Of a stretch of DNA of 34,296 bases, positions 1-34,296 are shown in pieces. Positions within the stretch are counted from its first letter, which is position 1. Every line of letters begins with the position of its first letter. Source of the stretch: Candidatus Methanofastidiosum methylothiophilum (GTDB taxonomy: Archaea; Methanobacteriota_B; Thermococci; Methanofastidiosales; Methanofastidiosaceae); assembly GCA_001587595.1 (NCBI GenBank), contig LNJB01000011.1, positions 7,984 to 42,279 on the forward strand, written 5' to 3'. A program made the position numbers and the translations under genes. The notes beneath the pieces were generated by a model that was not told the DNA's origin, ran no database searches, and saw only the letters and a list, made by a program, of their open reading frames with translations.

Positions 1-393
1 ATCAAAGCAAAAAAACTTGGCGCAAAGATTGTAGTTGTACATGGTGAAACACCAGTAGAGCCAGTAATGCTTGGAACAAACAGAAGTGCAATTGAAAGTG
101 GTGAAGTTGATATTCTTGCACATCCAGGAATAATTGATGAAAAAGATGCAAAACTTGCAAACAAATCAGACATATTCCTTGAAATTACTGCAAGAAGTGG
201 ACACAACATTGGAAACGGTAGGGTAGCTGCTTTAGGAGAGAATTTTCTTTTGAATACAGATACGCATTCACCAAACAATCTTATTACCCAAGAATTCGCC
301 TATAAGGTCGCCTTAGGGGCAGGACTTAATGAAGAATCTTCAATAAATGTAATTAAAGAAAATCCTAAAGTGTTACTTGAAAAAATATTATAA
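1..393 (+). CDS. PHP-domain phosphoesterase, 3' part only
   Basis: The reading frame is open from base 1, so the 5' end lies outside the window and 130 residues remain. Visible PHP-family metal-ligand motifs are VVHGET, ILAHPG and, near the end, NTDTHSP, the order seen in the C-terminal half of PHP metal-dependent phosphoesterases. Archaeal relatives of this type are often annotated as histidinol-phosphatase-like PHP proteins, but the substrate is not readable from sequence. The family call is firm and the specific function is unknown. It ends 23 bases before the stop of a convergent gene. Confidence 0.8.
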   Translation: MKAKKLGAKIVVVHGETPVEPVMLGTNRSAIESGEVDILAHPGIIDEKDAKLANKSDIFLEITARSGHNIGNGRVAALGENFLLNTDTHSPNNLITQEFAYKVALGAGLNEESSINVIKENPKVLLEKIL

Positions 394-416
394 AAAGCAA
401 TATTCAATATTCGCCT

Positions 417-1043
417 TTATTTTTTTAGTCTGGCATTAGTTCCGAGTAAATAAGCACCAAATCCTATTGACCATATCATAAGAGGATATACTATCCATCT
501 TTCTGTTCCCCCACTACCTAATATTGGAATAAAAAATCTTGCAGAGACAAGAAATAAAAGTGAAATTCCACCAATACATAATGATATATGGCCGTAGGGA
601 GGTTCTATAATCTTTGAAGAAGCAATGGCAGCAATACCTCCTGAGATAAAAGTAATTAAAGCAAAAATTGGATGCAATATCTTAACATTTCCTGGGAATA
701 TTCCAACTCCTAGCACTCCAAGTCCAAATAAACTAAAAGAAATGTTAAAAATTAGTTTTTTGTATAATAAAAACATACAGTATGCGCTAATTAGGGCCAT
801 TATACCTGCTATAATCATTGTTAAATTGAAAATTATGGCTGATGGATGAATTGTTATATCATTTGAGGAGTGAGTTGATCCAAGATCGCTTATCATACTA
901 TCCGAAGTAGTATATTCATATGGGTAGAAAATTTCAGCAGTGATTATGCCCATTATTACGATAAATCCTGCAAGAAATAAGAGAGTGCCAGCTACCAACT
1001 GAGGATCCCTTTTAAATAAATTAATATCTGAAATTAATGTCAT
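417..1043 (-). CDS. DUF998-family multi-pass membrane protein
   Basis: A 208-residue hydrophobic protein with about six predicted membrane segments. A polar loop after the first helix carries YEYTTSDSMISDLGS, typical of DUF998 proteins, whose function is unknown. I chose the ATG at 1043 rather than an in-frame start 20 codons upstream. A TATA-like element (TATAAAT, 1071-1077, minus strand) would place the transcript start about 5 nt before 1043, and the alternative start would lie upstream of the transcript. It is divergent from the small membrane protein at 1172. Confidence 0.75.
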   Translation of the reverse strand: MTLISDINLFKRDPQLVAGTLLFLAGFIVIMGIITAEIFYPYEYTTSDSMISDLGSTHSSNDITIHPSAIIFNLTMIIAGIMALISAYCMFLLYKKLIFNISFSLFGLGVLGVGIFPGNVKILHPIFALITFISGGIAAIASSKIIEPPYGHISLCIGGISLLFLVSARFFIPILGSGGTERWIVYPLMIWSIGFGAYLLGTNARLKK

Positions 1044-1140
1044 CCCCTTATAATAATTACATATTAAGGAATTTATATGATTTACTTTTAGAAAGATAGA
1101 CACTAATTTTGATAGAGATTCTTTTATAATACTGCAAAAC

Positions 1141-1150
1141 TCTTATAAAC
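1141..1150 (+). promoter_or_regulatory. TATA box for the small membrane protein gene
   Basis: TCTTATAAAC is centred about 26 nt before the ATG at 1172, the usual archaeal TATA-to-start distance, so the mRNA is predicted to be leaderless. Confidence 0.55.
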
Positions 1151-1171
1151 AATTTTTTTAATTTTTAAAAT

Positions 1172-1429
1172 ATGGACATTGGGCAGTTTATTAAAAATGT
1201 TGTTGATGCCATACTATCATTTAGTGACTTTATAGCAGAAGAGATTTCTGCTCTAACAAATGGATTCCTCCCAGAAGCCGCAGTCAATGAAGTAGGAATT
1301 TTAATTCTTTTAGTTATTTTGAGATTGGGATTTGATTATGCAAAAAAGATATTGGAAATCTTGATTGTAATATTTGTCATTTACATAGTAATACAACTTC
1401 TGCCTTCAATCATTAATTCGATAGGGTAG
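1172..1429 (+). CDS. Small membrane protein of unknown function
   Basis: 85 residues. The N-terminal half is amphipathic and weakly acidic. The C-terminal half has two closely spaced hydrophobic stretches (about residues 44-53 and 60-82), so one or two membrane helices are expected. I recognise no family. A TATA box at the right distance supports the start and argues that it is a real gene. The stop lies 11 bases before the methylthiotransferase gene, so the two are probably cotranscribed. Confidence 0.6.
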   Translation: MDIGQFIKNVVDAILSFSDFIAEEISALTNGFLPEAAVNEVGILILLVILRLGFDYAKKILEILIVIFVIYIVIQLLPSIINSIG

Positions 1430-1440
1430 CGTTAAGAAAG

Positions 1441-2694
1441 ATGCAGCATAAGATTTTTATTGAGACTTATGGCTGTACCCTGAATAAGGGTGACAGTGAG
1501 ATAATTAAGTATCTTTTGAATGACTACCTTGTTGAATCAATTGACGAAGCAAATACAGTAATATTAAATACTTGTGGAGTCAAGGGGCAAACTGAAAAAA
1601 AGATTGCCTTAAGGATATCTTCTTTAGTTAACAACAAAAGAGTAATCGTATCAGGATGTCTTCCCAAAATAAATCCTGATGTTATTGACGAGAGGGTATC
1701 AGGGATTATTGGAACTAATGATATAGATCGCATTCTTGAAATTGTCCTTTCAAAAGAAAAAAAAATTTTTATTTCAGAGGATAATAAAAGACTAGGGCCT
1801 AAAACTTCTTTTAAAAAGATTAGAGATAACTCTTCTTCTGCAATTGTCCAGATTTCAGAAGGATGTGCTGGACAATGTAGTTTTTGTTGTACAAGATTTG
1901 CTAGAGGAAGCGTCCATAGTTTTCCTATTGAAGGAATAGTAAAAGAAGTTAGTGAAGCTCTTAAAGAAGGGTATAGAGAAATTCTCCTTACTTCTCAAGA
2001 TACAGCTGCATACGGATTAGATAGCGGGGATACACTCCCATCCCTTCTTAAAAAAATCTTTAGCATAAATGAGAAATTCATGTTGAGACTTGGCATGGCA
2101 AATCCAAATCATATAAAAAAATTTAAGCATGAATTAGTAGAGATATACAAAGATCCCCATATGTATAAATTTTTGCATCTGCCTGTTCAATCGGGAGATA
2201 ATAGTGTTCTTGTAGATATGAATAGAGGATACACTGTTAAAGATTTTTTAGAGACAGTTAATCTTTTTAGAGAAAACATAAGGGATATTTACCTAGCTAC
2301 AGATATTATCGTAGGATTTCCTACTGAAGATGATGCTGCATTTGAAAACACTTTCAAACTTATAGAAACTATAAGGCCAGATAAGATTAATCTCACTCGT
2401 TTTTCTCCAAGACCTGGAACGCCTTCATCAAAAATGAGGCAAATACCAACATGGATTGTTAAAGAAAGATCTAGAAGATTAAATCTTCTCAGGAAAAAAA
2501 TTTCTCATGAGATAAATAAATCTTATATTGGAAGATACTTTGAAGCACTTGTGACTGAAAAAAATAAAGACGGAACATTTACTGGTAGAATATATAACAA
2601 TAAACCCGTCATTTTAGAGAATACTGAGGTCGGTCAATTCATTGATATTGATATAGAAGATGCGACTCCCACATACCTTATTGGGAGAAGGTGA
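1441..2694 (+). CDS. tRNA t6A37 methylthiotransferase (CDKAL1/MtaB-like)
   Basis: A 417-residue radical SAM methylthiotransferase. The N-terminal UPF0004 domain has its three cluster cysteines at C12 (YGCTLNKGD), C45 (NTCGVKGQTE) and C73 (SGC). The radical SAM motif EGCAGQCSFC is at C142, C146 and C149. A TRAM-like domain occupies roughly the last 60 residues. In this family the enzyme converts t6A37 in ANN-decoding tRNAs to ms2t6A. The archaeal/eukaryotic e-MtaB branch is the natural assignment, and the KEOPS-type Pcc1-like gene at 16263 would belong to the machinery making its t6A substrate. The last codons run close to the MazG-like gene, 4 bases downstream. Confidence 0.9.
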   Translation: MQHKIFIETYGCTLNKGDSEIIKYLLNDYLVESIDEANTVILNTCGVKGQTEKKIALRISSLVNNKRVIVSGCLPKINPDVIDERVSGIIGTNDIDRILEIVLSKEKKIFISEDNKRLGPKTSFKKIRDNSSSAIVQISEGCAGQCSFCCTRFARGSVHSFPIEGIVKEVSEALKEGYREILLTSQDTAAYGLDSGDTLPSLLKKIFSINEKFMLRLGMANPNHIKKFKHELVEIYKDPHMYKFLHLPVQSGDNSVLVDMNRGYTVKDFLETVNLFRENIRDIYLATDIIVGFPTEDDAAFENTFKLIETIRPDKINLTRFSPRPGTPSSKMRQIPTWIVKERSRRLNLLRKKISHEINKSYIGRYFEALVTEKNKDGTFTGRIYNNKPVILENTEVGQFIDIDIEDATPTYLIGRR

Positions 2695-2698
2695 TTTA

Positions 2699-3043
2699 TT
2701 GGATTTGAAAGAATTACAAAAAAAAGATAAAATATTTTGCGAGGAGCGTGGATGGGATAAATTCCCTCCTTCACTTGTCTTAATTCATCTTTATGAAGAA
2801 TTATCTGAAGTTGGAGAATATATACTCTACAAAGATGGTTACAAAAAGAGTGGGATGGGAAATGATAGAAATGCAGATTATGAGAATCTTAAGCGTGAGT
2901 TTGGGCAGATATTATCTTTATTGATGCAACTTGCTAACTCTTTTGGTATTGATCTGGAATCGGCATTTTTATCAGAATTTGAAATAATGCAAAAGAGATT
3001 TGGAAAGAGAGAATGGAAAGAATATATGGGTAATATTGTTTAG
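2699..3043 (+). CDS. MazG-like nucleotide pyrophosphohydrolase fold protein
   Basis: I place the start at TTG 2699, five bases after the Shine-Dalgarno-like GGTGA. An earlier in-frame ATG lies inside the upstream gene. The 114-residue protein has the all-alpha NTP-pyrophosphatase layout: a first acidic helix EELSEV (E33, E34, E37), a variable loop, and a second helix REFGQIL followed by LANSFGIDLESAF. In active MazG proteins the second helix carries ExxD. Here E67 is present, but the Asp position is Gln70. The fold assignment is good. Catalytic activity on NTPs is doubtful. Confidence 0.7.
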   Translation: MDLKELQKKDKIFCEERGWDKFPPSLVLIHLYEELSEVGEYILYKDGYKKSGMGNDRNADYENLKREFGQILSLLMQLANSFGIDLESAFLSEFEIMQKRFGKREWKEYMGNIV

Positions 3044-3062
3044 GGGGGCTTAAAAGCCCCCC
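3043..3062 (+). terminator. GC-rich perfect stem-loop after the MazG-like gene
   Basis: GGGGGGCT-TAAA-AGCCCCCC, a perfect 8-bp stem with a 4-nt loop that begins on the last base of the stop codon. It is very G/C-rich for this AT-rich sequence. No long U-tract follows, so it may be a 3' mRNA stabiliser or pause element rather than a terminator. Confidence 0.5.
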
Positions 3063-3087
3063 TGGAGGGAAAATGGAGGAAAAAGAT

Positions 3088-3124
3088 GAGCAACACCATT
3101 AATCAATCTTTAATAATGGTGCTC
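3088..3124 (+). other. Second stem-loop in the 3044-3192 intergenic region
   Basis: GAGC (3088-3091) and ACCATTA (3095-3101) pair with TAATGGT (3114-3120) and GCTC (3121-3124), giving 11 bp with a 3-nt bulge and a 12-nt loop. Its role is unknown. It lies between the GC-rich hairpin and the promoter of the next gene. Confidence 0.4.
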
Positions 3125-3151
3125 ATAACTGTATACTATTATTGTTACAAC

Positions 3152-3161
3152 ACTATATAAA
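3152..3161 (+). promoter_or_regulatory. TATA box for the radical SAM gene
   Basis: CTATATAAAG is centred near 3156, so transcription should start near 3182. This rules out the in-frame TTG at 3142 as the translation start and favours the ATG at 3193. Confidence 0.55.
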
Positions 3162-3192
3162 GCTTTCGGTATCATTGTTTAACAATAATGTA

Positions 3193-4116
3193 ATGATGAT
3201 TATCATGACTGTTTTATTTTCTTTGGGATCGGCTGTAAAACTCGGCCTTAAAAAAGGAATCCCTTTGGTAGACCAAAGAACATGTTATCTTATGATTGAA
3301 GGCGAATGTAATGCCGGATGCCTCTTTTGTATAAGGCCAAAAGATCAATCAAAACTTTCGAGACTGCCTTGGTACTCATTTGATTTAGAAAAATCTATCA
3401 CTCAAATTGAAGCTATTTTTGAGCGTGTTTGCATTCAAAGTATTAGCTATAATAAATTTATTTTTGACATAAAAGATATAATAACTAAATTCTCTATAAA
3501 AATTCCAATCTCAGTGTCTCTTTCCTTAAAAAATTATAACGAGATTGATAGTCTATATGGTAATGTGGATAAGATTGGCATAGGATTAGACTGTGCGAGG
3601 AAAGATATCTTCAAACAAATGAAACCTTACTATAGTTGGAACAAAACATGGAAGGGCATAGAGAATGCTTCAGAAATATTTGGAAAATATAACGTAATTT
3701 GCCACCTCATAGCTGGACTAGGTGAAACTGAAAAAGACATGATTTTAACATTTCAAAAGCTTTTTGATATGGGAACATACCCTTCTTTATTTGCATTTAC
3801 TCCAATTAAAGGAACAATATTTGAAAAACTATCACCACCTAATATTTTAAGTTATAGGAGACTTCAAATTGCCCAATATTTAATTACTTCAAATATAAAA
3901 AAAGCTGAAGAATTTCATTTTGAAAAAGGAGATATATTTTTTGATAATGAGGATTTCAATAATCTAAAACCTGATATTTTTGTTACTCGGGGATGTCCTT
4001 CATGCGATCGACCGTTTTATAATGAATCCCCTAAAGGGAATATATACAATTTTCCCAACATGAGTCTAGTTCCCCAGGATATCTTAAAAGGAATTTTGGA
4101 CCATAAAGTTTATTAA
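3193..4116 (+). CDS. Radical SAM protein with C-terminal CPSC motif
   Basis: 307 residues from the ATG at 3193, chosen because the TATA box lies downstream of the alternative TTG. The cluster motif GECNAGCLFC (C39, C43, C46) has CxxxCxxC spacing, followed by LSRLPWYSFD. The C-terminus carries GCPSCDRPFYNE, a Cys pair that could hold an auxiliary iron-sulfur cluster. The layout resembles BioB/LipS-like archaeal radical SAM enzymes. From memory, a similar C-terminal Cys/Arg-Pro-Tyr-Asn-Glu block occurs in archaeal two-component lipoyl synthases, but I cannot confirm this. No lipoate or biotin gene is nearby. The family call is firm and the substrate is open. Confidence 0.8.
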   Translation: MMIIMTVLFSLGSAVKLGLKKGIPLVDQRTCYLMIEGECNAGCLFCIRPKDQSKLSRLPWYSFDLEKSITQIEAIFERVCIQSISYNKFIFDIKDIITKFSIKIPISVSLSLKNYNEIDSLYGNVDKIGIGLDCARKDIFKQMKPYYSWNKTWKGIENASEIFGKYNVICHLIAGLGETEKDMILTFQKLFDMGTYPSLFAFTPIKGTIFEKLSPPNILSYRRLQIAQYLITSNIKKAEEFHFEKGDIFFDNEDFNNLKPDIFVTRGCPSCDRPFYNESPKGNIYNFPNMSLVPQDILKGILDHKVY

Positions 4117-4145
4117 ATATTTATGACAAAATAATTTGTGATGTT

Positions 4146-4472
4146 ATGGAGGATACATTTAATATAGAGGTTAAGATACCTGACTTTGTAAAACTTTTAG
4201 GTGAAGAAGGCAAGAATCAAATTTTAGAAGAAGTTAAGAAAAAAGTTGACAAGGATGTATCTAACATTGTTGTTAAAGCCGCAAGGGAAATAATGGCTGA
4301 AAAGTTGGGGCTTGATACAAGAGAAAGTCCATTTGGACCAATACCTGCAAAAAAACATTCTGCACCTATTGAGGAAGATGAATCTAAATCTAATATGCTT
4401 TGCCCAAATTGTCAAAAACCACTTGAATCTGGAGTTAAATTTTGTAGATTCTGTGGTCAAAAGTTGGGCTAA
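4146..4472 (+). CDS. Small protein with C-terminal zinc ribbon
   Basis: 108 residues. The N-terminal 60 are charged and helical, with repeated Lys/Glu-Val and a possible short coiled coil near EEVKKKVDKDV. A flexible Pro/Lys/Glu linker follows, then a zinc ribbon CPNC...CRFC of the kind that binds one Zn(II). No enzymatic motif is visible. It could be an adaptor or nucleic-acid-binding protein. The gene overlaps the convergent DUF116 gene by four bases at its 3' end. Confidence 0.7.
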   Translation: MEDTFNIEVKIPDFVKLLGEEGKNQILEEVKKKVDKDVSNIVVKAAREIMAEKLGLDTRESPFGPIPAKKHSAPIEEDESKSNMLCPNCQKPLESGVKFCRFCGQKLG

Positions 4473-5113
4473 TCCTCGGGGATTATCAAAGCTTTTTTTA
4501 TCTTTTCATAATCTACTTTTGTTTCTATACATCCATCTATTTCAAGATTAATACCCCTTCCGGGGATTTTGAGATAGTCCAAGACTAAACTGGCCTCTCG
4601 AAGTTCAACATGACATCCCACACCAATAATTGCCTTGGGTCTAGCAAGTTTTATTACCTTTTTTACAAAAGATCCCCCAGGCACAATAAATACTTTGATA
4701 TTCCTCTCTTCACAGAAACTAATTAGATCTCCTATTCCACATTTTCCACATTTTGTGCACTGAAAACCTTTGGCCGAATCAAGAATTGATGGACAATTGA
4801 TTTTTCTAAGACATTGGGGAAGTAGTAGAATTCTATCTTCAAAGGGAATTTTAGTGAGTTTTTTATAATGAATAAAATTTCTCATATCATTTGAAATAAT
4901 ATCGATATAGCCTTTTTTTAACCCAATTTTTTCAGTCAATATCTTTAGCGGGTGGTATAGCAAATCTAAAACAAAAATTATAAATCTTGGAAAAAATACT
5001 TTTTTTGTCTTAGCAGAATAAGAAATTAAGATTATGGTTATAATTAACAATAATACTATTAATAAGAAAATAGTTGCTATTATTATTCCTAGAATCCCAA
5101 ATATATCTATCAT
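4469..5113 (-). CDS. DUF116 membrane-anchored Cys-rich protein (copy B)
   Basis: 214 residues. A strongly hydrophobic N-terminal helix (about residues 5-33) is followed by the DUF116 core: LLPQCLRKINCPS, then the Cys cluster CTKCGKCGIG, the motif VPGGSFVKK, GVGCHVEL, and DGCIETKVD near the end. DUF116 function is unknown. The conserved cysteines suggest a metal or Fe-S site facing the cytoplasm. Its ATG shares one base with the stop of the upstream paralogue (TAATG), so the two are translationally coupled. Confidence 0.85.
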   Translation of the reverse strand: MIDIFGILGIIIATIFLLIVLLLIITIILISYSAKTKKVFFPRFIIFVLDLLYHPLKILTEKIGLKKGYIDIISNDMRNFIHYKKLTKIPFEDRILLLPQCLRKINCPSILDSAKGFQCTKCGKCGIGDLISFCEERNIKVFIVPGGSFVKKVIKLARPKAIIGVGCHVELREASLVLDYLKIPGRGINLEIDGCIETKVDYEKIKKALIIPED

Positions 5114-5763
5114 TAGTTTACTCCTAACAGTATTTCTTTCACTATTTCCATGTCCACATCAGTCTCTATACATCCTGTTTTTTTCAAAAGTACGCCGTAT
5201 TGTGGCATTCCTTTAGTAGATAGTATCCTCATCATTTCATTTAATTCAGCATGACATGCTATTAACAAAACAGAAGAATGTGGGTGTCGTTTTAACACCC
5301 TTTTTACAAAAGATCCTCCAGGGGCTATAAAAACTTTAATAGAATTCTCATCACACATTTCCTTAAAGTTTCCTATTTTACATTTTCCACATTTGATACA
5401 ATTAACGCCTAGCTCTGGATTAACTTGTGCCTTACACTCAATAGATCTTAAACAATATGGGAAAACAACTATCCTATCCTCAATTTTTGAAGAGAAATAT
5501 TCATTTTTTAGTATTCCGTTTCTTATTTCAATCTCTACTTTGTCTACAACACTTTTATCTATATTTGAATATACAAAAAGTCGTTTAAGTGGGTAGTAAA
5601 GGACATCTAAAAGAAATAATGTGGCCTTTGGAAATACTATTTTTTTTTTCCTGACCATCCTAAAAATTAAAAAAGTAGCAATTAAAAGAAGTATCCCCAA
5701 AATAATAATAATAATTACAAATATAACACCCAATACAGAAAAAAAACTAGGCAATTCATTCAT
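5113..5763 (-). CDS. DUF116 membrane-anchored Cys-rich protein (copy A)
   Basis: 216 residues with the same plan as its downstream neighbour: an N-terminal membrane helix (about residues 9-35), FPYCLRSIECKA, the cluster CIKCGKCKIG, APGGSFVKR, IACHAEL and TGCIETDVD. The two proteins are clearly paralogous but diverged, with different N-terminal tails and C-termini. Tandem, coupled expression suggests they act together, perhaps as a heterodimer (inference). The start ATG at 5763 is preceded by an AT-rich stretch without a clear Shine-Dalgarno. Confidence 0.85.
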   Translation of the reverse strand: MNELPSFFSVLGVIFVIIIIILGILLLIATFLIFRMVRKKKIVFPKATLFLLDVLYYPLKRLFVYSNIDKSVVDKVEIEIRNGILKNEYFSSKIEDRIVVFPYCLRSIECKAQVNPELGVNCIKCGKCKIGNFKEMCDENSIKVFIAPGGSFVKRVLKRHPHSSVLLIACHAELNEMMRILSTKGMPQYGVLLKKTGCIETDVDMEIVKEILLGVN

Positions 5764-5805
5764 TACAATAGAATAAAAAATCTTATTTAAAAATATAATT
5801 GATTA

Positions 5806-7401
5806 TTATACCTTTTTGAAAATTTTAGGTCTTAATAGGTACAATACAAGAATAACAAGCCCTGCCCCCAAAACAATCAAAGTTCCTAGTATTATTACTA
5901 TGGAATTCTTTCTAATTGTTATACCGTCAATAGCACTTATTTTTGAATTAATCAAATTTACTTTTTCTTGATCGCCAAGCTCTGTATAAAGTTTTTTTGC
6001 TTCAATATAGTTTTCTCTAGATTTCCTATAGTCTCCTGCTGTATAACTGTCCTCTGCTGTTCTAAAAAATCTAGCCGCCTCGTCTAATCTTACGTCGTCT
6101 CCTATTGTGATAAGCATTGATTTAAAATTATTGGCTTCTTTATTTGTAGGGGAGATGTCAAGTGCGGTATTAATGGCCTCAATTGCTTCTTGGTAATTTC
6201 CAAGACTATATTCTGCTCTTGCAATTCCGTACCATACACCAAATAAGCTATTATTTAATCTACTTGCAATTTTATAGGTAGACAATGCTTCATCGTATTT
6301 GCCAAGTGAGAATAAAATATCCCCTTTTAATATCAACGCTTCCATTTTTTGTTCGTATCCAGGGTCTCTGGCAAGAGCATTATTTATCTCAGTTAACGCA
6401 TCTGTGAATCGTCTTTTGTTCCACAATGATTTGGCTTTGATAAGGTATGGTTCATATTTTGAAGGGTCAATCTCTATGGCTTTGTCACTAGTTTTCATCG
6501 CATCATCATAGTTGTTATTAGCTAGGTACTCTTCTGCCGCAAAAACTAATTCCGCATATGTTAAATCTTTTTCTTCTGGAGGTGTAATCCCAGTATTTCC
6601 TGAAAAATAGTCAAAAATATTTGTGATAAGTCTTAAGTGATCATATTTAGTAATCATATGGTCTTCGATAAAAGTTGAAGATCCAATTGCCACTACTTTT
6701 CCACTTAAGACATTAGATTTTGCCGCAACTATTATGCTAGTACCAGAAATAGGATTTAAAGGATCTTTAGGTGGAATGCCGGATTTATCTGGATCACTTA
6801 AATAAGGTCTACTAAGGCTTTGAGGGGATCCTCTCATTAAAGCTTTTGAATTATTAGATGTTAAAGTAAGTGAACATGGTAGCTTCATGGCGATTCTAAA
6901 TATTTCTTTAGTAATGGCATCATCAACTATATTGACAATAATAACGTTAGTTGCATCATTATCGTAGTAGCTCTGTGTGTCTGTAACTAGATCATCGTTA
7001 AAAATAATGCCCATATTAGCTGTTAATTCATTTAATACCTCTCTTGTCTTTTTTGTATCGAGAGAGCTCCCCCCCCTACCAACAACTAAAAGACTCCCGC
7101 CATCTTTTACAAATTTTTCAATAGCAGCTATTTCCTGTGGACTAAAATTTGACTTAGGAACAATAACAAGTAGAACGTCATAATTATTTAGAGTATTTCC
7201 AGTAATTTTAACCTTATTTTCTGATAAAATGAATCCTTTATTTGTAAGCTGATTAATAAACATATCATATCCAGCAGTAAAACTAATTGGTTCATCGTGA
7301 GCAATATCAATTAAAACTCTTTTCTTTGATTCTGCATTAACATTTAATGGTATACTAAATATCAATAATGCAACTATACCTAAAATAAATAATTTTTTCA
7401 T
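5806..7401 (-). CDS. Exported TPR protein with N-terminal DUF4350-like domain
   Basis: 531 residues. A signal peptide (about 1-24, ending NVNA) leads into a Rossmann-like domain (about 28-270) with YDVLLVIVPK, a glycine-rich GGSLLVVGRGGSS and GKVVAIGSSTF, resembling DUF4350/GldG-type ABC-associated domains. Five or so TPR repeats follow (about 283-485), and a C-terminal helix near 505-527 ends in a basic tail. Topology therefore puts the bulk of the protein outside the cell, anchored at the C-terminus. The start is supported by AAGGTGG 5 nt upstream. The function is unknown, and a scaffold role is likely. A seven-C run on the plus strand encodes the Gly loop. Confidence 0.75.
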   Translation of the reverse strand: MKKLFILGIVALLIFSIPLNVNAESKKRVLIDIAHDEPISFTAGYDMFINQLTNKGFILSENKVKITGNTLNNYDVLLVIVPKSNFSPQEIAAIEKFVKDGGSLLVVGRGGSSLDTKKTREVLNELTANMGIIFNDDLVTDTQSYYDNDATNVIIVNIVDDAITKEIFRIAMKLPCSLTLTSNNSKALMRGSPQSLSRPYLSDPDKSGIPPKDPLNPISGTSIIVAAKSNVLSGKVVAIGSSTFIEDHMITKYDHLRLITNIFDYFSGNTGITPPEEKDLTYAELVFAAEEYLANNNYDDAMKTSDKAIEIDPSKYEPYLIKAKSLWNKRRFTDALTEINNALARDPGYEQKMEALILKGDILFSLGKYDEALSTYKIASRLNNSLFGVWYGIARAEYSLGNYQEAIEAINTALDISPTNKEANNFKSMLITIGDDVRLDEAARFFRTAEDSYTAGDYRKSRENYIEAKKLYTELGDQEKVNLINSKISAIDGITIRKNSIVIILGTLIVLGAGLVILVLYLLRPKIFKKV

Positions 7402-7506
7402 GGGGCCACCTTAAAAAACATCATTCAATAACATTTAAAAATATATTTGTTTTGGATACCTTATTAATCGTGTTTGCAGTCGAATTACCCAATAAAACAA
7501 GCTTCA

Positions 7507-7523
7507 CCAAAAGATTTAAATAC
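7507..7523 (+). promoter_or_regulatory. BRE/TATA promoter of 5S rRNA
   Basis: CCAAAAGATTTAAATAC. The TATA core (7515-7522) is centred 26 nt before base 7545, the inferred 5' end of the 5S rRNA. The same BRE-TATA word recurs before psmB and the aromatic operon. Confidence 0.7.
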
Positions 7524-7544
7524 CCACCACAATTATTCAGAAAT

Positions 7545-7661
7545 GGTACGGCGACCATAGCGGAAGTGATACACCTGGACTCATCTCGAACCCAGAAGTT
7601 AAGCCTTCTTGCGTCGTGATTTGTACTGCTAGTAGCGGGAATATCACAACGTCGCCGGCCT
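7545..7661 (+). rRNA. rrf: 5S ribosomal RNA (orphan)
   Basis: Recognised by GGCGACCATAGCGG near the 5' end and the highly conserved loop segment CTCGAACCCAGAAGTTAAGC. Helix I forms between CGGCGAC (7549-7555) and GTCGCCG (7651-7657), with weaker pairing beyond. The ends are estimated from this helix and from the promoter distance, and may be off by a few bases. No 16S, 23S or tRNA gene is adjacent, so this is a free-standing 5S gene with its own promoter. Confidence 0.9.
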
Positions 7662-7732
7662 TTATATTCTTGGCTATTTATATACTAGCCGACTGATGAA
7701 AAACTATATGTTTTGAGGAATGAGGTGTTTTA

Positions 7733-8098
7733 ATGGCAGTTTATGTTAAATTTAAAGTTCCAGAAGAGTTAGCAAACAAATCTTACGAATCTCTTGAAAT
7801 GGTAAGGGACACAGGAAAATTAAAGAAAGGTGCAAATGAAACAACAAAAGCTGTTGAAAGAGGTATTGCAAAACTAGTTTATCTTGCGGAGGATATTACT
7901 CCTGAGGAGATAATTGCACACATACCATTGATATGTGATGAAAAAGAAATACCATATATCTACGTTCCAAGAAAAGATGAACTTGGTGCAGCAATCGGTA
8001 TTGACGTATCAACAGCAGCAGTTGCAGTAATTAAAGAAGGTAAAGCTAAGGATCTTATTGATGACATCATTGTCAAAGTAAAAGAACTTAGAAAGTGA
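7733..8098 (+). CDS. rpl7ae: Large-subunit ribosomal protein L7Ae
   Basis: 121 residues, the normal archaeal length. The conserved RNA-binding block [19 protein letters not shown] and the following [11 protein letters not shown] and [15 protein letters not shown] are diagnostic. The protein binds kink-turns in 23S rRNA, box C/D and H/ACA guide RNAs and RNase P. The start is fixed by GAGGTG (7722-7727) five nt upstream. A TATA element, TTTATATA (7677-7684), precedes it, so this is the first gene of the L7Ae-S28e-L24e-Ndk-aIF5B operon. Confidence 0.97.
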
Positions 8099-8102
8099 TT
8101 TA

Positions 8103-8321
8103 ATGGCCGAGATTGATGCAGGAATACCGGCAGAAGTTTTAGAGATTGTCGTTCGTACTGGCGTGACTGGGGATATCTTCCAGGTAAGAGTCAAAGTACT
8201 TGAAGGGATAGATAAAGACAGAGTCATCACACGAAATCTAAGAGGTCCGGTAAAAATTGGAGACATTGTTGTTCTAAAGGAAACTGAAAGAGAAGCAAAG
8301 GAGATAAAGACGCCAAGGTGA
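8103..8321 (+). CDS. rps28e: Small-subunit ribosomal protein S28e
   Basis: 72 residues, full length for the family, with the conserved [16 protein letters not shown] and [15 protein letters not shown] blocks of the OB-fold. It sits four bases after L7Ae and four before L24e, the usual euryarchaeal order, so it is translated from the same mRNA. Confidence 0.97.
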
Positions 8322-8325
8322 GATC

Positions 8326-8529
8326 ATGCCAAGAAAAGTCAACTGTTCTTTTTGTGGAGGATTAATTGATCCTGGAACAGGCCTTATTTTCGTAAGAAAA
8401 GACGGAGTGGTATATAACTTTTGTACCCATAAATGTGAAAGGAATATGATTAATTTAAATAGAAAACCAAGGAAAATCAGATGGACTGAAGAGTACAAAA
8501 AAGAAAAGGCCCTTAGAACAAAGAAATAA
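8326..8529 (+). CDS. rpl24e: Large-subunit ribosomal protein L24e
   Basis: 67 residues. The treble-clef zinc site is intact: CSFC near residue 7 and CTHKC near residue 36, followed by the basic tail RKPRKIRWTEEYKKEKA. It is the third gene of the translation operon. The ATG follows GGTGAGATC, a good Shine-Dalgarno. Confidence 0.97.
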   Translation: MPRKVNCSFCGGLIDPGTGLIFVRKDGVVYNFCTHKCERNMINLNRKPRKIRWTEEYKKEKALRTKK

Positions 8530-8563
8530 TTTTATTAATAAATTTTTTTAATTGGTGTTTAAG

Positions 8564-9001
8564 ATGAGCGAAAGAACTTTAATTATTTTAAAACCAGATA
8601 CTATAATGAGATCAAATATTGGAAATGTTTTATCAAGAATTGAATCAAAAGGATTAAAAATAGCCGCTTTAAAAATGGAATGGATATCTAAAGAAAAAGC
8701 TGGAACTCATTATGCAGAACACAAAGGAAAAACTTTTTATGAGAGTCTAATTAGCTACATCACTTCTTGCCCAGTTGTACTTGGGGTAATTGAAGGAGAA
8801 GATGCAATAACTGTTATAAGGACTCTATGTGGCACTACAGATCCTCACAAAGCTGCCCCTGGAAGCATAAGAGGGGATTTTGGATATAAGAGGGGAAATG
8901 ATATATTTAATGTAATTCATGCTTCGGATTCTCCAGAAAGTGCAAAGAGAGAGATTTCTTTGTTTTTCAAGGATCAAGAAATATTCAATTACAATAAATA
9001 A
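8564..9001 (+). CDS. ndk: Nucleoside diphosphate kinase
   Basis: 145 residues from the ATG at 8564, six bases after GGTG. An in-frame TTG four codons earlier would swallow that Shine-Dalgarno. It transfers the gamma phosphate between NTPs and NDPs through a phospho-His, the His of NVIHASDSPESA. Other family marks are TLIILKPD, HYAEHKGKTFYESLI and AAPGSIRGDFG. It lies between L24e and aIF5B, its standard place in euryarchaea, and presumably supplies GTP for translation. An AT-rich 34-base gap before it may carry a weak internal promoter. Confidence 0.95.
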   Translation: MSERTLIILKPDTIMRSNIGNVLSRIESKGLKIAALKMEWISKEKAGTHYAEHKGKTFYESLISYITSCPVVLGVIEGEDAITVIRTLCGTTDPHKAAPGSIRGDFGYKRGNDIFNVIHASDSPESAKREISLFFKDQEIFNYNK

Positions 9002-9017
9002 ACAAATCGTTGTTTAA

Positions 9018-10781
9018 ATGATACGACAGCCAATTATCTCTGTTTTAGGTCATGTAGACCATGGAAAAACTTCTCTTCTAGATTATATTAGAGGTACTGC
9101 TGTTGCTTCAAGAGAAGCTGGTGGAATTACTCAACACATCGGCGCTACAGAAGTACCTATCGATATAGTAAAGGATATTTGTGGAGAAGATTTTGATAAA
9201 TGGGGGATAAAACTTCCTGGATTATTATTCATCGATACTCCTGGCCATAAAGCATTTACAAATTTAAGGTCTAGAGGAGGATCTCTTTCTGATTTGGCTG
9301 TTTTGGTAGTGGACATAAATGAAGGATTACAATTACAGACAATAGAAAGTATTAACATACTAAAAAATTACAAAACTCCCTTTGTAATGGCTTTGAATAA
9401 GATCGATAGGATAAATGGTTTTAACATTATGCCAAAATCTTCTTTTAATAATGTAATAACTAAGCAAAATCAGAATGTTAAATCCATACTTGACCAAAAA
9501 ATATGGGACTTCCAGGCAAAAATGTATGAACAAGGTTTTGATTGTGATATTTATAATAAAATCTCAGACTACACTAAAAAAATTGCAATGGTTCCCATAT
9601 CAGCTAAAACAGGTATGGGAGTGCAAGATCTTCTCTTGCTTATTGCAGGTCTTTCTCAAAAATTCTTGAAAAACAAACTAGAAATTGATGAAAATGAGCC
9701 TGGTAAAGCAACAATATTGGAGGTCAAGGAAGAAAAAGGTTTGGGAATGACTCTAGATGTTATTTTGTATGACGGAGTCATTAAGAGAAAAGACGATGTC
9801 GTTTTTGGTGGAAAGGATGGCATTTATACAACTAATATTAGGGCTTTACTTAAACCTAAATCACTTGAGGAAATTCGAGATCCAAGAAAAAAGTTTGATT
9901 CAGTTGAATCACAATTTGCTGCAGCAGGGATAAAAATTTCTGCCCATGACTTAGAAAAAGCGTTGGCAGGATCTCCTCTTTATGTAGCAAAAGATATTGA
10001 AAAAACAAAAAAAGAAATATCTAAAGAAATTAAATCAATAAAAATTGAGAACAATAGTTCCGGAGTTATAATAAAAACAGATACTCTTGGAAGCCTTGAA
10101 GCAATAGTCATGGAATTAAAAGAATTAGGGATTAATATTCGAAGGGCAGATATAGGGGATGTCACAAAGCAGGATATAATTGAGGCGAAATCAGTCAAGA
10201 TGGAAGATAAGGTGTCTGCAGTTGTTTTTGCCTTTAATTCTAAACTCTTACCAGATGCAAAAGAAGTCGCAGTTAGAGAAGACATTAAAATATTTGAAAG
10301 TGAGATTATCTATAAAATACTAGAAGATTATGAGCTCTGGAAGAAAGAAGAAATAGAAAAACAAAAGAAACAGAAATTTGAGGGGATAATAAGGCCAGGA
10401 AAAATAGAACTTATGTATCATCATGTTTTTAGAGTAACAAAACCGGCAATCGTTGGTGTTAAGGTATTACGAGGAAGACTTAAAACAGACGTGTCATTAT
10501 TAAAAGATGATGGAAAAAATATTGGAATTGTAAAAACATTAAAGGATAAAAATGATTTTCTAAAGGAAGCCCTGCAAGGTAAAGAAATAGCTTGTGCAAT
10601 AGATGGTCCAACAGTTGGAAGGCAAATAAAAGAGGGAGACATACTTTATGTGAATATACCTCTCCCGGATTACAAAAAACTAAAATTTGAAATTTATAAT
10701 GATTTAACTCAAGACGAAAAAGAAATTCTCGATGAATTTATATTAATTAAGAGGAAGGAGGACTCTCTTTGGGGTATATAA
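9018..10781 (+). CDS. infB: Translation initiation factor aIF5B
   Basis: 587 residues, the usual archaeal length with no intein. G1 is GHVDHGKT (11-18), G3 is DTPGH (73-77) and G4 is NKID (127-130). Domain II follows near residues 230-330, then the domain III region and the C-terminal domain IV, ending in a helix rich in Glu and Lys. The GTPase promotes subunit joining and positions initiator tRNA. It is the last gene of the operon. The next promoter appears at once after its stop. Confidence 0.96.
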   Translation: MIRQPIISVLGHVDHGKTSLLDYIRGTAVASREAGGITQHIGATEVPIDIVKDICGEDFDKWGIKLPGLLFIDTPGHKAFTNLRSRGGSLSDLAVLVVDINEGLQLQTIESINILKNYKTPFVMALNKIDRINGFNIMPKSSFNNVITKQNQNVKSILDQKIWDFQAKMYEQGFDCDIYNKISDYTKKIAMVPISAKTGMGVQDLLLLIAGLSQKFLKNKLEIDENEPGKATILEVKEEKGLGMTLDVILYDGVIKRKDDVVFGGKDGIYTTNIRALLKPKSLEEIRDPRKKFDSVESQFAAAGIKISAHDLEKALAGSPLYVAKDIEKTKKEISKEIKSIKIENNSSGVIIKTDTLGSLEAIVMELKELGINIRRADIGDVTKQDIIEAKSVKMEDKVSAVVFAFNSKLLPDAKEVAVREDIKIFESEIIYKILEDYELWKKEEIEKQKKQKFEGIIRPGKIELMYHHVFRVTKPAIVGVKVLRGRLKTDVSLLKDDGKNIGIVKTLKDKNDFLKEALQGKEIACAIDGPTVGRQIKEGDILYVNIPLPDYKKLKFEIYNDLTQDEKEILDEFILIKRKEDSLWGI

Positions 10782-10789
10782 TTATATTA

Positions 10790-10807
10790 CCAAAAGACTT
10801 AAATATC
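10790..10807 (+). promoter_or_regulatory. BRE/TATA promoter of psmB
   Basis: CCAAAAGACTTAAATATC is nearly the same word as the 5S and aromatic-operon promoters. The predicted transcript start is near 10829, leaving a leader of about 40 nt with GAGGTGATTTA before the GTG start. Confidence 0.65.
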
Positions 10808-10869
10808 ATTTTAAACTATAAAAATTTGTTAGCTTCTTATTATTTAACTAACTATTTTGAGGTGATTTA

Positions 10870-11487
10870 GTGGAAGATATAAAAAAAGGTACTACTACAG
10901 TAGCTATTGTATGTAAGGACGCTGTAGTATTAGCAACGGATAGAAGAGCATCAATGGGTTATTTAGTGGCTCATAAGAATGTTAAAAAAGTATACAAAAT
11001 TGATGATTACATTGGAGCAACAGTGGCAGGCAGTGTAGGAGATATCCAAAGTTTGATTGGATCTCTTAGAGCCGAAGTAAATCTTTATAAGATGAAAAAC
11101 GGCGCTAAAATGTCTACTAGGTCACTTGCTACATTGACATCCCACATACTACACGGTCAGAGGTACTACCCCCTAATTGCGTGGCTTGTTGTAGCTGGAT
11201 TTGATGAAAAACCCATAGCTTATTCCATAGATCCAATAGGCGGAGTAAACGAGGATAAAGCAATTTCAACAGGTTCAGGGTCGCTTGTGGCATACGGTGT
11301 TTTAGAATCTATGTATCGAGACGGTATGAGCTGGGAAGAAGGTGCATCTGTTGCTATTAAGGCAATTAATGCAGCAATTGAGAGAGACCTAGCCACTGGA
11401 AATGGTATTACAATGGCCGTAATCGATAAAGATGGCTACAGAGAACTTTCTGATGAAGAAATTATAGGTATAATGAATCAGAATTAA
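10870..11487 (+). CDS. psmB: Proteasome beta subunit
   Basis: 205 residues with a GTG start, fixed by GAGGTGATTTA immediately upstream. A seven-residue propeptide ends in Gly, and Thr8 becomes the N-terminal nucleophile (KG/TTTVAIV). The other catalytic residues are present: Asp24 (Asp17 of the mature chain) and Lys40 (Lys33). The conserved SGSLVAYGVLE-type segment follows. It forms the two inner rings of the 20S proteasome. The alpha subunit is not in the window. It is followed by FttA, a common archaeal neighbour. Confidence 0.96.
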   Translation: MEDIKKGTTTVAIVCKDAVVLATDRRASMGYLVAHKNVKKVYKIDDYIGATVAGSVGDIQSLIGSLRAEVNLYKMKNGAKMSTRSLATLTSHILHGQRYYPLIAWLVVAGFDEKPIAYSIDPIGGVNEDKAISTGSGSLVAYGVLESMYRDGMSWEEGASVAIKAINAAIERDLATGNGITMAVIDKDGYRELSDEEIIGIMNQN

Positions 11488-11512
11488 TTCTCTTTTTTAT
11501 TTTAATTATTAA
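11488..11512 (+). terminator. T-rich tract after psmB
   Basis: TCTTTTTTATTTTAATTATT-like T-rich sequence just past the psmB stop, the kind that ends archaeal transcripts. It could partly separate psmB from FttA. There is no hairpin. Confidence 0.35.
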
Positions 11513-11546
11513 TTTATCATATATTCTTAAGAAATTAGGTGAGTTT

Positions 11547-13472
11547 TTGTCTTCAGAGGAGATACTTAAAGAAATTAAAAACGTTGTAACGGAAAATATA
11601 CCTCCCGGTGCTGTCATAACAAACATTGACTTTGAAGGGCCTGAGGTCGTTATATACACTAGAAATCCAGGGATGCTAGTTGACGATGGTGAAATAGTAA
11701 AAGAACTAGCAAAGAATTTAAGAAAAAGGATTATTGTAAAACCTGATGTTGCTGTACTAACAACAGAAGAAGAAGCAATAAATAAAATTAAAAACATTGT
11801 TCCTGATGAAGCTGAGATCACTGATATCAGCTTTGATCCTTCAGCTTCAGAAGTGATAATCGAGGCAAAAAAACCAGGTCTTGTTATCGGAAAATCAGGC
11901 CAGACTTTGAGAGACATCACAAGAGTTGTAAGATGGGCCCCCATAGTAAGGAGGACACCACCTTTACAATCTGACACAATTAAAGCAGTTAGATCAACTC
12001 TTCAGAAGGAAGCAGATGAAAGAAAAACAATCCTGAAAAAAATTGGCCATAGAATTTATAGGGATCAAGATATACGTTCGGAGTGGATTAGAATCACTTT
12101 TCTTGGAGGATTTAGAGAAGTTGGAAGGTCATGTTTGTTATTACAGACTCCTGAATCTAAAGTTTTGTTAGATTGTGGTGTTAACGTAGCAACAAATGAT
12201 CCAAAACATGCTTATCCCCATTTAGATTCTCCCGAATTTAAGTACATTCTGAATGCAAAAGAGTTAGATGCAATTATTGTAAGTCATGCCCATCTTGATC
12301 ATTGTGGATTTATTCCATACTTGTACAAGTATGGTTATGAAGGAGCGATATATTGTACGCCCCCTACAAGAGAATTAATGACCATGTTGCAATTGGATTA
12401 TATAGATATTGCAGAAAAAGAAAATAATCCAGTTCCATACTCCAGGAAGGACGTTAAAAGTGTCATCCATCACACTATTCCTGTTGACTACAAAGAAGTA
12501 AGGGATATTTCTCCAGACATAAGGCTCACATTCCATAATGCTGGGCATATATTAGGTTCTGCTATGGTGCACTTACATGTAGGGAATGGATTGCATAATA
12601 TTGTATATACTGGTGATTTTAATTTTGAAACCTCAAGGCTCTTAGAAAAAGCCAATTTCAAATTTCCACGCCTTGAATCCTTAGTAATCGAGGCGACTTA
12701 TGGAGGGTCACACGATATACAGATGCCAAGAGGCGAAGCAGAAAAGAATCTTTTGAAGATAATATATGATACTACCTCCCAAGGAGGTAAAGTCTTAATT
12801 CCTGTTCTTTCAGTTGGAAGATCTCAGGAAATAATGCTTTTTTTAGAAGAGTTAATGGAAAGTGGCACACTAGAAAGAATGCCAGTATATCTTGATGGAA
12901 TGATATGGGAGGCAACTGCAATCCATACTGCATATCCTGAATACCTTTCAAAAGAGATAAGAGAAATGATATTCCATCAAGGAAAGAATCCTTTCTTATC
13001 TGAAACATTTGAGAATGTAAAAACTAATGACAAGAGGAAGAGCATAATTGATGGCCCTCCGTGTATCATTCTAGCAACTAGCGGTATGCTTGTAGGGGGA
13101 CCATCAGTAGAGTACTTCAAAGCTTTAGCAGAAGATGTTAGAAACTCAATAGTTTTTGTAAGTTATCAAGGAGAAGGATCTCTTGGAAGAAAAGTTCAGA
13201 AAGGTATGACCGAGCTTCCCCTTATGGGAACTAATGGTAAGAATGAATTAATTAACATTAGAATGAAAGTTTACACCGTTGACGGATTCTCAGGCCACTC
13301 AGATAGAAATCAACTTATGGAATTTATTAAAAGATTAAATCCACGGCCTGAAAAGATTATTACTGGTCATGGGGATCCTGTAAAGTGCACCGACTTTGCA
13401 AGTACAATTTATAGAAAGTTTAGGATAGAAACTAAAGCACCTTCAAATCTTGAAACAGTAAGATTAAGCTAG
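11547..13472 (+). CDS. FttA/aCPSF1, KH-containing beta-CASP ribonuclease
   Basis: 641 residues, full length, with a TTG start 3 nt after AGGTGAG (11537-11543). Two N-terminal KH-type regions include GLVIGKSGQTLRDI. The metallo-beta-lactamase motif SHAHLDHCG is at H247, H249, D251 and H252, with GHILGSAM further on. The beta-CASP part contains YTGDFNFE, EATYGG and ATSGM, and the final zinc ligand lies in GHGDP. In archaea this enzyme is the termination factor that cleaves nascent RNA at U-rich sites and displaces RNA polymerase. This matters for the proposed attenuator at 25576. Confidence 0.96.
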   Translation: MSSEEILKEIKNVVTENIPPGAVITNIDFEGPEVVIYTRNPGMLVDDGEIVKELAKNLRKRIIVKPDVAVLTTEEEAINKIKNIVPDEAEITDISFDPSASEVIIEAKKPGLVIGKSGQTLRDITRVVRWAPIVRRTPPLQSDTIKAVRSTLQKEADERKTILKKIGHRIYRDQDIRSEWIRITFLGGFREVGRSCLLLQTPESKVLLDCGVNVATNDPKHAYPHLDSPEFKYILNAKELDAIIVSHAHLDHCGFIPYLYKYGYEGAIYCTPPTRELMTMLQLDYIDIAEKENNPVPYSRKDVKSVIHHTIPVDYKEVRDISPDIRLTFHNAGHILGSAMVHLHVGNGLHNIVYTGDFNFETSRLLEKANFKFPRLESLVIEATYGGSHDIQMPRGEAEKNLLKIIYDTTSQGGKVLIPVLSVGRSQEIMLFLEELMESGTLERMPVYLDGMIWEATAIHTAYPEYLSKEIREMIFHQGKNPFLSETFENVKTNDKRKSIIDGPPCIILATSGMLVGGPSVEYFKALAEDVRNSIVFVSYQGEGSLGRKVQKGMTELPLMGTNGKNELINIRMKVYTVDGFSGHSDRNQLMEFIKRLNPRPEKIITGHGDPVKCTDFASTIYRKFRIETKAPSNLETVRLS

Positions 13473-13479
13473 GGTAAAA

Positions 13480-13782
13480 ATGAAATTCTATTATGCTATA
13501 TATCAACAAGGACATGAATTGATCGTCGCAGTTTGTGATGATGACACTTTAGAGGGTACTTTTTATTGTGCTGAAAGAGGAATAAAAATAGATGTAAAAA
13601 AATCTTTTTATGGAAAAAAATTAGGGCAAAAAGAGGATATATTGTCCTACATGAAAGACGCAACAATTCTTAATCTTGTTGGGAAAAAAATTGTAGGAAT
13701 AGCTTTAAGCGAAGGCCTAATTAGTCGGGAATGTATCTTAGAGATAGGTGATACATTACATGCTCAAAGAGTCAAAATGTAG
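13480..13782 (+). CDS. DUF424 family protein
   Basis: 100 residues beginning MKFYYAIYQQGHELIVAVCD. The family pattern is clear: an N-terminal VAVCDxD segment, a middle FYGKK and a C-terminal ATILNLVGKKIV...GLIS. DUF424 is an archaeal protein of unknown biochemical role that is repeatedly found beside translation and RNA-processing genes. Here it starts 7 bases after FttA and precedes Nmd3, which fits that pattern. Confidence 0.85.
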   Translation: MKFYYAIYQQGHELIVAVCDDDTLEGTFYCAERGIKIDVKKSFYGKKLGQKEDILSYMKDATILNLVGKKIVGIALSEGLISRECILEIGDTLHAQRVKM

Positions 13783-13798
13783 CATTTATAAAAAACAA

Positions 13799-13806
13799 TT
13801 TAAATA
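13799..13806 (+). promoter_or_regulatory. TATA box for nmd3
   Basis: TTTAAATA is centred about 24 nt before the ATG at 13826. It selects this ATG over a TTG two codons upstream and predicts a leaderless mRNA. Confidence 0.5.
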
Positions 13807-13825
13807 ATCTTTTTCTTTATTGCTT

Positions 13826-14929
13826 ATGAAAAGATGCTTTGTTTGTGGAAAAGAAGATAAACTCACAGATGGAAAGTGTAAAGAGTGTTATTTAAAAGAA
13901 TCTTTCCAATTTTCTATTCCGGGAAGAATAAAAGTTCCCTATTGTAAGAGTTGCAATTCTTACTACACAAACAGGTGGAAAAATCTTGATAATAAACTTT
14001 CCTTTATTGATGAAGTTTTAAAGAACAATATTTCTTCAAGTAGAGAAATTAAGTTTGTTTCTGAATTTTCTAAAGATAATAAAGACATCCAAGCGATAGT
14101 TGATTTTCTTGATGAAGGCAACATTTACAAAGTAAAAATTACTATTCGACCTTTTTATGATGACTCTCTTTTTGATATGGAAGCATCAAGTGAAATACTA
14201 CTGTCAGGAGAACAATGTCAAAGATGCTCAAGATTTTATGGTGGATATTATGAGGCTATTCTTCAGATAAGAAATGATGAGAAAAAGATTGAGTTAGAAA
14301 GAGCAAATGACATAATGAAAATTGTTGATAAATTTACAGATAAACTAATTTTAAAAGATAGAATGGCATTTATTTCTAGAATTGAAGAACTTAAGGAAGG
14401 AATAGATATTTATATGGGATCTTTATCTGCAGCGAGAAAAATTGGGAATTGCCTAATCAAAAAATTCAACGGCTCTATGGGTGAATCTCATAAACTTATG
14501 GGTATTGATAGGGACTCGGGTAAAAAAATTTATAGAACTACCGTAACTGTAAGACTAAAAAATAGGGCACAAAGGTATGCCTATTATAAAAATCATTTGT
14601 ATCTACTTGACATAGCAGGAGATAACTTTAAACTTACCTCATTGGAAGGCGGGAACATTTTGAGTATAAAAGCAAAAGAATTTGAGAGGGAGCTCAAAAA
14701 AGAAAATATGAAGGTAATTGAAAAAGATATACTTGAAACAGTAGATATTTCTGTAACTGAAGTCACTCCTGAAAGGTATCAGATGATGAAACTTTCGGGA
14801 GACTATGAGACTTTCTACGTTTTAAGGGATGAAGTTAGATTAAAAAGGGAATTAAAAGTTGGTGATAATCTAAAAGGTGCCATCATAAATAATCGGATTG
14901 TAATTATGGAACAAGAAAGTATTATTTAA
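13826..14929 (+). CDS. nmd3: Archaeal Nmd3 ribosome-associated protein
   Basis: 367 residues. The N-terminal zinc region has CFVCGK (C4, C7), CKEC (C18, C21) and YCKSC, and QCQRCSRFYGGYYEA in the middle is the diagnostic Nmd3 signature. An OB/SH3-like C-terminal part follows (RDEVRLKRELKVGD). In eukaryotes NMD3 escorts the 60S subunit out of the nucleus. In archaea it is thought to act on the large subunit late in assembly. The start follows a well-placed TATA box. Confidence 0.9.
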   Translation: MKRCFVCGKEDKLTDGKCKECYLKESFQFSIPGRIKVPYCKSCNSYYTNRWKNLDNKLSFIDEVLKNNISSSREIKFVSEFSKDNKDIQAIVDFLDEGNIYKVKITIRPFYDDSLFDMEASSEILLSGEQCQRCSRFYGGYYEAILQIRNDEKKIELERANDIMKIVDKFTDKLILKDRMAFISRIEELKEGIDIYMGSLSAARKIGNCLIKKFNGSMGESHKLMGIDRDSGKKIYRTTVTVRLKNRAQRYAYYKNHLYLLDIAGDNFKLTSLEGGNILSIKAKEFERELKKENMKVIEKDILETVDISVTEVTPERYQMMKLSGDYETFYVLRDEVRLKRELKVGDNLKGAIINNRIVIMEQESII

Positions 14930-14970
14930 TACAATTTATGTTATAAAAAGTTTCAACTTGGGCGTTATTC

Positions 14971-14977
14971 TTATAAG
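14971..14977 (+). promoter_or_regulatory. TATA box for argG
   Basis: TTATAAG is centred at 14974, which puts the transcript start near 15000 and gives a leader of about 9 nt before the ATG at 15009. Confidence 0.5.
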
Positions 14978-15008
14978 TTAATTCTATACCTCATGCACGG
15001 CGATTCTA

Positions 15009-16250
15009 ATGACAAAAGATAAAGTTGTTTTGGCTTATTCTGGGGGCCTTGATACCAGTGTCATCTTGACTTGGTTAATAGATGAAGGATTTGATGTTAT
15101 ATGTTTCATCGCAGATGTAGGGCAAGATGAAGATCTAAAAGCCGCTGAAGAAAAAGCCATAAGATGCGGAGCAACGAAGGTTTATGTTGAAGATTTGAGA
15201 TCCGAATTTGTTACGGACTTCATCTTTCAAGCATTAAAAGGAAATGCAATGTACGAAAACAGATACTTATTAGGAACTTCTCTTGCAAGGCCTTTAATTG
15301 CAAAGAAACAGATTGAAATTGCTGAGAAGGAAAATGCAAAATATGTTGCACATGGCGCAACTGGAAAAGGTAATGATCAAATTAGATTTGAATTGACATA
15401 CTACGCATTAAATCCTTCCATACATGTAATATCGCCTTGGAAAAATCCAAAATATCTACAACAGTTCCAGGGACGAAGCGATATGATAAAATATGCAAAA
15501 TCAAAGGACATTCCAATCAAAGCCTCTGTGTCAAAACCATACAGTCAAGATGGTAATTTAATGCACCTAAGCCATGAAGCAGGCATACTTGAAGATACTA
15601 TGCTCACCCCAACTGAAGACATGTTTGAAATAACAAAATCACCAATGGATGCACCAGATAAACAAACAATTATTGAAATTGACTTTAAGAATGGACTCCC
15701 AGTAAAAGTAACAAACAAAGATGATGGAACTGTAAAAACTAAACCCTTGGAACTTTTCCTATACTTGAATGAATTAGCAAAAGAAAATGGTATTGGAAGA
15801 ATTGATATCGTTGAGAATAGATTTATTGGTATAAAAAGCAGAGGAGTTTATGAAACGCCGGGGGCTACAATACTATGGTCCGCTCACAGAGATATTGAAG
15901 GAATAGCAATGGATAGAGAAGTTATGCATCTAAAACATATGCTTGAACCAAAATTTGCAGAACTTATATATAATGGATTTTGGTACTCACCTGAAATGGA
16001 CTTCCTAATGGCGGCTTTTAACAAGAGTCAAGAGTTTATCGATGGGAAAGTTGTAATTGGTCTTTACAAAGGCAATGTCATGATTCTTGGAAGGGATTCA
16101 CCCACATCGCTTTACAATAAAGAATTGTCAAGCATGGATGTTGAAGGTGGATTTGATCAGACAGATTCCAAAGGATTTATCCGAATTAATGCCATTAGGC
16201 TAAAAGCACACAAGGTAATTCTTAATAAAGATACCATCGGACTAAATTAA
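15009..16250 (+). CDS. argG: Argininosuccinate synthase
   Basis: 413 residues. It joins citrulline and aspartate with ATP to argininosuccinate in arginine synthesis. The ATP pyrophosphatase P-loop AYSGGLDTS (9-17) is at the N-terminus. Further family blocks are [32 protein letters not shown] and [19 protein letters not shown]. No other arg gene is present, so it stands alone as a single-gene transcript with its own promoter. Length is normal for the family. Confidence 0.96.
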
Positions 16251-16262
16251 ATTTATATTTTT

Positions 16263-16496
16263 TTATAATTTCATCCCTTCTTCTATAGCCATAAGCCAAT
16301 TCATAAAAGTATTAAAAGATCCTCTTAATGCAGGTATATCTTCAGATACAATAATAACTTTAAGAGTGGTTCCTTCAGTTGTTATTTCAGACTTAGTCCT
16401 ATAAAAAGGAGAGCTATCTTCTTCTATTTTTAAAAGCCGTTCTATTTCTCTTGCTTTTTCATGAATATATACGATCTCGATCTTGGCAATATTCAT
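16263..16496 (-). CDS. Pcc1-like KEOPS subunit
   Basis: 77 residues with the Pcc1 pattern: an initial beta strand, TTEGTTLKVIIVSEDIPALRGSFNTFMNWL, where the LxIxIxAxDxxxLRxSxNT block is characteristic. Pcc1 dimerises the KEOPS complex, which makes t6A37 in tRNA together with Kae1, Bud32 and Cgi121. None of those is in the window. Its ATG overlaps the stop of the upstream HAD gene (ATGA), so translation is coupled. Confidence 0.8.
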   Translation of the reverse strand: MNIAKIEIVYIHEKAREIERLLKIEEDSSPFYRTKSEITTEGTTLKVIIVSEDIPALRGSFNTFMNWLMAIEEGMKL

Positions 16497-17143
16497 AGTT
16501 TGATATAGTCTAAAATCCTTAAAAGGTTTCTTTCATGAATAGTAACATTAGCTCTATTTGCCACTTCGTCATCTTTTGGGTCAAATGCTATTGAAAATCC
16601 GGATAGGTCAAACATAGGTATGTCATATTTTGAATCCCCTACTGAAATTATCTCCTCTTTTTTAAGACGATATTCTCCTATAATATAGTTCATTACAATG
16701 TCTTTCCGCAAAAGGTCAACTCTCCAAATATCCTGTCCAGAAAGAAACCCATTTTCTTCATATTGAAATCCATTAGCCCATATCTTATCTATCCCTAAGG
16801 CCCTACCTGCATTTTGAGCTAGAAGATCAATTCCTGCAGAAATGATAAATAAATTAAAATTATTTTCTTTTAAGATCTTTATACATTCTCTAGCGCCATC
16901 GATAAATATCAACTCTTCAAGAGCTTTTTCAACTTCCATTTTGTGAGGCAGACTACCTTCTCTTTTCCATAAGGATATATCCTCTCGTATCCATTGACCA
17001 TAATCTATTTCTTTAGAAAAATATCTTCGCATATTCTCTTTTCTTTTTTCTTCATCTGCACCAAAGTACTCATGGAGCCTTTCCCAAGATGAGTGAGATT
17101 CTATTAATACTCCATCTAAATCAAAGACAATGGCGCTATACAT
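16493..17143 (-). CDS. HAD-superfamily phosphatase, SerB-like
   Basis: 216 residues. Motif I is DLDGV (nucleophile D8, acid/base D10), motif II is the Ser of FIISAG, and the motif III/IV region is SVGDSKYDIPMF. The helical cap between residues 15 and 80 and the spacing resemble phosphoserine phosphatase-like HADs. Phosphoserine would be a reasonable substrate guess, but SerB-specific residues are not clear. A TATA element on the minus strand (TTTAAATAG, centred near 17169) lies 26 nt before the ATG, giving a leaderless message. Confidence 0.75.
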   Translation of the reverse strand: MYSAIVFDLDGVLIESHSSWERLHEYFGADEEKRKENMRRYFSKEIDYGQWIREDISLWKREGSLPHKMEVEKALEELIFIDGARECIKILKENNFNLFIISAGIDLLAQNAGRALGIDKIWANGFQYEENGFLSGQDIWRVDLLRKDIVMNYIIGEYRLKKEEIISVGDSKYDIPMFDLSGFSIAFDPKDDEVANRANVTIHERNLLRILDYIKL

Positions 17144-17213
17144 AAACTAAAAAAAATATAATTCTATTTAAAGCTTTAGAAAATCTTTTATTAATCTTTA
17201 ATAATCCTAATTT

Positions 17214-17756
17214 GTGAAACTCATTGTGTATAATTTGGGGCAAGATGACCCTAAAAAATGTACGGCACAGAGGCTTCTAAAATTTGGAGAAGTCACTTTT
17301 GTTAAAAATATTAGGGGATTACCAAATAATTGTATTTTATTAAATCCTTTTTCTAAAAGAGTATTATCTCCTAGTGATATAAAATATTCAAAAAATGGAA
17401 TTGTAGTGTTAGATTGTTCTTGGGTTGAAGCAGAAAAGTGCTTTGATAAAATAAAATCAAAGATTCAGGGAAGGATCCTCCCATTTTTAGTACCTTCAAA
17501 TCCCATAAACTACGGTAAACCAGGTAAACTATCTACTGTAGAAGCTTTTTCAGGTGCTTTATATATAATAGGGGAGAAGGAACATGCTAGAAAGATATTA
17601 TCAAGCTTTAACTGGGGGGAGGAATTCTTCAAAATTAATTTAGAATTACTTGAGGGATATTCAAAATCATATGATGAAGAGGGGATTTTAGACTTCCAAG
17701 AGAAATATTTAAAAGGGATTAATAACAGAAAAAGCTCTACAGAGGAGATTAAATGA
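17214..17756 (+). CDS. Tsr3-like rRNA aminocarboxypropyltransferase (DUF367)
   Basis: 180 residues with a GTG start about 23 nt after a TATA-like TTTTATTAATC, so probably leaderless. Diagnostic blocks are the early [50 protein letters not shown] and [12 protein letters not shown]. Tsr3 transfers the aminocarboxypropyl group of S-adenosylmethionine to a modified uridine in small-subunit rRNA (helix 31) late in maturation. Its stop overlaps the start of the L40e gene, a pairing also seen in other archaea. Confidence 0.92.
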
Positions 17757-17896
17757 AGAACGAGTTAGCTGAAAAGAGACTTTTTCATGTAAAGATTTGC
17801 ATGAAGTGTAACGCGAGAAATCCATGGAAAGCTCAAAGTTGTAGAAAATGCGGATATTCAGGATTAAGAGGAAAAGCAAAAGAATCAAGAGTATAA
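17753..17896 (+). CDS. rpl40e: Large-subunit ribosomal protein L40e
   Basis: A 47-residue gene, easily missed because of its size. The zinc ribbon is CMKC (C16, C19) and CRKC (C30, C33), with the conserved [10 protein letters not shown] and a [13 protein letters not shown] tail. The ATG overlaps the Tsr3 stop (ATGA). GAGGAGATTAA upstream is a good Shine-Dalgarno. Its last 12 bases overlap the 3' end of the convergent HAD gene. Confidence 0.95.
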
Positions 17897-18475
17897 AATA
17901 GGTAGTAAATCTTTTATTCCCTCAACTTTTTTATCCCCTATTTTTATTCCTATGAATTGACATCCTGCACTTTTAGCTGCAATCATATCTGATGTTGTAT
18001 CGCCCACGAAAACCATTCTTTCAATCGGCACTTTTAGGAATTCTGAAGCTTTTAAAATCATATCTGGGTATGGTTTTGGTCTTTCTACATCATCCAAACA
18101 CATTACAACTTTAAAATACGTGTATAGGCCAAAATGATTAAATGTTTTGTCAAGATTTATTCTTGGCGTATTTGTAGCGACCCCTAGTTTAAAATTTTTT
18201 AAGGACTCTAAAGTTTCGTAAACTTTTTCGTGTAGTTTTATTAAATGAACATTATTTCTCTGATTTCTTAGCGCAACTTCAACTGCGTCCTTTCCGAGGC
18301 CATACATCTTTAGATCTTCTTCAACAGAAGGGCCCCAAAATATTTTCCTGTAAGTTTCTCTGTCCACAGGAGATTTTCCAAATTCTTCTAAAGTTTGATT
18401 GAAAGATATAAACCAGCTTTCAAAAGAGTCAAATAAAACTCCATCAACGTCGAAAACAATAGCTTCTATTCGCAT
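17885..18475 (-). CDS. HAD-superfamily phosphatase, phosphoglycolate-phosphatase-like
   Basis: 196 residues. Motif I is DVDGVLFDS, motif II is VATNTPR (T), motif III is the Lys of RPKPYPDM and motif IV is [15 protein letters not shown]. The four-helix cap after motif I is of the C1 type used by phosphoglycolate phosphatase and beta-phosphoglucomutase. Glycolate phosphate is the best guess, unproven. A TATA element (18495-18504, minus strand) lies 25 nt before the ATG. Confidence 0.82.
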
Positions 18476-18520
18476 AATATTGGAGTTTGAATCCTTTATT
18501 TAAGTTTTCTTATGGTAAAC

Positions 18521-18528
18521 TATATAAA
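18521..18528 (+). promoter_or_regulatory. TATA box for the 18589 gene
   Basis: TATATAAA, centred near 18525, predicts a start near 18551 and a leader of about 38 nt that contains AGGAGG (18576-18581). Confidence 0.5.
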
Positions 18529-18588
18529 AAATAGAATACATAATTATTTTCTAGATAACAATAAATAAAAACTAAAGGAGGCAATAAA

Positions 18589-18831
18589 TTGAAATTTGTA
18601 GTATCAAGGATATGTAAAGATTGTTTAAATCCAGATGACCCTCCTTGTGAAAACGCTGTATTTGACAAGATGAATAATCTATGGACAAAAGATTTTCTCG
18701 ATTTAGGGGATTTGATGAGATTCTTTAGTAAATATGGCGATCTTGTCATAACAGAAAATGAAAAAACTCAAATGGCCGAGATAGTAATATATGATGACTG
18801 GAAAGATATAAGGGAAAAATTGAAAAGTTAA
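18589..18831 (+). CDS. Small Cys-containing protein of unknown function
   Basis: 80 residues from a TTG start, placed by an excellent Shine-Dalgarno AAAGGAGG seven bases upstream. The N-terminus has ICKDCLNPDDPPCEN, three cysteines in 12 residues that might bind metal. The rest is an alpha/beta mixture ending in WKDIREKLKS. I recognise no family. The promoter, the ribosome binding site and an end that abuts the convergent parvulin stop make it a convincing gene. Confidence 0.65.
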   Translation: MKFVVSRICKDCLNPDDPPCENAVFDKMNNLWTKDFLDLGDLMRFFSKYGDLVITENEKTQMAEIVIYDDWKDIREKLKS

Positions 18832-19113
18832 TCACTTCTTTTCAAGTATTTTTATAAGGTGCCATCCAAACTGAGTTTTAACTGGGCCAACAACGGATCC
18901 TGTATTTCCTTCAAAAGCAGCCTTCTCAAATTCTTTTACCATTTTCTGTCTAGGAAAGAATCCCAAGTCGCCCCCCTTTTTCTTAGAGGGACATTCAGAA
19001 TATTTTTTCGCTAGATCGGAGAATTTATCTCCTTTATTTATTTTATCTAAAATTTCTTTAGCTAAAGCTTCTGATTTAACTAAAATATGTGCAGCATGAA
19101 CTTCTTTTACCAT
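18832..19113 (-). CDS. Parvulin-type peptidyl-prolyl isomerase
   Basis: 93 residues, a single stand-alone PpiC domain without signal peptide: AAHILVKS, FSDLAKKYSECPS, GGDLGFFPR, MVKEFEKAAF and TQFGWHLIKI. It catalyses cis-trans isomerisation of prolyl bonds in the cytoplasm. A TATA-like element (19131-19140, minus strand) about 23 nt before the ATG suggests its own leaderless transcript, separate from the upstream transporter. Confidence 0.93.
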   Translation of the reverse strand: MVKEVHAAHILVKSEALAKEILDKINKGDKFSDLAKKYSECPSKKKGGDLGFFPRQKMVKEFEKAAFEGNTGSVVGPVKTQFGWHLIKILEKK

Positions 19114-19165
19114 AAATTTAGAATAGGTATTCTATATAAAAAATTTACTGAAAAATGTGCAATAA

Positions 19166-20035
19166 TTATCTTTCTGCGAAGTATACTCCTAATATTACAA
19201 GTGCCCCTCCTATAATTGTAAATACTGTAATGACTTCCCCTAATAGAAGCCATGCGAATATTGCAGTAACAACAGGAACAAAGTATAGGAACATTGCAAC
19301 GTTTGAGGCTTTCTCACATTTCATAGACCTATTCCAGCATATATATGCAAAAACTGAACATAAAAGGGATAAATATAAAATAGATCCTATCCCTAATTTT
19401 GTAATATTTCTAATGAAAGAAAATCTTGATTCAAAAAATGCTATTGGGAATAAGAATATTGTTCCAAAAAGGAAAGTAAAAGAAGTCATAGAAAGGGGGG
19501 TTTTCTCTTCCATTATTTTTTTCCCTACAATAGAATAAATAGACCAAAACATAGCAGTAAATACTATTAAGATATCCCCAATATTTATCTTCTGGAATCC
19601 AGAGATAGAACCATTTATTACTATAACAATGGCACCGATAAATGAAACAAAAATCCCAAATGCCGTCTTTTTGCTAAGAGGCTCCCTTAAAAATATTAAT
19701 GCGAGGATTGCTATAAACGGAACATTGAAATTTATCAAAATTGATGAATTAATGGCGGACGTGAAATTCAAGGCATATACTTGGATTCCTTGCACTAAAG
19801 TCACCCCAAGTAAGCCAAGCATCGAAAAAGGTATAATCTCTTTTTTATTAATTTTCAAACTATTTTTTCCTTCAAGATAATAAGTAATTGCAATAATTAC
19901 TGGGCATGCTATAAAAAATCTAAAAAAAGCTAGGGAGTAAGGAGGAATCTCCGTTAATCCCCATTTAATTGCAATCCACGAACCAGACCAAATAAGGACC
20001 AGAGCTACAAGTTCCAAAAATGATTTTATTTTCAT
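19166..20035 (-). CDS. EamA/DMT-family transporter
   Basis: 289 residues with about ten membrane helices in two EamA repeats. The first begins LVLIWSGSWIAIKWGL, and the second is around FTAMFWSIYSIVGKKI. Such proteins export or import small metabolites such as amino acids. The substrate cannot be inferred. It starts 16 bases after the HtpX-like gene on the same strand, so the two are probably cotranscribed. Confidence 0.88.
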   Translation of the reverse strand: MKIKSFLELVALVLIWSGSWIAIKWGLTEIPPYSLAFFRFFIACPVIIAITYYLEGKNSLKINKKEIIPFSMLGLLGVTLVQGIQVYALNFTSAINSSILINFNVPFIAILALIFLREPLSKKTAFGIFVSFIGAIVIVINGSISGFQKINIGDILIVFTAMFWSIYSIVGKKIMEEKTPLSMTSFTFLFGTIFLFPIAFFESRFSFIRNITKLGIGSILYLSLLCSVFAYICWNRSMKCEKASNVAMFLYFVPVVTAIFAWLLLGEVITVFTIIGGALVILGVYFAER

Positions 20036-20051
20036 TCAGCATCTTTTTCCT

Positions 20052-21029
20052 TTATTTTGAAAGTTCCGAGAGATGCTTTATCCGTTTAAGCATGTTAGGA
20101 TGTGTACTCATTAACTCCATTATGCTAGCCGAAGCGCCAACTCTAACTCCACCATGTCTAACCGATTCAAGTTCATTTCTATCAATTGTACCGCTCATAT
20201 CTCTATCAACTTCAGTAAGCTCATTAAAATCTCCTTTTGCTTTAGTTGGATCATTAACAAAGAAAGCCTTAACGCCCTCTACTCTCTGTAATTCGCTTCT
20301 TGGTGTCTTTGCAGTTCCATATGTAAGCTTGTATAGCGCAGAGGCTAGTTGATGGGGTTCATTCCCAAGTTCTGTACTTCCTTTATCTGCATAATATTCC
20401 CTTATTCTGGAACCATACATTACTAATAAATTTGTAATAAAATAGACAACTAAGGCAAATATGCCGATAATAGCAGTTCCGCCTGAATTTCTATCATTAC
20501 TCCTGCCAACTGAGCCACTGAATCTAGAAGACATGTACATATAATATGCAATCATTGGAACTGCACTTAGAAGTGTAATAATGGCCATATCCCTATGTTT
20601 TACATGGGATATTTCATGCCCTATGACTGCTTTGAGTTCATTTTCTGAAAGCAAATTAACAATTCCATCTGTCACACAAACTCTTGCGTCACCTTTTGAT
20701 TTTCCAAAAGCAAATGCATTTGGTAGGGGAGTTGGGCAAGTTCCAACTTTTGGAGTTTTCTTTAGACCTGCGAGTCTAGCTTGCTCTTCTACCATCCTAT
20801 ATAGTTTTGGATTTTCTCCTTCAGTTATGTACCGTACCTTCATAGAGGATTCTACCATTTTTGGCCCTATCATATATTGTACGAACATCATTCCTAATGC
20901 GAGTATAACGCTATAGTTCACAAAACTTTGGCCGGAGTACCCAACTGCAGCCCCTACAAAAAGTAAAAAACCATAAAGTATTACAAACATTAGTCCAACT
21001 AACATATACATTCTTGCTTGTAACCACAT
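20052..21029 (-). CDS. htpX: HtpX-like M48 zinc protease with EF-hand loop
   Basis: 325 residues from the ATG at 21029, which follows AGGTGAG. The upstream in-frame ATG at 21044 lies ahead of the predicted transcript start. The zinc site is HEISH (H138, E139, H142), with EYYAD further on as the third ligand region. Two N-terminal and two central membrane helices fit HtpX, which degrades misfolded membrane proteins. Residues 275-286 read DRDMSGTIDRNE, a textbook EF-hand calcium loop inserted before the C-terminal STHPNMLKRI motif. Confidence 0.9.
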   Translation of the reverse strand: MWLQARMYMLVGLMFVILYGFLLFVGAAVGYSGQSFVNYSVILALGMMFVQYMIGPKMVESSMKVRYITEGENPKLYRMVEEQARLAGLKKTPKVGTCPTPLPNAFAFGKSKGDARVCVTDGIVNLLSENELKAVIGHEISHVKHRDMAIITLLSAVPMIAYYMYMSSRFSGSVGRSNDRNSGGTAIIGIFALVVYFITNLLVMYGSRIREYYADKGSTELGNEPHQLASALYKLTYGTAKTPRSELQRVEGVKAFFVNDPTKAKGDFNELTEVDRDMSGTIDRNELESVRHGGVRVGASASIMELMSTHPNMLKRIKHLSELSK

Positions 21030-21060
21030 ATTCTCACCTAACATTAAATAAATGAAGCAT

Positions 21061-21070
21061 TATTTAAATA
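21061..21070 (-). promoter_or_regulatory. TATA box for the htpX-like gene
   Basis: TATTTAAATA, centred near 21066, predicts transcription from about 21040, an 11-nt leader before the ATG at 21029. Confidence 0.5.
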
Positions 21071-21227
21071 TTTCTTATCCAGTTTAGAAAGATATTTGAA
21101 GAAAAACTCTAAGTGTTTTTGAGCACTGATACAAGGAGCATTCCATTAATAAACGAAAAAATCCTTTCGATTGATAATAATTTCATTCATTTAGGAGAAA
21201 AATTACTGCCGCATTTGTTATAAAAAT

Positions 21228-21302
21228 TGGTGCGACTGGCGGGATTCGAACCCACGCTTGAAGCTTGGGAAGCTCCAGTCCTAACCACTAGACTACAGTC
21301 GC
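21228..21302 (-). tRNA. tRNA-Gly (anticodon CCC)
   Basis: A complete cloverleaf read on the minus strand. The acceptor is GCGACTG with CAGTCGC, the D arm GTCT/GGAC, the anticodon stem GGAGC/GCTTC with loop TTCCCAA (anticodon CCC, U33 present), a 4-nt variable loop, and the T arm GTGGG/CCCGC with TTCGAAT. Discriminator A is followed by an encoded CCA (21230-21228). There is no intron. A TATA-like stretch at 21325-21340 lies at the right distance upstream. Confidence 0.95.
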
Positions 21303-21328
21303 AGTTATTCGCATCTTTTAATACAAAT

Positions 21329-21862
21329 TTATAAATTTATCTTTTCATAAATTCTTCCAATAATAAATCCAATGGCAGTGCATGTTTCGAGGGGGATGCC
21401 TTCTCCAGTTATATCAAGGTGACATGTTGTCATTTTCCTGATTTCCATTGGGAGACCTCTTCTACCCAATCCAATAAAAAACACGGAATCGTCACCTTCT
21501 ATAATATTTTTTGTAATATTATTAAAATCACAAGATTTATCAGGTTTAGAAGTTGTTGATATGAAGACACCTTTGATTTTTTTTGGATCATCAATAGCAA
21601 TAAGTTTGCCATGTTTGATAAGCTCTTCAATATACTTTCCCCCCTCTCCAATTGTTGTATTTTCTTTTACTTCCTTCAGAAGGAATTCTTTATAATCGTC
21701 TTTAAAAGGAAAATCAAAAAGACAAAGGTCAAATCCCGCATAAAAACAAAGAGGGGCAGCTCTAGCAACATTTCTTGAATGTATATCATGCCATTTTAGT
21801 TTGTCATAAGTATTTACTAAGCAGATAGTAATCTTTCCTTTATGGTTTTTTTGTCGACTCAC
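21329..21862 (-). CDS. DUF531 family protein (SPOUT-like)
   Basis: About 177 residues. The family is recognised by LVNTYDKLKWHDIHSRNVARAAPLC, FDLCLFDFPF and the C-terminal knot-like GLGRRGLPME...CHLDITGEGIPLETCTAIG. DUF531 is archaeal and resembles SPOUT methyltransferases, with no proven substrate. The start is uncertain because no ATG exists. I chose GTG 21862, about 9 nt after GGAG, and TTG 21883 is an alternative. Either way it overlaps the end of the DUF99 gene in another frame, implying coupled translation. Confidence 0.82.
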   Translation of the reverse strand: MSRQKNHKGKITICLVNTYDKLKWHDIHSRNVARAAPLCFYAGFDLCLFDFPFKDDYKEFLLKEVKENTTIGEGGKYIEELIKHGKLIAIDDPKKIKGVFISTTSKPDKSCDFNNITKNIIEGDDSVFFIGLGRRGLPMEIRKMTTCHLDITGEGIPLETCTAIGFIIGRIYEKINL

Positions 21863-22418
21863 CCTTAACAACTCCTGTTGCAATAATATGTGACACCCTT
21901 AAAGGTTCGGGGATATTAGAATGCATAGATGAAATTCTGATTAATTCTCTAGCATCATTCTCGGAAATTCCTTTAAACTGAAAATAAATGTCTGATTTAT
22001 CATGAACTTTTCCTTCATAAATTTGTCCAGCATTTTTTATTATACTGAGTCTCTTTTCTTTATCATTTAGATTTGTAAGTGCTTTTTCTATAGAATTAAA
22101 GTCCGGAATTTTTCTCATTATTACCACAACTGGGAGCTTTGTTTCATGAAATAATTTTTCGATATCTATAATATTAAATCCCGCTAAAGTAATACCCTTT
22201 AACATAATCGCTCGTAAATCTTTATAACGAGCTTTAATTATCATGTTGGCAATTTTTTCTGTTGCATCAAGTCCATCTCTTTCAACGTACGTACTGACAA
22301 CTCCGTCAATCCAGAAACCTCCTCTAAGTAATGCACCAACAACTAGAACTTTTTTATCCTTCTTTGTAAAATTAGAATCATCAATTCCAAGAATTCGTAT
22401 CTCCTTTTTTATTCTCAT
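21840..22418 (-). CDS. DUF99/UPF0215 family protein (endonuclease V-like fold)
   Basis: 192 residues. RILGIDDSNF carries the first acidic motif, VVGALLRGGFWIDGV and AIMLKGITLAGFNIIDI follow, then PVVVIMRKIPD and the C-terminal EPLRVSHIIATGV. DUF99 proteins share the RNase H-like fold of endonuclease V, and the substrate is unsettled. I prefer the ATG at 22418, about 26 nt after an AT-rich TATA-like sequence centred at 22443. A GTG one codon earlier cannot be excluded. Confidence 0.85.
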   Translation of the reverse strand: MRIKKEIRILGIDDSNFTKKDKKVLVVGALLRGGFWIDGVVSTYVERDGLDATEKIANMIIKARYKDLRAIMLKGITLAGFNIIDIEKLFHETKLPVVVIMRKIPDFNSIEKALTNLNDKEKRLSIIKNAGQIYEGKVHDKSDIYFQFKGISENDARELIRISSMHSNIPEPLRVSHIIATGVVKGESTKKP

Positions 22419-22455
22419 CACCTTAGAATTGACTTAAGTATTAATATGCTTAAGC

Positions 22456-22818
22456 CTAAAAATATAGATCAATAAAATATGAAAATGCTTCTGCTATCGC
22501 CTTTCTCTCTTCATCAGGATCGTTAAGGTCTTTACCTCTAAGCTTTTCAGAAAGGACATTAATTGCTTCGTCAATATTAAACACTTTTTCTATGTAGCCT
22601 TTTCCAATCAATGCTTCAACAAAATCACCTCTCATTTTCTTGTCACTTCTCCTAGGTGATTTTAACTTTGATTTTGCAAGTGCATCTGAGAGTGCAATAT
22701 TTGAAACTTTTTTACCGGTATACCTCCCTTGAACTTCTGATTTCGCAACAGAATATAAAAAATTCACAATAGCATCTCCAAAAGCCGAGAGGTTTGAATC
22801 TTCAGAGATTTCTTCCAT
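22456..22818 (-). CDS. Small RNase III-like protein
   Basis: 120 residues. The segment LSAFGDAIVNFLYSVA (D15) matches the RNase III signature helix, and RGDFVEALIGKGYIE (D65, E68) matches the second catalytic motif DxxEALIG. There is no dsRNA-binding domain, so the layout is closest to Mini-III. The Glu residues that precede the first Asp in bacterial RNase III are Ser or Asn here. The ATG lies 26 nt after a TATA box (22841-22848, minus strand), giving a leaderless message. Confidence 0.72.
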   Translation of the reverse strand: MEEISEDSNLSAFGDAIVNFLYSVAKSEVQGRYTGKKVSNIALSDALAKSKLKSPRRSDKKMRGDFVEALIGKGYIEKVFNIDEAINVLSEKLRGKDLNDPDEERKAIAEAFSYFIDLYF

Positions 22819-22913
22819 GAAAAAATTGAATTTATCCTACTTATAAATCTTCACAAAAGGATAATAAAATTTATAATATGTCAATTTCAAATATTGCAGG
22901 TAAGTGATTTTTC

Positions 22914-24593
22914 ATGTTTGATACTATTGCTATTACTAATCTTAAAGAAAAAATAGATATCTGGAAAAAAGAAAAATATTCAAAAATAAGAACGAAATTT
23001 CCTGAGAGACGAGAAGAATTCTTCACAACCTCTAACATTCCTGTAGATGTTCAGTACTCTCCTTTAGATATTATGAATCTTGACTATACCAAAGATCTTG
23101 GAAATGCTGGCGAATATCCTTTTACTAGAGGCGTTCAACCGAATATGTATAGGGGAAAACTCTGGACAATGAGACAGTATGCAGGATTTGGTTCTGCGGA
23201 AGAAACAAACAAGAGATATAAATTTTTACTATCTGAAGGCCAAACAGGATTGTCCGTAGCATTTGATCTCCCAACACAGATAGGATATGATTCAGATAAT
23301 CAAATAAGCTTTGGTGAGGTTGGGAAAGTAGGTGTTGCAATTGATTCGCTTGAAGATATGGAATCCCTTTTTGATGGGATACCTCTCGATAAAGTTTCCA
23401 CTTCCATGACCATAAACTCGACAGCTGCAATCCTTCTAGCAATGTATATGGCAGTTGCAGAAAAACAGGGAATAGCCCCTGAAAAGTTAAGAGGAACAAT
23501 ACAAAATGATATTCTAAAAGAATACGTCGCAAGAGGAACATATATATTCCCTCCAAAAGAATCTATGAGGATAATCACAGATATATTTGAATACTGTACA
23601 AAAAATTTACCTGAATGGAATACTATTAGTATTAGTGGCTATCATATCAGAGAAGCTGGAGCAACTGCAGCCCAAGAAGTTGCATTCACACTGGCAGATG
23701 GAGTTGCTTATGTGGAAGTTGCAAAAAAGGCAAGGCTAGAAATCGATGATTTTGGGAAAAGACTTTCTTTCTTTTTCAATTCACACAATAACTTCATTGA
23801 AGAGATCGCGAAATTTAGAGCTGCAAGGAGAATATGGGCAAGATTGATGAAAGAACGATTTGGGGCAACAGACCCAAAAGCTATGATGTTGAGATTTCAT
23901 ACCCAGACTAGTGGTAGTACACTCACAGCACAGCAATCCGAAAATAATATTATTAGAGTTACTATGCAAGCAATGGCGGCAGTTTTTGGAGGTACACAGT
24001 CCTTGCATACAAATTCAATGGACGAAGCACTTGCTTTGCCATCAGAAAAAGCGGTCACAATATCTCTTAGGACTCAACAGGTGATTGCATATGAAAGTGG
24101 GGTAGCAGATACAGTTGATCCATTTGCTGGCTCATATTATCTCGAATATCTTACAAATAAAATTGAGGAAGAAGTGAATAATTATTTTAATAAAATTGAC
24201 TCTCTTGGTGGCATGGTCAAAGCCATCGAAGAAGGATATATACAAAAGGAGATCCAAGATAGCGCTTACAAATACCAGAAAGCTATTGAAAAAAAAGACA
24301 TAATAGTTGTGGGGCTTAATAAATTCACCATGGAAGAAAAACTTCCTGAAAAACTCCTAAAAGTTGATCCTGAGGTAGAAAAAATTCAAATTGAAAAATT
24401 GAAAAAGCTGAAATCAAGAAGAGATAATAATGAAGTCAAGGAAATTTTAGAAAAAATTGAGGATGCGGCGAGAAGTGATAAAAACTTAATGCCTTTAATT
24501 CTTGAAGCTGTCAAAGCTTATGCAACAATTGGGGAAATTAGTGATAGCTTAAGGAATGTGTTTGGAGAATACAAACCTTCAGTTTTATTATAA
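22914..24593 (+). CDS. Methylmalonyl-CoA mutase, large (catalytic) subunit
   Basis: 559 residues, the normal size of the separate large subunit. It interconverts (R)-methylmalonyl-CoA and succinyl-CoA. Marks include [49 protein letters not shown] and the substrate-binding [13 protein letters not shown]. It ends at [10 protein letters not shown] without a B12-binding domain, so the small cobalamin subunit must be encoded elsewhere, and no epimerase or MeaB is adjacent either. It may serve propionate or branched-chain metabolism. Its last 6 bases overlap the convergent PHP gene. Confidence 0.95.
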
Positions 24594-25481
24594 TATCCTT
24601 TTTTTATATTCATTACACGAAAATATAAAGGACTCCCAAGGATAGTTCTTTTTTACTTTTTTATCATGATAACGATTTAGAACATATGCCATTACTACGG
24701 GGGCAACAGGTATAACTGAGATTCCGGAGCCAATTAAAAGGCCACTATTCTTCTTAACTTGATTTCCTTGGATAATATTTCTCATCGATCTTTTCATTAT
24801 ATAATATCCTGTGTTCCAACTCCATAAAATAGTCTGTACCATTGAAGTAACATGGCCCTGAGGAATGGTCTTTTTCTTTTTAACAGCTTTATAGAACTCT
24901 TCTACGGTATTGCCCTCAAATAATGTATAAGCATTCCCAACCATTCTTTCTGTATGGGCATCACTTCCGGCAATGGAAGCATTTTTTATCTTTTTGTTTT
25001 CTTCTGTCGCTTTTCTGTTTATTATTCCATCTCTATGAAATGCATTGAAGACTTCAATTCCATCAATATTTAGTTTATGTATTAAGTCCTTCAAACAAGG
25101 ACATATGACACTATATGGATGTGGTGCAATCACAAGACCTCCCTGCGCCTTTACCATGTCAATTGATTCTTCAACAGATAAGCCTGAGGGAATAGCTTCA
25201 TTTAGGAATAGACCAAGCAGTTCTCCATCGGATGTTGATATTTCTTCCCCAACAATAATTCTTGAAGGCGCAAGTTTTTCAGTTTCAATTCCCCCTCTTA
25301 TAGTGTCATGATCTGTTATAGCTAAAAAGTCTATACCCCGTTTATCTGCATATTTTAATATCTTATCTGGCCTAGAAATACAATCAGGTATAACTGGTAT
25401 TTTTTTGGAATTACCCGAATATTTAGTATGGATATGGGTGTCAACTTTGCACATGTTTCCAAAAGAATCAGAATAATTCAT
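24588..25481 (-). CDS. PHP-domain phosphoesterase with C-terminal hydrophobic helix
   Basis: 297 residues. The PHP metal site is complete: DTHIHT (D14, H16, H18), ITDHDT, an EE pair in VGEEIS, APHPYS and GSDAH. After the catalytic domain (to about residue 215) comes a segment with [20 protein letters not shown], a likely membrane helix, and a basic tail. It is therefore probably tethered at the inner membrane face. Relatives include TrpH/RNase AM-like nucleotidases, and the substrate is not determined. A TATA element at 25506-25513 is about 28 nt from the ATG. Confidence 0.82.
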
Positions 25482-25537
25482 TATAGAATGTGTAAAGAAA
25501 CTACTTATAAAATTAATGTATGATTTAAAAATAGTCC

Positions 25538-25554
25538 CGAAAGTTTTAAATACT
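25538..25554 (+). promoter_or_regulatory. BRE/TATA promoter of the aromatic operon
   Basis: CCGAAAGTTTTAAATAC, with TTTAAATA at 25546-25553 centred 26-27 nt before the ATG at 25576. Its match to the 5S rRNA and psmB promoters suggests a strong promoter. Confidence 0.75.
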
Positions 25555-25575
25555 CAATTTTATCAGTTCTCATTG

Positions 25576-25644
25576 ATGGGAAAGATTAGGTCTTCCGAAG
25601 TGGTATCAAAGAAATTTTATTATTATTTTAGCTTTAGGTATTGA
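25576..25644 (+). CDS. Putative aromatic leader peptide (attenuator ORF)
   Basis: A 22-codon ORF whose ATG coincides with the predicted transcription start, so it would be translated leaderless. It begins MGKIRSSEVVSKK and ends FYYYFSFRY-stop, so seven of its last nine codons are Phe (TTT) or Tyr (TAT). It precedes an operon that makes the Phe/Tyr precursor. The aromatic codons lie inside the loop of the stem at 25602-25648. By analogy with bacterial pheL and trpL leaders, the ribosome would sense charged tRNA-Phe and tRNA-Tyr. AT-rich sequence favours TTT and TAT by chance, so the position and structure carry the argument. Confidence 0.7.
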   Translation: MGKIRSSEVVSKKFYYYFSFRY

Positions 25645-25648
25645 TACC
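25602..25648 (+). promoter_or_regulatory. Leader stem-loop enclosing the aromatic codons
   Basis: GGTATCAA (25602-25609) pairs perfectly with TTGATACC (25641-25648). AGTG (25599-25602) can extend it by pairing with CACT (25652-25655) across a bulge, at the cost of the outermost pair. A local alternative, GGTA/TACC (25637-25648), would use the 3' arm instead. An outer helix, GGAAAGA (25579-25585) with TCTTTCC (25673-25679), is also possible. The 3' arm contains the leader stop codon. A stalled or finishing ribosome would therefore change which helix forms. Confidence 0.6.
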
Positions 25649-25662
25649 TTTCACTGGCCGAA

Positions 25663-25703
25663 TCCTTGTTTCTCTTTCCAATCCCTTCTTAGGAGGTTTT
25701 TTT
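25663..25703 (+). promoter_or_regulatory. Pyrimidine tract, Shine-Dalgarno and U7 before chorismate mutase
   Basis: A C/T-rich run (25663-25690) is followed by AGGAGG (25691-25696) and seven T (25697-25703) that abut the ATG. The strong ribosome binding site shows that this gene, unlike many in the window, is not leaderless. The U-rich tracts are plausible archaeal termination or FttA cleavage sites. Confidence 0.5.
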
Positions 25704-25988
25704 ATGGAGAGCTCAATAGAGTCCCTTAGAGAAGAAATAAACAGGATCGATGAGAGTATTATTAAACTGCTTTCAGCAAGAATGGAAGTAGCAAAAAAGA
25801 TAGCATTTCTAAAAAAAGAAATGGGTATACTAGTAGAGGATAGGGATAGAGAAAGGATCATTTTTCTCAAACTGGATGATGATGCCAGAAGAAATAATCT
25901 CGATGAAAATTTTGTTTCAGATATTTTTGAAAAGATCATTTCCCATTCAAAATTTTTACAGACTAATATAATGGAGGGGCAGAAATGA
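25704..25988 (+). CDS. Chorismate mutase, AroQ type
   Basis: 94 residues, a monofunctional AroQ-class helical enzyme that converts chorismate to prephenate. The active-site set lines up with E. coli numbering at constant spacing: R9, R26, K37, D46, R49 and E50 correspond to R11, R28, K39, D48, R51 and E52. The ATG at 25704 follows AGGAGG and a U7 tract. The frame is open further upstream, but that stretch lies within the leader. It is the first enzyme gene of the operon, and its stop overlaps the next ATG (ATGA). Confidence 0.93.
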   Translation: MESSIESLREEINRIDESIIKLLSARMEVAKKIAFLKKEMGILVEDRDRERIIFLKLDDDARRNNLDENFVSDIFEKIISHSKFLQTNIMEGQK

Positions 25989-27007
25989 TAGTTATAATGA
26001 AAGCAAAAGCTGAAGAGGAGGATGTGAATCAAGTTATAGATGCAATTAAATCTCTTGGCCTTAGAACACAGTTAAATTTTGGGGCAGAAAGAGTAGTAGT
26101 TGCCGTGATAGGGGATATTAGCAAAATTGGAGAAGAAAATTTTTTCAGAATTAGGGCAATGAAGGGAGTTGAAAATACAGTATTTGTTTCAAAGCCTTAC
26201 AAATTAGTTTCTAAAGATTTCAAAAATGAGCAGACTGTAATAGATGTAGATGGAGTAAAGATTGGCGGGAAAAAAATAGTTGTTTTTGCAGGGCCTTGTT
26301 CAGTTGAGAATAGAGAACAGATCATGGAGGTCGCAGAAAAGATAAAAAAAGCTGGTGCCAGTATGATAAGGGGAGGGGCATTCAAACCGCGTACTTCACC
26401 AAAGGATTTTCAAGGATTAGGAGAAGAAGGCCTAAAATTACTTTACGAGGCAAAAGAAGAAACTGGACTCCCCATTGTAACTGAAATAATGGATGCAAGA
26501 GATGTTGGCCTTTTGTCAGAATATGCGGACGTCTTACAAGTAGGAACTAGAAACATGCAAAACTACACACTACTAAAGGAGCTTGGAAAATGTGACAAAC
26601 CCATACTTCTTAAAAGAGGGATGTGGGCAACAATGGCTGAATTCCTTGGGGCTGCAGAATACATAATTAATGGAGGAAATGAAAATGTCATATTGTGTGA
26701 AAGGGGCATAAGAACATTCTCAGATTTTTCAAGAAATACTTTAGACCTTAGCATTATTCCTGCCATTAAAGATGAGAGCCACTTGCCTATAATATCTGAT
26801 CCAAGTCATGGTACGGGAAGGAGGAGTTTAGTTTTACCTATGAGCAAAGCTTCAGTAGCCTGTGGCGCAGACGGACTATTAATTGAGACTCATCCAAATC
26901 CGGATAAAGCGATAAGTGATGCGGATCAAACAATTTCCTTAAGTGCATTTTCAAAACTTATGGAAGATATTAAAAATATAACAAAAGCAGTTGGGAGGGA
27001 AGTATAA
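25985..27007 (+). CDS. aroF: DAHP synthase, type I-beta, copy 1
   Basis: 340 residues. It condenses phosphoenolpyruvate and erythrose 4-phosphate, the first step of the shikimate pathway. The N-terminal 70 or so residues form the ferredoxin-like domain used for feedback control in Thermotoga-type enzymes. The barrel has AGPCSVEN (metal Cys), [29 protein letters not shown] (His) and [15 protein letters not shown]. The size matches the regulated form rather than the short Pyrococcus form. It abuts its paralogue with no gap. Confidence 0.95.
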   Translation: MIVIMKAKAEEEDVNQVIDAIKSLGLRTQLNFGAERVVVAVIGDISKIGEENFFRIRAMKGVENTVFVSKPYKLVSKDFKNEQTVIDVDGVKIGGKKIVVFAGPCSVENREQIMEVAEKIKKAGASMIRGGAFKPRTSPKDFQGLGEEGLKLLYEAKEETGLPIVTEIMDARDVGLLSEYADVLQVGTRNMQNYTLLKELGKCDKPILLKRGMWATMAEFLGAAEYIINGGNENVILCERGIRTFSDFSRNTLDLSIIPAIKDESHLPIISDPSHGTGRRSLVLPMSKASVACGADGLLIETHPNPDKAISDADQTISLSAFSKLMEDIKNITKAVGREV

Positions 27008-28030
27008 ATGATAATAGTAATGAAGCTAGGTGTGGATGAAAGTCAAGTACAAGAAACAATTCAGAAAATTAAAGATCTTGGTTTTAATACCCACCTATCA
27101 AAAGGAGAAAATAGAACCATAATTGGTGTAATTGGAGACGTTAGTTCAATTGATGAAAGTGACGTTGAGAGGTTGCGGGCAACACCTTATATAGAAGAAG
27201 TTGTGCGTGTTTCAAAACCTTACAAATTAGTTTCTAGAGATTTTAACAAAGAGGACACTGTTATAAACGTAGATGGAATTGAAATAGGCGGGAAAAAAAT
27301 AGTTGTAATGGCAGGGCCATGTACAGTTGAAAGCAAAGACCAAATTATTAACATCGCAAGAGAAGTAAAAAATTCAGGGGCCACAATTTTGAGAGGAGGG
27401 GCATTCAAACCGCGTACTTCACCAAAAGACTTTCAGGGACTTGGGAAGGAAGGACTAGAATTCCTAGCTGCAGCAAAGGAAGAAACTGGACTTCCCATTG
27501 TCACCGAAGTCATGGACACGAGAGATGTAAAACTTGTATCAGAATATGCAGACATACTACAAGTAGGAACTAGAAACATGCAAAATTATGCATTACTAAA
27601 AGAACTTGGAAAATATGATAAACCAGTACTTCTTAAAAGAGGAATGTGGGCAACTTTGAAAGAGTTTTTATCTGCTGCAGAATATATTCTTGCAGGAGGA
27701 AATAATAACGTTATGCTGTGTGAGAGAGGGATAAGGACTTTTTCTGACTTCACAAGAAATACCTTAGACTTAAGTATAGTTCCAGTATTGAAGAAGGAAA
27801 GCCATCTACCAGTTATAGTTGATCCAAGTCACGGTACTGGAAGAAGGGACATTGTAAAATCAATGACACTTGCTGCAATTGCATGCGGTGCGGACGGTGT
27901 AACTATTGAGGCGCACACAGATCCACAAAAAGCCATAAGTGATGCAGATCAAACTATCAGCACTTTAGACCTTCATGAATTAATGGGAGAAATAAAATAT
28001 ATTTCTAGGATGTTCGGAAGGGAAATATAG
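27008..28030 (+). CDS. aroF: DAHP synthase, type I-beta, copy 2
   Basis: Also 340 residues, starting on the base after the stop of copy 1. The same domains are present: N-terminal ferredoxin-like domain, [27 protein letters not shown] and DPSHGTGRR. The last metal-site segment reads [12 protein letters not shown] rather than the usual HPxP. Short stretches of DNA identity to copy 1 (32 bases from 27395 matching 26372) fall in the catalytic loops, while the N-terminal domains differ. The pair probably answers to different end products (inference). Confidence 0.94.
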
Positions 28031-28031
28031 G

Positions 28032-29129
28032 ATGAATATCAAGGAAACTAAGACAATAAGTGTTAAGACAGAAAAAAGACCATATGATATAGTCATAGGT
28101 AGGGATATTTTTCGAAACGCACTCGAATCAATATTAGAAGAGAATAAAGAGTGTAATGTTGCCATCATAACAGACTCGAACATAGAAAAAATTTATAGAG
28201 ATAACATATACCAAGCACTTAATAAAAAGACTAATGTTTTTGTTATTTCATTTAAAGCAGGTGAAGAGTCTAAGAATAGAAAAACAAAAGAAGAACTCGA
28301 AGACAGACTATTTGAATTTGGGTTTGGCAGGGATTCATTAATTATTGCATTGGGAGGTGGGGTCACAGGAGATCTTGCTGGATTTATAGCGGCAACTTAT
28401 ATGAGGGGGATACCATTTATACAGATTCCAACAACACTCCTCTCCCAAGTGGACAGCAGCATTGGTGGCAAAGTTGGTATAGACCATCCTTATGGGAAGA
28501 ATCTATTAGGGGCATTTTACCCCCCGAGTAAAGTCTACATAGATATGGAATTCTTGAATACACTGCCAAAAGAAGAGATACTCAATGGATTTGCTGAAAT
28601 AATTAAAGCCGCTATAATAAAAGATAATGAATTCTTTGGATATCTTGAATCAAATATTGATCGAATAATAAATCTAGAAAATGGATACATAGATCATGCA
28701 ATTATTTCGGCACTTAAAGTCAAAGCTAATGTTGTTGAAACAGATGAAAAAGAATCAGGACAAAGAAAGATTCTAAATTTTGGGCATACAATCGGACACG
28801 CTATAGAAATACTTTCAAATTTTGATATCTCTCACGGTAGGGCAGTAGGGATAGGAATGGCAGTTGAAACCTTGATTTCCCATAGATTAGGTATTTTAAC
28901 ATCAGACGAAAAAGAGCAAATAATTGCATTTCTTAAAAAATCTAAGCTCTTAGAAAAATACCCCAAATTATCATCAGATGAAATAATAAAGAAAACAATT
29001 TCTGACAAAAAATCTAGAAAAGGGATAGTTGAATACGCCCTCATAAAGGGCATAGGCACATCGGTCTATGGAGTTAGAGTTGATGAAAAAATTGTAAGAG
29101 AATCCCTAAAGGAGATGGGCTTTCTTTGA
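28032..29129 (+). CDS. aroB: 3-Dehydroquinate synthase
   Basis: 365 residues, the classical NAD-dependent, metal-dependent AroB that converts DAHP to 3-dehydroquinate. Motifs are ALGGGVTGDLAGF, PTTLLSQVDSSIGGK, GKNLLGAFYPP, GFAEIIKAAII and NFGHTIGHAIE (metal His pair). Many methanogens instead use an AroB-independent route with a different dehydroquinate synthase, so this classical enzyme fits the two DAHP synthases beside it. It starts two bases after copy 2, and its stop overlaps the TTG start of aroDE. Confidence 0.96.
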   Translation: MNIKETKTISVKTEKRPYDIVIGRDIFRNALESILEENKECNVAIITDSNIEKIYRDNIYQALNKKTNVFVISFKAGEESKNRKTKEELEDRLFEFGFGRDSLIIALGGGVTGDLAGFIAATYMRGIPFIQIPTTLLSQVDSSIGGKVGIDHPYGKNLLGAFYPPSKVYIDMEFLNTLPKEEILNGFAEIIKAAIIKDNEFFGYLESNIDRIINLENGYIDHAIISALKVKANVVETDEKESGQRKILNFGHTIGHAIEILSNFDISHGRAVGIGMAVETLISHRLGILTSDEKEQIIAFLKKSKLLEKYPKLSSDEIIKKTISDKKSRKGIVEYALIKGIGTSVYGVRVDEKIVRESLKEMGFL

Positions 29130-30628
29130 TTACCGCTTCAATTATACCATCCTCTAAAAAGGAGGCAATATGTCTTTTGGACAAGGCATTATCTAAAGGA
29201 GATTTAGCAGAACTTAGAGTAGACTTGATTTCAGATTTAAATATTTTGGAAATTGGGAATTTATTTGATAAAAAAAGGGTGATTATAACAAATAGAAAAA
29301 AAGATGAGGGCGGACTTTTTGAAGGAAACGAGTCAGATAGGCTCCATCCATTAATTGATGCGATGAAACTTGGATTTGGATTTATTGATATAGAACACTC
29401 TTCAATAGATTCACTTAAATTACTAATCTCAAAAAAAAGAACATTAAAATCAGAGACAAAAATAATACTATCCTACCACAATTTTCAGAATACCCCTCTT
29501 GATATGAAAGAAATAGTGTTGCAGATGAAAGATCAAGATGTGGACCTAATTAAAGTCGTTACTTATGCCAATGATATTTCTGATAATCTAATAATAAAAG
29601 ATATCTTATTCCTTTTTAATGATAATCCTAGGTTAATATCGTTTTTAATGGGGGAAAGAGGGGAGATAAGCCGAGTTTTATGTAACTCTTGGGGAAGTTT
29701 TACTACATATGCACCACTAAAAGGTCTTGACATGACCGCTCCGGGGCAGATACCGCTAGAAGTCTTAAGGGATATATACCGGGTTAACTCTATTGATGAA
29801 ACTTTTGATATTTATGGGCTTATTGGAAATCCTGTTAAGGAAAGCATAGGATACTACGTTCACAATAAATTGTTTTCTTATTATAAAATGGATGCCGTTT
29901 ATTTGAATTTATTGGTGGACGACTTAGGAAAATTTATGAAGGTTTTTGAAGATTACTTCAAAGGATTTTGTGTTACAATGCCATTTAAAGAAACAATAAT
30001 TCCTTATCTGGGAAATATAGACCAAATGGCACTAAAGATAGGGGCAGTAAACACAATAAAGAAAAATAAGAATGAGCTACTAGGAACAAATACTGACTCG
30101 TTGGGAGCGGTATACTCAATTGAAAAAATAAGCACAATAAAGGATAAAAAAGTGCTTATCCTTGGCGCAGGTGGAGCTGGAAAAGCAATAGCTTTCGGGG
30201 TAGCTAGTAAACTTGGAAAAATCATAATTTCAAACAGAGATCATACTAAGGCAATTGAACTTGCAAAAAAGCTAGGGGCAGAAACAATCCCATGGGGGGA
30301 TAGGGATAGAGTTGATTTTGATATTTTAGTCAATGCTACAAAAATTGGCATGTCACCTGAAGAAGACAGTTGCCCAATGAAAGACTCATTTTTTGAAAGG
30401 GACCTGTCTGGAATAACTGTCTTTGATGCAGTTTATAGTCCAATTGATACTAGACTATTAACACTGTCAAAAAAACAAGGGGCAAAAATAGCAAGTGGGT
30501 TAGATATGTACATTGGACAAGCAATGGCGCAATTTGAGTTTTGGACGGGAATAACACCTTCCTATAAAGAAATGGAAAGATTCTCTAAAGAGGCTATACT
30601 TTTGAGAGGGGATAAAGCTGAAAATTAA
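29126..30628 (+). CDS. AroD-AroE fusion: dehydroquinate dehydratase / shikimate dehydrogenase
   Basis: 500 residues with a TTG start overlapping the aroB stop. Residues 1-215 are type I dehydroquinase, with ELRVDL, the catalytic H118 (SYHNF) and Schiff-base K143 (IKVVTYA). Residues 228-490 are shikimate dehydrogenase, with K288 (VTMPFKE), D324 (NTDSLG), the NADP loop GAGGAG (347-352), and NATKIGM. The substrate-binding motif is unusual: NPVKESIGYYVHN keeps S240, but the second Ser of the normal SxS is Gly242. Fusion puts two consecutive steps in one chain, as in plants. Confidence 0.93.
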   Translation: MITASIIPSSKKEAICLLDKALSKGDLAELRVDLISDLNILEIGNLFDKKRVIITNRKKDEGGLFEGNESDRLHPLIDAMKLGFGFIDIEHSSIDSLKLLISKKRTLKSETKIILSYHNFQNTPLDMKEIVLQMKDQDVDLIKVVTYANDISDNLIIKDILFLFNDNPRLISFLMGERGEISRVLCNSWGSFTTYAPLKGLDMTAPGQIPLEVLRDIYRVNSIDETFDIYGLIGNPVKESIGYYVHNKLFSYYKMDAVYLNLLVDDLGKFMKVFEDYFKGFCVTMPFKETIIPYLGNIDQMALKIGAVNTIKKNKNELLGTNTDSLGAVYSIEKISTIKDKKVLILGAGGAGKAIAFGVASKLGKIIISNRDHTKAIELAKKLGAETIPWGDRDRVDFDILVNATKIGMSPEEDSCPMKDSFFERDLSGITVFDAVYSPIDTRLLTLSKKQGAKIASGLDMYIGQAMAQFEFWTGITPSYKEMERFSKEAILLRGDKAEN

Positions 30629-31898
30629 AGAAATTAAACCTCTAAACTTTGAATTTGATGCGAAGTTAAAGGCTCCACCTTCGAAGAGTTATACACATAG
30701 GGCTCTTTTCATAGCAGCCCTTTCGGAAGGGAAGTCAAAGATAATAGGCCCCTTAATTTCAGATGATATTAAATACACTATAGACTCACTAAAAAAACTT
30801 GGTGTGAAAATAACAGATGATTTTGATAAAGATCAGAATATTATTTCTGTGGAAGGAACAGGTGGCATCCTCAAGGAACCCTCTTCTCCTTTATATATTG
30901 GTAATTCTGGAACAACTCTAAGATTTTTAATGGCCTTAGTTTCTCTTGTAAAAGGAACAGTAATAATTGATGGAAACGAAGAAGTAAGAAAACGTCCTGT
31001 TAAAGGTATTGAAGATTCTTTAAGAAAACTTGGGATATCTATTGATACAAATAAAGGGTGTCCCCCAGTCAAAATAACTTCAAATGGAGTTATTGGAGGG
31101 GAAACAGAACTAGAGCCAAGCCAAAGTAGTCAGTATTTAAGCTCTCTTCTTTTAACATCTCCATATTCAAACTCCACCATAAAAATCAAAGTTACTGGGA
31201 AGCTTCCATCAAGCCCTTACGTAGATATGACATTGGATGTAATGGAAAAATTTGGAGTATCTGTTTTAAGAAAAGACTATTCTGAATTTGTAATCACCCC
31301 TTCAAAATATGTTGGTGGTAATTATATTGTTGAAGGTGATTTTTCTAATTCTTCTTACTTTATGGCGATAGCTGCAATAAGTGGCGGGAGAATAGTAATT
31401 GAAAATCTAAATAGAAACTCAAAACAAGCAGACAGAGTTTTTGTCGATATTCTTGAAAAGATGGGGTGTAAAGTTAGTTGGGAAAATAATTTACTGATTT
31501 TAGAAGGAAGAGAGCTTAAGGGGCTAGAGATTGATATGAAACGATCTCCCGACATTGTTCCTACTTTAGCAATTGTTTCAGCTTTTGCCAAAGAACCAAC
31601 AAAAATATATAATATTGAAACTTTAAGATTTAAGGAAACTGACAGATTGAGTGCAGTTGCGAATGAACTTTCTAAGATAGGGTGTAAAGTTGAAGAGGGA
31701 AGTGATTATCTCATAATAGTACCTGGTAAACTAAAAGGTGCCAAAATTGAAACATACAAAGATCATCGTATGGCAATGTCGTTTGCCGTAGTTGGACTTT
31801 TTGTAAACGGGATAAAAATTTGTGACCCTGATTGTGTTTCGAAATCATATCCAAATTTTTGGAAAGATTTTTCAAAAATATCCAGAGGGATTAATTGA
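30618..31898 (+). CDS. aroA: EPSP synthase (5-enolpyruvylshikimate-3-phosphate synthase), probable CTG start
   Basis: The frame runs from a stop at 30603 and contains no ATG, GTG or TTG before the active-site motif APPSKSYTHR (K23 in this numbering). The candidate starts are CTG 30618, ATT 30624 and ATA 30612. CTG lies after GAGGGG at good spacing and gives 426 residues, the normal length. The first ATG, at 30804, would remove 62 residues including the essential Lys. Other motifs are GNSGTTLRFL, RPVKGIEDSL, SSQYLSSLLL, GDFSNSSYF, KETDRL and DHRMAMSFAV. The gene overlaps the end of aroDE by 11 bases. Confidence 0.88.
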   Translation: MKIKEIKPLNFEFDAKLKAPPSKSYTHRALFIAALSEGKSKIIGPLISDDIKYTIDSLKKLGVKITDDFDKDQNIISVEGTGGILKEPSSPLYIGNSGTTLRFLMALVSLVKGTVIIDGNEEVRKRPVKGIEDSLRKLGISIDTNKGCPPVKITSNGVIGGETELEPSQSSQYLSSLLLTSPYSNSTIKIKVTGKLPSSPYVDMTLDVMEKFGVSVLRKDYSEFVITPSKYVGGNYIVEGDFSNSSYFMAIAAISGGRIVIENLNRNSKQADRVFVDILEKMGCKVSWENNLLILEGRELKGLEIDMKRSPDIVPTLAIVSAFAKEPTKIYNIETLRFKETDRLSAVANELSKIGCKVEEGSDYLIIVPGKLKGAKIETYKDHRMAMSFAVVGLFVNGIKICDPDCVSKSYPNFWKDFSKISRGIN

Positions 31899-32407
31899 AC
31901 ATAGTTTTATTTGGATTGAGGTGCGTAGGTAAAACTTCAGTTGGAGTTAGCTTGTCAGATATAACTGATAAAATTTTTTTTGATACTGATAGGATAATAG
32001 AAAAAAGAGAATCAAAAACTATTCATGAAATAATAAACGAAAAAGGATGGGAGTATTTTAGACTAAAAGAAAAAGAAACTATTGCAGACGTATCCAAAGA
32101 AAATAATGCTGTTATTTCCTTAGGTGGAGGGGCACTGATGGATAGAAGCAATGTGGATTTGCTGGATAAGTCCTTTTTTGTTTTACTACGGGCAAGTATA
32201 AACACAATGAAGACTAGGATGGAAAAGGATGTACCAAGACCGTCATTAACTAAAAATGATTCAATTTCTGAGATTGAAGAAATTGTGTTAGAAAGAATGC
32301 CATTATATGAAAAAATAGCAGATATAATTATAGATACAGATAAACTTAGTGTCTATGAGATATGTGACAAAATTTTATTGGAGCTTGAGAAAAGGAGTAT
32401 GGTATAA
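31895..32407 (+). CDS. aroK: Shikimate kinase, bacterial AroK type
   Basis: 170 residues with a TTG start overlapping the aroA stop (TTGA). The P-loop is FGLRCVGKTSVG, the DxD motif FFDTDR, the glycine-rich shikimate loop SLGGGALMD, and the lid around RPSL. It phosphorylates shikimate with ATP. This is the P-loop enzyme of bacteria. Most archaea use an unrelated GHMP-type shikimate kinase, so transfer or an unusual lineage is likely. The stop overlaps the aroC ATG (TAATG). Confidence 0.93.
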   Translation: MNIVLFGLRCVGKTSVGVSLSDITDKIFFDTDRIIEKRESKTIHEIINEKGWEYFRLKEKETIADVSKENNAVISLGGGALMDRSNVDLLDKSFFVLLRASINTMKTRMEKDVPRPSLTKNDSISEIEEIVLERMPLYEKIADIIIDTDKLSVYEICDKILLELEKRSMV

Positions 32408-33489
32408 TGGGGGGAAATACTTTTGGTAGATTGTTTAGAGTTACAACTTGGGGGGAATCCCATGGTAAAGCACTAGGAGCAGTTATAGATGGATGTCCTC
32501 CAGGCATTAAACTTAATGAAGATGAAATCAATAAAGAGCTGTCATTGAGAATACCAAAAAGTAACGGGCTTTCAACTTCAAGGAAAGAGGAGGACAGATG
32601 TGAGATATTATCTGGAGTTTTTGAAGGGAAGACTATAGGAACTCCTATTTCTATTCTAATTAATAATCGAGATGTTGATTCCTCCTCATATGAAAAAATA
32701 AAAAATGTATTTAGACCAGGGCACGCGGATTACACTTATTTTAAGAAATATGGGGTATACGATTATAGAGGTGGTGGCAGGGCTTCAGGTAGAGAGACTG
32801 CCGGGAGAGTTGCAGCAGGTGCAATTGCAAGAGTAGTATTGAAAAATGAGATTAAACATTTTGAGTTATTGTCTTATACCAAATCTATAGGGGGTATTGT
32901 TTCACCCGAAGTTGATAACAGATCTTTGAAAAGAGAGGACATCATCAAAGATAGACTTTGGACTACCGATAAGACTATTTCTAAAAAAATGACTGAAAAA
33001 ATTTTGGAGGCAAAATCTAAAGGCGAGTCAGTTGGGGGGGTAGTTGAAATAGTTGCTAGAGGGGTACCTTTAGGATTAGGTGAGCCTGTTTTCGATAAAC
33101 TTGAAGCAGATATAGGAAAAGGCCTTTTATCCATCGGCGCAGTCAAGGGAGTAGAGTTTGGAGGGGGATTTAATCTTTCAGGACTATCTGGCTCTGAGAG
33201 TAACGACCAGATCGATTCAAAGGGATTCCTAACGAATAGAGCAGGAGGAATCGTTGGCGGAATATCTAACGGGGAAGATATTGTGGTGAGAGTTGCTGTA
33301 AAGCCTATACCTTCAATCGCTAAAGAACAAAAAACAATAGATATTGAGGGCAATGAAAGATCAATAAAAATTGAAGGAAGACATGATCCATGCGCAATTC
33401 CAAGAATAAATCCTGTATGTGAAGCAATGGTTGCCATTACGCTTTTAGACCATTTATTAATACAGAAGTCAATAGAGGGATTTAAGTGA
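32407..33489 (+). CDS. aroC: Chorismate synthase
   Basis: 360 residues. It removes phosphate from EPSP to give chorismate and needs reduced FMN. Motifs are TTWGESHGKALG near the N-terminus, FRPGHADYTYFKKYG, the RGGGRASGRETAGRVAAGA block, and near the end DPCAIPRINPVCEAM. Length and motifs are complete. It overlaps aroK by one base and tyrA by four. Confidence 0.96.
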   Translation: MGGNTFGRLFRVTTWGESHGKALGAVIDGCPPGIKLNEDEINKELSLRIPKSNGLSTSRKEEDRCEILSGVFEGKTIGTPISILINNRDVDSSSYEKIKNVFRPGHADYTYFKKYGVYDYRGGGRASGRETAGRVAAGAIARVVLKNEIKHFELLSYTKSIGGIVSPEVDNRSLKREDIIKDRLWTTDKTISKKMTEKILEAKSKGESVGGVVEIVARGVPLGLGEPVFDKLEADIGKGLLSIGAVKGVEFGGGFNLSGLSGSESNDQIDSKGFLTNRAGGIVGGISNGEDIVVRVAVKPIPSIAKEQKTIDIEGNERSIKIEGRHDPCAIPRINPVCEAMVAITLLDHLLIQKSIEGFK

Positions 33490-34296
33490 CTGTAGTTGGA
33501 ATAATAGGGGGAACGGGTAAACTTGGAGGCCTTTTCAGGAAAATATTTGAAGAAGAAGGATTTGAAGTACTTGTTTCATCGCGAACAACTTCTCTTTCAA
33601 AGGAAGAACTAATCAGGAAGAGTGATATAATAATTGTATCCGTTCCAATTAAATCAACAATACCAGTTATAAGGGAAATTACGCCTTTCATAAAAGAAGG
33701 GAAACTTTTGATGGATTTAACTTCCCTTAAAGTTGGGCCTATAAATGAAATGTTAAAATCTAAAGCAGATGTCTTAGGGGCGCACCCATTATTTGCACCT
33801 TCAATTGGAGATGTTAAGGGTCAGACTATAATATTATGTCCACAAAGAATTTCAAATAAGGAACTCTATCAAAAAGTAAATTTTATTCTTACCAATAGAG
33901 GTGCCAATATAGTGGAAATGACTCCTGAAGAGCATGATAAAATGATGGCTGTAATCCAAGGTCTCACACACTTTTCTGCTATAGCTTTATGTCACTGTAT
34001 GAAAGATTTAAATTTTGATATAAAGAAGAGTTTTGAATGTACGAGTCCCGTATACCGATTAACACTTGATATGGCAGGTAGAATATTAAATCAAGAACCT
34101 GAATTATATGCTGACATCTCTCTTTTAAATCCAATAACGCCTGAGATATTATTACAATACATCAAATCAGCAGAGACGCTATTTAATAAAATACAAACAA
34201 AGGACCGGGAAGGATTTATAAAATTTTTTGAGGAGGCTTCCCAATACCTTGGTGACTTTACAGAAAAGGCAGAAAAAGAGAGTAATTTACTAATTA
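33486..34296 (+). CDS. tyrA: Prephenate dehydrogenase, 5' part (cut by window end)
   Basis: Open from a GTG at 33486 that overlaps the aroC stop (GTGA), with 270 codons to the end of the window. The N-terminal dinucleotide fold has VGIIGGTGKLGGLF, then VSSRTTSL and IIIVSVPIKST. The catalytic region has LGAHPLFAPS and QGLTHFSAIA. It would oxidise prephenate to 4-hydroxyphenylpyruvate for tyrosine. Whether an ACT regulatory domain follows cannot be seen. Its position puts a tyrosine-specific step under the aromatic leader. Confidence 0.9.
   Translation, partial: MTVVGIIGGTGKLGGLFRKIFEEEGFEVLVSSRTTSLSKEELIRKSDIIIVSVPIKSTIPVIREITPFIKEGKLLMDLTSLKVGPINEMLKSKADVLGAHPLFAPSIGDVKGQTIILCPQRISNKELYQKVNFILTNRGANIVEMTPEEHDKMMAVIQGLTHFSAIALCHCMKDLNFDIKKSFECTSPVYRLTLDMAGRILNQEPELYADISLLNPITPEILLQYIKSAETLFNKIQTKDREGFIKFFEEASQYLGDFTEKAEKESNLLI

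Follow-up and report, generated by a model that had tools for sequence, protein, structure and literature searches.

Leader-peptide attenuation is a textbook bacterial mechanism, and trpL, pheL, hisL and leuL are ribosome-mediated transcription attenuators of this kind. Archaeal trp genes can be controlled by a TrpY-type repressor by way of a DNA operator. In the open-access literature, searches turned up no archaeal example of ribosome-mediated attenuation that has been worked out (subscription journals lay outside the scope of the search, and priority is not established); a software paper mentions incidentally that attenuation by leader peptides also operates in archaea (PMC10219788). The leader of the aromatic amino acid (aro) operon of the methane-producing archaeon Candidatus Methanofastidiosum methylothiophilum shares with the bacterial attenuators a short ORF where the transcript begins (a predicted position here) that includes a run of codons for the product of the operon; hairpins downstream, with a U-tract or over the ribosome site ahead of the first gene, are predicted here as well. 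This ORF is, with good confidence, a leader peptide gene of ribosome-mediated attenuation, its Phe and Tyr codons reporting the supply of Phe-tRNA and Tyr-tRNA; the start of transcription, translation, stalling and the switch are inferred.

The window (by which is meant the whole stretch of DNA that was analysed, 34,296 nucleotides) is part of a 42-kb contig of a 1.5-Mb genome. The promoter and leader ORF comprise:

25544-25552, + strand: TATA-like box TTTTAAATA, with CCCGAAAG just 5' of it, identified by sequence; YTTAAATA is present in 8 of 8 relatives
25576-25644, + strand: leader ORF of 22 codons, translating to MGKIRSSEVVSKKFYYYFSFRY and a stop
25615-25641, + strand: regulatory codons Phe-Tyr-Tyr-Tyr-Phe-Ser-Phe-Arg-Tyr, identified by translation and alignment; Tyr15, Tyr16, Phe18, Phe20 and Tyr22 are invariant

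The sequence-only reading of this DNA had proposed an ORF ending in FYYYFSFRY-stop and opening at the predicted start of transcription. Translation confirms the ORF and its end; the centre of the TATA-like box (25548) is 28 nt from the A of the leader ATG, in keeping with the second proposal, and the start codon is at, or 1 nt from, the predicted 5' end of the transcript. The chorismate mutase gene starts 59 nt past the end of the ORF. What defines an attenuator is met here to the extent that a short ORF stands between a promoter (inferred from the TATA box only) and the first gene of a biosynthetic operon, and that this ORF has a run of codons for amino acids that the operon makes. The operon consists of:

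25704-25988, + strand: chorismate mutase (AroQ), the first gene
25985-27007, + strand: DAHP synthase 1
27008-28030, + strand: DAHP synthase 2
28032-29129, + strand: 3-dehydroquinate synthase (aroB)
29126-30628, + strand: 3-dehydroquinate dehydratase/shikimate dehydrogenase fusion (aroDE)
30804-31898, + strand: EPSP synthase (aroA); the profile match begins at model position 52, and the true start may be upstream of the listed GTG
31895-32407, + strand: shikimate kinase (aroK)
32407-33489, + strand: chorismate synthase (aroC)
33486-34296, + strand: prephenate dehydrogenase (tyrA), cut by the end of the window

This is the aromatic operon, with tyrA last in the window, that had been read behind the leader; in relatives, pheA lies ~8.5 kb downstream of the operon start. 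The nearest named matches of the window's DAHP synthase (89-98% identical) are from Candidatus Methanofastidiosum or Methanofastidiosia. The tandem DAHP synthase genes (25985-28030) are ~65% identical to each other and possibly differ in feedback specificity.

The TrpE family (PF00425) is found in only 2 of 10 genomes of the genus (G000-G009), and trpB2 in all 10. In most of these genomes synthesis of Trp from chorismate appears to be absent, the pathway ending in Phe and Tyr, and a leader without Trp codons fits such a pathway. The absence of a Trp codon from the window's leader, which had been taken as matching a Phe/Tyr operon, is consistent with this distribution. (Of the two genomes with PF00425, G004 has Trp in place of Arg21 of the leader, giving FSFWY, and G001 is unchanged; no weight is given to this.) Near the 5' end of the trpE gene of G004 (L102; that of G001 is L103) an ordinary start codon is missing, and the ORF that precedes and overlaps the gene, MRGNLFWLSKNDKVPRKAFKEFKN, contains a single Trp codon; the gene may use a rare start or involve a frameshift.

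Eight genomes of the genus (metagenome assemblies, to the extent that they are named) have a contig that extends to this site, and all 8 carry the aro leader there; its position and the length of its ORF do not change, and it has neither indels nor in-frame stops. Loss of the ORF or of its aromatic run in relatives had been set beforehand as a refuting outcome, and both are kept in all 8. In the adjacent gene, for DAHP synthase, changes are seen at 100 of 110 fourfold sites and at 10 of 14 conserved Phe/Tyr codons, and in the leader at only 15 of 110 columns. The conserved stretch takes in the part of the leader that follows the stop codon, and variable columns of the ORF show no bias with regard to codon position (3, 4 and 5 at positions 1, 2 and 3, respectively). 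Aromatic codons that are conserved while varying synonymously or in length had been named as the support to be sought in relatives. The conservation is there; synonymous and length variation are absent from the Phe/Tyr codons of aro, and length variation is found in the Tyr run of a second leader (YYY/YYYY at paaK, below). The lack of synonymous change at the aro codons implies that the sequence is held at the RNA level. Single-sequence and alignment folds predict stems P1, P2 and P3, and a terminator-like hairpin follows them:

25575-25585, + strand: 5' arm of P1, GAUGGGAAAGA, with the leader start codon inside it
25673-25683, + strand: 3' arm of P1, UCUUUCCAAUC
25589-25592 and 25656-25659, + strand: 5' arm (GGUC) and 3' arm (GGCC) of P2
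25597-25609, + strand: 5' arm of P3, GAA..GGUAUCAA
25641-25652, + strand: 3' arm of P3, UUGAUACC.UUC, overlapping the leader stop codon
25684-25703, + strand: predicted hairpin CCUUC-UUA-GGAGG holding the Shine-Dalgarno (SD) sequence of the first gene, with U7 directly after it; terminator-like

The predicted stems are nested, P3 holds the aromatic codons in its apical loop, and all 15 variable columns fall outside the stems (P = 4.5e-5). Covariation at P1-P3 is uninformative because paired columns never vary among the 8 genomes, which leaves nothing to score; against shuffles, the leader of the window itself has an unremarkable MFE. As far as alignment and folding can tell, the aro element is RNA structure and ORF together, and the aro leader alone could not provide the choice between a translated sensor and an RNA sensor. 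Conservation of the entire leader past its stop codon, the even spread of changes over codon positions, the invariance of Phe/Tyr codons at the synonymous level and a closing stem like that of a riboswitch would all suit a metabolite- or protein-binding RNA (riboswitch-like, or a site for an aromatic amino acid regulator) with an incidental ORF, the AU-rich loop of P3 merely reading as Phe and Tyr. No Rfam family corresponds to such an element: a scan found no riboswitch family and no T-box match at the window or at those leaders of relatives that were scanned. This explanation is unlikely, if not to be dismissed, and evidence against it comes from other operons of the genus.

Two further leaders come from an unbiased screen that covered 1.41 Mb of a sister genome of about 1.6 Mb (its simple gene caller missed the aro leader itself). 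The first, MSLKPSNTTKVVTKDSFLKFWWWRY, precedes a trpB2 / NAD-kinase-like / tRNA synthetase gene group (the synthetase, of the class I W and Y family, is read as TrpS, and in G002 lies in the same gene group as trpB2). Its WWWRY end is kept in nine genomes, the N-terminal part changes and two genomes are one codon shorter; a hairpin follows, along with a U-tract in most genomes. The second ends in YCYYYGY and precedes genes for an aryl-CoA ligase (paaK), a sodium:solute symporter and an ACT-domain protein. It is kept in eight genomes, two of which have an extra in-frame Tyr codon (YCYYYYGY). In both of these peptides many positions vary and the cognate end is kept. The hisG leader of six genomes has an ORF ending in SCTAHHH, SCAAHHH, SSIAHHH, SCTAHHQ or SCTSYHHN, after which comes a hairpin at the hisG SD sequence; the downstream gene encodes histidinol dehydrogenase. 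A fifth leader, MELVIRGGAFLPLAKV and its variants, precedes leuA in nine genomes, its Leu, Val and Ile codons interchanging. This is the weakest of the five, in that its codons are spread and its terminator-like hairpins are no rarer than in shuffles (42/180). No cognate leader was found among those read at HMGL-like genes other than leuA. The window's own genome has the trpB2, paaK and leu leaders (L254, L265 and L142, respectively); the his leader is not seen there, no hisG of that type having been found in the incomplete assembly.

Two observations on these groups may be set down separately. The leuA leaders have a G-run hairpin inside the ORF. Upstream of the short hisG genes of family f4 (L130-L133) lie conserved short ORFs, MNATDGEAKARSAGRLHICG and its relatives, in which His is encoded once or twice; a GGCUAAGGCAC motif is conserved there too.

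With cognate leaders at hisG, trpB2-trpS and paaK, and less sharply at leuA, the attenuation that the sequence-only reading had inferred by analogy becomes a pattern, and its inference is upheld to that extent; the switch at aro is unresolved. The genus-wide set assigns Phe/Tyr to aro, Tyr to paaK, His to his, Trp to trpB2-trpS and, probably, Leu/Val/Ile to leu. What can be read from the DNA alone is the ORFs, their cognate codons, their conservation, the 3-nt indels and the hairpins, the last as predictions.

Matches of this kind are rare. Among 1547 short upstream ORFs of the sister genome, WWW occurs once (at trpB2) and the Tyr-run criterion is met once (at paaK); at least 7 Phe or Tyr in the last 9 codons are found in 0 of 1547 other such ORFs. 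In simulated 150-nt AT-rich upstream regions this last property occurs in 5 of 60,000 (8e-5), a Tyr run at a frequency of 2.7e-4, a terminal HH at 1.4e-3 and WWW in 0 of 60,000 (<2e-5). Since the matches stand before cognate operons, the joint chance of their occurrence is negligible, also when the number of amino acid operons examined is allowed for. Inside the ORFs of the five leaders 4 of 4 indels are of 3 nt; after the stops, 4 of 33 gaps are divisible by 3. This pattern constitutes the best sequence evidence that the leaders may be translated, and a further property of attenuators, conservation of frame and cognate codons, is met by it (all in-ORF indels being of 3 nt), with the reservation that little varies at aro itself. 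If the aro leader were a ligand-binding RNA with an incidental ORF, cognate coding in its loop as well as at hisG, trpB2 and paaK, where the sequences are different, would have to be coincidence, and the paaK and trpB2 leaders vary yet keep frame and cognate codons, with indels of 3 nt only.

Conservation of frame directly supports translation and nothing beyond it, and would serve equally for a leader peptide that is made but senses nothing, as a constitutive uORF or a small functional protein. This is very improbable: the match between codons and operon recurs in at least four operons, and the peptides otherwise diverge, unlike a functional protein. The cognate codons could also act without translation if, in a T-box-like RNA, they were specifiers pairing directly with uncharged tRNA; codons placed in a loop, with a hairpin downstream, are as expected of such an RNA. 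A single specifier would need no run of three codons, no start codon and no stop codon, the frame is kept through indels, and the Rfam scan has no T-box match in the leaders covered, so that a T-box can hardly be credited. Translated leaders that sense the supply of charged tRNA remain the preferred reading.

The distribution of the leaders is narrow. When a covariance model built on the aro leader is run over a phylum set of 115 genomes, 8 genomes of the genus give one strong copy each and the other 107 give none. (Weak extra matches were rejected, two being inside protein genes and the others chance-like.) The aromatic leader is absent at DAHPS loci of Thermococcales and at chorismate mutase loci of sister families; in the latter, chorismate mutase directly follows coding sequence resembling the end of aroC and is, for this reason, not a first gene. 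No leader ORF containing a run of Trp codons precedes trpB2 in the sister families. Four of these loci (L288-L291) have TGTACA..TGTAC repeats before the TATA box, close to the gene start, which we take to resemble a TrpY operator. Because the aro leader is confined to the genus among the 115 genomes, and sister-family trpB2 and Thermococcales DAHPS loci are without cognate leaders, the leaders look like an innovation of the genus Methanofastidiosum. That they form a regulon of at least four, probably five, attenuators (for Phe/Tyr, Tyr, Trp, His and probably Leu/Val/Ile), in which at least one DNA-operator system of sister families (TGTACA before trpB2) has been lost or replaced, is likely, though held somewhat less firmly than the reading of the aro ORF itself.

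The proposed mechanism runs as follows. A ribosome would load on the 5' AUG directly after its transcription, at a time when the downstream arm of P1 has yet to be made. With ample charged tRNA it would reach the stop codon and leave, allowing P1-P3 and the hairpin over the SD sequence or U-tract to form, and expression would be low. With Tyr- or Phe-tRNA scarce it would stall within the run of codons or at the final Tyr codon, leaving the stop-proximal segment unpaired and the operon expressed. Across the leaders, the read-out might be hairpin and U-tract, or the SD sequence.

In the alignments, all five leaders allow a pairing between the start-codon region and a segment that lies close to the stop or beyond it. 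At aro this is P1. At trpB2 it is CUAUGAG/CUCAUAG (98% of cells paired, 9 genomes); at leu, ACUAUGGAG/CUCCGUAGU, incomplete in some genomes; at his, UAUGGGCA/UGCCCAUCA, jointly changed to UGAGCA/UGCUCA in G002 and not kept in G004; at paaK, AUGAGGGA/UCCCUCGU. The paaK pairing is not favoured in the fold model (its value is about 0), and could therefore matter only during transcription. Downstream hairpins are predicted with a U-tract in trpB2, leu and paaK, and over the SD sequence in aro, his and paaK. In shuffles, the hairpin-U arrangement has a frequency of 5/180 for trpB2 (rare); that of leu, given above, is not rare. The hairpins of trpB2 and paaK show no more covariation than shuffles do. 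A U-tract read-out is plausible because archaeal RNA polymerase terminates at U-tracts, with aCPSF1 helping (PMC8716108, PMC8116511). A response is modelled at paaK, where CCUCGU pairs with ACGGGG (the SD sequence, with U7 next): a ribosome covering the final Tyr codon lowers pairing of the SD from 0.80-0.93 to 0.06-0.28, and one placed higher in the run does not. Constrained folding of trpB2 and leu gives no clear, consistent switch, and in that of aro the hairpin over the SD forms in nearly every ribosome state, so that no switch is shown there.

The occurrence of several cognate leaders within a single archaeal genus opens archaeal attenuation to test, and suggests that sensing of amino acid shortage by a stalling ribosome is shared by archaea and bacteria. 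It bears on the coupling of transcription and translation in archaea, which, if this reading is true, would be tight enough for the ribosome on the leader to determine what becomes of a transcript. A comparative case is at hand in trpB2, which is under an apparent repressor site in sister lineages.

Set against the bacterial attenuators whose layout they share, these leaders differ in belonging to an archaeon, in the placement of the aro start codon at the predicted 5' end of the transcript and its pairing in the closing stem, and in having, at aro and paaK, a predicted hairpin-U element that overlaps the first gene's SD sequence. Archaeal termination at U-tracts also does not need a hairpin (PMC8716108), which is a further departure from the bacterial attenuators. 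With translational attenuators such as ermCL (PMC10219788) the aro, his and paaK leaders have in common that a stalled leader ribosome would free an SD sequence held in a hairpin; in contrast to ermCL, the signal would be charged tRNA rather than a drug, and a run of codons, not an arrest peptide, would set the stall. T-box riboswitches likewise provide amino acid-specific control of amino acid genes, but the leaders of this genus have no Rfam match and carry runs of codons in a translated frame (translation being inferred) instead of one specifier codon. TrpY-type control, finally, concerns the same kind of gene, and a TGTACA-type repeat stands before trpB2 in the sister families; where that system has a DNA operator and a repressor, trpB2 of Methanofastidiosum has an RNA leader with a run of Trp codons.
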